64,000 nt of DNA from Mesorhizobium sp. ORS 3359. GTDB lineage: Bacteria > Pseudomonadota > Alphaproteobacteria > Rhizobiales > Rhizobiaceae. Location of the stretch: contig CCNC01000185.1 in assembly GCA_000824845.1 (NCBI GenBank), forward strand, positions 1 to 64,000, read 5' to 3'. Below the pieces are notes generated by a model, which saw only the letters and a program-made list of their open reading frames with translations, was not told the DNA's origin and did no database searches. Position numbers and translations under genes: made by a program. This document shows positions 1 through 64,000 of this stretch, piece after piece (within the stretch, counting starts at the first letter, position 1; every line of letters begins with the position of its first letter).

Positions 1-43
1 GGGGGGCGCTGTCCCGCCAGCCTCTCCAGCAAATCCCCGAAAC

Positions 44-511
44 TCAAATCGGCAGCGCGCCGGTTTCCTTCAGCGTCTCCAGCACGATCGCCGTCTTCAC
101 ATGCTGCACGGATTCATGTGGCAGCAGAACGCCGTTGACGAACTCCGACAGTGACTTGAGGTCAGGCGTCACCACCTTCAGGATATAATCCATCTCGCCG
201 GTCAGCGCGTGCGCCTCCTGCACCTCGGGCAGGCGCGCCACCAGTTCGCCGAAGCGGCGGGCGTTGTCGCGGTTGTGGGTGGCCAGAGTCACTGAGATGA
301 CGTTGACCAGCGAAAAGCCGAGACGATCGCGGTCGAGCACGGCGCGGTAGCCCTTGATGTAGCCATCGTCCTCCAGCCGCTGGCGGCGGCGCGAGCATTG
401 CGAGGGCGACAGGTTCACGCGCTCCGAAAGGTCGTTGTTGGTGTATCGCGCATCGTCCTGCAGAAGCGCCATTATCTTGCGGTCAAACTGATCAAGGCGC
501 GCATCATCCAT
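44..511 (-). CDS. Lrp/AsnC-family transcriptional regulator
   Basis: A protein of about 155 residues with an N-terminal helix-turn-helix (residues ~5-60, starting LDQFDRKIMALLQDDARYTN) and a C-terminal RAM/AsnC ligand-binding domain ending in the VQHVKTAIVLETLKETG region. The frame is open upstream, but GGAGG lies 7 bases before the ATG at 511, and the family normally begins at this point (MDDARLDQ). It is divergent from hppD, so the simplest reading is a local regulator of tyrosine or 4-hydroxyphenylpyruvate catabolism, perhaps sensing an aromatic amino acid. The ligand is inferred from context only. Confidence 0.9.
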   Translation of the reverse strand: MDDARLDQFDRKIMALLQDDARYTNNDLSERVNLSPSQCSRRRQRLEDDGYIKGYRAVLDRDRLGFSLVNVISVTLATHNRDNARRFGELVARLPEVQEAHALTGEMDYILKVVTPDLKSLSEFVNGVLLPHESVQHVKTAIVLETLKETGALPI

Positions 512-528
512 ACGTATTCCTCCAATCA

Positions 529-554
529 TGCACAATTTGCGCACATGATGCGCA
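529..554. promoter_or_regulatory. possible Lrp-type operator in the lrp/hppD divergent promoter
   Basis: The 138-bp gap between the divergent genes contains two copies of TGCGCA, at 538-543 and 549-554. They are 11 bp apart, one helical turn, and are preceded by the related TGCACA at 529-534. Phased, A/T-flanked short repeats of this kind suit an Lrp octamer wrapping DNA. The site assignment is inference; only the repeated hexamers are seen. Confidence 0.35.
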
Positions 555-649
555 TTATGGGCGGCTGAATGCAAGCACCGTGCGGCGGCTCCGCGCTATC
601 CTAATGAAAGATGGCCAAGCCCGGCCGCAACAGCTTTCGGAGGATTGCC

Positions 650-1765
650 ATGGGCCCCTTCCCGCACGACGCGCCACCCGCGAAAATCAGCAAACAAAAT
701 CCCGCCGGCACCGACGGTTTCGAATTCGTCGAATTCGCGCATCCGGAGCCCGCGAAGCTCGCCGAACTCTTCACCCGCATGGGCTATACCGCAGTGGCCA
801 AGCACCGGACCAAGGACATCACCGTCTGGCGCCAGGGCGACATCAACTATGTCGTCAATGCCGAGCCGGGCTCGCATGCGATGAAGTTCGTCGAAAAGCA
901 TGGCCCTTGCGCCGCCTCGATGGCCTGGCGGGTGGTTGATGCCAAGCACGCTTTCGACCACGCCGTGTCGAAGGGCGCGACGCCCTATGAAGGCACCGAC
1001 AAGGCGCTCGACGTGCCGGCCATCGTCGGCATTGGCGGTTCGCTGCTCTATTTCATCGAAGCCTATGGCGAGAAGGGGTCGGCCTACGATGCCGAGTTCG
1101 AGTGGCTGGGCGAGCGCGATCCCAAGCCCGAAGGCGTCGGCTTCTACTTCCTCGACCACCTCACCCACAATGTCTATCGCGGCAACATGGACAAGTGGTG
1201 GGATTTCTACCGCGACCTGTTCGGCTTCAAGCAGATCCATTTCTTCGACATCGACGGCAAGATCACTGGCCTGGTGAGCCGCGCCATTACCTCGCCCTGC
1301 GGCAAGATCCGCATTCCGCTGAACGAGTCCAAGGACGAGACCAGCCAGATCGCCGAGTACCTCAAGAAGTACAATGGCGAAGGCATCCAGCATATCGCTG
1401 TCGGCACTGACGCGATCTACGAAGCAACCGACAAGCTTGCCGCCAACGGGCTGAAGTTCATGCCCGGCCCGCCCGACACCTATTATGAGATGTCGCATGA
1501 GCGCGTGCATGGTCATGACGAGCCGATCGAGCGCATGAAGAAGCACGGCATCCTGATCGACGGCGAAGGCGTGGTCGACGGCGGCATGACCAAGATCCTG
1601 CTGCAGATTTTCTCGAAGACCGTGATCGGCCCGATCTTCTTCGAGTTCATCCAGCGCAAAGGCGACGAAGGCTTTGGCGAAGGCAATTTCCGCGCCCTGT
1701 TCGAATCGATCGAGCAGGACCAGATCAAGCGCGGCGTTATCAAGCTGGGCGACAAGGCGGCTTAG
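650..1765 (+). CDS. hppD: 4-hydroxyphenylpyruvate dioxygenase
   Basis: Non-haem Fe(II) dioxygenase converting 4-hydroxyphenylpyruvate to homogentisate, the second step of tyrosine degradation. The protein is about 371 residues, normal for bacterial HPPD. Two vicinal-oxygen-chelate halves are visible. The likely 2-His-1-Glu iron ligands are in FLDHLTHNVY, GEGIQHIAVG and the C-terminal FFEFIQRKGDEGFGEGNF block, which is the family signature. The frame is open from 611, but GGAGG at 639-643 sits six bases before the ATG at 650. Divergent from the Lrp regulator and about 2.7 kb from the hmgA operon that consumes its product. Confidence 0.96.
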   Translation: MGPFPHDAPPAKISKQNPAGTDGFEFVEFAHPEPAKLAELFTRMGYTAVAKHRTKDITVWRQGDINYVVNAEPGSHAMKFVEKHGPCAASMAWRVVDAKHAFDHAVSKGATPYEGTDKALDVPAIVGIGGSLLYFIEAYGEKGSAYDAEFEWLGERDPKPEGVGFYFLDHLTHNVYRGNMDKWWDFYRDLFGFKQIHFFDIDGKITGLVSRAITSPCGKIRIPLNESKDETSQIAEYLKKYNGEGIQHIAVGTDAIYEATDKLAANGLKFMPGPPDTYYEMSHERVHGHDEPIERMKKHGILIDGEGVVDGGMTKILLQIFSKTVIGPIFFEFIQRKGDEGFGEGNFRALFESIEQDQIKRGVIKLGDKAA

Positions 1766-1829
1766 AGCCGAAAGCTCGTTTGCGGCTCGACCGGCATTGA
1801 TCTAAGCTCCGGTCCCAAGGGGCCGAGCC

Positions 1830-2057
1830 GTGAACGTCTCTATAACCGAAGCCAGGGCCAAACTGTCGGAACTCGTCAGGCGCGCCAACGCCGGCGAGGA
1901 GATCGTGATCACCCGGCGCAGCAAAGCTGTAGCGCGTCTATTGCCTCCTTCGGCGAAGGGAGACTTGTTGCCACGCATCGGCGCTTTGAAGGGTACCATC
2001 AGTATCGCTGACGATTTTGACAATCTCGGCTCTGAATGGGCCGAATATTTAAGATGA
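1830..2057 (+). CDS. Phd/YefM-type antitoxin, apparently without a toxin
   Basis: A 75-residue protein with the classic N-terminal Phd/YefM DNA-binding fold (VSITEARAKLSELVRRANAG, then a VITRRSKAVARL strand) and a short acidic tail of the kind that wraps a PIN or RelE toxin. Start is GTG at 1830 with AAGGGG seven bases upstream. No toxin follows: the stop is at 2057 and the next gene converges, ending at 2061. It could be an orphan antitoxin, a remnant of a lost module, or a stand-alone repressor. Confidence 0.8.
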   Translation: MNVSITEARAKLSELVRRANAGEEIVITRRSKAVARLLPPSAKGDLLPRIGALKGTISIADDFDNLGSEWAEYLR

Positions 2058-2060
2058 AAA

Positions 2061-2603
2061 TCAAAGCCCCAACCGCTCAACCTCGTCCTTCCTGAGCTTC
2101 ACGTCATAATCAAGCAAAAACTCATCCAGCTGCGGCGGCGCAACGGACGTGCCTGAGAGCATGGCATGCACTTGGCCGCGGTGATGGATGTCGTGCAGGA
2201 AGACATGGCCGAGGATGTCGCCGATGCGCTCGGGGATCAGGCCGTCCTCGCGCCGGTCGGTGATGACGCGACGGTCGAGATCGGCTTCCGACAAGCCATC
2301 GCATAAGGCGACAAGCTTGCGGTCAAAATTGGCCTGTGCCGCCGCCAGGCGTGCCGCATCGTCGAACGGAACGAAGTTGTCGTAGGCCGCCGCGCCGAGG
2401 CCGCCATCGGTCAGGAAATCGAGATAGAGACGGTCGACCGCGAGGATGTGGTTCAGCGTTTCCCTGATCGATGGGAAGAAGCTGGCACGTTCGGCCTCGA
2501 ACTCGCCGGGTTGGAGCGCGAGCACGGCGCGGTAGAGCCGGTCGTTCGACCAGAGATTGTTGCGCGCCATGCGGCGCAGATGCTCGAGCAGGGTCACCTT
2601 CAC
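2061..2603 (-). CDS. DinB-family metalloprotein, coupled to fumarylacetoacetate hydrolase
   Basis: A 180-residue four-helix-bundle protein of the DinB/MDMPI superfamily. The likely metal histidines are in LNHILAVDRLYLDF and LGHVFLHDIHHRGQVHAML, the usual three-His layout. It begins with GTG at 2603, whose GTGA overlaps the TGA of the upstream fah gene, so translation is probably coupled. It is the last gene of the hmgA-MBL-fah-dinB operon. The superfamily includes thiol-dependent enzymes such as mycothiol-dependent maleylpyruvate isomerase. The operon carries no GST-type maleylacetoacetate isomerase, so an isomerase role is an attractive but untested inference. Confidence 0.88.
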   Translation of the reverse strand: MKVTLLEHLRRMARNNLWSNDRLYRAVLALQPGEFEAERASFFPSIRETLNHILAVDRLYLDFLTDGGLGAAAYDNFVPFDDAARLAAAQANFDRKLVALCDGLSEADLDRRVITDRREDGLIPERIGDILGHVFLHDIHHRGQVHAMLSGTSVAPPQLDEFLLDYDVKLRKDEVERLGL

Positions 2604-3613
2604 CCCTCGTATTTCTCGACCTTCTGCTCGATGGCGCCGAAGATCGAGTGACCGGCCTTGTCCTTCATCTCGATCCGCACCGTGTCGCCGAAACGCAGGA
2701 ACGGCGTCTTCGGCTCGCCGCTCTCGATGGTTTCGATCATGCGCAGTTCGGCGATGCAGGAATAGCCGGCGCCGCCGGCCGAGACGGGTTTGCCCGGCCC
2801 GCCATTCAGCTTGTTGGAGACGGTGCCGGAGCCGATGATGGTGCCGGCGGCAAGCGGCCGGGTTTTCGCGGCATGCGCGATCAATGCCGGAAAGTCGAAG
2901 GTCATGTCGACGCCGGCATTGGCGCGGCCGAAGGGCTTGCCGTTGAGATCGGCTAGCAGCGGCAGGCTGACCTTGCCGCCATCCCAGGCATCGCCCAGCT
3001 CGTCCGGCGTGACAGCGACCGGTGAGAAGGCCGATGACGGTTTCGACTGGAAGAAGCCGAAGCCTTTGGCCAGCTCAGGCCCGGTGATGGCGCGCAGCGT
3101 CACGTCGTTGACCAGCATGACGAGGCGGATCGCCTCCCTCGCCTCCTCCAGGCTCGCGCCCATCGGCACGTCGCCGACGACGACCGCAACCTCCGCCTCC
3201 ATGTCGATGCCGAAGGCTTCGTCGGCCATACGGATCGGATCGCGCGGGGGAACAAAACTATCCGAGCCACCCTGGTAGATCAGCGGATCGGTCCAGAAGC
3301 TTGCCGGCATCTCGGCGCCGCGCGCCTTCCGCACCAGCTCGACATGATTCACATAGGCCGAGCCGTCCGCCCATTGATAGGCCCGCGGCAACGGCGAATG
3401 TGCGTTGTGTTCATGGAAGCGCTCCGACGGGACGGCGTTGGTCTCGAGCGATTCCGCCAACGTCGCGAGATGCGGGGCAATGCGGCGCCAGTCGTCGAGC
3501 GCGGCCTGCAGGGTCGGCGCCAGGAAGGAGGCATCGGTGAACCGCGTCAGATCGCGCGAGACCACGACCAGCTTCCCGTCGCGCGTCCCGTTCTTCAGTG
3601 TGGCAAGCTTCAT
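2600..3613 (-). CDS. fumarylacetoacetate hydrolase family protein
   Basis: A 337-residue FAH-superfamily hydrolase, expected to split fumarylacetoacetate into fumarate and acetoacetate, the last step of homogentisate degradation. The C-terminal FAH fold is recognisable from the metal-binding segment MEAEVAVVVGDVPMG, the FGFFQSKPSSAFSPV loop and the GSGTVSNKLNGGPG stretch. Its ATG overlaps the stop of the MBL gene, and its stop overlaps the GTG of dinB. The operon position after hmgA makes this pathway assignment strong; FAH-family members otherwise act on many beta-diketo acids. Confidence 0.9.
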   Translation of the reverse strand: MKLATLKNGTRDGKLVVVSRDLTRFTDASFLAPTLQAALDDWRRIAPHLATLAESLETNAVPSERFHEHNAHSPLPRAYQWADGSAYVNHVELVRKARGAEMPASFWTDPLIYQGGSDSFVPPRDPIRMADEAFGIDMEAEVAVVVGDVPMGASLEEAREAIRLVMLVNDVTLRAITGPELAKGFGFFQSKPSSAFSPVAVTPDELGDAWDGGKVSLPLLADLNGKPFGRANAGVDMTFDFPALIAHAAKTRPLAAGTIIGSGTVSNKLNGGPGKPVSAGGAGYSCIAELRMIETIESGEPKTPFLRFGDTVRIEMKDKAGHSIFGAIEQKVEKYEG

Positions 3614-4497
3614 GCGGTTTCCTCTCCTCGCGCGGCTTTGGCGCCGCTTAGTTGTACAACAAGGCCGTCGCGGGCGATCGTCAAGTCACCCGCCCACGAT
3701 TTCCTCACAGCGGCGACCCAATCGGCTTCGCTGATAGCTGGATCGTCGGCCGGAATGAGATGGTTGAGCACCAGCCGCCGCACGCCGGCATCGCTGGCGA
3801 TGCGTCCGGCATCCTCGGCGAGGCTGTGGCTGGCGAAGAGGTGCTCGCGCAGCCGCGCGCCGTTGCCGGTCCGGGCGACCAGCCTTTCCACACCTTCTTC
3901 CAGCATGGCCTCATGGACGAGAATGTCGGCCTCTTTGGCAAAGTCGCCCAGCGGCGGAAAGAAGGCCGTGTCGGCGGAGAACACCACGGTTCTACCGCCA
4001 TGCTCGAATCGCAACGCAAAACAGTCGGTCACCGGCGGATGGTCGACGCGCAGAGCCGTCACTGTCAGTCCTTCCTCCTCCAGGATGGCGCCCTCGCCGA
4101 ATTCCTTGATGGAGACTAGTTCGCGGATATCCGGCCGGCCCTCGTCCACGATGCGGATCCCGATGTCGAATTCCATCGCCCGGCAGAAATGCCGCCAGTA
4201 GTCCTGTGTGCCGGGTGGGCCGAAAACGGTCATCGGCGTCGTCAACCCCGCTGTCCAGGCGGTGTGGATCAGCGGCCCAAGTTCCAAAATATGGTCCGAA
4301 TGGAGGTGCGTGATGAAGATCAGGTCAAGCGCCTTAAGGCTGACGCCGGCATCGACCAGACCGCGCGTGACGCCAAGGCCGCAATCGACGACGATGTCAC
4401 GCTCGCCGATCTGAAGGAGCGATGAGCTCGGCCATGGCCCGCCCGGGCGCAACGCCGGGCCGCCCTTGGAACCCAGAAGCACCAGCCTGTCGCTCAT
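3610..4497 (-). CDS. MBL-fold metallo-hydrolase in the homogentisate operon
   Basis: A 295-residue metallo-beta-lactamase-fold protein resembling RNase Z/arylsulfatase-like hydrolases. The metal motif HxHxDH is visible as THLHSDHILELG near residue 60, with later conserved elements VVFSADTAFFPP and VRRLVLNHLIP. It lies 10 bp after hmgA and overlaps fah by four bases, so it is co-expressed with tyrosine catabolism. No standard step needs it. It might hydrolyse a lactone or thioester by-product of the pathway, but its substrate cannot be read from the sequence. Confidence 0.88.
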   Translation of the reverse strand: MSDRLVLLGSKGGPALRPGGPWPSSSLLQIGERDIVVDCGLGVTRGLVDAGVSLKALDLIFITHLHSDHILELGPLIHTAWTAGLTTPMTVFGPPGTQDYWRHFCRAMEFDIGIRIVDEGRPDIRELVSIKEFGEGAILEEEGLTVTALRVDHPPVTDCFALRFEHGGRTVVFSADTAFFPPLGDFAKEADILVHEAMLEEGVERLVARTGNGARLREHLFASHSLAEDAGRIASDAGVRRLVLNHLIPADDPAISEADWVAAVRKSWAGDLTIARDGLVVQLSGAKAARGEETA

Positions 4498-4507
4498 CGG
4501 GCGAGCC

Positions 4508-5821
4508 TCAAGACCAGTCGCCCTCCGGGGTGCCGTTGAAGCGCTTCTTCAGGTCGGCCCAGCAGTCGATGTAGTTCTCCTGCAAGGTTCCGAGCTCGGC
4601 GGCATAGCGCGTCAGCATCTGGGGAAATCGAGTCTCGAACATGAAGGCCATGGTGTTGTCGAGCTTGACCGGCTTCAACTCGGCGCGCGTGGCTTTCTCG
4701 AAACCCGACGCGTCCGGGCCATGCGCCAGCATCTGATTGTGCAGGCTGATGCCGCCCGGCACAAAGCCCTCTTCCTTGGCGTCGTACTGGCCATGGATCA
4801 GGCCCATGAACTCGCTCATGATGTTGCGGTGGTACCATGGCGGACGGAACGTGTCCTCTGCAACCAGCCAGCGGGGCGGGAAGATGACGAAGTCGACATT
4901 GGCCGTGCCCTCCTCGCCGCTCGGCGCCGTCAGCACGGTGAAAATAGACGGATCGGGATGGTCGAACAGGATGGCTCCGACCGGCGAAAAGGTAGCCAGG
5001 TCATACTTATAGGGCGCATAGTTGCCGTGCCAGGCGACGACGTCGAGCGGCGAATGGCCAAGTTCGGTGACGTGGAAAGAGCCGCACCATTTGACGATCA
5101 GCCGGCACGGCGTCTCCTTCTCCTCGAACCAGGCGCAGGGCGTCTTGAAGTCGCGCGGATTGGCCAGGCAATTGGCGCCGATCGGGCCGCGGTCCGGCAT
5201 GGTGAACTTGGCGCCGTAGTTCTCGCAGACGTAGCCGCGCGCCTCCTTGTCGGCGAGCTCGACCTTGAAGACCAGGCCGCGCGGCAGCACGGCGATCTCG
5301 CCGGGGCGAAGCTCGATGACGCCCATCTCGGTGACGAAGCGCAGCGTGCCGACCTGCGGCACGACCAGCAATTCGCCGTCGGCGTTGAAGAAATGGTCGT
5401 CGACCATCGAGCGGTTGGCGACATAGACATGCGCGGCCATGCCGGATTGCCCGACAGCATCGCCGGCCGTGGTGAAGGTGCGCATACCGGAGATGAAGTC
5501 CGTCGGCTCGGTGGGCATCGGCGTCGGATTCCAGCGGTATTGGCCGAGCGCCAGTTCATGATCGCCGACGTTGGGGCCTGTCTTCCACAAGGGATAGCTC
5601 GCGCCCTTGAAGCGGCCGGTGTGCTTCACGCTCGGGCGGATGCGATAGAGCCACGAACGCTCATTGGTGCCGCGCGGCGCGGTGAAGGGCGAGCCGGAGA
5701 GCTGCTCGGCATAAAGCCCATAGGCCGGCCGCTGCGGCGAATTGCGGCCCTGCGGCAGCGAGCCGGGCAGCGTCTCGGTCTCGAAATCGTTGCCGAAGCC
5801 CGGCATGTAGGAAAAGGCCAT
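4508..5821 (-). CDS. hmgA: homogentisate 1,2-dioxygenase
   Basis: Ring-cleaving Fe(II) dioxygenase converting homogentisate to maleylacetoacetate. The family start [20 protein letters not shown] is clear, and the iron ligands appear as H-x5-E in [16 protein letters not shown] and the later His in [11 protein letters not shown]. An upstream extension to 5896 is open, but GGAGG stands five bases before the ATG at 5821, giving 437 residues, close to the usual 440-450. First gene of the operon ending in dinB; transcription starts in the gap shared with the divergent MarR gene. Confidence 0.96.
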
Positions 5822-5880
5822 CCGATCCTCCCTGATCCCGGTTCCCAAACCTCGCGAAGCGTAGCTTGCCGGCGATGTTG

Positions 5881-5922
5881 ACCAAACTGGTTTCATTTGT
5901 AACCATCGGAAATGTAACTATC
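5881..5922. promoter_or_regulatory. repeat cluster in the hmgA/marR divergent promoter (possible MarR operator)
   Basis: The gap between hmgA (start 5821) and the MarR gene (start 5953) holds a direct repeat, TGTAACCATC at 5898-5907 and TGTAACTATC at 5913-5922, plus an inverted repeat ACCA-AAC-TGGT at 5881-5891. The stretch is A/T-rich compared with the genes on either side. It is the natural place for the neighbouring MarR protein to control both genes, although MarR dimers usually prefer inverted rather than direct repeats. Confidence 0.4.
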
Positions 5923-5952
5923 AACGGCGCGCTGCATCCCGGGGAGCGCTTC

Positions 5953-6399
5953 ATGGAACCGGATATCCTCGAACTGGAAAGCTTTCTCCCGTACCGACTC
6001 TACCGGCTTGCGGACACCGTCAGCCGCGAGTTCTCCCGCATCTACAAGGAGCGCCACGGCCTGACGCGGCCGGAATGGCGGACGCTCTCAGGCCTCGGTC
6101 AGCGCGGCATGATGACGGCGACGGAGCTCGGAGAGCAGTCGGCCATGCACAAGACCAAGGTGTCGCGCGCGGTGGCCGAGCTGGAGCGCCGGCGCTGGCT
6201 GACCCGCACGCCGGACGAGAATGATCGGCGTGTCGAGCATCTTGCGCTGACCAAGGCGGGGTTTGCGGCCTATCGCGAGATGGTGCCGCTGGCGAAGGCG
6301 TTTGAGAGGGAGTTGCTGGCGAGGTTGAGCGCAACGGAGCGTACCGCGATCGTGACGGGGGTCGCGGCGCTGGAGCAAGCTTTGGAAGAAAAGAGCTGA
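5953..6399 (+). CDS. MarR-family transcriptional regulator of the homogentisate operon
   Basis: A winged-helix repressor of about 148 residues: LTRPEWRTLSGLGQRG, then the recognition region ATELGEQSAMHKTKVSRAV and the wing LTRTPDENDRRVEHLALT, all typical of MarR. The ATG at 5953 is preferred over the open upstream frame (5866) because GGGGAG precedes it at 5941-5946 and the upstream codons run through the putative operator. Divergent from hmgA, so probably a repressor relieved by an aromatic intermediate. Effector not determinable. Confidence 0.9.
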   Translation: MEPDILELESFLPYRLYRLADTVSREFSRIYKERHGLTRPEWRTLSGLGQRGMMTATELGEQSAMHKTKVSRAVAELERRRWLTRTPDENDRRVEHLALTKAGFAAYREMVPLAKAFERELLARLSATERTAIVTGVAALEQALEEKS

Positions 6400-6441
6400 C
6401 AGGCTGGCGCGAAGGAACTCGACGTCCCCGTCGAGGCGCCC

Positions 6442-7476
6442 CTACCAATCCATCACCACCTTGCCCGAGCTGCCGCTCCGCATCGCGTCGAATCCTACCT
6501 GGAACTCATCGATCCCAATGCGGTGCGTGATCAGCCCCGACACATCCAGCGGCCCCTGCACGAGCGCGATCATCTTGTACCAGGTCTCGAACATCTCGCG
6601 GCCGTAGATGCCTTTGAGATGCAGCATCTTGAAGATGACCTTGTTCCAGTCGATCTCGAAGCCGGTGGGCGCGATGCCCAAAATGGCGATCTTGCCGCCA
6701 TTGTTCATCGTGTCGATCATGTCGCGGAAGGCGGGGGCGGCGCCTGACATCTCCAGGCCGACATCGAACCCTTCGCTCATGCCGATCGACGGCATCACGT
6801 CACGCAACTTCTCCTTCGAGGCGTCGACGACATGCTGCACGCCAAGCTTGCGCGCCAGGTCCAGCCGGACCGGGTTGATGTCGGTGATGACGACTTTTCG
6901 CGCGCCGACGCACTGCGCCACCAGGGCGCCCATGATGCCGATCGGGCCGGCGCCGGTGACCAGCACGTCCTCGCCGACCAGATCGAAGGACAGTGCGGTG
7001 TGAACCGCATTGCCCAGCGGATCGAAGATGGCGGCGATCTCGTCTGGGACGTCGTCCGGGATCGGCACGACATTGTGCTGCGGGATCGCCATGTACTCGC
7101 CGAAGGCGCCGGGACGATTGACGCCGACGCCCAGCGTGTTGCGGCAGAGATGCCCTCGCCCGGCGCGGCAGTTGCGGCAGTGACCACAGACGATGTGACC
7201 CTCGCCCGAGACGCGCTGGCCGACCTTGTATTCGGTGACCGCGGCGCCGAAATCGGCGACCGTGCCGACGAATTCATGGCCCGTCACCATCGGCACCGGC
7301 ACAGTCTTCTGGGCCCACTGGTCCCAATTGTAGATGTGGACGTCGGTGCCGCAGATCGCGGTTTTCTTGACCTTGATCAGCACGTCGTTAGGGCCGATCT
7401 CCGGCACCGGCACCTCTTCCATCCAGATGCCCGGCTCAGCCTTGGCCTTCACCAGCGCTTTCATCATGTTCGACAT
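6442..7476 (-). CDS. tdh: L-threonine 3-dehydrogenase
   Basis: Zinc- and NAD-dependent medium-chain dehydrogenase oxidising L-threonine to 2-amino-3-ketobutyrate. Catalytic-zinc region [17 protein letters not shown] and GHEFVG; structural-zinc cysteines in [15 protein letters not shown]; Rossmann motif GAGPIGIMG. With the ATG at 7476 (AGGA upstream) the protein is 344 residues, against 341 in E. coli. The ORF stays open upstream, but the extra residues have no family counterpart. It follows kbl on the same strand after 52 bp, forming the classical two-gene operon. Confidence 0.96.
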
Positions 7477-7528
7477 TCTGTTGTCCTTCGAATCCATTGA
7501 TCCGGAATCGTTTTCCAGCGCCGGGCGT

Positions 7529-8716
7529 TCAGGAAATGACGCCGAGTTCCTTACCGACCTCGCCGAACGCTTCGACCGCCCGATCGATGTCGGCGCTGGA
7601 GTGCGCCGCCGACATCTGGGTGCGGATGCGCGCCTGTTCCTTCGGCACCACCGGGAAGGAGAAGCCGATGACATAGATGCCGCGCTTCAGCATGCGCGCG
7701 GCCATCTCCTGCGCTAGCGCCGCGTCGCCCAGCATCACCGGGATGATCGGGTGATCGGCGCCGGCCAGGGTGAAGCCCAGCTTACCCATCTTGGAGCGGA
7801 AGCGATCCGCATTGGCATATAGGCGCTGGCGCAGCGCGTCGCCATTGCGGATCAGCTCGAACACCTTGATCGAGGCGCCGGCGATGGCCGGCATCAGCGT
7901 GTTGGAGAAGAGATAGGGCCGCGAGCGCTGGCGCAGCCAGTCGACCACCTGCCTCTTGCCGGACGTATAACCGCCGGAGGCGCCGCCCAGCGCCTTGCCC
8001 AGCGTGCCGGTGATGATGTCCACCCTGCCCTCTACACCGCAATGCTCGGCCGAGCCCCGGCCGTTCCTGCCGACGAAGCCGACCGCATGGCTGTCGTCGA
8101 CCATCACCATCGCATCGTATTTGTCGGCCAGATCGCAGACGCCGCGCAGATTGGCGATGATGCCGTCCATCGAAAACACGCCGTCGGTGGCGATCAGCCG
8201 GAAGCGGCAGTCCTTCGCCTCCTTCAGGCGGGCCTCAAGATCGGCCATGTCGTTGTTGGCGTAGCGGAAGCGCTTGGCCTTGGAGAGCCTGACGCCGTCG
8301 ATGATCGAGGCGTGGTTCAAGGCATCGGAGATGATGGCGTCCTCCTCGCCAAGCAGCGTCTCGAACAGGCCGCCATTGGCGTCGAAGCAGGAAGAATAGA
8401 GGATGGTGTCCTCCATGCCGAGGAAAGACGAGATCGTCGCCTCGAGCTCCTTATGCTCTTGCTGCGTGCCGCAGATGAAGCGCACCGAAGCCATGCCGTA
8501 GCCATAGTGGTCGAGCGCATGCTTTGCCGCGTCGCGCAGGTCCAGGCTGTCGGCGAGGCCGAGATAGTTGTTGGCGCAGAAGTTCAGCACTTTTTCGCCG
8601 CCGACCTCGATCTCGGCGGACTGCATGGAGGAAATCACCCGCTCGGATTTGTAGAGCCCGGCCGATTTCAGGCCCTGGAGCCCGCTGTCGATATGGGAAA
8701 GGAATGCTTTGCTCAT
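7529..8716 (-). CDS. kbl: glycine C-acetyltransferase (2-amino-3-ketobutyrate CoA ligase)
   Basis: PLP-dependent alpha-oxoamine synthase that cleaves 2-amino-3-ketobutyrate with CoA to glycine and acetyl-CoA, paired with Tdh. The PLP lysine is in [15 protein letters not shown], and SHAVGF and [10 protein letters not shown] are family signatures. Start ATG at 8716 ([16 protein letters not shown]) gives 395 residues, matching the usual ~398. The same frame runs open to 11110, antisense to the GGDEF/EAL gene; that extension is not coding. First gene of kbl-tdh. Confidence 0.96.
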
Positions 8717-9016
8717 GGGTCCAGCCCTGTTCGGTTCGAGGCCGGACTGTCGCGCCACAGCTGCAAAAAATCCATCGCAAAAGCGACCGCTTCGGTGGCG
8801 TTGCGAAAGCCGGACGGCAATCCTTCCCGGCGACGCACCAGCAATGCGATCAAAAAGCTGTGCGCGGGAAACAACATGATAACCATCTTGCGAGCTTTGT
8901 CGCGCCGCCGCGATCGCCATCAGCCTCCTTTGCCGAGCTGTTAACCCTTTCAAGGCAAGCGTCTTCCCGTCACGCATCCAAGGCGGGAATCCGTCGACCG
9001 GAGGGTCACTTAAGTC
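8717..9016. other. intergenic region between kbl and the GGDEF/EAL gene
   Basis: 300 bp between divergently transcribed genes, so it must hold the promoters for both kbl-tdh and the diguanylate cyclase/phosphodiesterase gene. The part from about 8870 to 8960 is more A/T-rich (for example TTAACCCTTTCAAGG at 8941). No gene, strong palindrome or RNA-like structure was recognised. Confidence 0.4.
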
Positions 9017-11086
9017 ATGTCGCAGCAGCCAGTGCAGAGCGTTTCGCGCAAGCTGATCCTGCTCATCAAGACCGGCTACTGGCTGGCGCTCACGATTATT
9101 GCCGCCATGGTGGTGGCCTCCTTCATTCTTCTGCAGCAGCTGATGGCTCAGCAGCAGCACAATGATGCCCTGCTCGACATCGTCTCGACGCAGAAGGCGC
9201 TGTCGCAGCGCATCGTCTTCCTGGCGAGCGCCACGGGCGCTGCCTCGCGCGACAAGCAGCCGGCGCTGGTCACCGCGCTCAAGCAGGCGACGGGCGAATT
9301 CGAAACCAGCTACGACCGGCTGCTCAAGGAGACCGGCGCCGATCCGCTGTCGCCGGCACGCAACGATCCGAAGTCGATCGAATATGTGCTGTTCAACAAG
9401 CCGTTCCACCTCGATTACTTCTCGGTCGGGCTCGTCGCCAATGGCGAAAGGCTGGTCTCGTCCTTTGAGTCGCAGCTTGGTATGCAGAGCAACGGCTACA
9501 AGGCCGGCGGCGAACGCGCCGGCCTCGACGCTTCCGTCGCCAATGCGACACTTTCCGGCTATGCCGCGCTCGGCCAGCGCATCAGCGCCTTCGCCGACGC
9601 GCAGTCCAGCAACATCCTCGACCTGCACCGCACGCTGTTCTTCGCCACCCTCGGCGTCATTGTGCTGGTGGCGCTGTTCATCTTCCGGCCGATGTCCAAC
9701 GCCATCCTGCGCAAGACCCGCGAGCTGGTGGACGCGCGCAACTCCATGGCCTTCATCGCCGTGCATGACGGCTTGACCGGTCTCCACAACCGCACCTTCC
9801 TGACCGACCATTTCGACACGTTGATCAAGGGCGCGCACCGGCGCCGCGAGCGCCTGGCGGTGGTCCAGTTCGATCTCGACCGCTTCAAGCAGATCAACGA
9901 CACGCTCGGACACGCCGCCGGCGACTATGTGCTGGTGGTGACGGCGCAGCGCATGCGCGATTCCTGCCGCGCGTCGGACCTCTGCGCGCGGCTCGGCGGC
10001 GACGAGTTCGTCATGATCCTCAACGGAGCCGGCACCACCGAGGACATCCATGCGCTGGCCAAGCGCATCCTTGCCGAAATCAACGAGCCGATCACCTTCC
10101 AGGGCACGACCATCATGCCTGGCGCCAGCGCCGGCATCGCGGTCTATCCGGTCGACGCCGACAATGCGCAGGACCTGCTCGTCCATGCCGACCTCGCCCT
10201 CTATTCCGCCAAGAAGCTCGGCGGCGGCAATTTCTCCTTCTTCTCGGAGGAGCTGCGGCGCGAGCTCGACTACCGCAAGCAGCTCGAACAGGACATCCGC
10301 ACGGCGATCGCCGAGAAGAGCTTCGAGGTCTATTTCCAGCCGCAAGTGTCGCTGACCAGCGGCAAGATCAGCGGCATCGAGGCATTGGTGCGCTGGAACC
10401 ACGCCACGCGCGGCATGATCTCGCCCGGCGAGTTCATTCCCGTCGCCGAGAAATGCGGCTTCATGCCGGATGTCGGCCGCATCGTCATCAGCAAGGCGAT
10501 CAACGAGGCCGCCGAATGGGATCGCGCCGGGATCGATTTCGGGCGCATTGCCGTCAATGTCTCCGGCACCGAACTTCGCGAGCCTGATTTCGACGAGTTC
10601 CTGTTCGGCACGCTGGAGCGCGCCGGGCTGGCGCCGCAAAAGCTTTCGCTGGAGATCGTCGAATCCGTCATCCTCGACGACGAGAAGACCGGAATCGCCG
10701 CCAAGCTCCGCCACATCCGCGCCGCCGGCGTGCATCTGGAGCTTGACGATTTCGGCACCGGCTATGCCTCGCTCAGCCACGTCAACCCGAACGAGATCGA
10801 CCGGCTGAAGATCGACCGGCGCTTTGTCCAGAACATCAATGAGAATGGCGACAACAGCAAGATCGTGCGCGCCATCACCGAGCTTGCCAGGGGGTTGGGG
10901 ATCTCGATCGTCGCCGAGGGCGCCGAGACCGAGGCCGAGCTCGACTCGCTGATGGCGATCGGCTGCGACCAGGTGCAGGGCTATTCCATCGCCTTCCCGA
11001 TGCCGCAGGACAAGGCGCGCGAATGGCTGGCGGCACGCAGCCCGAAGAAGGCGAAGCTGAAAGTGCTGCAGGGCAGCCTGGGCTAG
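9017..11086 (+). CDS. membrane GGDEF-EAL protein (diguanylate cyclase/phosphodiesterase)
   Basis: A 689-residue cyclic-di-GMP enzyme. Two membrane segments (residues ~18-40 and ~205-228) enclose a periplasmic helical sensor of about 165 residues resembling PilJ-type bundles. The GGDEF domain has an intact RLGGDEF motif near residue 327 and an inhibitory RxxD site five residues before it ([14 protein letters not shown]). The EAL domain follows with IEALVRWNH near 454 and [12 protein letters not shown], both intact. Sequence alone predicts both activities are possible, with product feedback on the cyclase. Single gene. Confidence 0.95.
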
Positions 11087-11157
11087 CGCAACCGTCGACA
11101 AGCTTGACACAACCGGGCGTCATGGCGGCCTATCGGGATCGCAACCGGGTTTTGCGA

Positions 11158-11895
11158 ATGCCGCTTCGTTATATCCTGTCGTTCCTGCTGCTTGTCGCAT
11201 CGCCCGCCTCGGCCGCCGACCGCACCATCTACCTCACTTTCGACGACGGTCCGCTGAACGGTACAGCCAACATCCTCGACGTGCTGCAGGCCGAGCAGGT
11301 GCCCGCGACTTTGTTCATGGTCGGCATGCATGCCGAGGCGAACGCCACCAACCGGGCACTGCTGCAGCGGGCTAAATCGATGCCGCTTGTGACGATCGGC
11401 AACCACAGCTACAGCCATGCCTATAATCACTACCGGCATTTCTACGGCGACACCGAGGGCGTGGTCGCCGACATGCTGAAGGCCAATGTTGTGCTCGGGC
11501 TGAAGCCGGCCGTGCATGCGCGGCTGCCCGGACGCGACGTGTTCCGGCTGCCCAATTACTCGAAGGACGACAATTCGCTCGGGCTGGCCGAGGCCGGCCG
11601 CGAGGATCCGGACTACGAATTCGTCGCGGCTTCAGGCTTCTGGCTTTACGGCTGGGATCACGAGTGGGTGCATGAGGACAGCGGCAAGCCGGTTCAGAGC
11701 GTCGACCATCTGGTCAGCGAGATCGACCATCTGTTCGGTTACGGCCATTTCGCCAGGCCGAACAAGCTGATCCTGCTCATGCATGACGAGATGTTCCAGG
11801 ACGCTTTCGACGGCAAGACGAAGCTGACGGCCTTGATCGCGGCGCTCAGGCTGCGCCACTACGCTTTCGGGGCGATTGCGGGCTACGACCAGTAG
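11158..11895 (+). CDS. secreted polysaccharide deacetylase (NodB-homology domain)
   Basis: Carbohydrate esterase-4 type deacetylase of about 245 residues, probably acting on peptidoglycan or another N-acetylated glycan in the periplasm. The metal and base motifs are visible: YLTFDDGPLNG and NHSYSHAYNH, the D and H-x3-H set. A signal peptide MPLRYILSFLLLVASPASA precedes ADRTIYL. ATG 11158 gives a clean signal peptide; ATG 11122 in the same frame is an alternative, and neither has a strong ribosome-binding site. It follows the GGDEF/EAL gene by 71 bp, possibly co-transcribed. Confidence 0.9.
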   Translation: MPLRYILSFLLLVASPASAADRTIYLTFDDGPLNGTANILDVLQAEQVPATLFMVGMHAEANATNRALLQRAKSMPLVTIGNHSYSHAYNHYRHFYGDTEGVVADMLKANVVLGLKPAVHARLPGRDVFRLPNYSKDDNSLGLAEAGREDPDYEFVAASGFWLYGWDHEWVHEDSGKPVQSVDHLVSEIDHLFGYGHFARPNKLILLMHDEMFQDAFDGKTKLTALIAALRLRHYAFGAIAGYDQ

Positions 11896-11899
11896 TTGG

Positions 11900-12418
11900 T
11901 TATAGTTTGACCCTCCGACCCGGTCTGAGCGAACGAGGCGGGATATCTTCCTTTTCTACGGGAAACGACGTCAGCAAGCTTCCAAAGCTGGGGGCTTCGA
12001 CATTCGCCCGCAGCGCCGCCAGCATGTCGGCGAATTCCGCGAGCCGTTCGTCCGGCAGACCGGCCCGCAGCCGCTTGTCGAACGCGACGGCAGCAAGGCG
12101 GAGCCTTTCGAACAGCGCTTCTCCGGCTTCGGTCAGTGCCACCTGGTGGACCCTGCGGTTTTCGGGATCGCGGCGGCGCGTCAGCAACCCCTGCGCCTCC
12201 ATGGCGTTGAGGTGATGCGTCAGCGTCGCGCCCTGGATGCCGATCATGCCGGCGAGTTCGCGCTGGTTGGCAAGTTCCTTCGACTTGACCGACAGCAAGG
12301 TCAGCCAGACCGGCAGCGTGCCGCCGGCCTCGACCAGCGCGGCATCGAAGGCCTGCGCCACCACTTTCGAGGTGCGGGCGAGGTTCATGCCGACGGGCGG
12401 GCGGTCAAATGGTGTCAT
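11900..12418 (-). CDS. MarR-family transcriptional regulator
   Basis: A winged-helix protein of about 172 residues with ELAGMIGIQGATLTHHLNAM as recognition region and the wing LLTRRRDPENRRVHQVALTE. The C-terminus continues about 30 residues past the usual MarR end with a basic tail (RSLRPGRRVKL). ATG at 12418 (MTPFDRPP) is preferred; 12436 is also possible and neither has a clear ribosome-binding site. Divergent from a small membrane protein gene with a strong palindrome between them, the usual autoregulation layout. Confidence 0.9.
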   Translation of the reverse strand: MTPFDRPPVGMNLARTSKVVAQAFDAALVEAGGTLPVWLTLLSVKSKELANQRELAGMIGIQGATLTHHLNAMEAQGLLTRRRDPENRRVHQVALTEAGEALFERLRLAAVAFDKRLRAGLPDERLAEFADMLAALRANVEAPSFGSLLTSFPVEKEDIPPRSLRPGRRVKL

Positions 12419-12467
12419 GACGTGACAGTAGAGCATGCAATGAGAACGTGAAACTCGGCTCTATGAA

Positions 12468-12496
12468 TTGACATCTAATCGTTAGATATCTAACTT
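12468..12496. promoter_or_regulatory. MarR operator overlapping a promoter
   Basis: A perfect 14-bp palindrome GTTAGATATCTAAC occupies 12481-12494. With the preceding ATCTAA (12473-12478) it makes three alternating half-sites ATCTAA/TTAGAT/ATCTAA. A TTGACA -35-like box at 12468-12473 and TAACTT at 12491-12496, 17 bp apart and reading rightward, place the palindrome inside the promoter of the membrane protein gene. Binding here would block that promoter and probably the marR promoter as well. Confidence 0.7.
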
Positions 12497-12560
12497 TGTC
12501 TTATTGATGGCGTCGCGACATGGCAGCGACGTGCGGCGGGCGGCAGAGAGGAATGCGGTC

Positions 12561-12968
12561 ATGCAATATGTCTATATCGTCATCATCGGCCTGCACGTCA
12601 TGGCCGGCGTGTTCTGGGCCGGCACGACCATTGCGGTCGCCCGCGATCCGGAGATCAAGGCGGAGCGCTTCATCCGGCCGCAGCTCGGCGCCTCCGGTCT
12701 GGTGTTCCTGACCGGCATACTGCTCTGGTATTTCTTCCATGAGGGCGCATTCGGCCCGATGGAGAAGGCGCTGGCGCTCGGCATTGTGACCGCGCTGATC
12801 GCCGCCGGCGTGCAGGGCGCGCTCGTCGCCTCCGCCAGCCGGCAACTGGCTGGCGCCGACCAAGCGACGCAGACCCAGCTGCGGGCGAAAATGACCAGAG
12901 GCGAACGCATCGCCGGCGGGCTGCTGGTCATCACGGTGTTTTGCATGGCGACCGCCAAGCTGTTCTGA
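12561..12968 (+). CDS. small integral membrane protein, four predicted helices
   Basis: A 135-residue hydrophobic protein with segments at about residues 3-22 (YVYIVIIGLHVMAGVFWAG), 40-60, 68-92 and 112-133. No catalytic motif is recognised; early His and Arg residues (GLHVMAG, VARDPE) are seen in CopD/DUF2269-like membrane proteins, a weak resemblance only. Start ATG 12561 has AGAGGA upstream at 12546-12551. Controlled by the divergent MarR gene, so perhaps a response to a small toxic compound. Confidence 0.75.
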   Translation: MQYVYIVIIGLHVMAGVFWAGTTIAVARDPEIKAERFIRPQLGASGLVFLTGILLWYFFHEGAFGPMEKALALGIVTALIAAGVQGALVASASRQLAGADQATQTQLRAKMTRGERIAGGLLVITVFCMATAKLF

Positions 12969-13088
12969 AACCGCACGGCCGGCAAAACCGACCGGGCGCG
13001 GCGCGCAACGGACCAGAGCGGCAGGTGGCTCTCCTTGCAAAGGTCCGTTGCGCGTCACCAACCTGCGGCCGAGCGATCAAAGCACCCT

Positions 13089-13871
13089 CTAAGCCATTTC
13101 GGGGCGCCTGGAGGCCTCGCGAATGGCTTTGTGGATATTGCGCTGCAGGTCCATGAAAGCAGCGCTCTCCATGACCTCCTCGCGGCGCGGGCGATCGATG
13201 TCGACGTCAAAAGTCCGCATGATGCGCCCCGGGCCGATGCCCATCACGACAATGCGGTCCGACAGATAGACGGCCTCTTCGACGTCGTGGGTGACGAAGA
13301 GCACGGTCAGCCTGTGCTCCTCCCAGATCTGGGTGAGCAGCTCCTGCATCTGATGCCTGGTCAGGGCATCGAGCGCACCGAAAGGCTCGTCCATCAAGAG
13401 CATCTTGGGGCGGTAGGAAAGCGCGCGCGCAATGGCGACGCGCTGCTTCATGCCGCCCGACAGTTCGGATGGATAGAGATTGGCCGAATGCGGGAGCTTG
13501 ACCAGGTCGAGATGTTCAAGCGCGATCCTGCGGCAGGTGGCGCGGTCATGGCCGGCGGCCTTGAGAGCGAACTCGATGTTCTGCTGCGCCGTCAGCCAGG
13601 GCAGCAGCGTATAGGACTGGAAGACGACGCCGCGATCGAGACCCGGCTTCAGGATCGGCGATCCGTCGATGTCGAGCTCGCCCGCGTCGAAATCCTGCAG
13701 TCCGGCGACGATCGACAGCAGCGTGCTCTTGCCGCAGCCCGACGTGCCGACCAGCGACACGAACTCGTTGTCGGCGAGGTCGAGATTGATGTCGCGCAGC
13801 ACTTCGGTGCGCCGCGCTCCGGTGCCGAAACTCTTGTGAAGGCCCTTGATGCGCAGTTTTGGGGAATTCAT
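13089..13871 (-). CDS. ABC importer ATPase, SsuB/TauB type
   Basis: A 260-residue ATP-binding subunit of a nitrate/sulfonate/taurine-type importer. Walker A GTSGCGKSTLL, signature LSGGMKQRVAIARAL, Walker B MLLMDEPFGALD and the switch His in LFVTHDVEEA are all intact. Third gene of the SBP-permease-ATPase operon, 13 bp after the permease. The operon reads from a promoter carrying a 19-bp repeat shared with the adjacent dehydrogenase genes. The substrate is therefore likely the compound those enzymes oxidise. Confidence 0.93.
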   Translation of the reverse strand: MNSPKLRIKGLHKSFGTGARRTEVLRDINLDLADNEFVSLVGTSGCGKSTLLSIVAGLQDFDAGELDIDGSPILKPGLDRGVVFQSYTLLPWLTAQQNIEFALKAAGHDRATCRRIALEHLDLVKLPHSANLYPSELSGGMKQRVAIARALSYRPKMLLMDEPFGALDALTRHQMQELLTQIWEEHRLTVLFVTHDVEEAVYLSDRIVVMGIGPGRIMRTFDVDIDRPRREEVMESAAFMDLQRNIHKAIREASRRPEMA

Positions 13872-13884
13872 CGGCCGGGCCTCG

Positions 13885-14763
13885 TCATGAACGGCTGTCC
13901 TGGCGGAACAGCACCTTGCCCAGCGCCTTCATGACCTGGTCGGTGATCAGGCCGAGGATGCCGAGCAGAAGGATGTAGCCGATGATGGTGTTGGTCTGGA
14001 AATAGCGCTGCGAGACGGTGATGCGATAGCCCAGGCCGGACGTCGCAGCGACGAGCTCGGCCAGCACCAGCCAGGTCCAGGCCCAGCCCAGGCTGATGCG
14101 CAACGTATCCCAGATGCCCGGCAAGGCGCTGGGCACCACGATGCGCGTCAGGATCTTGCGGTCCGGCAGGCCGAGCGTCCGGCCGAGACCGACGAAGTCG
14201 GCCGGCACGCGCTTGACGTTGTCCATGATCATCAGCACCTGCTGGAAGAAGGTGCCGATGAAGATGATCAGGAATTTCTGGACGTCGCTCGTGCCCGCCC
14301 ACAGGATGGAGAGCGGCACGAAGGCGACGACCGGCATATAGCGGATGAAATCGACCAGCGGCTCGATGGCCGCTTCCCAGGTCCGGAAGCCGCCGATCAG
14401 CACGCCGATCGGAATGGCGAGCGCCGAGGCGATGAGAAAGCCGACCGAAATACGGTAGATCGAGGCCTCGAGATCGGTGAGCAGCGTGCCGTCGGCCCAG
14501 AGCTTGCCAAGCTGCGTCGCCACGCTGGCGGGCGACGGCAGGAAGATCGGCTTGACCAGGTCGAGGGCCGTCGCCGCCCACCAGGCGAGGCCGAGACCGG
14601 CAAAGACGGCCACGGCGATGATCAGGAAGCGGGAGCGCGCGATGGGCGCGCCGATCCCGGAGGAGCGGCGACGGCGCATCGCCTGCCTGGCGGCAGGTCC
14701 CGTCGCCGGGCCAGGCGCGCTCGCTTTGCCGACAGGCTCGTCGGGCATCTCGGCGGCCGCCAC
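13885..14763 (-). CDS. ABC importer permease, SsuC/TauC type
   Basis: A 292-residue inner-membrane permease with a long cytoplasmic N-terminus rich in Ala, Pro and Arg, then about six membrane helices. The conserved BPD_transp_1 loop is visible near GLGRTLGLPDRKILTRIVVP, the EAA-like contact with the ATPase. The C-terminus TDQVMKALGKVLFRQD is typical of the SsuC/TauC group. Lies 8 bp downstream of the binding-protein gene and 13 bp before the ATPase gene. Confidence 0.92.
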   Translation of the reverse strand: MAAAEMPDEPVGKASAPGPATGPAARQAMRRRRSSGIGAPIARSRFLIIAVAVFAGLGLAWWAATALDLVKPIFLPSPASVATQLGKLWADGTLLTDLEASIYRISVGFLIASALAIPIGVLIGGFRTWEAAIEPLVDFIRYMPVVAFVPLSILWAGTSDVQKFLIIFIGTFFQQVLMIMDNVKRVPADFVGLGRTLGLPDRKILTRIVVPSALPGIWDTLRISLGWAWTWLVLAELVAATSGLGYRITVSQRYFQTNTIIGYILLLGILGLITDQVMKALGKVLFRQDSRS

Positions 14764-14771
14764 GAACCGGC

Positions 14772-15776
14772 CTACTGCGCGGCCTTAACGAAGGCCGGAT
14801 CGATCATCTGCTCCGGCGTCACGTCGGCCTGAAGCAGCCCGGCATTCTTGGCGGCGGCCTGGACGTCGGCGAATGTCTTGGTGGAAAAATCGCCTGTCAG
14901 CGCGCTCTTGTTCTCGGCAAGGGAATAGTAGCGCACGCCGTCGAAGGCGGTGTTGAGGTCCTCGACGCTCGAGCCGACCGCCTTGGAGATGATGGCGCGG
15001 CCGCCGGGCGTGTCGGCATTGTAGTCCTTGAGCGCGGCATCCCAGGCCTTGATCATGGCAAGCACCTGGCCGGGCCGCGACTTGATCACCTCGTCGCGCA
15101 CCACCAGCACGTCGCTGATCAGGCCGGGATCCTCGCCGGCGGTGAACAGAAGCTTGACGTCCTTGTTCTGCGCCCTGGCCGTGGTGAGATAGGGCTCATA
15201 AGTGACCGCGACCGGGACGCGGCCGGCAATCAGCGCGCTGCCGGCATCCGCCGCCGGCATCGGCACCGGCTGGACGTCGGCAATCGACATGCCGTTCTTG
15301 GCCAGCGCATATTTCAGCAGGATGTCGCTGGTCGTGCCTTCCTCGAAGGCGACCTGCTTGCCCTTGAGATCGGCGACCGAGTTGACGTCCTTGCCGGCGA
15401 TCATGGCGTCGGCCGTCATCGAGACGTCGAGCAGCAGCACGATCTTGACCGGCAGGCCGGCCGCAACCATGCCCATGGCGGTGTGGGTGGCGATGTTCGC
15501 CGCATCGAGCTGGCCGCTCGCCAAGGCGGCATTGATGTCCTTGTCCTCGGTGAAGTTGACGATCTGGACGTCCGACAGACCGCTCGCCTTGAACAGACCC
15601 TTGACTTCGGCGACATGCCACTGGCCGTAGCCCAGCCATGGCTCAATGCCGATCTTGAACGATCCGGCCTCGGGCGTCGCGGGAATGGCCGTATCGGCGG
15701 CGTGGGCCAGCGGGGCGAAGCCGAGGGCGGCCGCCATCACGAGCGAACGGAATTGTCCTGTGAGGTTACGCATCAT
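14772..15776 (-). CDS. periplasmic binding protein, SsuA/TauA/NMT1-like
   Basis: A 334-residue solute-binding protein with a signal peptide (MMRNLTGQFRSLVMAAALGF, cleavage near AHA-ADT). The first beta strand and loop IGIEPWLGYGQWHVAEVKGL and the FEEGTTSDILLKYAL motif match the nitrate/sulfonate/taurine-binding family. ATG 15776 has GGGGA six bases upstream; the open extension to 15887 is not coding-like. First gene of the importer operon, with a 19-bp operator copy at 15924-15942 in its promoter region. A sulfonate is the favoured ligand by family and context. Confidence 0.92.
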   Translation of the reverse strand: MMRNLTGQFRSLVMAAALGFAPLAHAADTAIPATPEAGSFKIGIEPWLGYGQWHVAEVKGLFKASGLSDVQIVNFTEDKDINAALASGQLDAANIATHTAMGMVAAGLPVKIVLLLDVSMTADAMIAGKDVNSVADLKGKQVAFEEGTTSDILLKYALAKNGMSIADVQPVPMPAADAGSALIAGRVPVAVTYEPYLTTARAQNKDVKLLFTAGEDPGLISDVLVVRDEVIKSRPGQVLAMIKAWDAALKDYNADTPGGRAIISKAVGSSVEDLNTAFDGVRYYSLAENKSALTGDFSTKTFADVQAAAKNAGLLQADVTPEQMIDPAFVKAAQ

Positions 15777-15923
15777 CTTTGTTCCCCTTGATGATTCAGA
15801 GCGCTTTTTTGAGCCAAACTTCCTGTCTGGCGAGAATGCGGCTTCTGCTTCTTGCGGCACTGTGCCTCGGCGTCTTACCTGCCACAATATTCAACGTCGG
15901 CGGCGATGGATGTCAAGGCTAAA

Positions 15924-15942
15924 ATACATACATGCATATACA
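15924..15942 (+). promoter_or_regulatory. 19-bp operator copy A, upstream of the ABC importer operon
   Basis: ATACATACATGCATATACA. It lies about 150 bp upstream of the binding-protein start, between that gene and the 3' end of the GntR regulator gene, in an A/T-rich patch. The same sequence recurs with one change at 20086-20104 and, on the opposite strand with two changes, at 19176-19194. The shape (alternating TATAC/GTATA) resembles HutC-subfamily GntR operators. Confidence 0.75.
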
Positions 15943-16029
15943 AGCTGGAGGCGCTGATTTCCGCGCTCTTGGCAGCATTTGGGCAGGCTCCACTCGTAAC
16001 TGGCGCCATGGGGAATAGTCCCGGCCGCT

Positions 16030-16761
16030 TCAGGTCTTGCGCGACGGAGAATAGCGGCTGCCGAGCGAGTAGCGGCTGCCGACATAGGTCAGTTTGCTGA
16101 TGGTGGCGACGACCGCGCCGGTCCATGTCCGGCGATGCAGGAGAAGGCAGCAGTCGCCGACGTTGATGGCCAGATGCCGCGCGGTCTCGGCATCGGCCGG
16201 GACAGCGGAAATGATGTGTTCGACCTCGGTCACCGGCGTCTTCTGCATCAGGTAATCATAGGTCGCCGTCTTGGAGAAATCTTGCTTGTCATAGTCGGGT
16301 ATCAGGCTCGGGTTGACGAAGCGCTCTTCCAGTTGGACAGGCAGGTCATTCTCGAAATTGACGACCACCGAATGATAGACAGCAGTGCGCTTGGCGAATT
16401 CGAAGGACAGCGAGAGCTCCTTGGTCGGCGTGATTTTTTCGAGGACGAGAACCTCGGAGCGATGCCTGTTGCCGCGCGCGACGATCTCGGCCGCGATGTT
16501 GTTGATCTCGATCAGCGTCGATTGTGGCTTTGGCGGCGCGATGAATGTCCCCACGCCCTGCAACCGGATCAGGAAGCCGGCCGAGGTCAGTTCCCGCAAG
16601 GCGCGGTGGACGGTCATGCGCGACACGCCGAGCGCGGCCACGAATTCATTCTCGGACGGCAGCTTGCTGTCCTTGGTCCACTTGCCGGTTCCGATGTTGG
16701 TCAGGATATAGTCCTTGACCTTCTCGTAGAGGGGGCTGGCCGTATCGGGCAAAGCACTCAT
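16030..16761 (-). CDS. HutC-subfamily GntR transcriptional regulator
   Basis: A 243-residue repressor: GntR winged helix (PLYEKVKDYILTNIGTG, then KLPSENEFVAALGVSRMTVH and the wing GFLIRLQGVGTFIA) followed by a UTRA ligand domain (residues ~95-235). It ends in a short duplication GSRYSL-GSRYSP. It closely resembles histidine-utilisation repressors in layout, but no hut gene lies nearby. Third gene of the hisD-adh-gntR unit, 31 bp after the alcohol dehydrogenase. It is the best candidate for binding the three 19-bp repeats here, giving autoregulation. Confidence 0.92.
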   Translation of the reverse strand: MSALPDTASPLYEKVKDYILTNIGTGKWTKDSKLPSENEFVAALGVSRMTVHRALRELTSAGFLIRLQGVGTFIAPPKPQSTLIEINNIAAEIVARGNRHRSEVLVLEKITPTKELSLSFEFAKRTAVYHSVVVNFENDLPVQLEERFVNPSLIPDYDKQDFSKTATYDYLMQKTPVTEVEHIISAVPADAETARHLAINVGDCCLLLHRRTWTGAVVATISKLTYVGSRYSLGSRYSPSRKT

Positions 16762-16792
16762 TTCAAAAGTCCTTTCCGGCGAACATCGGAAA

Positions 16793-17815
16793 TCAGGTGC
16801 CGGCAGGCTGCCGCAGCCGGATAATGGTTTTCAAGCCGTCGCCCTGCCCCGCCAGAAGACGCTCATAAGCGGCGGGAATATCATCCAGGCCGATCTCGCG
16901 ATCGATCAGGCTGATCAGCGGTCCGGACAGCTCCGCCAGCATCCCGATGGCGTCGGGCAGCTCATCGGCAAAGGCATGGCAGCCCAGCAGACCGATCTCG
17001 CGCTCGACCAGCATGTTGGGGTTGATGTCGAGGCGGCCGTGGAAAATGCCGACCAGCGCGACGGTGGCGCCGGAACCCAGAACACCCAGCAGCTGGTTGA
17101 GCGCGGCGATGCTGCCGGTGGCCTCGACGGCCGCAAGCAGAGGCGCGTCGGTGGTCGCGGCGGCAATGGCCTCGCGGTCGAGATCGACGATGGTGGCGCC
17201 GGTCACCCGGGCGACCCGCTCGCAGCGCGCCTTGTTGCGGTCGGCGATCAGCACCCTGCCCGGGAACGTCCGCGACAAAAGCAGCGCCGTCAGGCCGCCG
17301 ATGGTGCCGCAGCCGACGACAAGCACCGAACCCGCGGTCTTCGGCAGGCGCCGCACGGCATGCAGCGCGACGGCGAGCGGCTCGGCCATCGCCGCCACTC
17401 TTTCATCGAGCGCGGCGTCGATGACATGCAGCAGGCGCGCCGGCAGCACCGTCTCCTCGGCAAAGCCGCCGTCGCATATTTCGCCGACGAAGCCCAGCGA
17501 GGCGCACAGATGCCGCCTGCCCGCGCGGCATTGCGCGCATTCCCCGCACCAGAAGCGGGAATCGGCGACGACCCGGTCGCCCACGGCGACGGTATCGACG
17601 CCCGCGCCGACCGCGACCACCGTGCCTGTCAATTCATGGCCGGCCGTCGACGGCGCGCGGCTTATCCATTGTCCGGTGCGGAAATTGTGGAGGTCGGAGC
17701 CGCAGATGCCGGCGGCGTCGACATTGAGCTTCACCCAGCCCGCCTCGGGAGCCCCCGGCGCGGCGACATCCTCGACGCGCAGGTCGCCGGGTCCATGCAG
17801 TCTGGCGGCCTTCAT
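16793..17815 (-). CDS. zinc-dependent medium-chain alcohol dehydrogenase
   Basis: A 340-residue MDR dehydrogenase. Catalytic zinc region GICGSDLHNF and GHELTG; structural zinc cysteines CGECAQCRAGRRHLC; nucleotide-binding GCGTIGGLTALL. It begins 12 bp after the HisD-like gene and precedes the GntR gene, all on one transcript. In known 2,3-dihydroxypropane-1-sulfonate catabolism, a HisD-type enzyme works with C2-dehydrogenases that interconvert stereoisomers; this protein could do that job. Substrate not proven. Confidence 0.9.
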   Translation of the reverse strand: MKAARLHGPGDLRVEDVAAPGAPEAGWVKLNVDAAGICGSDLHNFRTGQWISRAPSTAGHELTGTVVAVGAGVDTVAVGDRVVADSRFWCGECAQCRAGRRHLCASLGFVGEICDGGFAEETVLPARLLHVIDAALDERVAAMAEPLAVALHAVRRLPKTAGSVLVVGCGTIGGLTALLLSRTFPGRVLIADRNKARCERVARVTGATIVDLDREAIAAATTDAPLLAAVEATGSIAALNQLLGVLGSGATVALVGIFHGRLDINPNMLVEREIGLLGCHAFADELPDAIGMLAELSGPLISLIDREIGLDDIPAAYERLLAGQGDGLKTIIRLRQPAGT

Positions 17816-17827
17816 CGCGCCGGCCCG

Positions 17828-19150
17828 TCAGGCGCCGAGATAGCGGTCGCGGATTTCCGAGACCGCGTTCTCGTGCGAGCTGAAGCCCTCGTAGCGGGCA
17901 AGCCTGCGGGCATGGCCGGCAAGCTCCGGATAGGCCGCCGAGGTCACATAACCGACCGACGAACGTTTCAGGAAATCCGTCACTGAAAGCGGCCCGTAAG
18001 TGCGCGCCCAGCGGCTGGTCGGCAGCACCGCATTCGGCCCGAGGACGAAATTGGCGAGCGTCACCGGCGTGTGCGGACCCATGAGGATCTCGGCCGCCTC
18101 GGTGATGTGGCCGAGATGCGCGAACGGTTCCCTGGACAGGATCTCGAGGTGTTCGGGCGCATAGTCGTTGATGAAGCGGTAGCTGTCCTCCAGTGACGCG
18201 GTCAGCACGATGCCGCCGCGCTTGCCGGTGAGCACCGCGCGCGAGAACTCGACCCGCTGCTCGGTCATACGGGACCAATGGTCGGGAAGTGCTGCCAGGG
18301 CCGCGTCGGCGACCTTGCGGCTGTGGGTCACGAGATAGGCGGAAGAGTCCGGTCCGTGCTCGGCCTCGATCAGAAGGTCGAGCGCGGCGAGGCCGCCGTC
18401 GACGCTGTCGTCGGCGAAGATGATCGCTTCCGACGGTCCGGCCGGAAGGCCGGTGTCGATGATCGACGACAGCAGGCTCTTGGCCGCCACAACCCAAGGG
18501 CTGCCTGGGCCGACGATCTTGAGCGCGGGCTTCACCGTCTCGGTGCCGTAGGCGACGGCCGCGACCGCATGCGCGCCGCCGCATTTGTAGACGGTCTCGA
18601 CCCCGGCGAGCCGAGCGGCGACCAGGGTCGCGGCATCGACGGAACCGTCCGCGGTCGGCGGCGTCACGATGGCGATCTGCGGCACGCCGGCGATGACGGC
18701 CGGAACCGAGGTCATCATCGTCACAGACGGGAAGGCGCCCTTGCCGCGCGGGACGTAGAGCGCGACCGAGCCGATCGGCGTGTAACGGTCGCCGGCATAG
18801 GCGCCGGGGCGGACTTCCTTGAGCCACATCGTCTCGGGACGCTGCTCCTCGTGGAAATGCCTGATGTTTGTGATGCCGAAGCGGATGCTGTCGATGACAT
18901 CCTTGTCGACCTTGCCGAAGGCCGCGTCGAACTCAGCCTCCGAGACTTTCAGATTGCCCGCGGCCACATCGGCCTTGTCCAGATCCTTGACGAAGCGGAG
19001 CAGGGCCGCGTCGCCTTCGGTCCGGACCGCCTCGAGGATCGGACGGACCTTCTCGACGAAGACCGAGAGGTCGGCTTCGGCGCGCTTCAGCAGGCTCGCC
19101 CGCTGTTCGGCGCTGGCGGATGAGAGGTCGTGGAAGCTGATCTCGGACAT
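17828..19150 (-). CDS. HisD-family dehydrogenase, candidate sulfopropanediol 3-dehydrogenase
   Basis: A 440-residue histidinol-dehydrogenase-fold protein: KSLLSSIIDTGLPAGPSEAI, AEHGPDSSAYLVTHS and YAPEHLEIL carry the family's substrate and zinc positions. No histidine biosynthesis gene is near; instead it clusters with an SDR, a zinc dehydrogenase and a sulfonate-type ABC importer. HisD paralogues in such settings include HpsN, which oxidises 2,3-dihydroxypropane-1-sulfonate to sulfolactate. Start ATG 19150 has AGGAG upstream, and a 19-bp operator lies just beyond. True HisD remains a less likely alternative. Confidence 0.85.
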   Translation of the reverse strand: MSEISFHDLSSASAEQRASLLKRAEADLSVFVEKVRPILEAVRTEGDAALLRFVKDLDKADVAAGNLKVSEAEFDAAFGKVDKDVIDSIRFGITNIRHFHEEQRPETMWLKEVRPGAYAGDRYTPIGSVALYVPRGKGAFPSVTMMTSVPAVIAGVPQIAIVTPPTADGSVDAATLVAARLAGVETVYKCGGAHAVAAVAYGTETVKPALKIVGPGSPWVVAAKSLLSSIIDTGLPAGPSEAIIFADDSVDGGLAALDLLIEAEHGPDSSAYLVTHSRKVADAALAALPDHWSRMTEQRVEFSRAVLTGKRGGIVLTASLEDSYRFINDYAPEHLEILSREPFAHLGHITEAAEILMGPHTPVTLANFVLGPNAVLPTSRWARTYGPLSVTDFLKRSSVGYVTSAAYPELAGHARRLARYEGFSSHENAVSEIRDRYLGA

Positions 19151-19175
19151 GGCTGCTCCTCAGAAACGCGGGAAA

Positions 19176-19194
19176 AGTATATACATGTATGTAT
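19176..19194 (-). promoter_or_regulatory. 19-bp operator copy B, upstream of the hisD-like operon
   Basis: Reads ATACATACATGTATATACT on the minus strand, two differences from copy A at 15924. It lies 25 bp upstream of the HisD-like start codon and contains the perfect palindrome ATACATGTAT. It sits between the SDR stop and the hisD-like start, implying that hisD-adh-gntR has its own promoter. Confidence 0.75.
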
Positions 19195-19252
19195 AATGGT
19201 CGCCAGTATTTTTCTGCGTCCTCCGGGCGGAACCCGGCCACGGCAAACCGCA

Positions 19253-20026
19253 TCAGATCGAGGCAAGAAAGCCCCCATCCACCGGAAAGCACTGCCCGGT
19301 GATGTAGGCCGAGGCGTCCGAGGCCAGGAAGACCGCAATTCCGTGCAGATCCGTAAGGTCGCCGAAGCGATGCTGCGGGATCTTGGCGAGCATCGATTGC
19401 TGCCACGCCTCGTCGGCGTAGAACACCTCGGTCATCGCCGTCCTGAAATAGCCGGGCGCAATCGCATTGACCCTGATCCCGAGACCCGCCCACTCCGCTG
19501 CAAGGGCCCGCGTCATGCCGAGCAGGCCCGACTTCGACGAGCCGTAGGGCACGGCCGTGGGTATGCCGACCTCGGAGGTCAGCGAGCACAAATTGATGAT
19601 GGCGCCGGGCCGTCCGGCATCGCGCATGTGGCGGGCGGCGGCCTGGGCGCAGAAGAAGGCGCCCTTGAGATTGGTGTCGACGATCCGGTCCCAGAGCGCT
19701 TCATCGACATCAAGCGAAGGCCTGACCTCTTCCATGCCGGCATTGTTGACCAGGATATCGAGACCGCCAAGCAGGTTGGCTGCCTCGGCGGTCGCGGCGC
19801 GGCAGCGGGCGACGTCGGTGACGTCAAGGGCAATGGCATGTGCAACGCCACCGGCGGCCCGGATCGCCTCCGTCGTCTCTCCGAGCGAAGCAAGGCTGCG
19901 CGCCGTGACGGCGACAGCGGCGCCGGCCGCACTCAGCGCCTCGGCGATGCCGCGCCCGATGCCGCGACTGGCGCCGGTGACGAGCGCCTTCCTGCCCGAC
20001 AGGTCGAAGAGGGAAGCATTGCGCAT
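19253..20026 (-). CDS. short-chain dehydrogenase/reductase
   Basis: A 257-residue classical SDR: cofactor motif TGASRGIGRG, NNAG, catalytic Ser in NLCSLTSEVG and Y-x3-K in YGSSKSGLLGMTRALA, and C-terminal ITGQCFPVDGGF. Expected to oxidise a secondary alcohol with NAD(P). It has its own promoter region with operator copy C and stands 102 bp before the hisD-like gene on the same strand. By analogy with sulfopropanediol catabolism it could be the second C2-dehydrogenase (HpsO-like), an inference from neighbours. Confidence 0.92.
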   Translation of the reverse strand: MRNASLFDLSGRKALVTGASRGIGRGIAEALSAAGAAVAVTARSLASLGETTEAIRAAGGVAHAIALDVTDVARCRAATAEAANLLGGLDILVNNAGMEEVRPSLDVDEALWDRIVDTNLKGAFFCAQAAARHMRDAGRPGAIINLCSLTSEVGIPTAVPYGSSKSGLLGMTRALAAEWAGLGIRVNAIAPGYFRTAMTEVFYADEAWQQSMLAKIPQHRFGDLTDLHGIAVFLASDASAYITGQCFPVDGGFLASI

Positions 20027-20085
20027 ATGATCCTCCTTGGCCTTGCCGGCCTGCCCTCGCCCGCGAGACTAACCGATCCTTGGTT

Positions 20086-20104
20086 ATACATACAAGCATA
20101 TACA
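20086..20104 (+). promoter_or_regulatory. 19-bp operator copy C, upstream of the SDR gene
   Basis: ATACATACAAGCATATACA, one difference from copy A. It lies 60 bp upstream of the SDR start codon in the 192-bp gap before the flavin oxidoreductase gene ends. The gap otherwise holds no gene. With copies A and B it marks three transcription units of one small regulon. Confidence 0.75.
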
Positions 20105-20218
20105 ATGGCTTTGGGAGCCGCAGTGAACAACCGACCGCGGAGAGCGGGCAACCCGAAACCGATACCGCAAGCCGTACGGCGTTTTCGGCCGCCGCGATTT
20201 CGCGCGGCGACCTGTCCC

Positions 20219-22264
20219 TCAGATCCTGATCCCGAACCGGATGCCGTCATAGATTGCGGCGTGGATGTTGCGCGATGCGACCGCGTCGCCGATGCGGAAC
20301 AGCACGAAGCCGCCGTCGGCATTGCGGGATGGGAATATGTCGCCGCCCTTCACCAGCCGCTCATAGTCGACCGCGCCGCCATTCTTCGACAGCGGTTTGA
20401 GCGACAGATAAAGATCGTCGAGCGGCGCCGTGCCATGCTCGACCACCACCTGGTCGACACGCCTTTCGCCGCGCCAGCCGCCGGCAAAATCCGAAGCGAG
20501 CTCGGCGACGAGCTGGTTGCCCTCGCGCCGCACCGAACGCAGGCGGGTGTTGATGGTGACGGCGACGCCCCTTTCGTGGAAGGCGCGCATATAGGGCACG
20601 TGGTTCATGCCGCCCATTTCCGGCGCGAAGAAGCGTTCCGGCGAGACCAGCTCCAGCTTCGAGCCGCTGTTGGCAATGAGCTCGGCGGCGCCCATGCCCT
20701 GATGGCCGCCATTGTCGTCGTAAAGCAGGACATTCTCGGCCGGTTTGACGCTGCCGGCCATGATGTCCCAGCTCGAGGTGACGAGATTGTCGCCGGCGTT
20801 CAGCGACGGGTTCTGGGGCATGCCGCCCGTCGCCACGATCACCACGTCTGGCGCCAGCGCCAGCACATCGTCCTTCTCGGCCCAGGTGTCGTAGCGTATT
20901 TCGACGCCGAGGCGGTCAAGCTCGGCCAGCCGCCAGTCGATAATGCCGATCAGTTCCTTGCGGCGCGGATTCTGCGTGGCGAGCCGCACCTGCCCGCCTG
21001 CCTGGCTGGAGGCTTCGAGCACCGTCACCTGGTGGCCGCGTTCGGCCGCGACGCGCGCGGCTTCAAGACCACCAGCGCCGGCCCCCACCACCACGACTTT
21101 CTTCATCGGTCCTTCGCTCTTGGCGATAACGTGCGGAATGGTCGCCTCGCGGCCGGTCGCGGCGTTGTGGACGCAAAGCGCTTCGCCGCCTTCATAGATG
21201 CGGTCGAGGCAATAGGTGGCTCCGACGCATGGCCGGATCTCGTGCTCCCGGCCCTCCATCACCTTCTTGACGATATGCGGATCGGCGATATGGGCGCGCG
21301 TCATGCCCACCATGTCGAGCTTGCCGGTGGCGATGGCGTGGCGCGCCGTGGCGACGTCGGAGATGCGCGCGGCGTGGAAGGTCGGGAACTTGGTCGCCGC
21401 CCTCACCTCGCCGGCGAAATCCAGATGCGGGGATGAACGCATGCCGGTCACCGGGATGACCTTGGTCAGCGACGCGTCCGTCTCGATCGTGCCGCGGATG
21501 ATGTTGAGGAAGTCCACCTTGCCGGAATTGGCGAGCCGCCTTGCGATCTCGACGCCCACTTCTTTCGAGATGCCGTTTTCGAGATCTTCGTCGGCTACCA
21601 TGCGAATACCGACGATGAATTTCTCGCCCACGGCGGCGCGGACCGCGTCGAGCACCATGTCGGTGAAGCGCAACCGATTATCGAGCGAGCCGCCGAACTC
21701 GTCGTCGCGATGGTTGGTGAGCGGCGACCAGAAGCCATCCATCAGATGTCCATAGGATTCGAACTCGATGCCGTCGAGGCCGGCCGCCTGGCAGCGCTGC
21801 GCGGCCGAAGCGTAGTCTGCGACGATGCGCTCGATGTCCCATTCCTCGATGGTCTTGGGAAAGGCGCGATGCGCCGGCTCGCGCACCGGCGAAGCCGATA
21901 GCACCGGCAGCCAGTCGGCCTTGTTCCAGCCGGTGCGGCGGCCGAGATGGGTGATCTGGATCATCACCTTGCAGTCATGCTCATGGCAGGCATCGGCAAG
22001 CTCGGCGAGCCAGGGCACGATGCGGTCGTCATAGACATGCAGATTGCCGAAGGCGGCCGGGCTGTCGCGCGAGACGATCGCCGAGCCCGCCGTCATGGTC
22101 AGCGCCATGCCGCCCCTGGCCTTCTCGGCATGGTAGAGCCGGTAGCGCTCCTTCGGCATGCCGTCCTCGGAATAGGCCGGCTCATGGCTGGTCGACATCA
22201 CCCGGTTCTTCAGCGTCAGGTGCTTGAGCTGGTAGGGTTGGAGAAGCGGGTCGTTGCTGGTCAT
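20219..22264 (-). CDS. DgcA/StcD-type NADH:flavin oxidoreductase, probable N-methyl amine demethylase
   Basis: A 681-residue two-part enzyme: an old-yellow-enzyme FMN barrel (residues ~1-360; [30 protein letters not shown]) and an NAD(P)/FAD oxidoreductase half (~390-680; [20 protein letters not shown]). This is the trimethylamine dehydrogenase/DgcA/StcD architecture, whose members demethylate dimethylglycine or N-methylproline. The Fe-S loop reads CVGATYC...C, with Ala where trimethylamine dehydrogenase has its second Cys. RBS AGGAAG precedes ATG 22264. Whether it belongs with the SDR island or with the distant mttB gene is open. Confidence 0.85.
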
Positions 22265-22402
22265 CGTCTTCCTGTCGTTTCAAATTGTGCTAATGAGCGC
22301 GCCAAATGTGCCGCGCCCGAAAGAATTGCGGTGCCTTCTTCGTTCTTCGTTTACGCCCGCTACCTTCGAACCGTGGTTCGGACCGGCGGCAAGGAGCCAT
22401 TG

Positions 22403-22864
22403 ATGACAGACGCCAAGAACCTCACCCAGCTCGGCAAGCACGTCGAGACGCCACAGAGCCCCGAACAGGCGGTCCTGGAGACCGTGCCGTTCCAGCGCGG
22501 CGATGGCCCGCCGGCGATCGTGCGCTTCACCTGCCCCGAATTCACCTCGCTCTGCCCCGTCACCGGCCAGCCCGATTTCGCCCACGTCGTCATCGACTAC
22601 GCGCCCGACCGGACGCTGGTTGAATCGAAGTCGCTGAAGCTGTTCATGACCTCGTTCCGCAACCACGGCGCCTTCCACGAGGAATGCACCGTGATGATCG
22701 GCCGCCGCATCGTGGAAGCGACCAAGCCGATCTGGCTGCGCGTCGGCGGCTACTGGTTCCCGCGCGGCGGCATCCCGATCGACGTCTTCTGGCAGACCGG
22801 CGCGCCGCCCAAGGACGCCTGGCTGCCCGACACCGGCGTCGCGCCCTATCGCGGGAGAGGTTGA
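22403..22864 (+). CDS. queF: NADPH-dependent 7-cyano-7-deazaguanine reductase
   Basis: Reduces preQ0 to preQ1 in queuosine biosynthesis. The 153-residue protein is the short type I-like QueF: the nucleophilic Cys is in [16 protein letters not shown] and the family motif [20 protein letters not shown] is intact. The track frame extends upstream, but AAGGAG at 22391-22396 is six bases before ATG 22403. Stands alone; no other queuosine gene is in the window and no preQ1 riboswitch was recognised upstream. Confidence 0.96.
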
Positions 22865-22868
22865 GCGG

Positions 22869-23730
22869 TCAGACATGGCTCGCCTGGCAAAGGTTCTTTG
22901 ATAGGAAGGGCAGAACCGCTTTGCGGTAGCGCGACTGGTCGTAGCGCAAGAGGTCGACGTGACCGGCGCCTTCGAACCGGACGAGCTCCGACGCGGGCGC
23001 TGCGTCATGCAAGGCTGCCACCTGGCCGCGATCGATGAAGGGATCGGCGCCGCCTGCCAGCAGCATCAGCGGTTTGCCGATTCTACCGATGCGGTCAACA
23101 GGCCTGACATCGTCAGCCCCGAAGCCGAGGCGCACTGGCATCTGTGCCAGTAGGATATCGGCCTGCCAGCGGCGCAAGGCAGGGAACGGCATGCGCCAGG
23201 CCGCGCAGGGTCGCGTAGAGTTGTTCGAGCACGTAGACGTCGGCCTCTGCCTTCGGCGTTGCAAAGACGAACGATGCGGCACCCAGCGACGAGCCGAGCG
23301 CGCCGATTTTCTGACCGGGAAAGCGCTGCCTTGTGTAGGCAAGGATTCGGGCGGCGTCCTGCCCTTCACTGTAGCCGAAGCCCTGAACGGTACCGTCGCT
23401 CTCGCCGTGACCCGACAGGTCGAAGAGGACTACGGAATAGCCGGCGTCGAACAGCATTTTCGCCCTTTGCAGATTCGCTAGCCGGTTAGCGCCGCGTCCA
23501 TGCAGCAGGACGATCGCGCCGCAACTGCCCTTCCGCTTTGCCGCCCAGCCGACAAGGTCGGGCGTACCAGCTTGATCGAGTACCACGCGTTCGACCGGCA
23601 AATCGCCCGGCGCTATGAAGCTTTGACGAGGCGCTCGCGCGATCAGCGTCGTTCCGACCGCCCAGTCAACGACGCCGGCAGCGGCGCAAAGTCCGACAAT
23701 GGCGGTAGCAAGCAGAGCGCGCAGTTTCAT
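22869..23730 (-). pseudogene. frameshifted alpha/beta-hydrolase gene
   Basis: Two overlapping reading frames give the two halves of one hydrolase. The first (start 23730) has a signal-anchor, the oxyanion loop LLHGRGANRL, FDLSGHGESDG and the nucleophile motif GALGSSLGAASFVF, then stops at 23113. The second supplies ILLAQMPVRLGFGADDVRP, the acid region PLMLLAGGADPFIDRG and the catalytic His in EGAGHVDLLRY, ending at 22869. The switch of one base falls near 23150-23175. Either a recent inactivating mutation or a sequencing error; each half alone would lack part of the triad. Confidence 0.75.
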
Positions 23731-23752
23731 CCGTCGATCTGCCTTGTCGCCA

Positions 23753-24325
23753 TCATTCGCACTGATACTGGCTCAGCGCCCATTCGCCGGTCACCGACAG
23801 GAGGTCGGAGACTTTCCAGTCGCCGCCAACCTTCTTCAGCTTCCATTCCAGGCGGTGCTGGTGGCCCTCGACGACGAAGGCAACCACCACCTTGGCCTCG
23901 TCGCCATTGACGGCTTCGATGGTGCGCAGACTCCGGTCTATGGCCAGCTTGTCGTAGTCGGCATTGTCGAGCGCCATGTTGGGGTCGAGGCATTCGCCCT
24001 GCCCCGAGGCGCGCAGCGCATCGCTCTTGTCGAGCACGGTTTTCGCCGGGTCGGTGAAGTTCTTGCGCTGGGCGGGATCCAATTCCAGCCCAAGATGCTC
24101 GTAGAAGGGCTTCACCACCGCGGTCGGCGACCCGGGCAGGACCGGGGCGACCGGCGCCGGTTCGGCCGGCTTGCTGTCCGGCGCAGCGGCCGCAGGAGGC
24201 GAGGCATTGTCGCCGGACGAGGCTTTCGGCGGCGCGCCGAACAGCCCCTGCGCAGAGGCGCCGCCGTTCAGTCCTGCGGCCAGCATCGACAAGCTCGACA
24301 GCGCGAGGACGAGACGGCGAGGCAC
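23753..24325 (-). CDS. exported DUF3828-like protein (upstream-copy paralogue 1)
   Basis: A 190-residue protein with a signal peptide (MPRRLVLALSSLSMLAAGLN) and a Pro/Ala-rich linker of about 40 residues, then a globular domain with LEWKLKKVGGDWKVSDLLS. That domain has the same layout as the neighbour at 24330-24803, including a Cys before the first helix pair and a Cys near the C-terminus (a likely disulfide). Function unknown. The two genes are 4 bp apart and clearly paralogous. Confidence 0.8.
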   Translation of the reverse strand: MPRRLVLALSSLSMLAAGLNGGASAQGLFGAPPKASSGDNASPPAAAAPDSKPAEPAPVAPVLPGSPTAVVKPFYEHLGLELDPAQRKNFTDPAKTVLDKSDALRASGQGECLDPNMALDNADYDKLAIDRSLRTIEAVNGDEAKVVVAFVVEGHQHRLEWKLKKVGGDWKVSDLLSVTGEWALSQYQCE

Positions 24326-24329
24326 GGCG

Positions 24330-24803
24330 TCACTCCGTCGAGGCGCCGCATCCCAGCGCGCTGAGCTTCCAGTCGCTGGTCTTGGAACTGATGTCGGCGA
24401 TCTTCCACTTGCCGTCCACTTTCTTCAGCGACCACACCATTTCGCGTTTGGAGTCATCGCCTTCCGGGAAAAGATTGAAGCTTGCCGTCACCTCGGCGGT
24501 GTCGCCATTGACGGCCTCGGTGAGCTTCAGCGTCTTCGAGAGGGTCTTCTGGTCGAAGTCCTGCGCATCGAGGCCGGGGTCGAAGTCGAGACAGGACACC
24601 TCGTCGGGCTTTTCCTTCTGCGCCTTGTCGTTGGCTTCGAACAGCTTGGTGACCGGCTCGGTGAAACGGTCGCGGTATTTGGCGTCTCCCTCGAACTTCA
24701 CTTCAGGCACGTAGAAGAACTTCACGGCGTTGGAGGCCGGCCCGGCGAGCACGGCGCCGGGCAAGGCAATCGAGAAGACAGCGGCAAGCACTATCGGCTT
24801 CAT
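24330..24803 (-). CDS. exported DUF3828-like protein (paralogue 2)
   Basis: A 157-residue secreted protein: signal peptide MKPIVLAAVFSIALPGAVLA, then a domain with MVWSLKKVDGKWKIADISS and Cys residues matching the downstream paralogue. The open frame to 24914 is set aside because GGAGA stands six bases before ATG 24803 and a clean signal peptide starts there. It lacks the Pro/Ala linker of its partner. Function unknown; the pair looks like a tandem duplication followed by divergence. Confidence 0.8.
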   Translation of the reverse strand: MKPIVLAAVFSIALPGAVLAGPASNAVKFFYVPEVKFEGDAKYRDRFTEPVTKLFEANDKAQKEKPDEVSCLDFDPGLDAQDFDQKTLSKTLKLTEAVNGDTAEVTASFNLFPEGDDSKREMVWSLKKVDGKWKIADISSKTSDWKLSALGCGASTE

Positions 24804-24914
24804 GCAGGATCTCCGGGGTTCGGCGGCGTGGCGGCACGCTTGCCACCACGCATCCTGCATATCGCCTTTTTTGCGGCTCATGAAGTCTTTGCAGCTCATG
24901 AAGCCCGGGCGCAC

Positions 24915-26564
24915 TCAGGCATCCAGCCAGACGTTCTGGAAGTCCATCTCGTAGGTCTGGTGCATCGAGTAGTTCTTCACCTTCTTGTTCATGTGGCAGT
25001 AGAGCTTCTGCCAGAAGGGCTGGATGATGACGCCGGAGTCCTGCAGGATCGCCTCGACATCCTTCATCACTTCCTTGCGCTTGGCGACGTCGATCTGCGA
25101 CAGCGCCTCCTTGAGCTTGGCGTCGAACTCCGGATTGGAGTAGGCCGTCTCGTTCCAGGCCTCGCCGGTGCGGTAGCCCAGCGCCAGCACCTGGACGCCG
25201 AGGGGGCGCATGTACCAGATGGTCATCGAATAAGGATACTTCGTCCAGTCGTTCCAGAAGGTCGAGCCCGGCAGCACGGTGCGCTTCACCTTGATGCCGG
25301 CATCGCGCAGCTGGCCAGCAATGGCGTCGCCGGTGTTCTTCTGCCACTCGTCCTCGACGGTGATCAGCTCATGCTCGAAGTCGGCCTGGCCGGCATCGGC
25401 CATCAGCTTCTTGGCGCCGGCGGCGTCGCGCTCCTTCTTGGGCAGCGGGTAGTATTCGGGATGGATCGGGGCGACGTGGTGGTTCTCACCGACCGTGCCG
25501 CGACCGTTGTAGCCGAGCTGCATCACCTGATTGTTGTCGACCGCCATCTGCAGCGCGTTGCGCACCCGCTTGTCGTCATAGGGCTTGTGGGTGACGTTGG
25601 TGCGGGCAACGAGCGTGGTCGCGGTCGCGACCTCCGACTTCACCAGGCCCATCTTGTCCAGCGGGTCGATGTAGTCGGCCGGCGTTTCGAAATCGAGGTC
25701 GACCTCGCCCGAATCGAAGGCATTGAGCGTGGCGTTGAAGTCGGTGCCGTAGTCGATGAACTCCACCCCGTCGAGCGGCGCTTCACCGCCCCACCACTTG
25801 CCGTTCTCGCGGCGCTTGACGACCGCCTTCTGGCCGACATCGTAGGAGACCAGCTCGAAGGCTCCGGTGCCGATCGGCTTCTTGATCGGGTCGGCGCCAT
25901 CCTTGTCGAAGTCGCGGTGCACGACCAGCGCCGGATAGTCGGTCAGGCCCGGGATGATGGCGATATCGGCTTCGACGAGCTTCAGCTTGACCGTGTGGTC
26001 GTCGACCTTGGTGATCGCGCCGTCCTTGGCCTTGCCGGTCTTGGTGTCGATCAGCGCGCCGACGCGGGCGGCCATGGAATTGCCGGAAGCCGCCTTGTCG
26101 CACCAGCGGTTCAGATTGGCGACCACGTCATCGGCATTGAAGGCATCGCCATTGTTCCAGGTGACACCCTTGCGCAGATGCAGCGTGTATTCGGTGGCGT
26201 CATCATTGACGTCCCAGCTTTCGAGCAGCACCGGCTCGAAGGTGAACTGGTGGGTGTAGCGCACCAGCGGCTCCAGCCAACAGCGGGTGACGTTCGCCAT
26301 CTCCGTCCAGTCATAAGTGCGCGGATCCTTCTGTGCCTTGACCGACATGGCGACGTGCAGCGTGCCGCCCTTCTTCGGCTCGTCGGCGAGCGCCTTGGTC
26401 GGCGCGGCAAGGCCGAGCATGCCATAGGCGAAAGCCGTCGATGCGCCGAAGGCGCTGGCCAGCGCCAGGAATTCGCGCCGGTCGACACGGCCCGCGCGCG
26501 CCTCCCCGGCCATCGCCTCGATCACGGCCGGGACCCGGTCACCATTGCTTCTGAAGAGTGTCAT
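24915..26564 (-). CDS. ABC transporter substrate-binding protein, family 5, Tat-exported
   Basis: A 549-residue SBP_bac_5 (oligopeptide/dipeptide-type) binding protein. It carries a twin-arginine signal, [18 protein letters not shown], around residue 30, then [21 protein letters not shown] and the family core [24 protein letters not shown] 26564 has GGGAGA upstream. No permease or ATPase gene is adjacent, so it must work with a transporter elsewhere or has lost its partners. Downstream of the MttB gene on the same strand, across a 120-bp gap containing a palindromic repeat, which suggests uptake of a methylated amine or betaine-like compound. Confidence 0.92.
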
Positions 26565-26620
26565 TCTCGTTCTCCCATTGATTTCTTCGGATCTTCGCCC
26601 GGTTGGTTTAACTCTTTGTT

Positions 26621-26670
26621 GGAGCATGATCTTTCCGAAAACCGGTTCCCACTTTTCGGGATCATGCTCC
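26621..26670. repeat. 50-bp intergenic palindrome (Mesorhizobium-type repeat)
   Basis: An imperfect hairpin with outer arms GGAGCATGATC and GATCATGCTCC (perfect, 11 bp) and an inner stem CCGAAAA/TTTTCGG. It lies between mttB and the binding-protein gene. A diverged copy occurs at 38037-38080. Elements of this look are scattered between genes in Rhizobiales genomes. It may stabilise or terminate the mttB transcript. Confidence 0.8.
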
Positions 26671-26684
26671 GATGCTGCCTTCCA

Positions 26685-28235
26685 TCAACTGACGCTGTCG
26701 GGCAGCTTTTCCTCGCGCCGCGCGATCAAATCCCTGAGACCCTCGGCAATGCCCTCGTCGAGCTTCGGCTCCTGGTAGTCGGCCAGCATGGCGCGCGCCT
26801 TCTCGAGGCCGCGCGCGTCATGGTCTTTGGCGCCTTCGGCGCTCCACTGCTCGAAGGAATTGAAGTCCATGATGTTGGGCATGAAGAAGGCGCTCTCGAA
26901 ATGCTCGAGCGTATGCTGCGTGCCGAGGAAATGGCCTTGCGGGCCGACCTCGCGGATCGCCGCCATCGCGTCCTTGAAATCATCGAAGGACACACCGCCG
27001 GCATATTTGTACCAGCCGACGAGCTGCTCGCAGTCGGTGGCGAATTTCGAATAGCCGCAGGTCAGCCCCGCTTCCAGCCAGCCGGCGGAATGCCAGATGT
27101 AGTTGGCGCCGGAAAGGATCGCGGCGTGCATCAGCATGTTCGCTTCGTAACCCGCCTGCGCGTCGTTGAGCTTCGAGCCGACATGGAAGCCGGAGGTGCG
27201 CCAGGGCAGCTTGTACTTCCTGGCCAGCGCTCCCATCAGATACATCATCTGGGCTGCCTCCGGCGTGCCGCCCATCGGCGCGCCGGTCTTCATGTCGACG
27301 GTCACCATGAACTGGCCGTAGAGCTGCGGCGAGCCGGGCCGGATGAGCTGGGTCAGCGCCACGCCGGCGAGCGCCTCGGCGTTGACCTGCGCCACCGCGC
27401 CGACCGCGGAGGCCGAGGTCGAGGCGCCGCACAGCGCGAAGGGCGCCAAGATCAGCGGCTGGTTGTGGCTGGCATAAACCCGCATGGCGTCGATCATGGT
27501 GGCGTCCCACACCAGCGGCGAATTGCAGTTGGTGATCGCAACCAGCACCGGATTGTCGCGCACGAACTCCTCGCCGAAGACGATGCCAGCCATCGCCATC
27601 GTGTCCTCGGCGCGCTCCTTCGACGTCACGATGCCCATGAACGGTTTATCGGAATGTTTCAGCGCCGAATGAATGATGTGAAGGTGCCGCTTCGGCACCG
27701 CAATTTCCATCGGCTCGCAGATGACCGAGCTCGACGAATGCAACGCCGGCGCCATGTAGGCCATCTTGTGGAAATTGTTGAGGTCGGCCAACGTGCCGTA
27801 GCGGCGCTTGTTGTCGAGGTCGCGGACATAGGGCGCGCCATACATCGGCACGAAGATCGAGTTCTTGCCGCCGACGCGCACCGTGCGCTCCGGGTTGCGC
27901 GCGTGCAGTGTGAACTCCGGCGGAACCTTCGAGACCAGCTCCATCAACAGCGCGCGGTCGATGCGGACACGCGTTTGCCTGACATCGGCGCCGGCCGCCT
28001 TCCAGAGCTCGATCGCGCCGTCGTCGCGGAATTCGCAGCCCACTTCCTCGAGGATCTTCAGCGATTCCTCGTGGATCAGCTCCACCGCCTCGTCGGGCAC
28101 GATCTCATAAGCGGGGATCTTGCGCACAAGGGTGGGGAAGGACGCGATCGGCGCGCTTCTCAGCGCCTTTCGGCCGAGCCGGCCGCCGCCGCGGCGGTGG
28201 GTCTGTTCGGTCAGTTCAACGGCCGGTGCGTTCAT
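26685..28235 (-). CDS. MttB-family (trimethylamine methyltransferase-like) protein, non-pyrrolysine
   Basis: A 516-residue member of the MttB superfamily of corrinoid-dependent methyltransferases, which transfer a methyl from quaternary or tertiary amines such as glycine betaine or carnitine to a corrinoid protein. Recognisable blocks: HEESLKILEEVGCEF, CNSPLVWDATMIDAM and ALCGASTSASAVGAVAQ. There is no in-frame amber codon, so it is the pyrrolysine-free kind. ATG 28235 has AAGGAG upstream. No corrinoid protein or reductive activase gene is in the window. Divergent from a LysR gene and upstream of a binding-protein gene. Confidence 0.88.
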   Translation of the reverse strand: MNAPAVELTEQTHRRGGGRLGRKALRSAPIASFPTLVRKIPAYEIVPDEAVELIHEESLKILEEVGCEFRDDGAIELWKAAGADVRQTRVRIDRALLMELVSKVPPEFTLHARNPERTVRVGGKNSIFVPMYGAPYVRDLDNKRRYGTLADLNNFHKMAYMAPALHSSSSVICEPMEIAVPKRHLHIIHSALKHSDKPFMGIVTSKERAEDTMAMAGIVFGEEFVRDNPVLVAITNCNSPLVWDATMIDAMRVYASHNQPLILAPFALCGASTSASAVGAVAQVNAEALAGVALTQLIRPGSPQLYGQFMVTVDMKTGAPMGGTPEAAQMMYLMGALARKYKLPWRTSGFHVGSKLNDAQAGYEANMLMHAAILSGANYIWHSAGWLEAGLTCGYSKFATDCEQLVGWYKYAGGVSFDDFKDAMAAIREVGPQGHFLGTQHTLEHFESAFFMPNIMDFNSFEQWSAEGAKDHDARGLEKARAMLADYQEPKLDEGIAEGLRDLIARREEKLPDSVS

Positions 28236-28311
28236 GGAGGCTCCTTCTTCCTGCCCGACCAAGTTAACGAGAGGAAATATGGATGTGATGCTGGAAAATC
28301 CTGATCTCTTG

Positions 28312-28328
28312 TATAAGCTACACTTATG
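28312..28328. promoter_or_regulatory. LysR-type box overlapping the lysR start codon
   Basis: The inverted repeat ATAAG-CTACA-CTTAT spans 28313-28327 in the 90-bp gap between mttB and lysR. It has the T-N11-A form expected of LysR regulators (T28312 outward). Its right arm includes the first two bases of the regulator's own ATG (28326-28328). Bound regulator would cover its own initiation region while activating mttB from about 80 bp upstream. Confidence 0.5.
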
Positions 28329-29228
28329 CGAAACCTACGCCAGCTCCTGCCCTCCGCCGGCAGCCTGATCGTCTTCGAGGCCGCGGGCCGGCTGTCCAGC
28401 TTCACCGCGGCCGGGCGCGAGCTTGGCATGACGCAGGCGGCCGTCTCCTACGCGGTGCGCGGGCTGGAGGAGCAGCTCGGCGCCAAGCTCTTCCAACGCC
28501 GCCACCGCCAGGTGCTTTTGACGGAAGCCGGCGAACGTTTCCATGCCGATGTTTCGCTGGGCCTCTCGCATATCCGCAAGTCCGCGGAGGACCTTCGCCT
28601 GCAGGCGACCGGCGGGCATGTGACCTTGGCCGCCTCGACCGCCTTCGGCTCCTTCTGGATGATGCCGCGCCTGCAGCAGTTCCGCGACGAATTGCCGGGC
28701 GTCGACCTGCGCATCCAGACCGCCGACCGTGACCTCGACATCATCGCCGAGGGGATTCCGCTCGGCGTGCGCGGCGGCGTGCCGCGCGACTGGCCGGACT
28801 ATCATTCGCTGTCGCTGTCCGATGAAGAGATCTTCCCGGTCGCCGGCCCCAGCTATCTCGCCAGATTCGGCAAGCCGAAGACGGTGGAAGAACTGGCCAC
28901 GCACCGGCTGATCCATCTGGAAGAACCCTATCGCGAGGCGCCGACCTGGGACGAATGGTTCGCGTCCGCCGGAACCAGCCTGCGCAACGCCGAGCGCGGC
29001 CTGCGCATCAACGACTATGCGCTGGTGATTCAGGCGGTGATGGAAGGGCAAGGCATCTCGCTCGGCTGGCGCCATCTCGTCGAGCGCCTGGTGGCCTCAG
29101 GGCTGCTGGTGCCGGTGACCGATCATGTGATGCGGACCGGCATCGGCTTCCATGTCATCTGGCCGAAGAACCGCGACCTCAGCGACAACGCCCGCAAGGT
29201 CAGGGACTGGCTGGTGGCGCAGGCGTGA
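28326..29228 (+). CDS. LysR-family transcriptional regulator
   Basis: A 300-residue LTTR of the GcvA-like group: winged helix at residues 8-66 (SLIVFEAAGRLSSFTAAGRE, then GMTQAAVSYAVRGLEEQLG) and a periplasmic-binding-fold effector domain (~90-295). Close in style to regulators of choline-derivative utilisation. Divergent from mttB, so probably its activator with a methylated-amine inducer. The start codon overlaps a LysR-type inverted repeat; no better downstream start exists before the HTH. Confidence 0.92.
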   Translation: MRNLRQLLPSAGSLIVFEAAGRLSSFTAAGRELGMTQAAVSYAVRGLEEQLGAKLFQRRHRQVLLTEAGERFHADVSLGLSHIRKSAEDLRLQATGGHVTLAASTAFGSFWMMPRLQQFRDELPGVDLRIQTADRDLDIIAEGIPLGVRGGVPRDWPDYHSLSLSDEEIFPVAGPSYLARFGKPKTVEELATHRLIHLEEPYREAPTWDEWFASAGTSLRNAERGLRINDYALVIQAVMEGQGISLGWRHLVERLVASGLLVPVTDHVMRTGIGFHVIWPKNRDLSDNARKVRDWLVAQA

Positions 29229-29273
29229 ACTTACCCCTCCCCCACGACGTTCGAATCCGCCTATAATCACCGG

Positions 29274-31163
29274 ATGCCCATCCGTCAGCTTTCCGAAACG
29301 ATGATCAACCAGATCGCCGCCGGCGAGGTCATCGAGCGTCCGGCGAGCGTGGTGAAGGAGCTGGTCGAGAATGCGCTCGACGCCGGCGCGTCGCGCGTGG
29401 AGATCGTCACCGCCGGCGGCGGGCTGAACCTCGTCCGCGTCACCGATGACGGCTCGGGTATCCCCGAACAGGAACTCGCGCTGGCCATTGCCCGCCACTG
29501 CACCTCAAAGCTTTCCAACGACATCCACGACATTCGCTCGCTCGGCTTCCGCGGCGAGGCGCTGCCATCGATCGGTTCGGTGGCGCGGCTGTCGATCCGC
29601 TCGCGCACGGCAAACGGCGACAGCGCGGCCGAGATCGGCATCGACGGCGGGCGCGTCTTACCGGTGAAGCCGGCGGCGGCCAATCGCGGCACGACGGTCG
29701 AGGTGCGCGACCTCTTCTTCGCCACGCCGGCACGCCTGAAATTCATGAAGGGCGAGCGCGCCGAAAGCTCGGCCACCAGCGACGTGGTGAAGCGAATCGC
29801 GATCGCCTTTCCGGCCGTCCGTTTCACGCTGGCCGGCTCGGACCGCTCGACCTTGGAGCTGGCGGCGACCGACGACACGGCGGAAGGCCGGCTGGCGCGT
29901 GTCGCGCAGGTGATGGGCAAGGATTTTCCGGACAATGCGATTGCGATCGATGCCATGCGCGATGGCGTGCACCTGGCCGGCCACGTCTCGATCCCGTCCT
30001 ACACGCGCGCCAACGCGCTGCAGCAATATGCCTATGTCAACGGACGGCCGGTGCGCGACAAGCTGATCGCCGGCGCGATCCGCGGCGCCTTCGCCGATGT
30101 TTTGCCGCGCGACCGGCACGCGGTGACGGTGCTCTTCCTGTCGCTCGATCCCTCGACGGTCGACGTCAATGTCCATCCGGCCAAGGCCGATGTTCGCTTC
30201 CGCGATCCGGGCCTGGTGCGCGGGCTGATTGTCGGCGCCATCCGTGAGGCGTTGGCCGGCGCCGGCATCCGCGCCGCGACCACGGGCGCCGCCGGCATGA
30301 TGGCGGCCTTCCGGCCGGGCGTGGCGCCCTATTCGCATCCCGGCCCGACCGGCGGCCATCGCAGCCACGAGGCCGCCTATCACGCCTCCGGTCCCGGAGG
30401 CTTCGATCCGTTGCGCTCACCGCAGCGGCCGCTCGACATGGGCTATGGCGAGATGGGCTATGGCGAGGCGAGGCATCAGCGCAACGGTTTTGCCGAGAAC
30501 GACCAGGCGGCCTTCGACACCGGCCCGCCCGCCAGCGCCGACGCCCGCGCCGGCATGGCCGAGCCGGCCGAGGCACTGCTCGGCATGGTGCTGGGCGCGG
30601 CGCGCGCGCAGGTGCATGAGAACTACATTGTCGCCCAAACCAGGGATTCGCTCGTCATCGTCGACCAGCATGCCGCGCATGAGCGCCTGGTCTATGAGGC
30701 GTTGAAGAACGCGCTGCATTCGCGCGCGGTGCCGTCGCAGATGCTGCTTCTGCCCGAGATTGTCGACCTGCCGGAAGATGACGCCGAGCGGCTGGCGATG
30801 CACTCCGAGACGCTGGCCAAATTCGGCCTCGGCCTGGAGCGCTTCGGCCCCGGCGCGGTGGCGGTGCGCGAGACGCCGTCGATGCTCGGCGAAACCAATG
30901 TGCAGCAGCTGGTGCGCGACCTTGCCGACGAGATCGCCGACAACGACACCGTCGAGACGTTGAAGGAGCGGCTGGACAAGATCGCCGCGACCATGGCCTG
31001 CCATGGTTCCGTCCGCTCGGGCCGGCTGCTCAAGGCCGAGGAGATGAACGCGCTGCTGCGCCAGATGGAGGCGACGCCCGGCTCCGGCACCTGCAACCAT
31101 GGCCGGCCGACCTATATCGAGCTGAAGCTCGCCGATATCGAAAGGCTGTTCGGTCGGCGATAG
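29274..31163 (+). CDS. mutL: DNA mismatch repair protein MutL
   Basis: A 629-residue MutL. GHKL ATPase motifs are complete: [36 protein letters not shown] and the TTVEVRDLF loop. The C-terminal half contains [12 protein letters not shown], which fits the metal-dependent endonuclease motif DQHA-x2-E-x4-E, and a CNHGRP motif near the C-terminus. It is thus a nicking-type MutL, as expected where MutH is absent. The central linker (~330-430) is Gly/Pro/His-rich and disordered. Single gene. Confidence 0.97.
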
Positions 31164-31197
31164 GATTTCCGCGACAGGCCATCAACAGGCTATCTGG

Positions 31198-31944
31198 TCA
31201 GTGCACCAATCGGTGATACGTCTTGGTTTTCAGAGAGAAGCCGTACTCGATCGAATAGCCGCCATTGCCGCGAAAATTCACGGAAATAATCTCTTCGCCC
31301 AGCTTTTGCACGTTCATATAAATGGGCGTCATCAACATGCCCGCGTTGCAGTCGGCGTCATCGAACCGGATGCTCTGAACGGTTTTCTTTTTCATCTTGT
31401 TGATGACCTGCAGTTTGGTCATGCAAATGCCAGCGTTGGTCTTGGTGAAGATACCGGCAAACCGATGAACAGCCGTCTGCACCCAAAAGGGAATCTCGAC
31501 GTTTCCGTTGACCTTCCCCTCAGCCGTATCGTCGAGGCCGGCGACCTGCTTAAGCACGACCGGAAACTTCTCAGGCCCCTTGATCCAGATTCCCGTTGCG
31601 CCGCTTTGGCTGAGATCGAGCGACAGCGGGCATCCTGTTGTGTCGATGGGCGTCTTTGATCCCGTCACCAACACGCGATCCAATTCCTTCTCATCCGCGA
31701 TCTCACAAAGCGTGAGTTTGGTGCCATCGGCTTTGCCGTAGAGGGCGATGGGGCTCTGCTTGGCATCGTAGAAGTAGCTTCCCTCGACCGTTATTCCGCT
31801 GCCGAAGCCGTCATATCTCTGGAGCGACAGGTGGACCGGGTTCGCCCCGATCGAGCCTTCGTAATTCTTAACCTGATACCAGCCAGCGTATGCTTTTCCG
31901 CTCAGCAGCAGGCAGCCAACGGCGGCTATGATCCCTCTTCGCAT
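31198..31944 (-). CDS. exported protein of unknown function, low G+C
   Basis: A 248-residue protein with signal peptide MRRGIIAAVGCLLLSGKAYA, then a beta-rich region (VKNYEGSIGANPVHLSLQRY) and three to four Cys residues. No family recognised. ATG 31944 is preferred because AGGGAG lies six bases upstream. Two 60-base lines counted by eye (31261 and 31381) are 45 % and 43 % G+C, far below the neighbouring genes, suggesting acquisition from elsewhere. Convergent with mutL. Confidence 0.7.
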   Translation of the reverse strand: MRRGIIAAVGCLLLSGKAYAGWYQVKNYEGSIGANPVHLSLQRYDGFGSGITVEGSYFYDAKQSPIALYGKADGTKLTLCEIADEKELDRVLVTGSKTPIDTTGCPLSLDLSQSGATGIWIKGPEKFPVVLKQVAGLDDTAEGKVNGNVEIPFWVQTAVHRFAGIFTKTNAGICMTKLQVINKMKKKTVQSIRFDDADCNAGMLMTPIYMNVQKLGEEIISVNFRGNGGYSIEYGFSLKTKTYHRLVH

Positions 31945-32062
31945 CCCGATCTCCCTCATCAAGGCGGATCAGGATAGCTTGCTTCAAGGGCGCATCAAGA
32001 GGTCGGGACCGGCGAAAAGGGACTTACTGGTTTGAGTCCGGAAACGGTCCCAACCCTCTGAT

Positions 32063-32956
32063 CTAACGCTTCAAATTCACCACGATCACGCCGCCCAGCG
32101 CGAGCACGCCGCCGAGGATGCCGAGCAGCGACGGCACTTCGCCCAGCCAGAAGAAGCCGATCAGCGCGGAGGTCGGCGAGACCAGGTAGAGGAAGTTCGA
32201 GGCGCGGGCGGCAGGCAGGCGCGACAGCGCGGTCGCCCAGGCGGCATAGGCGATCAACGAGGGCACGATGCCGAGATAGATGACGGCGCCGAGACCGGCA
32301 GTATCGGCGACCGCCGCCTGCGAAAACGCTTCCGGCAGGAAAGGCGACAGGCAGAGCGCGCCGAGCACCATGTTGGAGGCGGATATCGTCAGCGGATGAT
32401 GGCGGGCAAAGAGCGGCTTCTGGACGATGGTGTTGACGGCCGAGCAAAGCGCCGAGCCCAGCACCAGCAGCGCGCCGGTATTGAAATGCAGGCCATGCCC
32501 GTCGGCCACCGCGATGATGCCAATGCCGGCGAAGGAAATGACCGTGCCCAGCCAGGCAATGCCTGAGAAACGCTCGCCGAGCAGGGCCATGGCCATGATT
32601 GCGGTGAAGATCGGGCTGACATTGATGATGAAGCCGGCCGCGCCCGCCGAGACGGTCAGCTCGCCGAAATTGAGCATGGCGGTGTAGAGCGCGACGAAGA
32701 TGGCGCCGCCAAAGGCGAAGCGCCACAGCTCGTCGATCCTGGGCAGCGCCGGGCGCTTCACCGCGAGAAATATGGCGGCCGGGACCGCCGCGATGGCGAA
32801 GCGCAGCGCGCCGAGCTCCAGCGGCTGGAAGGCGGCGAGGCCGGCGCGGATCGCTGGGAACGCCGAAGCCCAGCCAAGCACCGTAAGCGCCACCGCGACG
32901 GCCGCGGTGCCGTCCATGCGCTGTGTCTCATTCAACGTGCCGGTGTAAGCGCTCAT
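32063..32956 (-). CDS. EamA/DMT-superfamily transporter
   Basis: A 297-residue inner-membrane protein with ten predicted helices in two EamA repeats. The first begins VALTVLGWASAFPAIRAG and the second lies near LYLVSPTSALIGFFWLGEVP, both characteristic of RhaT/YdcZ-type drug/metabolite exporters. ATG 32956 has GAGG upstream. Divergent from a LysR gene only 84 bp away, so probably induced by the metabolite it exports. Substrate unknown. Confidence 0.9.
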   Translation of the reverse strand: MSAYTGTLNETQRMDGTAAVAVALTVLGWASAFPAIRAGLAAFQPLELGALRFAIAAVPAAIFLAVKRPALPRIDELWRFAFGGAIFVALYTAMLNFGELTVSAGAAGFIINVSPIFTAIMAMALLGERFSGIAWLGTVISFAGIGIIAVADGHGLHFNTGALLVLGSALCSAVNTIVQKPLFARHHPLTISASNMVLGALCLSPFLPEAFSQAAVADTAGLGAVIYLGIVPSLIAYAAWATALSRLPAARASNFLYLVSPTSALIGFFWLGEVPSLLGILGGVLALGGVIVVNLKR

Positions 32957-33040
32957 TGCCGTACCCTCGTCTTTTTGTGCCATGGACACAGAAAACGCCA
33001 TTGCCGGCCGATTGACAAACGAGCAAATCGAGGGTCAGCT

Positions 33041-33973
33041 GTGAGCATGGATCACAGCTCTGATCAGATACTGCCGCTGGAAACTTTGCGCGCCTTCGAT
33101 GCCGCGGCGCGCACGGGGAGTTTTTCCGCGGCGGCCGAAAAACTCAACCTCACCCATGGCGCGGTGAGCCGCCAGATCGCCAAGCTCGAGGACTGGCTGG
33201 GGCTGAAAGTCTTCGAGCGCAATGCGCGCGGCGTGACACTGACCGTCGAGGGCAATCGCCTGCATCTTCGCACCACAGAGGCCTTCGCGCTGATTTCGGT
33301 CAATTCCGACCGCTGGGTCGAGCCGCGCGGCACGGCCGTGGTGCGGCTGGCCTCGATCCCCTCGGTGAGCGGGCTATGGCTGATGCCGCGCATGGCCGTG
33401 CTTGAGAACAACCCGACCAAGCTGCGCATCGTGCTCGACGTCGACAACCGCCAGGCCGACCTTGCCGACGAAGGCATCGACCTTTCGGTGCGCTGCGGGC
33501 GCGGCCGCATCCCGGGCCGCGTCTCGGTGCAGCTTTTCGAGGAGCAGATTTTTCCCATTGCCTCGCCGGAGCTCGCCAAGGAGATCGGGCTGGGCGACCC
33601 TGCGCGGCTGCTGAAGTACCCGCTGATCAACGATTCCGATGCGTCCGGATGGCGCGCGTGGCTCGCCGCGCAAGACATCGATTACCGCCCCCGTCCGCAG
33701 GACAGGCGTTTCGAGGATTACAATCTGGTGCTGGACGCGGCGGCGCATGGGCTGGGCATCGCGCTGGCGCGGCCGCCGCTGACCGCGGACCAGCTCCGGT
33801 CCGGCCGTATCGTTGCCGTCGACGAGCGCGTTGCGCTCAATCCGGTGTCTTATTGGATGGACCGGCCCGTCGGCCGGCCGCGCGCGGCCGCGGCAGATCT
33901 TGCCGCTCGCATTGCCGAGCAGGCGGGGCTTGCTCCGGAAAAGCTCGAGGCTTTCCTTCAGGATGATGCCTAA
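33041..33973 (+). CDS. LysR-family transcriptional regulator (GcvA-like)
   Basis: A 310-residue LTTR: LETLRAFDAAARTGSFSAAA and LTHGAVSRQIAKLEDWLGLK form the winged helix; the effector domain carries VRCGRGRIPGRVSVQLF, typical of GcvA-type proteins. Start chosen as GTG 33041, six bases after GAGGG; ATG 33047 is too far from it and the track start at 32975 has no site. Divergent from the EamA exporter and likely its regulator. Confidence 0.92.
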   Translation: MSMDHSSDQILPLETLRAFDAAARTGSFSAAAEKLNLTHGAVSRQIAKLEDWLGLKVFERNARGVTLTVEGNRLHLRTTEAFALISVNSDRWVEPRGTAVVRLASIPSVSGLWLMPRMAVLENNPTKLRIVLDVDNRQADLADEGIDLSVRCGRGRIPGRVSVQLFEEQIFPIASPELAKEIGLGDPARLLKYPLINDSDASGWRAWLAAQDIDYRPRPQDRRFEDYNLVLDAAAHGLGIALARPPLTADQLRSGRIVAVDERVALNPVSYWMDRPVGRPRAAAADLAARIAEQAGLAPEKLEAFLQDDA

Positions 33974-33981
33974 GGACTGAC

Positions 33982-34584
33982 TTAGCGAAGCAGCAGGACC
34001 ATGATCGTTGCCGTCACCGCCGAGACGATGGCCGTGACAACCGAGATCGTCCAAAGGGATATCGGCGCAGATTCCGATCGCGGCGCGTGACCAGCCGGGC
34101 GGATCGCGGCGCCGCGAGGCTGCGGCGCGTTGGCGTTGGCTGCTACCAGCATCGCGGCGGAAGCGACGGCCGGCGAAAATGTGGACAATGCCGGCGCAAC
34201 CGCGGGCCTGGACACATTGTCTGCAACCGCTGCCTGCGGTGAGGCGAAGCCGCGCGGAGCCTGATCGGCATCCGTCGCCGCCCTGCCCGTCGCGTGCGTC
34301 GCCGGCGAGGCGTCGGTGACGGCATCGGGCTCCATCACGGCGCGGTAAGCATCCTCGACCTCTGAGGACGACAGGCGCTGCGATGCCTGGGCGGCAGGGC
34401 GCGGCTGCGCGCTTTGCAGCGACTGGGCCGCGATTTGCGCCGCCTGCCCCGTCGAAGGCGCCGGCGGCTGGACCAGCGTCTTGATCAAAGCCGCCACCGC
34501 AGGATCGGCCTTCGGCGACGGCACCGGCTGCGGGGTAAGCGCTTCACCGATCAGTGCGTTCAAGCGGGTTGAGGTGATGTCCAT
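33982..34584 (-). CDS. Ala/Pro-rich protein with a single C-terminal membrane helix
   Basis: 200 residues with no signal peptide, a low-complexity Ala/Pro/Gln/Ser-rich body and one strongly hydrophobic C-terminal segment (SLWTISVVTAIVSAVTATIM then VLLLR) ending one residue before the stop. This is the shape of a tail-anchored protein: cytoplasmic body, post-translational insertion. A conserved-looking motif SSSEVEDAYRAVMEP near the middle may be a short helix. No family recognised; it ends nine bases from the convergent LysR gene. Confidence 0.65.
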   Translation of the reverse strand: MDITSTRLNALIGEALTPQPVPSPKADPAVAALIKTLVQPPAPSTGQAAQIAAQSLQSAQPRPAAQASQRLSSSEVEDAYRAVMEPDAVTDASPATHATGRAATDADQAPRGFASPQAAVADNVSRPAVAPALSTFSPAVASAAMLVAANANAPQPRGAAIRPAGHAPRSESAPISLWTISVVTAIVSAVTATIMVLLLR

Positions 34585-34699
34585 GCCGGCTTCCGGAAAC
34601 TATTTTGACGCTCAGCCATACCGGATGAGCATTGCGTCAAGCTTGACGTTGCTTGCGATTTGTGGCGATTGAAACCCAGATGAACGCAAGCGTCCTTTC

Positions 34700-34933
34700 A
34701 TGATGAACCGTTTCGAAGGCCCGGGCGGCAGGGAAGCCCGGATCCGCTATCTCGACGGCGACTTCCAGGTCACCAGTCCGGGCTCGTTCGTGCGCTGCGC
34801 GGTGACGGGCGAGAACATTCCGCTCGACGAGCTCAAATATTGGAGCGTCGCCCGGCAGGAGCCCTATGTGAACGCGGCCGTCTCGCTTGCCCGCGAGATC
34901 GAGATGCACCCGGAACTGCGCAAACGGGGATAG
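34700..34933 (+). CDS. DUF2093-domain protein
   Basis: A 77-residue protein matching the small alphaproteobacterial DUF2093 family: the core RIRYLDGDFQVTSPGSFVRC, then AVTGENIPLDELKYWSV and RQEPYVNA. A Cys at the centre and a zinc-ribbon-like look have been suggested by its shape only. Start is 34700 or the next ATG at 34703; the ribosome-binding site is weak. Function unknown; monocistronic. Confidence 0.85.
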   Translation: MMNRFEGPGGREARIRYLDGDFQVTSPGSFVRCAVTGENIPLDELKYWSVARQEPYVNAAVSLAREIEMHPELRKRG

Positions 34934-34988
34934 GCCTGCGAGCCCACGACGCCGTGACAGTCACCTCGATTGCGCCTAGGCTACCGAA

Positions 34989-35831
34989 TTGAAAAACTTC
35001 AAGAAGTCTCTCAAGACCTTTCTTCGCATGCCGCTTGTCATGCGTGCGAGAATGCGCGATCGGGCGGTATCGAAAGCCCCACGGTTCAAGCTGGCGGCCT
35101 GCGCCATCTTCCGTGAAGAAGCGCCGTTTCTGGCCGAATGGATCAGGTTCCACCAGGGTGTGGGATTTGAGCATTTCTATCTCTACAACAACTTCTCGAC
35201 CGACGACTTCAAAGCCGTATTGGACCCGTTTATCCAGCAAGGGCTGGTTACGCTGGTCGACTGGCCGCGGCCGGTGGGACAGCTGTCGGCTTATAGGGAC
35301 TGCATCCGCAGGCGCTGGCGTGAAGCATTGTGGATCGGATTCTTCGACGTCGATGAGTTTCTTTTCGCGCCCGACGGACGTGACGTGCCCTCGGTTCTCG
35401 GGGACTATCGCGACCTTCCAGGCGTTTGCGTCTGGCAGGCGTTCTATGGCTCTTCCGGCCATGTCGAGCGGCCGGAAAGTCCACTGGTCGAGGCCTTTAC
35501 GATGCGAGCCGGACCGGACATCACGACTGTCAAGACTATCCTCAACCCTCGCATGGTCTACAGGCCTGGCGTCCATCAGTCGAAATTCCTGTCCGGTGAA
35601 GGGGTGGACACCGATCGACGGACCATCGTGCCCGGCATGGCTCCCAAGCTCGATATATTGAGGATCAATCACTATTGGTCGCGATCGCTCGCCGACCTCG
35701 ACCAAAAGATCCGGCGCGGCGACGCCTCGACTTCCACGCCGCGCGACAGGGATTGGCATTTCGACTTCGAAAGCAAGCTCAATGTCGAGCGCGACGAGAC
35801 CATCCTCGAGGCGATGCAGCGTCAGCGCTGA
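34989..35831 (+). CDS. family 92-like/family 2 glycosyltransferase
   Basis: About 280 residues of a cytoplasmic glycosyltransferase: FKLAACAIFREEAPFLAEWI and GFEHFYLYNNFSTDD form the nucleotide-sugar fold, and the metal-binding D-x-D appears in FFDVDEFLF. This is the layout of GT92/DUF23-type enzymes found in rhizobial polysaccharide loci. The frame begins at TTG 34989 with a basic N-terminus; ATG 35028 is an alternative and neither has a clear ribosome-binding site. It precedes the UDP-sugar enzyme gene by 188 bp. Confidence 0.85.
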   Translation: MKNFKKSLKTFLRMPLVMRARMRDRAVSKAPRFKLAACAIFREEAPFLAEWIRFHQGVGFEHFYLYNNFSTDDFKAVLDPFIQQGLVTLVDWPRPVGQLSAYRDCIRRRWREALWIGFFDVDEFLFAPDGRDVPSVLGDYRDLPGVCVWQAFYGSSGHVERPESPLVEAFTMRAGPDITTVKTILNPRMVYRPGVHQSKFLSGEGVDTDRRTIVPGMAPKLDILRINHYWSRSLADLDQKIRRGDASTSTPRDRDWHFDFESKLNVERDETILEAMQRQR

Positions 35832-36019
35832 GGCAACCTGCAACTTGGCCTGTCGCGGCTTCACGGCCAGCGCCATTCACCCGAGAGGCCAGCCCATACA
35901 CGTTCCTGCCGAGTGCCGGCAACAATCGATCGTCGCGACGAAAAACCCTTCTTCCAACGCACGTGACAGGTTCGTGACTCTGCGGTTATAGACAATGCCG
36001 TGGGTATGGGGGATTTGCC

Positions 36020-36952
36020 GTGAAGGCTCTAGTGACCGGCGGTGCCGGCTTCATTGGTTCGCATCTATGCGACCTGTTGCTGGCAAGCGGCCATGAAGTA
36101 ATATGTCTCGACAATTTCTCGACTGGTTCGGATGAGAACATCCGTCACCTGTCAAACAATGCACGGTTCAGCCTGCTGAGGCACGACGTCACCGTGCCGC
36201 TTCAGGTCGAGGCCGATGAGATCTTCAATCTCGCTTGCCCCGCCTCGCCTATTCACTACCAGCGCATTCCAATCGAGACGACAAAGGCTTGCGTCTATGG
36301 CGCCATCAACATGCTCGATCTTGCATGCGCTTCGGGCGCCAGAATCCTTCAGGCGTCGACGTCCGAGGTCTATGGCGATCCGCAAGTCCATCCCCAGACC
36401 GAGGCCTATTGGGGCCATGTCAACCCGATTGGCCCGCGCAGTTGCTACGATGAAGGCAAAAGATGCGCCGAAGCGCTGTTCTTCGACTATCGGCGCCGGT
36501 CGCAACTGCCGATCAAGGTGGTGCGCATCTTCAATACATATGGACCTCGCATGCACCCTTCGGATGGGCGCGTGGTCAGCAATTTCATCGTTCAGGCATT
36601 GCGCAACGACCCCATAACCATCTACGGCGACGGAAGCCACACCCGCAGTTTCTGCTATGTCGACGACCTGGTTGATGGGATGGCCCGGATGATGGCGACG
36701 CCCGACGATTTCGTCGGGCCCGTCAACATCGGAAACCCGACGGAAGTCACGATCCTCGAGCTGGCCGAGCTGGTGCTGGGCATCGTCGGCGGCAAGTCGA
36801 AGATCGAGTTCAAGCCCCTCCCAGAAGACGATCCCCAACAGCGCCAGCCCGATATAGGCCTGGCGCGTTCGGCGCTGGACTGGTCCCCTCGTGTTGCCCT
36901 CGAAGACGGGCTTGGCGAGACAGTCCGCTATTTCCGTGGGCTTATCAACTGA
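36020..36952 (+). CDS. UDP-glucuronate decarboxylase-like epimerase/dehydratase
   Basis: A 310-residue extended SDR most like UDP-xylose synthase. Cofactor motif GGAGFIGSH, Ser/Thr in ASTSEVYG, catalytic Y-x3-K in [18 protein letters not shown], and [19 protein letters not shown] all match that family. Would make UDP-xylose from UDP-glucuronate for cell-surface glycans. GTG start at 36020 with a GGGGGA ribosome-binding site. The upstream glycosyltransferase may use the product, although the gap suggests separate promoters. Confidence 0.85.
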
Positions 36953-36978
36953 CGGATCGACCAGGCGCGGCGCAAAAC

Positions 36979-38007
36979 TCAGCCCCGCATCTTGCGCTGG
37001 CGCCAGGCGTCGAGCGTCTCGCCGATGATGCGTTCGGGCACGTGATCGAGCTCGAACACGGCCTCGATGTCGAGCACGTCGAGTTGATCGAGGAAACCGG
37101 CGGGCACCTCGCCGTGGCGCAGTCGCGCGGCGTCCTTCGCCGTGGTGACCAGGCGCAGCCCTTCCTGCCGGGCGAGCGCCAGAAGGTCGGCAAGCTCGTC
37201 CTGGGCGTAGAAATGATGGTCCGGAAAGGCGCGCGAAAGCGCGACTTCACCGCCCGCGCCGCGCACCGTGTCGAAGAATTTCTCCGGATGGCCGATGCCG
37301 GCGAAGGCCAGGAAGCGGCCGCCGGCGAAGCGTGACGGATCCGCCGGCTCGACATGCGCCAGGAAGATCGGCCGGCCGGCGCGCGCCGCCTGGCGCACGA
37401 CGCCGTCGGCGGCGGCCCCCTCGCCCATCTTCAGCAGGCCGCTGGTGAATACCAGCTGGTCGACGATCTTGGCGCGGAGCGGTCCACCCGGAATGACGCG
37501 GCCGTTGCCGACGCCGAAGCGGGCGTCGACCACGACCAGCGCATAGTCGATATGGATGCGAGCCGACTGGAAGCCGTCATCCATGATCAGGAAATCGCAG
37601 CCATGTCCCTCGATGAGCAGTTTTGCGCCCGCGGCGCGGTTCGCCGTCACCGCCACCGGCGCGTGTTCGGCCAGAAGCAGCGGCTCGTCGCCGACATGTT
37701 TGGCGGCGTCGTGATGCGCATCGACGACATGCGGCTTGGCGAACGAACCGCCATGGCCGCGCGACAGGAAGCCGGGCGTGAGCTGCATGCGCCTGGCTTG
37801 TTTGGCCAGGGCAATGGCGACCGGGGTCTTGCCGCTGCCGCCGACGGTCAGATTGCCCACGCACAGCACCGGCGCGTCGACCTTCTCGCGCGGGGCATGC
37901 CGCATGCGGCGGCCGGCAACCATGCCGTAAGCAGCCGACACCGGCGACAGAGCGAGCACGCGCCAGTCCGGCTTTTCCCACCAGAAGGGCGGCGCCTCGC
38001 TGGTCAT
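36979..38007 (-). CDS. lpxK: tetraacyldisaccharide 4'-kinase
   Basis: Phosphorylates the 4' position of the lipid A disaccharide at the inner membrane. The P-loop VGGSGKTPVAIALAKQ and the family blocks SRGHGG, ITANRAAGA-like VTANRAAGAK and DDGFQ are visible. ATG 38007 starts the conserved N-terminus MTSEAPPFWWEKPDW, giving 342 residues. ATG 38040 in frame, with GGAGAAGG supplied by a palindromic repeat, could add 11 basic residues. It follows waaA on the same strand. Confidence 0.95.
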   Translation of the reverse strand: MTSEAPPFWWEKPDWRVLALSPVSAAYGMVAGRRMRHAPREKVDAPVLCVGNLTVGGSGKTPVAIALAKQARRMQLTPGFLSRGHGGSFAKPHVVDAHHDAAKHVGDEPLLLAEHAPVAVTANRAAGAKLLIEGHGCDFLIMDDGFQSARIHIDYALVVVDARFGVGNGRVIPGGPLRAKIVDQLVFTSGLLKMGEGAAADGVVRQAARAGRPIFLAHVEPADPSRFAGGRFLAFAGIGHPEKFFDTVRGAGGEVALSRAFPDHHFYAQDELADLLALARQEGLRLVTTAKDAARLRHGEVPAGFLDQLDVLDIEAVFELDHVPERIIGETLDAWRQRKMRG

Positions 38008-38036
38008 CGCGCGGCTTCCGCGCAATTTGCTTTTGC

Positions 38037-38080
38037 GCATGACCTTCTCCAAAAATCGGGTCCGATTTTTGGGATCATGC
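38037..38080. repeat. diverged copy of the intergenic palindrome, between waaA and lpxK
   Basis: Contains a perfect inverted repeat, CCAAAAATCGG and CCGATTTTTGG with a two-base spacer (38049-38072), flanked by GCATGATC- and GTCATGC-like ends. Read on the minus strand it aligns with the 26621-26670 element (AGCATGATCCC...GGTCATGC). It begins right after the waaA stop, and its far end reads GGAGAAGGTC-ATG, an apparent ribosome-binding site and start codon in frame with lpxK. Confidence 0.7.
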
Positions 38081-38081
38081 T

Positions 38082-39398
38082 TTAACGCCCGTTGGCGCCT
38101 TTCAGGCGCGCCTTGACGACCAGCGGCTGGATATAGGGCTCCAGCGATTTCAGCGTGCGGGCAAGCGCGCCGCGCATCTCGTCGACCGTGGCGGCACCCG
38201 CCGCGATCATTTCGTGGCGCGCCGCTTCGTTGGTCAGAAGGAAATTGACCGCGCCGGTCAGCATGTCGCGGTCGCGCACAAGCTTGGCGCCGCCGCTGTC
38301 GAGCAGGCGCTGATAGGCCTCGCGGAAATTCTGCACGTTGCGGCCGGCAAGCACCGCGGTTTCGAGCATCGCCGGCTCGAGCGGGTTCTGGCCGCCTTCC
38401 GAGGTCAGCGAACGGCCGACGAAAGCAATCTCGGTCAGCCTCAGGTAAAGCCCCATCTCGCCGATCGTGTCGCCCAGAAGGATATCGGTATCGGGCGAGA
38501 TGCGGTCGCCCTTGCTGCGCCTTGCCACCGTCAGGCCCATGCCGGAAATCTGCGCGGCAAGCGCGTCGGCGCGGTCGGGATGACGCGGCACGATGATGGT
38601 CAAAAGCCCATGATGGCGCCTGTGCAGGCTGGCATGGACCTCGGCGGCCACGACCTCCTCGCCGTCATGGGTCGAGATCGCCGCCCAGGTGGGGCGAGCG
38701 CCGATCTGGCGCTGCAGGGTGGTCAGGGCCCGCTCGTCAACCGGCGGCGGGTTGGTGTCGACCTTGAGATTGCCGGAAACCGTGACCGGCCGGGCGCCGA
38801 GCGCGCGGAACCGCTCGCCGTCGACATCCGATTGAGCGATGACGTGGGCGAGATTCTCGAACAGCGCCTCGGCAACGCTCGCGCGCTTCTTCCAGGACAT
38901 GAAGGAGCGGTCCGACAGCCGGCCGTTGACCAGAACCTGCGGCACGTTGCGGGCGCCGAGTTCCAGGATGGTCATCGGCCAGATTTCCGATTCGGCGATG
39001 ATCGCCAGTTCCGGCCGCCAGTGATCGAGGAAACGGCTTACCGCGGGCTTGAGATCGAGCGGCACATATTGGTGGATGATGCGGCTGCCGAGGCGCTCGT
39101 CGGCGACCTTGGCCGAAGTCACGGTGCCGGTGGTCAGGACGACGTTGACGCCGTAGTCGAGGATGCTCTCGACCAGCGGCACCACCGCGATCGTCTCGCC
39201 GACGCTTGCCGCATGGATCCAGATCACCGGCCCTTCCGGCCGCGGCCGGCCGGCGACGCCATAGCGCTCGCGGCGCCGGGCGCGATCCTCCTTGCCGCGC
39301 GAGGCGCGCCAGGCGACATAAGGACCGATCAGCGGATAGGCGGCCGCTCCCGCATAGCGGTAGGCGGTCAGTGCCGCACGCGCCCAGCGCTCGCTCAT
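38082..39398 (-). CDS. waaA: 3-deoxy-D-manno-octulosonic acid transferase
   Basis: A 438-residue Kdo transferase adding Kdo to lipid IVA. N-terminal membrane anchor (AYRYAGAAAYPLIGPYVAWR), the active-site Glu region WIHAASVGETIAVVPL, IIAESEIWPMTILEL and the C-domain motif EGGQNPLEPAMLE are typical of WaaA/KdtA. Its ATG overlaps the stop of the DUF374 gene (ATGA), so they are co-translated. Part of the DUF4170-DUF374-waaA-lpxK operon. Confidence 0.96.
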   Translation of the reverse strand: MSERWARAALTAYRYAGAAAYPLIGPYVAWRASRGKEDRARRRERYGVAGRPRPEGPVIWIHAASVGETIAVVPLVESILDYGVNVVLTTGTVTSAKVADERLGSRIIHQYVPLDLKPAVSRFLDHWRPELAIIAESEIWPMTILELGARNVPQVLVNGRLSDRSFMSWKKRASVAEALFENLAHVIAQSDVDGERFRALGARPVTVSGNLKVDTNPPPVDERALTTLQRQIGARPTWAAISTHDGEEVVAAEVHASLHRRHHGLLTIIVPRHPDRADALAAQISGMGLTVARRSKGDRISPDTDILLGDTIGEMGLYLRLTEIAFVGRSLTSEGGQNPLEPAMLETAVLAGRNVQNFREAYQRLLDSGGAKLVRDRDMLTGAVNFLLTNEAARHEMIAAGAATVDEMRGALARTLKSLEPYIQPLVVKARLKGANGR

Positions 39399-40174
39399 TT
39401 GCCGCCATCCACGAGGCGATAGGCCTCGGCCGTCGCGGCGTTGAGGGAGGCGGTGACCTCCTGGCGCTTGCGCTCCATCTCGGCATCGTCGGCATCGGCC
39501 GGCACGAAGACCGGGGGGCCCACGATAACCGCGGAGCGCCCGAAAGGCAGGTTGATGGTGGTCTTATCCCAGCTCTTCTCCAACACCTTGCGGCGACTGG
39601 TGGCGATGGCCGAAGGCAGGATCGGCCGGCCGGAAAGCCTTGCCAGAAGAACAATGCCAAGCCCGGCCTCGCGCGGCTTGCCGTTCGGAATATCGGCGAT
39701 CATGGCGACGTTCTTGCCGATGACAAGCGATTTCTTGAGCGCGATCAAGGCCTTGGCGCCGCCCTTATCGAGGTGTTTCGAACTGTCGCGGCCGCCGGAA
39801 CCGCGCACTGCCTCGATGCCGAATTTCTCGAGCATCAGTGCCTGGAGCTCGGCGTCGGCGCTGCGCGAGACCATGGCGACCAGCGGCCGGCCCTTGGGGT
39901 AATAGGCAGGGGTCAGGAGTTGCTGGCCGTGCCAGAGCGCGATGATGCCGGGCTCAAGATGCGCATAAGCGCCGCCGGCAACCTTCGTCGAGCCTTCGAC
40001 AAGCGGGCTGGTGAGGCGAATCAGCCGCAGGAACCAGGCGAACAGGCTGGCGATGAAATTCTTGACGAACCCCGACTGCGCCAACGGCTCGCGGATGCGC
40101 CGCCACAGCGTACGCGTTCCGCCGCGTCTGGCAGCGCGCCGCCTGGTCGCCCCTTTCACCGCCTCATGCTCCAT
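39395..40174 (-). CDS. DUF374 lysophospholipid acyltransferase family protein
   Basis: About 259 residues with one N-terminal membrane-associated helix (FIASLFAWFLRLIRLT) and the DUF374 core: IIALWHGQQLLTPAYYP, VSRSADAELQALMLEKFG, RGSGGRDSSKHLDKGGAKAL, and PNGKPREAGLG. The H-x3-Q/WHGQ region replaces the H-x4-D of PlsC-type enzymes. Probably an acyltransferase in outer-membrane lipid metabolism. ATG 40174 chosen because the frame above it overlaps the DUF4170 gene. Coupled to waaA by a 4-bp overlap. Confidence 0.88.
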   Translation of the reverse strand: MEHEAVKGATRRRAARRGGTRTLWRRIREPLAQSGFVKNFIASLFAWFLRLIRLTSPLVEGSTKVAGGAYAHLEPGIIALWHGQQLLTPAYYPKGRPLVAMVSRSADAELQALMLEKFGIEAVRGSGGRDSSKHLDKGGAKALIALKKSLVIGKNVAMIADIPNGKPREAGLGIVLLARLSGRPILPSAIATSRRKVLEKSWDKTTINLPFGRSAVIVGPPVFVPADADDAEMERKRQEVTASLNAATAEAYRLVDGGK

Positions 40175-40179
40175 CGACG

Positions 40180-40425
40180 TCAACCGCCGACCTTTGTTTC
40201 TGGATCGAGCAGACGGTGCAGATGAACAACGAAATAACGCATATGGGCATTGTCGACACTGGCCTGCGCCTTCGCCTTCCACGCAGTGTGCGCCGATTGA
40301 TAGTCGGGGTAGATTCCGACGATGTCGAGCGCGTCCAGGTCACGAAACTCGGTTCCACCCAGCTTTTTCAGCTCTCCACCGAAAACCAGGTGCAAAAGCT
40401 GTTTCTTTCCGTCTTCCACGGCCAT
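40180..40425 (-). CDS. DUF4170 protein
   Basis: An 81-residue protein with the DUF4170 pattern: LLHLVFGGELKKLGGTEFRD, DLDALDIVGIYPDYQSAHTAW and the C-terminal MRYFVVHLHRLLDPE. Small alpha/beta protein, function unknown, conserved beside waaA/DUF374 in Rhizobiales. ATG 40425 has AAGGA upstream; five bases separate it from the DUF374 start. Confidence 0.9.
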   Translation of the reverse strand: MAVEDGKKQLLHLVFGGELKKLGGTEFRDLDALDIVGIYPDYQSAHTAWKAKAQASVDNAHMRYFVVHLHRLLDPETKVGG

Positions 40426-40500
40426 GCCGATCCTTCGCAGATTCATGAATTTTGTGAAACGTTTAGCCCAAAGCAGACGATTTTGGAACTGCGGGCCGAC

Positions 40501-41310
40501 TCACCCTTGGTCAATCTCCGCGATGACCCTGCCGAGCACGCCGAGCAGTTCGCCGCTGCCGGCCGCGAGCGCGCCGTGATTGATCACCTCGCCGGCGTAG
40601 CGCGGCGGCTTGCCAGCGCGATCAAGCAGTGCGCCGCCAGCCTCGGCGAGGATGAGATCGGCGGCGGCGATGTCCCAGTCATGCGCATTCGGCTTGACGA
40701 AGGTCGCATCGAGCTTGCCGGCGGCGATCATCGCCAGCCTGTAAGCAAGCGAGGGGATGTAGGCGGCCCGCCGCAGCCTGTCGTGCCAGACTTCCGGCAT
40801 CAGGTCGACAAGCGGCTTGGGTCCGCCGATATCGACGTTTTGCCCAAGCGGACGCACATGGATGCGCTTGTCGTTGAGATAGGCGCCCTCGCCCGGCAGG
40901 GCCCAGTAAGTCTCATGCTTGGCCGGGCATTCGAGCACGCCGGCCAGCGAGCGGCCGTCCTCGACCACGGCGACGCTGACGCACCAGGAATGCAGGCCGT
41001 CGAGAAAGCCGCGCGTGCCGTCGATCGGGTCGACGACGAAGGTGCGGCGGGCCGACAGCCTGGCGTGGTCATCGGCGGTCTCTTCCGACAGCCAGCCGTA
41101 ATCCGGACGCGCCTTGAGCAAGGTCTCGCGAAGATAGGCGTCCGCCGCATGGTCGGCCTCGCTCACCGGCGAGGTGCCGCCCTTCATCCACACCTGCGGG
41201 TTGTTGCCGAAATAACCCATGGCGATGGCGCCGGCTTCGCGCGCGGCATCGCGCAGCAAGGCAAGGTCGTCGCCAACCTCGCTCGTTGTAAGGTGGTCAA
41301 GCGCCGGCAA
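40501..41310 (-). CDS. inositol monophosphatase family, CysQ-like 3'(2'),5'-bisphosphate nucleotidase
   Basis: A 269-residue Mg-dependent, Li-sensitive phosphatase-fold protein: GTSPVSEADHAADAYLRETL, WLSEET, DPIDGTRGFLDGL and WDIAAADLILAEAGG carry the metal residues. Family members hydrolyse adenosine bisphosphate or inositol phosphates; CysQ is preferred by similarity. Start appears to be TTG 41310 with AAGGGA six bases upstream, inside the end of pmbA (14-bp overlap). Follows pmbA on the same strand. Confidence 0.9.
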   Translation of the reverse strand: MPALDHLTTSEVGDDLALLRDAAREAGAIAMGYFGNNPQVWMKGGTSPVSEADHAADAYLRETLLKARPDYGWLSEETADDHARLSARRTFVVDPIDGTRGFLDGLHSWCVSVAVVEDGRSLAGVLECPAKHETYWALPGEGAYLNDKRIHVRPLGQNVDIGGPKPLVDLMPEVWHDRLRRAAYIPSLAYRLAMIAAGKLDATFVKPNAHDWDIAAADLILAEAGGALLDRAGKPPRYAGEVINHGALAAGSGELLGVLGRVIAEIDQG

Positions 41311-42640
41311 GGGTCATCCCTTCGATCAGGAGCGTCGGGGCGGCGGTGCCGAAATTGCGGTCGAGGTCGCTCGCCGGCACCATGTTGAGGAACATGGTCT
41401 TCAGGTTGGAGGCGATCGTCACCTCCGCCACCGGATAGGCCAGCGCGCCGTTCTCGATCCAGTAGCCGGAGGCGCCGCGGCTGTATTCTCCGGTCACCAT
41501 GTCGACGCCCTGGCCGAACACCTCGGTGACGTAAAAGCCGCGCTTCAGCGACGCGATCAAGTCGTCCGGCGAACGCTCGCCGGGCTCAATGGCGAGATTG
41601 GTCGAGGACGGCGAGACCGACGAGCCGCTGCGGGAGCCGCGTCCATTTGTGACGAGACCAAGCTCGCGCGCGGCGGAGGTCGACAGGAACCAGTGGTTCA
41701 AGATGCCCTTCTCGACCATCAGCAACTTCTCGCCTTCGACGCCTTCGCCGTCGAACGGGCGCGAGGCCTGTCCCCGCCGGCGTAAAGGCTCGTCGGTGAC
41801 GGTGATCGCGGCCGAGGCCACTTGCTTGCCCATCATGTCGCGCAGGAAGCTGGTCTTGCGGGCGACCGCCGCGCCGTTGATGGCGCCGGCGAGATGGCCG
41901 GCGATGCCGCGCGCCACGCGCGGATCGAACACCACATCGACGGGGCCGGTCGCCGCCTTGCGGGCGCCGAGGCGGCGCACGGCGCGTTCGCCGGCCTTGC
42001 GGCCGATCTCTTCCGGCGCGTCGAGATCGGCGAAATGCTGGCGCGAGGAGAATTCATAGTCGCGCTCCATAGCCGTGCCCTCCCCGGCTATGACGCTGGT
42101 CGAGCGCGAGAAACGCGAGGCGACATACTGGCCGACAAAGCCATGCGAGGTGGCGAGCACGAGCCCGCCCAGCCCGGCGCTAGCGCTGCTGCCGGAGGAA
42201 TTGGTGACGCCCTTGACGGCCAATGCGGCCGCTTCGGCGGCAAGGGCCGCCTCCTTCAACTGGTCGGCCGGCACCTCGGTCGGATCGAAAAGGTCGAGGT
42301 CGCGCAAATTGCGGGCAAGCAGCGCGGGATCGGCGAGGCCCTGGAACGGATCCTCGGGCGAGACTTTGGCCATGGCGACGGCGCGCTCGGCAAGCATTTC
42401 CGGATCGGAAGCGGCAGTCGCCGAGACGCTCGCCACGCGTTGGCCCACGAAGACGCGCAGCGACACATCCTCACTCTCCGACGATTCGGTGCCCTCGACC
42501 TTGCCCAGCCGCACCGACACGCCGGCAGAGCGGCCGCGCACCGCCACCGCGTCGGCCGCGTCGGCGCCGGCGCGCCTGGCGGCCTCGACGAGCGCCGTCA
42601 CGCGATCGGTCAATTTCGCTGCGTCGAGCCGGTTGGTCAT
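41297..42640 (-). CDS. pmbA: TldD/PmbA family metalloprotease-like protein
   Basis: A 447-residue TldE/PmbA-type protein. Family features: the N-terminal RLGKVEGTESSESEDVSLRV, a central VVFDPRVARGIAGHLAGAIN, FDGEGVEGEKLLMVEKGIL, TNGRGSRSG and the C-terminal GEYSRGASGYWIENG. TldE partners TldD in a heterodimer that processes peptides; the metal site is in TldD, so this subunit lacks HExxxH as expected. Upstream of cysQ with a 14-bp overlap. tldD is not in the window. Confidence 0.93.
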   Translation of the reverse strand: MTNRLDAAKLTDRVTALVEAARRAGADAADAVAVRGRSAGVSVRLGKVEGTESSESEDVSLRVFVGQRVASVSATAASDPEMLAERAVAMAKVSPEDPFQGLADPALLARNLRDLDLFDPTEVPADQLKEAALAAEAAALAVKGVTNSSGSSASAGLGGLVLATSHGFVGQYVASRFSRSTSVIAGEGTAMERDYEFSSRQHFADLDAPEEIGRKAGERAVRRLGARKAATGPVDVVFDPRVARGIAGHLAGAINGAAVARKTSFLRDMMGKQVASAAITVTDEPLRRRGQASRPFDGEGVEGEKLLMVEKGILNHWFLSTSAARELGLVTNGRGSRSGSSVSPSSTNLAIEPGERSPDDLIASLKRGFYVTEVFGQGVDMVTGEYSRGASGYWIENGALAYPVAEVTIASNLKTMFLNMVPASDLDRNFGTAAPTLLIEGMTLAGA

Positions 42641-42845
42641 AAGGTTGTTCCCGTTTGTTCATGCAATCTGTCAGGGCCATGCACTTTGTCACGCCCTGCG
42701 GCACCTGTCGCATCGTCTTGTGCATGCCGAAGCGCCAGCTGTCGCACCATCTATTGTTCCACCCACGCTAGTGCAATGGCGGATGCGGCAATCTCAAGGC
42801 AATCGCGGTGGTTCGTGTGGGATGCGCAGGGCCGAAAAGGGCGTG

Positions 42846-43889
42846 CTATCCGGCCACCGGCGCCCAGATCACGTCCTCGATCCTCGTTGCCCCCGTCGCC
42901 AGCATCACCAGCCGGTCGAAGCCCAGCGCCGAGCCGCTTGCCTGCGGCATGATGGCCAAGGCCGCCAGGAAATCCTCGTCCAGCGGATAGCGCTCGCCAT
43001 AGACGCGCTCTTTCTCGTCCATCTCGGCGAGGAAGCGGCGGCGCTGCTCTGCCGGGTCTGTAAGCTCGCCGAAGGCGTTGGCGAGCTCGACGCCGCAGCA
43101 ATAGAGCTCGAAGCGCTCGGCAACGCGCCGATCCTCGGCGCTCGGGCGGGCAAGTGCCGCTTCCGAAATCGGATAGCCGTAAAGGATGGTGGCCCGCCCC
43201 TGCCCCAGCGCCGGTTCGATCTTCTCCACCATCACCCGGCTGAACAGATCGGCCCAATTGTCGTCGGGCGCGGTGCGCAGGCCAGCCTTGACCAGCGCGG
43301 CATGAAGTCCGTCGCGATCCGTGCTCCCGTCAGCCGCGACGGTCGCCAGGAGGTCGATGCCGGCATATCGAGTGAAGGCCTCCGCCACGCCCAGCCGTTC
43401 CGGCTCGGCGAAGGGGTCGGCCTCGCGTCCGCGAAAACGGAAACGCCTGGAGCCGGCCTTCTCCGCGGCAAGCGCCAGGAATTCGGCGCAGTCGTCCATA
43501 AGGCGCTCGTAAGTTTCGCCGACGCGGTACCATTCGAGCATGGTGAATTCGGGATGATGCAGCGGCCCACGCTCACGGTTGCGCCAGACGGCGCCGAGGC
43601 TGAAGATGCGCTCCTCGCCGGCGGCGAGCAGCTTCTTGCAGGCGAATTCCGGCGAGGTGTGGAGATAGAGCGGCTGGCGTGACGCGTCCGGTCCGATCGC
43701 CTCGGTGGCGAAGGCGGAAAGATGCGCCTCGTTGCCCGGCGAAACCTGCAGCGCCGAGGTCGTCACCTCGATGAAATCACGTGTCGAGAACCAGCCGCGA
43801 AGCGCGGCGGCAATTGCGTTGCGCGCCATCAGCCGGGGCCGGCGGTCGGCATGGATATCAGGCATCCACCAGGGCGATGCGGCGGTCAT
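42846..43889 (-). CDS. epmA: EF-P beta-lysylation protein EpmA (GenX)
   Basis: A 347-residue class II aminoacyl-tRNA-synthetase paralogue lacking the anticodon-binding domain, which attaches beta-lysine to Lys34 of EF-P. Motif 2 region [25 protein letters not shown]-like block, [12 protein letters not shown], and motif 3 [17 protein letters not shown] are visible. ATG 43889 ([20 protein letters not shown]) is used; the frame above is A/T-poor without a start signal. Divergent from efp, its substrate, 129 bp away. EpmB is not in the window. Confidence 0.93.
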
Positions 43890-44018
43890 GGGCAGGAAAA
43901 TCGCACGGAAGACTGGCGGTTCGGCGAAAGATGCGCTAGGGCGCACGCGATGGCCGCCGTCGCCGCTTCGCGGAAATCGACGCTTGCAGGCCGAAAAACT
44001 CGAACGGGATCGAATATC

Positions 44019-44588
44019 GTGGTCAAGGTCATCGCCAGCTCCTTACGCAAAGGCAACGTCGTCGATAAGGACGGCAAGCTCTATGTCATCCTCTTTGCCG
44101 AAAACATCCACCCTGGCAAGGGCACGCCGGTGACGCAGCTCGACATGCGCCGTATCGGCGACGGGGTGAAGGTGTCGGAGCGCTACCGCACGACCGAAAT
44201 GGTCGAGCGCGCCTATGTCGAGGAGCGCGAGCACACCTTCCTCTATTCCGACGGCGAAGGCTTTCACTTCATGAACCCGGAAAGCTACGACCAGGTCGTG
44301 GCCTCGGAAGCCGTGGTCGGCGATTTCGCGCCCTATCTGCAGGAAGGCATGGCCGTTCAGCTCGCCCAGTTCAACGGCGTGCCGATCTCGCTGACGCTGC
44401 CGCAGCGCGCCACCTTCGAGGTGGTCGAGACCGAGCCGGTCACCAAGGGCCAGACGGCGTCTTCCTCCTATAAGCCGGCCGTGCTCTCCAACGGCGTGCG
44501 CACCGCCGTACCGCCGCATATCTCGGCCGGCACGCGCATCGTGGTGATGACCGCAGACGGCTCCTACGTCGAGCGCGCCAAGGACTGA
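44019..44588 (+). CDS. efp: translation elongation factor P
   Basis: A 189-residue EF-P relieving ribosome stalls at polyproline. With the GTG start at 44019 the modified lysine in [12 protein letters not shown] is residue 34, exactly the E. coli position, which decides the start; the track frame from 43722 runs through epmA antisense. The rest ([43 protein letters not shown]) is canonical. Adjacent divergent epmA indicates lysyl-type modification. Confidence 0.96.
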
Positions 44589-44716
44589 TATTTTACGGCG
44601 GCGCGAGTGGCACAGCTCGCCTGCAGGGGCGGGCTACGCGCGAATGCGCCTGCCGACTTCTGCAAGGTATGAGAGCATGTCCCTTGTGGGCAGTATCAGT
44701 TGCAAGTTCGGCTGAA

Positions 44717-45439
44717 CTACTCTCCCGAAGGCGACGAAATCAGCACATATCCGCGGGTTCTGTTCTCATTGTCGCTGTCGACCGTGTTCATCGCCCCGAA
44801 CAGGTCGGCCGTCGTCACCCATACCGGCGGATATTTGTAGCGGGCGACATCGAGGATCAGGAACCTGTCCGCTTTCTCGTCGTAAGCGGCCAGCGGCGAT
44901 ATGTGCCCGCCCTTCTCCTGGCCCATCGCCTTGCGCAGATAGTTGACGATGACGAAGTGCCCGGGCTTGGCAAGGAACGAACTGGCCTGGGTGCGGAACT
45001 GCTCGAGGCTGGCATCCGAAGCATGGCGGACCTCGGCCTTGATCGGCTGGGTGGAAAGAATGGCCCCTATCTGGTCGAGCGTCATTCCCTGCTTGTCGAG
45101 GACCTGACGCGGAAGAATAGCCTCCGTGCGCTCGTTCAGGACGTTATCCTGCGTGAACGTCTTGTAAGGCTCGTATTCGGGCACAGCAGGCGCCGGAACG
45201 TTGAGCGCGTTCAGCACCATGACGATGCTGGCGACGCCGCAATAGGCCTGCGTCTTTTGCGTGAGAAAGTTGCTCGCGAGGGGGAAATAGGCTTCCTTCG
45301 CCATGCTTTCGGCAAGAAAGCTCTCTCCGGCAGGGGAACTGAATCCTGTCAGATTGTCCGGAAGCTTCAGCGTCTCCGAGAAGGCGCTGGGCGCAATCAG
45401 GAGAAACGCCAGCAGGAGCGAATAGAAACGCGCAGACAT
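44717..45439 (-). CDS. periplasmic phytochelatin-synthase-like cysteine protease
   Basis: A 240-residue secreted papain-fold protein of the phytochelatin synthase family. Signal peptide MSARFYSLLLAFLLIAPSAF, then the nucleophile Cys67 in TQAYCGVASIVMVLNAL, His179 in KGGHISPLAAYD and Asp197 in LILDVARYKYPPVWV. The His-Asp spacing of 18 equals that of the Nostoc enzyme (183/201). Bacterial half-length forms cleave the glycine from glutathione and do not polymerise it well. Slightly lower G+C than its neighbours; monocistronic. Confidence 0.9.
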   Translation of the reverse strand: MSARFYSLLLAFLLIAPSAFSETLKLPDNLTGFSSPAGESFLAESMAKEAYFPLASNFLTQKTQAYCGVASIVMVLNALNVPAPAVPEYEPYKTFTQDNVLNERTEAILPRQVLDKQGMTLDQIGAILSTQPIKAEVRHASDASLEQFRTQASSFLAKPGHFVIVNYLRKAMGQEKGGHISPLAAYDEKADRFLILDVARYKYPPVWVTTADLFGAMNTVDSDNENRTRGYVLISSPSGE

Positions 45440-45716
45440 TGTGACCCTCAGCCTCGTGGAGAAAGCATCAAGGGATGCTATCAGCTTTCGCAGGCCATCG
45501 CACGTTGATCTGCCGGCGCGTCCGGGTCAATCAACCAGCCGCACCATCAGGCGGCCGCCACCGGCAGCCCGGCCGCTTTCCATTCCGGCATGCCGTCCTC
45601 GAGACGGCGCGCGGAATGCCCGACCGAGCGCCGCGACAGCCCGACAAACCCTCGGCTGCGGTTTAGGCGTTCTCCAACCCTTTCCCGAAAACTGTCGAAA
45701 CGCTTAATATGCCCAC

Positions 45717-47219
45717 ATGCAGGGGACTCGCATCGCTTTTGGTCCGTTCGTACTCGATCCCGGCACCGGGACGCTCCTTAAAGGGCGTATCCCGATCGCC
45801 GTTGGGCATCGAGGGCTGACGTTGCTTGCCGCGCTTGCGGCACGGCCGGGCGAAATCCTGACCAAGACCGAATTGATGGACGCTGCCTGGCCGGGGACCG
45901 CTGTTGAGGAAGGCAACCTTACCGTCCAGATCGCGACAATAAGAAAGGTTCTTGGTCCGGCTGACAACGGCGGCGAGTGGATCGCCACCGTGCCTCGCGT
46001 CGGCTACCGCTTTACCGGGACGATTGAGCCGGTGGCGAGCACACCCTCCAAACCGATGCCGGCATCCGGCAAACCGTCGATTGCGGTGCTGCCTTTTGCC
46101 AATTTGGGCGGCGATCAGGACCAGCAATATCTCAGTGACGGCATAACCGAGGACATAATCACGGAGCTGGCCAGATTTCGCTCCCTCCTCGTCATCGCAC
46201 GCAACTCGTCTTTTCAGTTTCGCCATCCGGCACTCGACATCGCCGAAGTCCGTCGCAAACTCGGGGTTCGCTACCTCGTCGAAGGCAGCATACGAAAGCT
46301 TGGCGATCGCATTCGCATCACCACACAATTGATTGACGCCGCCACCGGCACTCACCTGTGGGCCCAACGGTACGACCGGGCCCTCAACGACATCTTCGCC
46401 TTGCAAGACGAGGTTGCCGCGCTCATCGCCTCAATGGTCGAAGGCCAAACGGAGGCCGACTCGGCAAGCCGCTCCAGGCGCAAGCCTCCAGCCGATTGGG
46501 ATGCATACGACTACTATCTGCAAGGGCGCGCGCTCTTCCATCGATATGAACTGGACAAGTCCGAGCCGCTGTTCGTTCGATGCGTCGAGCTCGATTCGAC
46601 CTTCGCTCAAGGCCACGCCTTCCTCGCCCAGGCCCTCGTTGGCAGATTCTGGTATGACAACGATCCGAGGACGCTACAGAAGGCTTGGGACTCGGCCCGA
46701 ACGGCGCTCGATCTCGACAGGAGCGACGGCGTCTGTCACCAGAGCATGGGACTGGTGCTTACGCATATGCGCCAGCACAGCGATGCGGGAATGCATTTCG
46801 AGCGAGCACGCTCGCTGAACCCGCTGGACGTGAACATCGCAGGAGATTACGCAAGCTGGCTCAATTATGGCGGACGGGCCGAGACGGCGCTCAACGTGCT
46901 CGAAAGTGCGCTGCTGCGCGACCCGTTACCTCCGACATGGTTCTGGGAGGTGAAGGGCAGCTCGCTTTTCCTGCTCGGAAGATACTCGGAAGCCCTCGGT
47001 TCGTATCAGAAGGCCGGAGACCATTTCTTCTCTCATGCCTTCCTCGCGGCGACTTACGCGCATTTGGGCGAGATGGAGAAGGCGTACGCTGAAGTCGAGG
47101 AAACACTGATGAGGAAACACGACGTGACTGTTCGGCTGATTTCAGGTCTCCCGTTCGCCGACCCGGTCGCTCTCGAGCTTTTCACATCAGGCTTCAGAAA
47201 GGCCGGTTTTCCAGTGTGA
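45717..47219 (+). CDS. wHTH-TolB-like-TPR signalling/regulatory protein
   Basis: A 500-residue soluble protein: OmpR/CadC-type winged helix (residues ~5-105; LTKTELMDAAWPGTAVEEGN, VGYRFTG), a TolB/FlgO-like alpha/beta domain (~118-250; IAVLPFANLGGDQDQQYLSD, LARFRSLLVIARNSSFQF) and TPR repeats (~265-495). Such proteins were often annotated as adenylate cyclases, but no cyclase domain is here. No membrane segment between wHTH and the rest, unlike CadC. Its stop overlaps the GTG of the MFS gene, so it probably regulates or is co-produced with that carrier. Confidence 0.85.
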   Translation: MQGTRIAFGPFVLDPGTGTLLKGRIPIAVGHRGLTLLAALAARPGEILTKTELMDAAWPGTAVEEGNLTVQIATIRKVLGPADNGGEWIATVPRVGYRFTGTIEPVASTPSKPMPASGKPSIAVLPFANLGGDQDQQYLSDGITEDIITELARFRSLLVIARNSSFQFRHPALDIAEVRRKLGVRYLVEGSIRKLGDRIRITTQLIDAATGTHLWAQRYDRALNDIFALQDEVAALIASMVEGQTEADSASRSRRKPPADWDAYDYYLQGRALFHRYELDKSEPLFVRCVELDSTFAQGHAFLAQALVGRFWYDNDPRTLQKAWDSARTALDLDRSDGVCHQSMGLVLTHMRQHSDAGMHFERARSLNPLDVNIAGDYASWLNYGGRAETALNVLESALLRDPLPPTWFWEVKGSSLFLLGRYSEALGSYQKAGDHFFSHAFLAATYAHLGEMEKAYAEVEETLMRKHDVTVRLISGLPFADPVALELFTSGFRKAGFPV

Positions 47220-48457
47220 ACGCCACCGCCGTCGCACTCGGCCTCAACGCCAACTGGAAGCAGTTTTCGCTGCTGGTGCTGATCAACGCCTTCGTCGGCG
47301 GGATGGTGGGCATCGAGCGGACCGTCGTGCCGCTGATCGGCGCAGAGGAATTCGGCGTCGCTTCCACCACGCTGGTCGTCTCCTTCATCGTCAGCTTCGG
47401 CGTGGTCAAGGCCTGCGCCAACCTCGTCTCCGGTCAACTCGCCGACACATGGGGCCGCAAGCGCGTGCTGGTCCTGGGCTGGCTGTTCGGCCTGCCGGTG
47501 CCTTTCATCATCATCTGGGCCCCGAGCTGGGGCTGGATTGTCGCCGCCAATGCGCTGCTCGGCATCAACCAGGGTTTCGCCTGGTCGATGACGGTGATCA
47601 TGAAAGTCGATCTCGTCGGACCGAAATCGCGCGGGCTGGCCGTCGGCCTCAACGAGTTCGCCGGCTACCTCGCCGTCGGCATCACCGCCTTCCTCACCGG
47701 CCATCTCGCCAGCCGCTACGGGCTGCGGCCAGTGCCGATCTATCTCGGCGTCGGCTATGCGATCATGGGTGCGACGCTGTCGATCCTGCTGGTGCGCGAC
47801 ACACGCGGGCATGTGCGGCTGGAGCTGGCGGACCACCCAAAACAGGCTTCGCCGCTCAGCTTCCGCGAAATCTTCATGCTGACTTCGTTCGGAGACCGCA
47901 ACCTGTTCGCCGCCTCCCAGGCCGGCCTGGTGAACAATCTGAATGACGGCATGAGCTGGGGGCTGTTTCCGCTCTTCTTCGTCGCCAATGGGCTGGGCGT
48001 CGAGCGCATCGGCATCCTCAAGGCGGTCTATCCGGCGGTGTGGGGCGTCCTGCAGGTCGCGACCGGGCCGCTGAGCGACCGGTGGGGTCGCAAGGGCCTG
48101 ATCGTCGCCGGCATGTGGGTGCAGGCGGCGGGACTTCTCTTGACCGCCATGACGCGCGATTTCGGCTGGTGGCTGCTCGCCAGTCTTTTGCTCGGTCTCG
48201 GCACGGCGATGGTCTATCCAAGCCTGATCGCGGCGGTGTCGGACGCCTCGCATCCGTCGTGGCGAGCGCGCTCGCTCAGCGTCTACCGCTTCTGGCGCGA
48301 CCTCGGCTACGCAATTGGCGCCCTCACCGCGGGCCTGATCGCCGATTTCTTCGGCTTCGTCGCGGCGTTCGGGGCCATCGCGGCGCTGACGTTCCTGTCG
48401 GGCGCGATCGTCGCGATAGCGATGCGCGAGACGCATGTCGCCGGCCAGTCTCCGTAA
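47216..48457 (+). CDS. MFS transporter
   Basis: A 413-residue major facilitator with about twelve helices. The loop 2-3 motif G-x3-D-x2-GRR is present as GQLADTWGRKRVLVLG, and the second-half equivalent is GPLSDRWGRKGLIVAG. It starts at GTG 47216, with GTGA overlapping the stop of the preceding regulator gene. Substrate unknown; the partner regulator suggests an efflux carrier controlled by an internal signal. Confidence 0.92.
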   Translation: MNATAVALGLNANWKQFSLLVLINAFVGGMVGIERTVVPLIGAEEFGVASTTLVVSFIVSFGVVKACANLVSGQLADTWGRKRVLVLGWLFGLPVPFIIIWAPSWGWIVAANALLGINQGFAWSMTVIMKVDLVGPKSRGLAVGLNEFAGYLAVGITAFLTGHLASRYGLRPVPIYLGVGYAIMGATLSILLVRDTRGHVRLELADHPKQASPLSFREIFMLTSFGDRNLFAASQAGLVNNLNDGMSWGLFPLFFVANGLGVERIGILKAVYPAVWGVLQVATGPLSDRWGRKGLIVAGMWVQAAGLLLTAMTRDFGWWLLASLLLGLGTAMVYPSLIAAVSDASHPSWRARSLSVYRFWRDLGYAIGALTAGLIADFFGFVAAFGAIAALTFLSGAIVAIAMRETHVAGQSP

Positions 48458-48576
48458 GGCGATGGTTAACGCAGGCCTCGAACAAGGTTTCCGTTTACGA
48501 TATCGTAAGCTTGTTGCTGCGGGGTACTCGCCGGTCCGCTACAATTGCGGCAGTTGAGTTTCCTTTGAGATCGCGC

Positions 48577-49662
48577 ATGAGCAGCCCCAACCGCATGCCG
48601 TGGGTGGACACGGCAAAAGGCCTCTCCATCATCCTGGTGGTGATGATGTACTCGGCCTACAACACCGGCGAATATACTGGCGGAGTCGGCTTCCTGCACT
48701 ATGTCATCGGCTTCGCGACGCCCTTCCGCATGCCGGAATTCTTCCTGATCTCAGGCCTGTTCCTGCCGCAGGTGATCGACCGGCCGTGGCGGCGTTATGT
48801 CGACCGCCGCGTCGTCCACTATCTCTATTTCTACGTGCTGTGGGCCATCATCTCGATCGGACTGAAGATCGGCATCTTCAGCCGCGATCCGGCCGGCATG
48901 CTGCACGATCTGGCAATGGCCGTCGTCCAGCCCTATGGCGTGTTGTGGTTCATCTACATGCTGGCGGTTTTCGGGATCGCGATCCGCGTGCTGCGCGAAT
49001 TCAGAGTGCCGCATTGGATCGTCATCTTGGCTGCCGCCGCACTGCAGATGTGGGCGCCGAAGCCGGACAGCTACGCGCTCGAGCAGTTCGCGGCCTATTT
49101 CGTGTTCTTCTATCTCGGCTTCGTGCTCGCGCCGCTGATCTTCCGGCTGGTGGAATGGACGCAGGCTCGTCCGGCGATCACCGTCGCGGGCCTGCTCGCC
49201 TGGGCGCTCGTCAACGGGCTGCTCGTCTATTCGCCGGGCTATGCAATGCAGCCGGTCGGCATGCAGATGGGCCTGGCGGCATGGCCGCCATTGCATCTGG
49301 CGCTGGCCGTCGCAGGCGCGGTGGCGCTGTGCGTTGCCGGCGGCTTCCTGTCGAAATTCGCTTCCATGGAATGGCTGCGCTGGCTCGGCGAGCATTCGCT
49401 GGTCGTCTATGTCGCCTTCACCATTCCGATGTCGATCTTCCGCGGTGTCATGCTGGCGAGCGGCCTTCTGACCGACACCGGCATGCTGAGCCTGGCTGTG
49501 CTGCTTGTCTCGGTCATCAGCCCGGTGGTGCTCTATTTCATCGTCAAGCGCATCGGCTTCGGCGCCTTCCTGTTCGAGCGGCCGGCCTGGGCGCATGTCG
49601 ATGGGCCAAACGCCGCGAAGGCCTCCAAGCCAATGACGCGGCCGGCGCGCGAAGCGGCCTGA
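48577..49662 (+). CDS. acyltransferase 3 family membrane protein
   Basis: A 361-residue integral membrane protein with ten predicted helices, matching Acyl_transf_3/OpgC-like O-acyltransferases. The N-terminus begins MPWVDTAKGLSIILVVMMYS, where the active-site His of the typical R/H-x-D/H pattern would be expected but reads Y in MMYS. The PEFFLISGLFLPQVIDRPWR block is typical. ATG 48577 (GAGA upstream) chosen over the long open frame from 48040, which overlaps the MFS gene. Likely modifies an exopolysaccharide or glucan. Confidence 0.85.
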   Translation: MSSPNRMPWVDTAKGLSIILVVMMYSAYNTGEYTGGVGFLHYVIGFATPFRMPEFFLISGLFLPQVIDRPWRRYVDRRVVHYLYFYVLWAIISIGLKIGIFSRDPAGMLHDLAMAVVQPYGVLWFIYMLAVFGIAIRVLREFRVPHWIVILAAAALQMWAPKPDSYALEQFAAYFVFFYLGFVLAPLIFRLVEWTQARPAITVAGLLAWALVNGLLVYSPGYAMQPVGMQMGLAAWPPLHLALAVAGAVALCVAGGFLSKFASMEWLRWLGEHSLVVYVAFTIPMSIFRGVMLASGLLTDTGMLSLAVLLVSVISPVVLYFIVKRIGFGAFLFERPAWAHVDGPNAAKASKPMTRPAREAA

Positions 49663-49683
49663 CCGGCCGCCTTCCACCGGTCC

Positions 49684-50322
49684 TTACTTGCTATCGTGTC
49701 CCGGACGCTTTGCGGCCTTGATCTTGCCGCTGCTGCCGCCGCCACAGAAAAAGCAGCCGCCGCCATCGGATTCCAGCCCCGACACGCCGGAAGGCATCGC
49801 CAGCTCCTGCAGCACATCGCCCGTGTCGGGATCGACGCGCACCAGATCGCCTTCATCGCCCTCCCAGGTGGCGTGCCAGAGCTCGCCGTCTACCCAGGTG
49901 ACGCCGGTGACGACGCGCTTGGATTCGATCGTGCGGATCACTCTGCCCGTTTCAGGATCGATCTGATGGATCTTATGCGCCCGGTATTCGCCGACCCAAA
50001 GCGAACCCTCGGCCCAGGCCATGCCTGAATCGCCGCCATTGCCGGGGGCAGGAATGGTGGCGACGACCTTGCCGATCTTCGGGTCGACCTTGTGGATGCG
50101 GTCCTCGGCAATCTGGTAAAGAAACTCGCCATCGAAGGCAGTGCCGGCATGCGAGGCGACATCGATCGTACGCACGATCTTGGCGCTGTCGGGATCGAGC
50201 GCGTTCAGCTTGTCGCCACTGGCGAACCAGATATTTTGGCCGTCATAGGTGACGCCATTGACGCGCTCGACGCCGGGGAACGGTCCGTATTCGCGCAGGA
50301 TCTCGGCAGCGGCTCGTTTCAT
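49684..50322 (-). CDS. beta-propeller protein, glutaminyl-cyclotransferase-like
   Basis: A 212-residue all-beta repeat protein. About five repeats of the form G-x-(LI)W-(x)n-D-P-(DE)-(TS)-G are visible, for example LYQIAEDRIHKVDPKIGKVV and GELWHATWEGDEGDLVRVDP. It ends with a CFFCGGGSSGK motif, a CxxC in a Gly-rich tail. No signal peptide. ATG 50322 has GGAGGT five bases upstream. Together with the HTH gene (50354-51574), 31 bp upstream on the same strand, and the divergent DUF899 gene it forms a group seen in several Rhizobiales. Confidence 0.8.
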   Translation of the reverse strand: MKRAAAEILREYGPFPGVERVNGVTYDGQNIWFASGDKLNALDPDSAKIVRTIDVASHAGTAFDGEFLYQIAEDRIHKVDPKIGKVVATIPAPGNGGDSGMAWAEGSLWVGEYRAHKIHQIDPETGRVIRTIESKRVVTGVTWVDGELWHATWEGDEGDLVRVDPDTGDVLQELAMPSGVSGLESDGGGCFFCGGGSSGKIKAAKRPGHDSK

Positions 50323-50353
50323 TTTCGACCTCCATTCGAACAATGACCGCAGA

Positions 50354-51574
50354 CTAGTCGGTCGGCAGCGGACCCGGGAGTAACAACACAGTCGGGAATC
50401 CGGTCACCGGCGGCATCATCCAGCGGCGCGCCCGGCCGCGGCCGACCGGCTGCACCTTATTCTGCGTCGACAGCTCTTCCAGCGCTCGCTGCACGGTGCG
50501 CGCGCTGGCGCCGAGCGCGATTGCCAGCGCCGAGCTCGACCAGGCCTCGCCATCGGTCAGGAAGGCAAGCACCGCGCCATGCTCGTCTTCGACCGGCAGC
50601 GCCAGCACGACGACGTCGGCGGCATTGAGGGGCGTCAGCGCAAACCCGGCGGCGGTCGCATTGATCTCGGCCAACCCGGCGAGCTCGGCGCGCAGCCGCC
50701 CCATCTCGACCCTCAGCCGCGCGCGATGCGATTCATCCGCGTGCCTTGCCCGAAAGGCGCGTCTCAACAGCACTTCTCGCGAGGCATCCGCCGGCCATGC
50801 CTCGGCAAGCGTGCGCGCCAGCGCGAACAACACCGGCCGTGTCGCCAGCGAGACGACCGCATCGGCCTCGCGCACCACGTTGCGGCAGGCATCGATGACC
50901 AGCGCGCCCGAGGTCAGCAGCGTCTCGACCTCGTCGAGCAGCAGATCTTTCTCTGTGCCGCGCGCGATCAGCCGGCCGACCGGCGTGTTCAAGACCAGGG
51001 ATGCCGCTTCGACTTCGGCCTTCAAGGCCGGGATGTTGGCTTCGTAAGCGGCCAGCGATGCCCGGCCGAACGCCGAGCGCGCCGCCTTCGTCCTCAGACG
51101 CCTGACCGCGATGCCGGCCGCGGCCAGTTCATGCGCGACGCGCGCAACCGGCGGCAGCGGCGCCGGATCGAAATCCGAGAGCAGCCGCTCGGCCTCGTCA
51201 AGCCGGCCGATCAGGATGAGGCGGCGCGCCTCGAGGCTGCCGGCATAGGCGGCGTTCAGCCGGTCGCCATGCGCGGCAAGCGTGGCGCGGGCGGACCGCA
51301 AGGCCTTTTCCGGCCAGCCGAGGTCGCGCGAGACCAGCGCGATCTCGGCCTCGGCGACGACGCAGCGCGCGCGGGCAACGGCTTCCTTCGGGCTGAAGGC
51401 GCGGACGGCGTCCTTCAGCAGCGCCTTTGCCTTGGCGAAATCACCGAGCTGCGCCATCGCGATGCCGCGCAGCGCCAGCGCTGGCGCGTCGTCGCGCAGC
51501 GCGACGCGCTTCAAGGCGCCGAGCGGATCGCCCGCGGCGAGCGCGCGCCCGGCGGCGTTGATCAGCGAGTCCAT
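50354..51574 (-). CDS. HTH-containing regulator with a long helical N-terminal region
   Basis: A 406-residue protein: residues ~1-260 are Ala/Leu/Arg-rich helical repeats of TPR type (GIAMAQLGDFAKAKALLKDA), and the C-terminus is a winged helix (WSSSALAIALGASARTVQRAL then EELSTQNKVQPVGRG). Probably a cytosolic transcription factor. Divergent from the DUF899 gene across a 120-bp gap, and upstream of the beta-propeller gene on the same strand. Effector not inferable. Confidence 0.75.
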   Translation of the reverse strand: MDSLINAAGRALAAGDPLGALKRVALRDDAPALALRGIAMAQLGDFAKAKALLKDAVRAFSPKEAVARARCVVAEAEIALVSRDLGWPEKALRSARATLAAHGDRLNAAYAGSLEARRLILIGRLDEAERLLSDFDPAPLPPVARVAHELAAAGIAVRRLRTKAARSAFGRASLAAYEANIPALKAEVEAASLVLNTPVGRLIARGTEKDLLLDEVETLLTSGALVIDACRNVVREADAVVSLATRPVLFALARTLAEAWPADASREVLLRRAFRARHADESHRARLRVEMGRLRAELAGLAEINATAAGFALTPLNAADVVVLALPVEDEHGAVLAFLTDGEAWSSSALAIALGASARTVQRALEELSTQNKVQPVGRGRARRWMMPPVTGFPTVLLLPGPLPTD

Positions 51575-51694
51575 GCCGCCGCCTCAGGGCCCGCCGCATG
51601 AAATCGCGTCACACTTGTAACTCTCACCATCCAACCATGCGGCCTATGTCTGTCCCTGTCACCCCCAACCAAACCCAAGAACGGGACAAGAGCA

Positions 51695-52444
51695 ATGACC
51701 CAACAGATGAAGACACCGCCGGTCGTTTCGCAGGAAGCGTGGGAAGGCGCTTATGAAGAACTGCTGGTCAAGGAAAAGGCGATGACCCGCGCCCGCGACG
51801 CGTTGGCCGCCGAACGCCGCCGCATGCCGTGGATGGAAGTGACGAAGGATTATGTGTTCGACGGCCCGAACGGCAAGGCGAGCCTGCTCGACCTCTTCGA
51901 AGGCCGCCGCCAGCTCGTGATCTACCGCGCCTTCTTCGAGCCGGGCGTCTATGGCTGGCCCGAACATGCCTGCCGCGGCTGCTCGCTCGGCGCCGACATG
52001 GTCGGCAACCTCGCCCATCTCAACGCCCGCGACACCACGCTTGCCTATGCCTCGCGCGCGCCGCAGGCCGACATCCAGCGGTTGAAGCAACAGATGGACT
52101 GGAAAATGCCCTGGTACACCATCACCGACAGCTGGGATAAGGATTTCGGCGTCGACCAATGGCACGGCCACAACGTCTTCATCCATGACGGCAAGCGCAT
52201 CTTCCGCACCTATTTCGTCAACAATCGCGGCGACGAAGCCTTCGGCACCGTGTGGAGCTATCTCGACGTCACGCCGCTCGGCCGGCAGGAGGTGTGGGAG
52301 GATTCGCCCGAGGGCTATCCGCAAACCCAGACGTACAAATGGTGGAACTGGCACGACAATTACGAGGAAGGCGCCGCGCCCGACCAGAGATGGGTCGAGG
52401 TCTCGGATGCCGGCGAAGCGGCGTTCCGCAACAAGAGCGCCTGA
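51695..52444 (+). CDS. DUF899 thioredoxin-fold protein
   Basis: A 249-residue protein of the DUF899 family, a thioredoxin-like fold: KASLLDLFEGRRQLVIYRAF, then the C-x2-C position HACRGCSLGADMV and GHNVFIHDGKRIFRTYFVNN. Probable thiol peroxidase or disulfide reductase; its redox partner is not apparent. It is divergent from the HTH gene and followed by a small membrane protein gene. An upstream ATG candidate sits at 51695 with GGGACAAG before it. Confidence 0.88.
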   Translation: MTQQMKTPPVVSQEAWEGAYEELLVKEKAMTRARDALAAERRRMPWMEVTKDYVFDGPNGKASLLDLFEGRRQLVIYRAFFEPGVYGWPEHACRGCSLGADMVGNLAHLNARDTTLAYASRAPQADIQRLKQQMDWKMPWYTITDSWDKDFGVDQWHGHNVFIHDGKRIFRTYFVNNRGDEAFGTVWSYLDVTPLGRQEVWEDSPEGYPQTQTYKWWNWHDNYEEGAAPDQRWVEVSDAGEAAFRNKSA

Positions 52445-52548
52445 GCCTGAAGCGACTCCGGCGGCGGTCCACACGCCGCCGAAGCCGATCTCGCCAAGCC
52501 TTTATCTCTCAGGTGCTTGCAACCTGACCGCTTCAGAAGGTGAATGTT

Positions 52549-52791
52549 ATGAGAATCGACAATTCCGCCCCTCGCCCAACCGGCTTGAGCGGCTTCGGCC
52601 TCGCCGACTGGCTGTGCCTTGCCGCGGCGCCAACCTTCGCCATGATGGCGCTGCTGACGGCTGCCTATGGCGACCACGACATGATGTGCATGTCGGGCGC
52701 TTCCGTGCTCAGCGGCATGGCGCCGATGTATCTGCTGATGGCCGGCTTCCATCTCGCGCCATGGCTGCGGCTGGCAGCAAGGCGCGGGTGA
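52549..52791 (+). CDS. small membrane protein
   Basis: 80 residues with two hydrophobic segments, LADWLCLAAAPTFAMMALLT and SGMAPMYLLMAGFHLAPWLR, joined by a short acidic/Met-rich loop (YGDHDMMCMSG). ATG 52549 is preferred to 52540 because AAGG lies closer to the right spacing. It lies 105 bp after the DUF899 gene and may be on its transcript. Function unknown; the His/Met/Cys loop might bind a metal. Confidence 0.65.
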   Translation: MRIDNSAPRPTGLSGFGLADWLCLAAAPTFAMMALLTAAYGDHDMMCMSGASVLSGMAPMYLLMAGFHLAPWLRLAARRG

Positions 52792-52808
52792 GACTGAAGG
52801 ATTCGATT

Positions 52809-54863
52809 TCAGGTCAGGCCATGCGTCTGTTTGACCTGCAGAATGGACTCGACAAGCTCCTGGTCCTTGTAAGGTTTCACGAGCAAGGGAACATCAGGCG
52901 GCAGATCGCCGATCGCCTTGGTGTCGGCGTAGCCGGTAATGATGACCGCCGGCCAGTCTGCCTTTAGGTTGCGCGCAAATCGGATCACGTCCAAGCCTGA
53001 CACGAGCGGCATGGCGAAATCAGTGACGATCACGTCGAAGTCCTGTGGAGCCTTCTCGATCCTGGCCAGCGCCTCGGCACCGCCGGCGGCGCATGTCACC
53101 TCGAAGCCGCTTTGCCTCAATGAGGAAGCCGTCAACTCGCGTAGCGCATCGCTGTCGTCGACCAACAGTATGGACGGCCGGGCGCCATTGCCGTCAACGC
53201 GAGGCCGGCTGAGCTGGCTCTGCTCGATCGACCGAGCCGGCTGTTCCAACGATCGCGGCAGCCACAGCTGCATCGCAGTGCCTCGCCCGACAACACTCTC
53301 GATCCGAAGCGTGCCCCCTGACTGCTTTGCAAAGCCGTATACGGTGCTCAAGCCGAGGCCGGTGCCCTTACCGACGGGCTTCGTCGTGAAAAAGGGCTCT
53401 ATGACCTTCGCCACGAGATCGGCCGGAATGCCCGAACCGGTATCGATGACCGAGATGACGACATAGTCGCCGGCTCCCAATTCGTCGGCACGACTGTCGA
53501 TCGTGCGATTTTCAGCGCGGATCGAGATCAAACCGCCCGTGGGCATTGCGTCTCGCGCGTTGAAAACCAGGTTCATAAGGGCGAGTTCGAGTTGGCTTCC
53601 GTCCACCAGCACAGGCCAGACCGAGTCGTCTATATTCCATTCGAAACGAACAAGACCTCCGAGCACCGGCGCGACGAGCCCGTTCAGCGGCTCGACGAGC
53701 GTTGCCAGTTGCAAAGCTTCGGGCTTCAGACGCTGACGCCGGGAGAAGGCGAGCATGCGATTAACGAGGTCGGCGCCCTGCTTGGCCGAGCGCCTTGTAA
53801 GGTCGAGCACTTTCTTCGCCTGCTCATCGAGCACGGTGCTGCGCTCCAGAAGCCCGAGCCCACTGAGAATCGTCGCGAGCAGGTTGTTGAAATCATGGGC
53901 AAGTCCGCCTGTAAGCTTGCCTATCGCATCAAGACGCTGCGCCTTTAGCAGCCTGTCTTCAAGTTCGCGCCGCTCGGTGATGTCGAGCAGCGTGCCGACA
54001 ATCTCGTCCGTGTTGTCCACGGGACTATGCGAGATGACGCCCTGGTCCAGGAAGCTGCGGTATTTGCCGTCCGCGCATTGCCAGCGGAACTCGCAGCTGT
54101 AGGAGCCGGCTGCTTTGGCGCCAAGCAGAGCGGCCTCGACGTCCGGCAAGTCGTCCGGATGCACACGGCTCAAGCCAAAGCCAGGCTCGGACGTCAGCCG
54201 CTCGGGAGAAAATCCGGTCAAACGCTCGATCCCGCTGGTGACGAAGCGGGCATCAAAAGGCGGTTCGAGCGACCGGGCATGAAAGCAAACCGGCACCGAC
54301 TGCAGTATGGCTTCCTGGCGCTGTTCCGCGGCACGCAAGGCTCGCTCCGCCTCGAGCCTCGACTTTTGTGATTCCAGCGCCTGCTCCAGCAGTGTCTGCT
54401 CCACGATCGCCTTGCGCTGGATTTCCAGGGTCTTCTCGTGCAATTCGACGAACACGGCCACCTTCGAACGCAGCATGGCTGAATCGAAGGGTTTGAAGAC
54501 GAAATCGACCGCGCCGGCATCGTAGCCGCGCAGCATATGCGCTTCTTCCTTGTTGATCGCGGTCAGGAAGATGATCGGGGTGCGCCTGGACTGCTCTCTT
54601 TGGCGGATCAATGAGGCCGTCTCGTATCCGTCCAAGCCCGGCATCAGAACGTCCAGAAGGATCACGGCGAACTCTTCCTTCAGAAGGAACCGCAATGCCT
54701 CCTCGCCGGATTGTGCGCAGACAACCTCGCCCACTCCAGCCAAGACTTCGCTGATCGCCAGGAGATTGCGATCGTCATCATCGACGGCGAGGATGCGCGC
54801 ACCTTGCGCCACCTCTGAAAGGGCTGCGCGTTGCTCGGATTTGGTCTTCAGCATCCTTTGCAT
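52809..54863 (-). CDS. cytosolic hybrid histidine kinase, REC-PAS-HisKA-HATPase-REC
   Basis: A 684-residue soluble kinase: receiver domain (~18-135; RILAVDDDDRNLLAISEVLA with Asp in VILLDVLMPGLDGYE), coiled coil, PAS (~195-310), H-box GGLAHDFNNLLATI near 322, ATPase domain (~430-545; FFTTKPVGKGTGLGLSTVYG) and a C-terminal receiver (~562-675; Asp in VIVTDFAMPLVSG). No membrane segment. It starts 10 bp after the poly-HAMP kinase gene stops, so the two are co-transcribed and likely exchange phosphate. Confidence 0.92.
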   Translation of the reverse strand: MQRMLKTKSEQRAALSEVAQGARILAVDDDDRNLLAISEVLAGVGEVVCAQSGEEALRFLLKEEFAVILLDVLMPGLDGYETASLIRQREQSRRTPIIFLTAINKEEAHMLRGYDAGAVDFVFKPFDSAMLRSKVAVFVELHEKTLEIQRKAIVEQTLLEQALESQKSRLEAERALRAAEQRQEAILQSVPVCFHARSLEPPFDARFVTSGIERLTGFSPERLTSEPGFGLSRVHPDDLPDVEAALLGAKAAGSYSCEFRWQCADGKYRSFLDQGVISHSPVDNTDEIVGTLLDITERRELEDRLLKAQRLDAIGKLTGGLAHDFNNLLATILSGLGLLERSTVLDEQAKKVLDLTRRSAKQGADLVNRMLAFSRRQRLKPEALQLATLVEPLNGLVAPVLGGLVRFEWNIDDSVWPVLVDGSQLELALMNLVFNARDAMPTGGLISIRAENRTIDSRADELGAGDYVVISVIDTGSGIPADLVAKVIEPFFTTKPVGKGTGLGLSTVYGFAKQSGGTLRIESVVGRGTAMQLWLPRSLEQPARSIEQSQLSRPRVDGNGARPSILLVDDSDALRELTASSLRQSGFEVTCAAGGAEALARIEKAPQDFDVIVTDFAMPLVSGLDVIRFARNLKADWPAVIITGYADTKAIGDLPPDVPLLVKPYKDQELVESILQVKQTHGLT

Positions 54864-54873
54864 TGGCAACCCA

Positions 54874-57800
54874 TCACATTGCCGCCACGAGCTTCTCCAC
54901 CGGCTGTACGTGCTGTCTCGATCGCCCGATCCAGACCCGGAGCAGCGCGAGCAGAAGGTCAAGATCCACGGGCTTCGCTATGTAGTCCGAAGCACCCGCA
55001 TCAAGGCACTTTTGCCGGTCGCCCTTCATCGCCTTGGCAGTCACAGAGATCAGGGGGACATGCGCGATTGGCGGCATGCCGCGTATCTGCCGCATGGTCT
55101 CATAGCCGTCCATCTCAGGCATCATGATGTCGATGAGCGCGACGTCCATGTCCGAATTTTGCTCGAGCAGCGCGATGCCATCGCGACCGCGCTCGGCATG
55201 CAAAACCTCAATGCCATATGTTTCGAGCACGCTGGTCAGCGAATAGATGTTGCGAATGTCGTCGTCGACAATGAGAACTTTGGCGCCGGCAAGGTCGGTC
55301 TTGTCCGATCGTTGGGAGGCCGCAGCCCCATTGGCGTGATTATCTCGTGGCAGGGTCGCCGACATCAGCAGCGCCAACTGGTCAAGATTCTCGGCGCGGG
55401 CAACATCAGCCAACTGCGGTTTGAGCCCGATCAATTGCTCCAGGGCCTCCGGATGTGGTGCGAAGAACACGAGCTTGGCTGACAGGCTCTCAAGCGACGC
55501 CGCGATCTCCTCAATCATCTTGGCGTTGTCCTTGCCAGACCTCCCAAAACCCAGCACGATCGCGTCATAGATGTCGAAGTCTATTCCCCGACCGTTTGCG
55601 GCGATCCGACCGACAGGCGTTACGGAAGTGACGCCGTCGCGGGTCGCCTCGACCAGGGCAAGCCGCCGCTCGGGATCGGCATCCACGATCAGGACATTGC
55701 GCTGGAGGCGCAACTTGCTCGAATGGATATCCTCGAACACCTTCATGAGGTCGTCCGACGACACCGGCTTGGTCGAGACGCTGGCGGCGCCACTGAGCAA
55801 CAGGCCGGCCGTGTCTTCCGCACCCGAGATGACATGTATCGGGATGCCTGCGGTCTTGGCGTCGTGCCGCAGAAGGTCGAACAGCACCCAGCCATCTATG
55901 TCCGAAAGGCCGAGATCCAGCGTGATTGCATCCGGAACCAGCTTCCTCGCCAGCGCCACTGTCCCGGAGCCCGCGGTGGACAACACGCCCTTTAGGCCCG
56001 CCGAGCGCGCCATGCCCAGCAACAGTCCCGCAAAGGTAGGATCGTCCTCGACGATCAGCACTACCCTGTCCTCGGGCGAGAGGACATCGCGATCATCGAT
56101 AAGTTCCGGAACGGAAACACCGGCGGCGGGAGCCAACACCTCCTGCTCGGCAATCCCGGGCTGCGGAGCGGCTCTCGGACCTTCGACGGGGATGACGAGC
56201 GTGAATGTCGAGCCCTTGCCCGGTGTGCTTTCCACCCTCAGCTCACCTCCCAGCAGCCTGGCGATTTCACGACTGATCGACAGGCCGAGCCCAGTGCCAC
56301 CATATTTGCGGCTGGTTGTGCCATCGGCCTGCTGGAACGCTTCGAAGATCAGCTTTTGTTTGTCCTCGGGAATTCCGATGCCGGTATCGGTGACCGCGAT
56401 AGCGAGCGCCTTCGGCGCCTGAGCGCCGTTCCGCCGCCCAATCTTCTCCGGCCTGAAGGTGAGGCTGACCTTGCCGGTCGACGTGAACTTGAATGCATTC
56501 GACAACAGGTTGAGGACGATTTGCTGCAGCCGCTTTTCGTCGGTACGCACCGTCTCCGGAAGTCCCGGGTCAAGGTCTATCGTGAAGCCCAATCCCTTGT
56601 CGGCGGCCAACTGACGGAACGTGCGTTCCATGTGTTGGCGCAGATGCGCCAGAGGCATATCGTTGATCTCGACGGAAACGGTGCCTGACTCGATCTTGGA
56701 CAGATCGAGAATGTCGTTGATAAGGCTGAGCAGGTCAGTCCCCGCCGAATTGATGGTGCGGGCGAACTCGACTTGCTTGTCGTTGAGATTTCCCTGCTGG
56801 TTGCTGGCCAACAGATTCGAGAGAATGAGCAGCGAGTTCAGCGGCGTGCGAAGCTCGTGGCTCATATTAGCCAGAAATTCGGATTTGTACTTGGAGGTCA
56901 GGGCGAGCTGTTCGGCTTTCTCCTCAAGTGCCCGCCGCGCCATTTCGATCTCCAGGTTCTTGTTCTCCACCTGCTTCTTTTCGTTTTCAAGCAGCTGCGC
57001 CTTTTCCTGCAGCTCCTCGTTGGTGGCGTGCAGTTCCTCCTGCTTCTTGGTCAGTTCCGTCTGGCGCGCCTGCAATTCGGAAGTCAGCAATTGCGACTGT
57101 TTCAGCAGCCCTTCGGTGCGCATCGTCGCCGCTATCGTGTTGAGCACGATGCCGACCGATTCCATCAGCTGGTTGAGGAACGATTGGTGCGTGTCGCGGA
57201 ACTCGCTGAAGGAGGCAAGCTCGATCACCGCCTTTACTTCGTCTTCGAAGAGCGCGGGCAGGATGATGACATTGGCGGGCGTGGCGTTACCGAGGCCCGA
57301 AGTGATACGCAGGAAATCCGGCGGCACATTGTCGAGAACGATCGCACGCTTGTCGGCAGCGCTCTGGCCAATCAGTCCCTCACGTAGATCAAGGCGCTGT
57401 TTCATCACCGCCCTGCTCTCGGCGCCGTAGGACGCGGCGAGCTCCAGATAGGACTCGTCTTCTTCCCGGTTGGTCACATAGAAGACGCCGTATTGCGCAT
57501 TCACCAGCGGCGCCAGCTCCGACATGATCAGACGCGATACGGTCGCCAAATCGCGCTCGCCCTGCAACATGCGCGAGAACCGCGCCAGATTGGTCTTCAG
57601 CCAGTCCTGTTCCGCATTCTTAAGCGTCTGATCCTTGAGGTTGCGGATCATCTCGTTGATGTTGTCCTTGAGCGCCGCCACCTCGCCTGACGCCTGGACG
57701 CTGATGGACCGTGTCAAGTCACCCTTGGTCACCGCCGTCGAGACTTCAGCGATAGCCCGCACCTGGGTCGTGAGATTGGCTGCCAGCTGATTGACATTAT

Positions 57801-60570
57801 CGGTCAGGTCGCGCCAGAGCCCTGCCGCGCCCGGCACGCGGGCCTGGCCGCCGAGCTTACCTTCGATGCCGACCTCGCGCGCGACGTTGGTCACCTGGTC
57901 GGCGAAGGTGGCGAGGGTCTCGATCATGCCATTTATGGTGTCGGCCAGCGAGGCGATCTCGCCCTTGGCGTCGACGGTGAGCTTGCGGCGCAGATTTCCC
58001 TGCGCCACCGCGGTCACGACATCCGCGATGCCGCGCACCTGGTTCGTCAGATTGGTGGCCATCAGGTTGACGTTGTCGGTCAGGTCTTTCCAGGTGCCGG
58101 CGACGCCCTCGACGCGGGCCTGGCCGCCCAGCTTGCCTTCGGTGCCGACCTCGCGCGCCACGCGCGTCACCTCCCCGGCAAAGGAGTTCAGCTGATCGAC
58201 CATGGTGTTGATCGTCGACTTCAGCTCCAGGATTTCGCCTTTGACGTCCACGGTGATCTTTTTCGACAGATCGCCGCGTGCGACCGCGGTGGTCACTTCA
58301 GCGATGTTACGCACCTGGCCGGTGAGGTTCTCGGCCATGGAATTCACGTTATCGGTGAGGTCCTTCCAGGTGCCGGCGACGCCGCGGACCTGGGCCTGGC
58401 CACCCAACTTACCCTCGGTGCCGACCTCACGGGCGACGCGCGTCACTTCGCCGGCGAAGGAGTTCAACTGGTCGACCATGGTGTTGATCGTCGACTTCAG
58501 CTCCAGGATTTCGCCTTTGACGTCAACGGTGATCTTCTTGGAAAGGTCCCCAAGGGCGACGGCGGTCGTCACCTCGGCGATGTTGCGCACCTGGCCCGTC
58601 AAATTCGCGGCCATGGCATTCACATTGTCGGTCAGGTCCTTCCACGTGCCGGCGACGCCGCGCACCTGCGCCTGGCCGCCCAGCTTGCCGTCAGAGCCCA
58701 CCTCGCGCGCGACGCGCGTCACTTCCGAGGCAAACGAGTTGAGCTGGTCGACCATCGTGTTGATGACGTCCTTGATCTGCAGGATCTCGCCAAGGGCGTC
58801 GACCGTGATCTTCTGGGTAAGATCGCCGGTGGCGATTGCCGTCGCGACCTTGGAAACGTCGCGCAGCTGCACCGTGAGATTGCCGGCCATTGCGTTCACG
58901 TTGTCGGTCAAATCCTTCCAGGTGCCGCCGACACCTTCGACGTGAGCTTGACCCCCGAGCTTACCTTCCGAGCCGACCTCGCGGGCCACGCGCGTCACCT
59001 CCGAGGCAAAGGAGTTGAGCTGATCCACCATCGTGTTGACGGTATCCTTCAGTTCCAGGATTTCACCCTTGACATCGACCGTGATCTTCTTCGACAGATC
59101 ACCGCGTGCCACGGCTGTCGTCACCTCGGCGATGTTGCGAACCTGGCCGGTGAGGTTGGCCGCCATCAGGTTGACGCTGTCGGTCAGGTCCTTCCAGGTG
59201 CCGCCGACGCCCTTCACGTCGGCTTGGCCGCCAAGCTTGCCCTCGGTGCCGACTTCACGGGCAACGCGCGTCACCTCCGACGCAAAAGAATTGAGCTGGT
59301 CCACCATGGTGTTGATGGTGTCCTTGAGCTCCAGGATTTCGCCCTGGACGGCCACGGTGATCTTCTTCGACAGATCGCCAGACGCGACCGCCGTCGTCAC
59401 TTCGGCGATGTTGCGAACCTGCCCGGTCAGGTTCTCGGCCATGGAGTTCACATTGTCCGTCAGATCCTTCCAGGTGCCCGCGACGCCACGCACCTGGGCC
59501 TGGCCTCCCAGCTTGCCCTCAGAACCGACCTCGCGCGCCACGCGGGTCACCTCGGAGGCAAACGAGTTGAGCTGGTCCACCATCGTGTTGATGGTGTTCT
59601 TCAGTTCGAGAATTTCGCCTTTCACATCGACGGTGATCTTCTTCGAAAGGTCGCCGAGCGCAACCGCCGTCGTCACCTCGGCGATGTTGCGGACCTGACC
59701 CGTCAGGTTCTCGGCCATCGAATTGACGTTGTCGGTGAGGTCTTTCCAGGTGCCGCCGACGCCCTCGACGCGCGCCTGCCCGCCGAGCTTGCCTTCGGTA
59801 CCGACCTCGCGAGCCACGCGTGTGACTTCCGAGGCGAATGAATTGAGCTGGTCCACCATCGTGTTGATGGTGTTTTTCAACTCTAAGATTTCGCCCTTCA
59901 CGTCCACAGTAATCTTCTTCGAAAGGTCGCCTGACGCGACAGCCGTAGTGACCTCGGCGATGTTGCGGACCTGCCCCGTGAGATTGGTCGCCATGGCGTT
60001 GACGTTGTCAGTGAGGTCTTTCCAGGTGCCGGCCACGCCCTTCACCCGCGCTTGGCCGCCGAGCTTGCCTTCTGTGCCCACTTCGCGGGCGACGCGCGTC
60101 ACCTCCGAGGCAAAGGACCCCAACTGCCCGACCATCGTGTTGACGACCTTGCCGATGCGGAGGAACTCGCCTCGCAAAGGCCGGCCGTCGATCTCCACCA
60201 TCATGGTTTGCGACAGGTCGCCCTTGGCAACCGCACCAATGACGCGAGCCACCTCCGTGGTCGGTTGAACCATATCCTCGATCAGATCATTGACGGAGCG
60301 GACGCTTGTTTCCCAGCTGCCCGTGGCATTGCGCACGTGGCCGCGCTCACCGATCCGCCCGTCCTTGCCGACCACCCGGCTCAGCCGCTCGAACTCGCGC
60401 GTGACCTGATCGTTGATCTCCACGATCTGGTTGAAGGTGTCTGCGATATCGGAGTCGAGGCCTTCATAGACATTGTCGATGCGGACAGAGAAGTCACCGC
60501 GCCGGAAGGCCTTGAGCGCGTTCAAAATCTGGCGGCGGTCCAATTGCGGCTTGGAACTCAGCGTACTCAC
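54874..60570 (-). CDS. giant cytosolic poly-HAMP hybrid histidine kinase
   Basis: A 1898-residue protein without membrane segments. Residues ~1-960 are about eleven HAMP-like units, most nearly identical 92-residue repeats ([52 protein letters not shown]). Then GAF (~1005-1150), coiled coil, HisKA (His ~1236 in [14 protein letters not shown]), HATPase (~1340-1455, GTGLGLSIS), and three receivers (~1500, ~1627, ~1765). The first and third have their Asp ([17 protein letters not shown]); the middle is degenerate. GTG start with GAGGGGG upstream. Layout resembles fungal group III Nik1/Os-1 osmosensors. Confidence 0.95.
57780..60140 (-). repeat. nine tandem 276-bp units within the poly-HAMP gene
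   Basis: The CAGGT(C/T)(C/T)TTCC-type marker recurs at 57805, 58081, 58357, 58633, 58909, 59185, 59461, 59737 and 60013, exactly 276 bp apart. Units encode nearly identical 92-residue HAMP modules yet differ at many third codon positions. The outermost unit (57805) is the most diverged in protein. The complementary strand shows mirrored repetitive open frames that are artefacts. Confidence 0.9.
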
Positions 60571-60874
60571 AGCGCCCCCTCACAGCCCCGGCTGACCACG
60601 ACGGTCGTGAATCAAAAGCCCCTTGCGGCCAAACTCCCGCGAGGGCCACAACGCGCGGACCGCAGTTCGGTTCCATTGTCACGGGCGGCGGAATCTCGGC
60701 GGGTGCTGCATGGCGAACAGTCGGGCGCCCATCCTCCCATCCGAAAGGGAGGCCGCCGCCGATCCCCGCGGGCCATGGCGCGCCAAGCTGAGGTTGGCCA
60801 GCGCGATACCTCACTTTGCAACGGAATAACCCGCCGCATTGCCTTCCGCGCCGGCTCGCACAATAGTCGGGTCG
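60571..60874. other. intergenic region between the poly-HAMP kinase and cardiolipin synthase genes
   Basis: 304 bp between divergent genes, so it contains both promoters. It is unusually C/G-rich and holds short open frames on both strands that lack recognisable domains (one reading 60623-60829). No palindrome, repeat or RNA feature was recognised. Confidence 0.4.
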
Positions 60875-62329
60875 ATGCTTGACGCGATTGCGAGTCACTG
60901 GTCGACGCTTATCCTGATCCTCTCGCTGGGGATGGCGGCGGTCGGCATCGTGCATGCCATCATGACCAAGGAGGACGTGCGCGCCGCCACCGGCTGGGTG
61001 GGCGTAATGCTCTTGTCGCCCTTTCTCGGCGCGATCATCTACGCCATTGCCGGCATCAACCGCATACGCCGCGCGACGATCAGCGCCATGCGGCCGCCCG
61101 AGGCCGCCGCCGCTAGGCACGACCGCGACGTCGCGCTGGAAGCCCTGATCAACGCTGAATTCGGCCAGCGCTTCACCGGGCTGAAAACGCTTGGCGACCG
61201 GGTGGCGCGGCGTCCGCTGACCTCCGGAAACACCATCGCGGTGCTCAAGACCGGCGACGAGGCCTATACGGCGATGTGCCGGGCAATTGACGCGGCGCAA
61301 AGAAGCGTCCTGCTCGAAACCTATATTTTCGACAATGACGCGGTCGGAGCGCTGTTCGTCCAGTCGCTCGGCAACGCCGTCAGGCGGGGCGTCACCGTGC
61401 GCGTGCTGATCGACGCCGTAGGCGTGCGCTATTCGGTGCCGAGCATCCTGAAACAACTCAGGGAGGCCGGCGTCACCGTCGACCTCTTCAACGGCAACAT
61501 CGTCATGGGCCTGAGACTTCCCTATGCCAATCTGAGGACGCACAGGAAGATCCTGATCGTCGACGGCGCAGTGGCGTTCACGGGAGGCATGAACATCCGC
61601 AAGGGATTCTCGGCCGAATTCGCCGGTTCAGACAGTTCGCGCGACACCCATTTCGAGGTCACCGGGCCGGTGGTGGCCGACCTGTTCTCGGTTGCCGCCG
61701 AGGACTGGCGCTTTGCCGGCAACGAGGCCTTGAAGGACGGCCCGTGGCAGGTCGAGCGCGCCGCGCCGCCGCCCGGGCAGCCGGTGCTGGTGCGCGCGGT
61801 GGCGAGCGGGCCGGACGCCTCCAACGAAACCAACCTCAGGCTTTTGATGGGCGCATTCTCGGTCGCCCGCAAGTCGATCCGCATCATGTCGCCCTATTTC
61901 CTGCCGGACCGGGAGTTCATCAGCGCGCTGACGACGGCCGGCCGGCGCGGCGTCGAAATCGACATCGTCGTGCCGGCGGTGAACAACCTTTTCCTTGTCG
62001 ATCATGCGATGACGGCGCAGTTCGACCAGGTTTTGAAGCATTATTGCCGGGTCTGGCGCCACGAGGGCTCGTTCGACCACTCCAAGCTGATGGCGATCGA
62101 CGGCGTGTGGGCCTATGTCGGCTCCTCCAACCTGGACGCGCGCTCGCTGAGGCTGAATTTCGAGATCGACATGGAAGTCCTGGACAAGAACTTCGCCGCC
62201 GAGATCGACGCCCGCATCGCGGCCGCCATCTCGACTGCCCTGCCGGTAACGCTGGAGACGCTGAAGGCAAGGCCATTCGTAATCCGCGTCTTCGACCGTT
62301 TGCTGTGGCTGGGATCGCCCTATCTTTAG
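60875..62329 (+). CDS. cls: cardiolipin synthase (phospholipase D superfamily)
   Basis: A 484-residue bacterial cardiolipin synthase joining two phosphatidylglycerols. Two N-terminal helices (SHWSTLILILSLGMAAVGIV and GWVGVMLLSPFLGAIIYAIA) precede the PLD core. Both HKD motifs are intact: RTHRKILIVDGAVAFTGGMN and FDHSKLMAIDGVWAYVGSSN. ATG 60875 is used; the TTG at 60839 merely extends the frame. Followed 24 bp later by the EEP-family gene. Confidence 0.94.
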   Translation: MLDAIASHWSTLILILSLGMAAVGIVHAIMTKEDVRAATGWVGVMLLSPFLGAIIYAIAGINRIRRATISAMRPPEAAAARHDRDVALEALINAEFGQRFTGLKTLGDRVARRPLTSGNTIAVLKTGDEAYTAMCRAIDAAQRSVLLETYIFDNDAVGALFVQSLGNAVRRGVTVRVLIDAVGVRYSVPSILKQLREAGVTVDLFNGNIVMGLRLPYANLRTHRKILIVDGAVAFTGGMNIRKGFSAEFAGSDSSRDTHFEVTGPVVADLFSVAAEDWRFAGNEALKDGPWQVERAAPPPGQPVLVRAVASGPDASNETNLRLLMGAFSVARKSIRIMSPYFLPDREFISALTTAGRRGVEIDIVVPAVNNLFLVDHAMTAQFDQVLKHYCRVWRHEGSFDHSKLMAIDGVWAYVGSSNLDARSLRLNFEIDMEVLDKNFAAEIDARIAAAISTALPVTLETLKARPFVIRVFDRLLWLGSPYL

Positions 62330-62353
62330 AGCAGGAAATCGAGCAGCAGGATC

Positions 62354-63163
62354 ATGGAGATAGACGACATCAAGGGACGCAGCCTGCCGGAGACCGTGCT
62401 CCTGTCGATCCGCGCCAGGAACGCGCGCAAGGCGAAGGCGACGCCGCGCAAGCGAGTCAACGACACTGAAATCGTCGTCGCCTCCTACAACGTCCACAAA
62501 TGCATCGGCACGGACCGCAGGTTCGACCCTGACCGGACGGCCCGCGTCATCCGCGAAATGAGCCCCGACGTGATTGCCCTGCAGGAAGCCGATAACCGCT
62601 TCGGCGACAGGGCCGGACTGCTTGATCTCGCCCGCCTGGAACTGGAGACGGGACTGGTGCCGGTGCCGGTCTCGGGCAACGGCAAGGGGCATGGCTGGCG
62701 CGGCAATGTGCTGCTGTTCAAGCGCGGCACCGTACGCGACGTCCACCAGCTCAAGCTGCCGGGACTGGAGCCGCGCGGCGCGCTGGTCGCCGAAATCGAT
62801 CTTGACGAGAAACGCAGCTTGCGCGTCATTGCCGCCCATCTCGGCCTCCTGCGCCGCTCGCGCTCGGAACAGGCCCGCGTCGTGCTCGACATCATGAGCA
62901 GCGCCGATGAAAGGCCGACGCTCTTGCTCGGCGACCTCAACGAATGGCGGCTCGGCAACCGCTCGGCGCTGAACACGCTGCACACGACCTTCGGGCCGAC
63001 GCCGCCGGCGGTGCCGACCTTCCCGTCCGGCCTGCCGGTACTGGCGCTCGACCGCATCATGGGCAATCGGCACGGTCTGGTTTCAGGCGTCGAGGCGCAT
63101 GACACGCCGCTGTCGCGCGTCGCCTCCGATCACCTGCCGCTGACGGCCTTCGTGCATCTGTAG
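62354..63163 (+). CDS. endonuclease/exonuclease/phosphatase family protein
   Basis: A 269-residue EEP-fold protein: VVASYNVHKCIGTDRRFD, metal Glu in DVIALQEADN, IAAHLGLLRRSRSEQ, LLLGDLNEWRLG and the catalytic SDHLPLTAFV near the end. A basic N-terminus of about 40 residues (KGRSLPETVLLSIRARNARK) precedes the domain. Downstream of cls on the same strand, 24 bp away: cardiolipin synthase-EEP pairs suggest a phospholipid-related phosphodiesterase, but nucleic acid is also possible. Confidence 0.9.
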   Translation: MEIDDIKGRSLPETVLLSIRARNARKAKATPRKRVNDTEIVVASYNVHKCIGTDRRFDPDRTARVIREMSPDVIALQEADNRFGDRAGLLDLARLELETGLVPVPVSGNGKGHGWRGNVLLFKRGTVRDVHQLKLPGLEPRGALVAEIDLDEKRSLRVIAAHLGLLRRSRSEQARVVLDIMSSADERPTLLLGDLNEWRLGNRSALNTLHTTFGPTPPAVPTFPSGLPVLALDRIMGNRHGLVSGVEAHDTPLSRVASDHLPLTAFVHL

Positions 63164-63172
63164 ATTGCCGCC

Positions 63173-64000
63173 CTACCCTTCCCTCAGCCAGACCAGCATC
63201 TCGCCGGGGTCGCGATTGTCCCAGGCGAAATAGGGAATCGCCTTTAGCTTCGTCGCCTCAGTCGCCGGCGGCTCGGGGCGATAGAGATCGTGGCCCCAAT
63301 TCTCCGCCTCGGCCTTCTCGCCGATGGCCGAAAGCGTGACGACGCCGCCGAGCAGGTTCGGCTCCTTGTGAGCCTCGAGCCTTGCCTCGCGCGGCAGGGC
63401 GATGCGATGCAGCCCGCCGCCATTGTCGGTCTCCTCGACGCAATAGATCAGCGGGCCCCGCGCCAGCGCCACGCGACCGATGTCCTGGCGCACATTCGGG
63501 TTGGCGAAGAGGCGCGCCATCGACATTTCTAGGTCGAGCTCGATCTTGTCGCCCTGGCGCCATTCGCGGCGGATCGCGGCATAGCCGTCGACCGTCGCCG
63601 CCTCGAGATCGACCAGCTTGCCATTGACCCGAAGCGCGGCCTTGCGGCACCAGGCCGGCACGCGCAGATGGAGCGTGAATTCCACCGGCGCCTCAGGCCC
63701 AACCTCGATCGCGACGGCGCCGTCCCAGGGATAGTTGCTGGTCTGGACTAGGGTAACCTGGCGGCCGGCGATCTCGAAGCGGGCGGTCGAGTCGCCGTAG
63801 AGGTGCACCGCCAGCGCATCATCGGCGAGGCCGTAGAAATAGCTGCCGATCGAGGCCACCATGCGGCCGATATTGGGTGGACAGCAGGGGCAGCGGTGCC
63901 ATTTCCAGCGGTGGTGACCGCCCCTGCTCTCCAGCGGGTTCTCGTAGAAGAACAGCGAGCCGTCGAGCGACAGGCCGGAGATCGAGCCGTTGTACAAGGC
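63173..64000 (-). CDS. GH127 beta-L-arabinofuranosidase-like protein, 5' end beyond the window
   Basis: The C-terminal ~275 residues of a glycoside hydrolase 127/DUF1680 protein; the coding frame runs off the right edge (the M in YNGSISGLS is not the start). The zinc-Cys motif CPCCPPNIGRM, with the nucleophile Cys of this family, is present, followed by the beta-sandwich domains (HLRVPAWCRKAALRVNGKLV). Cleaves terminal arabinofuranose. Convergent with the EEP gene, 9 bp apart. Confidence 0.85.
   Translation of the reverse strand, partial: ALYNGSISGLSLDGSLFFYENPLESRGGHHRWKWHRCPCCPPNIGRMVASIGSYFYGLADDALAVHLYGDSTARFEIAGRQVTLVQTSNYPWDGAVAIEVGPEAPVEFTLHLRVPAWCRKAALRVNGKLVDLEAATVDGYAAIRREWRQGDKIELDLEMSMARLFANPNVRQDIGRVALARGPLIYCVEETDNGGGLHRIALPREARLEAHKEPNLLGGVVTLSAIGEKAEAENWGHDLYRPEPPATEATKLKAIPYFAWDNRDPGEMLVWLREG

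What the first reader, a model, noticed from the sequence alone, without database searches (positions are those of the whole stretch)
13089..20104. Three-site GntR/HutC regulon joining a sulfonate-type ABC importer to a HisD-like/ADH/SDR oxidation pathway
Sites ATACATACATGCATATACA (15924), its minus-strand variant (19176-19194) and ATACATACAAGCATATACA (20086) stand before the importer operon, the hisD-adh-gntR operon and the sdr gene. All three units and the regulator lie together. HisD-like plus C2-dehydrogenases recall 2,3-dihydroxypropane-1-sulfonate catabolism (HpsN/O/P), here with an ABC importer instead of the better-known transporters. No sulfolactate sulfo-lyase is in the window.
Basis: partly seen in the sequence, partly recalled or inferred. 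Interest (0 to 1): 0.8.

Follow-up and report, generated by a model that had tools for sequence, protein, structure and literature searches.

The report
Rhizobial operon likely degrading histidinol
A soil and root bacterium carries a switch-controlled gene set that probably imports and oxidises histidinol (a relative of the amino acid histidine), using an unrecognised third version of the enzyme histidinol dehydrogenase rather than the sulfonate-degrading enzyme first suspected.

Summary
Three near-identical 19-bp sites stand before sdr, hisD-adh-gntR and the importer operon; they are the only matches (up to 3 mismatches) in the 6.86-Mb genome. The core motif recurs before the same genes in relatives, about 270-fold denser there than elsewhere, and resembles a site in the genome's hut operon.

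The sulfonate reading fails. The HisD-like protein lacks HpsN's sulfonate-binding His and Lys, forms a separate supported clade, and the genome shows no SuyB and no Xsc over cut-off.

Instead it belongs to a third class of the HisD family: zinc-ligand Gln is Glu, zinc-ligand Asp is Asn, an active-site His is Ala, in 90 of 90 class members read.

With a HutC-like regulator, HisC-like aminotransferases in 33 of 88 loci and, in one relative, histidine ammonia-lyase beside the module, I read the cluster as histidinol or imidazolyl-C3 catabolism feeding histidine degradation. The substrate is inferred, not shown.

The parts
20086..20104 (.). operator-like site 1, 60 bp upstream of the SDR gene
   Evidence: unique in genome; core motif upstream of SDR in 70 of 81 scored SDR genes (window included)
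19253..20026 (-). SDR dehydrogenase (gluconate-5-dehydrogenase-like; best PDB chain 4j2h)
   Evidence: in 80 of 88 related loci plus the two Klebsiella copies counted apart
19176..19194 (.). operator-like site 2, 26 bp upstream of the hisD-like gene
17828..19150 (-). third-class HisD-family enzyme (signature F-S-E-H-E-H-N-F-A-H at CpHpsN positions 126, 226, 248, 251, 318, 319, 352, 353, 359, 411)
16793..17815 (-). zinc-type alcohol dehydrogenase (Tdh/sorbitol-DH-like)
   Evidence: in 84 of 88 loci plus the two Klebsiella copies counted apart
16030..16761 (-). GntR/HutC-type regulator (GntR + UTRA), 30% identical to the genome's hut-operon HutC
15924..15942 (.). operator-like site 3, 148 bp upstream of the importer operon
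   Evidence: core motif upstream of NMT1-type SBP in 41 of 44 (window included)
14772..15776 (-). NMT1/THI5-type substrate-binding protein; best model SsuA_fam, below its cut-off
13885..14763 (-). ABC permease
13089..13871 (-). ABC ATPase
20219..22264 (-). OYE/NADH:flavin oxidoreductase-type flavoenzyme upstream of the module; beside it in a minority of relatives, so a doubtful member
   Evidence: in L013-L022 (95-98% identical) and at 61% in L073; 11 of 88 loci

Best explanation
A HutC-type repressor encoded in the cluster controls three transcription units through TGTATA[T/G]-type operators. The ABC importer brings in histidinol or a closely related imidazolyl-C3 compound (imidazolyl-propanediol, imidazole-lactate). 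A third-class HisD-family enzyme oxidises the terminal CH2OH to COOH in two NAD steps. The SDR and ADH probably handle the other stereoisomer or C2-oxidised forms, as HpsO/HpsP partner HpsN in the sulfonate pathway. In relatives an alpha-hydroxy acid oxidase and HisC/aromatic aminotransferases convert 2-hydroxy acid to 2-oxo acid to amino acid, giving histidine for the hut pathway. Shown by sequence: the sites, their conservation, gene composition, class signature, displacement pattern. Inferred: substrate, reaction order, repressor binding and inducer.
For: (1) Regulator over the HutC cut-off (274.6 vs 220 bits; two such in the genome). The SRMTV stretch of its helix-turn-helix is shared with the C183 HutC, which lies in a hut operon with ATGTATATACAT in it (hutH confirmed, the names hutI and hutF are my reading of the sequence). 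(2) Operators conserved and mostly tied to the regulator. (3) Signature invariant at ten positions in 90 of 90 rows (88 loci, window, Monoglobus); the 91st row, Nonomuraea, is canonical. (4) Sole-HisD evidence. Genus g104: 11 of 11 genomes have one PF00815 protein, all of this class; in sister genus g117, 5 of 7 genomes were read and are canonical. Family f10, genera g23/g214/g215: 12 of 12 genomes have this class and no canonical HisD was read; of the 5 other genomes, 4 were read and are canonical. 16 of these 23 genomes are at least 90% complete. HisA/HisF-type genes are present in 6 of 6 of them tested; G008 also has a strong HisB. In G402 the only PF00815 protein lies inside the module. 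(5) In G073 the class sits about 4 kb from a divergent HAD-IGPD-IGPD protein and a HisC-like aminotransferase; in Monoglobus it is beside an IGPD-like and a HAD protein. (6) Metarhizobium album has an intact hutH (70% identical, ASGD present) divergent from the module SDR with two operator matches between. (7) HisC-like aminotransferase in 33 of 88 loci, 22 of 33 with a site. (8) Histidinol and imidazolelactate are listed in common-bean root exudates (PMC4192682, passages).
Against: No biochemistry. The changed zinc ligands could mean another substrate. hutH is linked in only 1 of 88 loci. The regulator is just 30% identical to the hut HutC, and four Ancylobacter loci and both Klebsiella modules have neither it nor its operators. 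Simple histidinol oxidation needs neither SDR, ADH, kinase nor hydroxy-acid oxidase. The kinase was not found in the window genome (no positive control in that search), and no aminotransferase or hydroxy-acid oxidase was found beside the window module; these two were not searched genome-wide. The Pot-type SBP of relatives resembles agropine/polyamine binders only weakly. Histidine prototrophy of the sole-copy genomes is assumed; HisA/HisF was not tested in 17 of the 23, G402 among them; 7 of the 23 are under 90% complete, so a canonical hisD could be missing from assembly in some. G408 also has three HisD fragments that I did not read. In the root-exudate paper histidinol was not detected at normal phosphorus on day 10.
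Confidence: 0.5

Rival explanations
1. The module degrades another CH(OH/NH2)-CH2OH compound (an amino alcohol, opine-like or heterocyclic polyol). The enzymes have drifted from a histidinol dehydrogenase ancestor and only look histidine-like.
For: Four active-site substitutions; auxiliary kinase of the APH/MTR-kinase/aminopropanol-kinase fold, SDR, ADH and hydroxy-acid oxidase; two unrelated importer types, NMT1 in 45 and Pot in 34 of 88 loci.
Against: Nearly the same signature is kept by copies that are a genome's only HisD; HutC-like regulator; hutH (1 locus) and HisC-like genes (33 loci) in the module of relatives.
Confidence: 0.33
2. DHPS (2,3-dihydroxypropane-1-sulfonate) catabolism by HpsN/O/P with an ABC importer.
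For: Same three enzyme classes side by side; hydroxy-acid oxidase in some relatives, as in the Leisingera hps cluster; SsuA_fam is the SBP's best model, though under its cut-off.
Against: HpsN's His126 and Lys353 are both Phe; separate clade; SDR and ADH not HpsO/P-like; no Xsc over cut-off and no SuyB. CuyA was not searched.
Confidence: 0.04
3. The gene is simply a second biosynthetic hisD, backing up histidine synthesis.
For: The class appears to serve as sole HisD elsewhere.
Against: In the window genome a HisD with canonical residues exists, and this gene sits in an importer regulon under a HutC-type regulator with conserved operators.
Confidence: 0.05

Closest known systems
HpsN/HpsO/HpsP DHPS pathway (Cupriavidus pinatubonensis, Ruegeria pomeroyi)
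   Same: HisD-family 4-electron alcohol oxidase with SDR and Zn-ADH partners, an importer, and in some loci an alpha-hydroxy acid oxidase
   Different: No sulfonate-binding His/Lys, different clade, no SuyB and no Xsc over cut-off in the genome, HutC regulator, aminotransferases and APH-like kinase in relatives
Canonical histidinol dehydrogenase HisD
   Same: Family; catalytic Glu-His pair and the Zn-ligand histidines at positions 251 and 411 kept; about 35% identity
   Different: Zn-ligand Gln to Glu, Zn-ligand Asp to Asn, active-site His to Ala, Tyr/Leu to Phe; in rhizobia sits in a catabolic-looking regulon
HutC-controlled hut operon
   Same: GntR/UTRA regulator over the HutC model cut-off and a shared operator core
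   Different: Controls an import and dehydrogenase module; no hut enzyme in the window module; regulator only 30% identical to the genome's hut HutC
S. meliloti pSymA SMa0387-SMa0402 (annotated hisC3, potA, hisD2, GntR)
   Same: Same kind of cluster by annotation and order, with Pot-type importer (for another S. meliloti strain; for the SMa genes; the gene-by-gene match is my reading, not tested); SMa genes fall together in a tolC study
   Different: No function reported in the passages seen; known there only as annotation

Membership tests
HpsN (DHPS 3-dehydrogenase) | G-R-Y-A/S-H motif with sulfonate-binding His126 (PMC11382572) | tested here: not met
   Phe at this position in 90 of 90, GKGAF or GKGSF in the class rows printed; positive control: Leisingera HpsN next to comDE reads H...K
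HpsN (DHPS 3-dehydrogenase) | Lys353 contact to the sulfonate | tested here: not met
   Phe at this position in 90 of 90
HpsN (DHPS 3-dehydrogenase) | groups with HpsN in a tree | tested here: not met
   separate clades, 100/99 and 100/100
HpsN (DHPS 3-dehydrogenase) | sulfolactate-processing lyase in the genome (SuyAB, Xsc or CuyA) | tested here: inconclusive
   Xsc best 290.6 vs cut-off 676.4; no SuyB; CuyA not searched
Canonical HisD | Zn ligands Gln-His-Asp-His | tested here: not met
   Glu-His-Asn-His
Canonical HisD | catalytic Glu-His pair | tested here: met
   E318/H319 equivalents in 90 of 90
Canonical HisD | TIGR00069 over cut-off | tested here: met
   420.4 vs 243.8; weak test, since Leisingera HpsN also passes
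Canonical HisD | oxidises L-histidinol | not testable with these tools
   inferred only from sole-copy genomes
HutC | TIGR02018 over cut-off | tested here: met
   274.8 vs 220
HutC | encoded in a hut operon | tested here: not met
   the hut genes with their own HutC are on C183
HutC | urocanate as inducer | not testable with these tools
   -
SsuA/TauA sulfonate importer | SBP over the SsuA_fam or taurine cut-off | tested here: not met
   144.3 vs 163.5; 51.8 vs 304.25

The most novel reading that the evidence does not exclude
A third class of the HisD family, with the carboxylate and amide zinc ligands exchanged (Gln to Glu, Asp to Asn), is a genuine histidinol dehydrogenase. It drives a HutC-controlled histidinol / imidazolyl-C3 utilisation pathway in rhizobia fed by root exudates, is also found on Klebsiella plasmids, and has displaced the canonical biosynthetic HisD in at least two bacterial lineages.
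Probability: 0.42. Interest if true: 0.7.

Novelty: new variant of a known kind. Interest (0 to 1): 0.55.

Why it matters
Genes of this kind are annotated 'histidinol dehydrogenase' (hisD, hisD2), and a sequence-only reader takes them for DHPS degraders. Recognising the third class sharpens both, gives a 10-residue test to tell HisD, HpsN and this class apart, and predicts a specific root-exudate nutrient for rhizobia. A metal site with exchanged Glu/Asn ligands is a natural experiment on a long-studied zinc enzyme, testable by complementing an E. coli hisD deletion.

Tried and rejected
Sulfonate pathway: tested by residues, tree, partner enzymes and two genome-wide lyase searches, and rejected. 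Opine, polyamine or phosphonate substrates were considered from the Pot-type importer of relatives; the PDB and NCBIfam hits are too weak to choose. The AlphaFold model of the SBP was poor (pLDDT 50) and was not used. The kinase model was good (84.5), but its structure matches give only an APH-type fold, at low TM-scores. Unmatched ORFs from 33 chosen loci of the 90 held then were clustered; no cluster spanned more than two loci. This is a weak negative, because the longest-ORF rule often picks antisense frames. A blastn of the E. coli collection found nothing. Nonomuraea L096 was treated as a possible relative; its residues are canonical. Literature: in searches no listed title or abstract opening describes this class or a histidinol-utilisation operon; the listings were capped (40 of 230; 15 of 211), and the library is open-access only. 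I read the abstract and sections 2.3 (part) to 2.8 (with 2.7 in part) of PMC11382572, passages of PMC11131964, PMC4192682, PMC8844928, PMC12542648, PMC2912261, PMC8751395 and PMC10970691, and listings for the rest.

Rows left out: in counts over the 88 loci the window, L095 and L096 are left out; one search scored the 88 loci plus the window; matches of 45% identity or less were not counted, so distant versions are missed. The 88 loci are the best 80 of 175 relatives in a capped scan plus 8 plasmid loci picked from 382 records. G145, G129 (no match), G411 and the three G408 fragments were not read for the signature. In one search the residue numbering was off by one; it was corrected. Labels that come from no call: '4g07 is Brucella' and '8wwe is Ruegeria HpsN' (the PDB listing gives only molecule names); 8v35 as the Cupriavidus enzyme follows PMC11382572.
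Full report
Observation. All three sites exist at the stated places and are the only ones in the genome with up to three mismatches. Gene order on the minus strand is OYE-type flavoenzyme, site, SDR, site, HisD-like, Zn-ADH, GntR/HutC, site, SBP, permease, ATPase.

Relatives. Plasmid searches and one capped genome-contig scan gave 88 loci with the HisD-like gene: 80 (the best of 175) from the scan and 8 chosen from 382 plasmid records. The nearest in the scan are Mesorhizobium. Gene content (Klebsiella copies counted apart): HisD 86 plus 2, ADH 84 plus 2, SDR 80 plus 2, HutC 77, APH-like kinase 39 plus 2, HisC-like aminotransferase 33, alpha-hydroxy acid oxidase 13 plus 2. The importer is NMT1-type in 45, Pot-type in 34 and neither in 9; some loci are short contigs. 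Two Klebsiella plasmids carry a compact version with GhrA, hydroxy-acid oxidase, NMT1-type importer, HisD, kinase, ADH and SDR.

Operator. The core TGTATA[GT][AG]C, chosen after looking at seven of these sequences, is 3.05 per kb upstream of SDR/HisD/importer genes and 0.011 per kb elsewhere (161 in 52.8 kb against 20 in 1,781 kb). HisC-like genes have it in 22 of 33 and plus-strand kinases in 10 of 38. Ancylobacter L056, L071, L083, L089 and the Klebsiella modules, all without this HutC, lack it before module genes. Four loci with HutC show none (L007, L069, L086, L087) and four without it do show it (L012, L048, L062, L072; L048 is a short contig and L012 has another HutC). Many loci are closely related Mesorhizobium, so these are not independent events. 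The contig with the genome's other HutC has ATGTATATACAT between two genes that I read as hutI and hutF; the neighbouring hutH is confirmed.

Enzyme class. In CpHpsN numbering, the canonical HisD rows read Y/L-S/T-Q-H-E-H-D-Y-H, HpsN H-S/T-Q-H-E-H-D-K-H and the window class F-S-E-H-E-H-N-F-A at nine positions, with the tenth, His411, kept in all 90 class rows. The tree of 31 rows puts 13 class members in one clade (100/99) and HpsN plus the C189 type in another (100/100); the root and deeper order are weak.

Why it probably oxidises histidinol. A phylum-wide sample of 398 genomes found the class (E up to 1e-140) in 20: 8 from the window's family, G008, and 11 of one unnamed genus, g104. In g104, 11 of 11 genomes have exactly one PF00815 protein and all read as this class, while in sister genus g117 5 of 7 genomes were read and are canonical, one has a split unread copy and one no match. 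In family f10, 12 of 12 genomes of g23/g214/g215 carry the class and no canonical copy was read (G405 adds one C189-type copy, G408 three unread fragments), while 4 of 5 genomes of other genera were read as canonical. 16 of the 23 are at least 90% complete (5 of 11 and 11 of 12). HisA/HisF-type genes were found in 6 of 6 of these genomes tested. A strong HisB match is in G008; of the five g104 genomes tested, four have only weak IGPD matches (about 25-32 bits) and one (G034) none. In G073 these lie in a HAD-IGPD-IGPD open frame followed by a HisC-like gene near the HisD. Monoglobus shows HisD, IGPD-like and HAD genes side by side. In G402 the single PF00815 protein lies in the module itself; HisA/HisF was not tested there.

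Why catabolism toward histidine. The regulator is HutC-like. In Metarhizobium album an intact hutH takes the place that HisC has elsewhere, divergent from SDR across two operator matches; this is one locus of 88. Aromatic and HisC-type aminotransferases and hydroxy-acid oxidase fit 2-hydroxy acid to 2-oxo acid to amino acid. A tolC study in S. meliloti reports SMa0387, 0391-0396, 0398 and 0402 falling together in a table that also lists ntrB, ntrC and other nitrogen genes (PMC2912261, passages). Histidinol and imidazolelactate appear in a bean root-exudate table; on day 10 histidinol was not detected in plants with normal phosphorus (PMC4192682, passages). A passage of a metabolic-modelling paper says that R. 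leguminosarum bv. trifolii mutants without histidinol dehydrogenase activity form ineffective nodules on clover, without telling which gene (PMC8751395).

Limits. The substrate, repressor binding and reaction order are inferences. The kinase, hydroxy-acid oxidase and ADH/SDR roles are open; the window genome shows no kinase match, though that search had no positive control. CuyA was not searched.

Noticed in passing
L005 1453-2760 (genome contig C189); L136, L138, L135: A further HisD-family group: keeps HpsN's Lys and the Zn ligands read but has Leu/Met instead of the sulfonate-binding His; in this genome it sits with an SDR and a VOC/dioxygenase-like gene (my reading of the sequence). Substrate unknown.
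   Followed up: partly
L008 11183-12475 and 40 homologues: Kinase family of about 430 aa with an HGDAHNANVW loop invariant in the 24 rows aligned, below the Pfam APH cut-off and with no NCBIfam match; AlphaFold model gives an APH / methylthioribose-kinase-type fold.
   Followed up: partly
L112 13971-15914 and 16043-17107; L095 10001-12931: Divergent HAD-IGPD-IGPD protein plus HisC-like gene near the third-class HisD in unnamed genus g104, and HisD, IGPD-like and HAD genes in Monoglobus: possible alternative late histidine-biosynthesis set.
   Followed up: partly
L093 and L094, 5289-16333: The module, without HutC or its operators, lies on two Klebsiella plasmids; one of them (L094) also carries predicted arsenic-resistance genes nearby.
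   Followed up: no
window 20219-22264: OYE-type flavoenzyme co-directional with the module; found beside it in 11 of 88 loci only; its relation to the pathway is unclear.
   Followed up: partly
L012 959-1690: Shinella locus whose module lacks its own HutC but has a second HutC, 52% identical to the Mesorhizobium hut-operon HutC, beside it.
   Followed up: no
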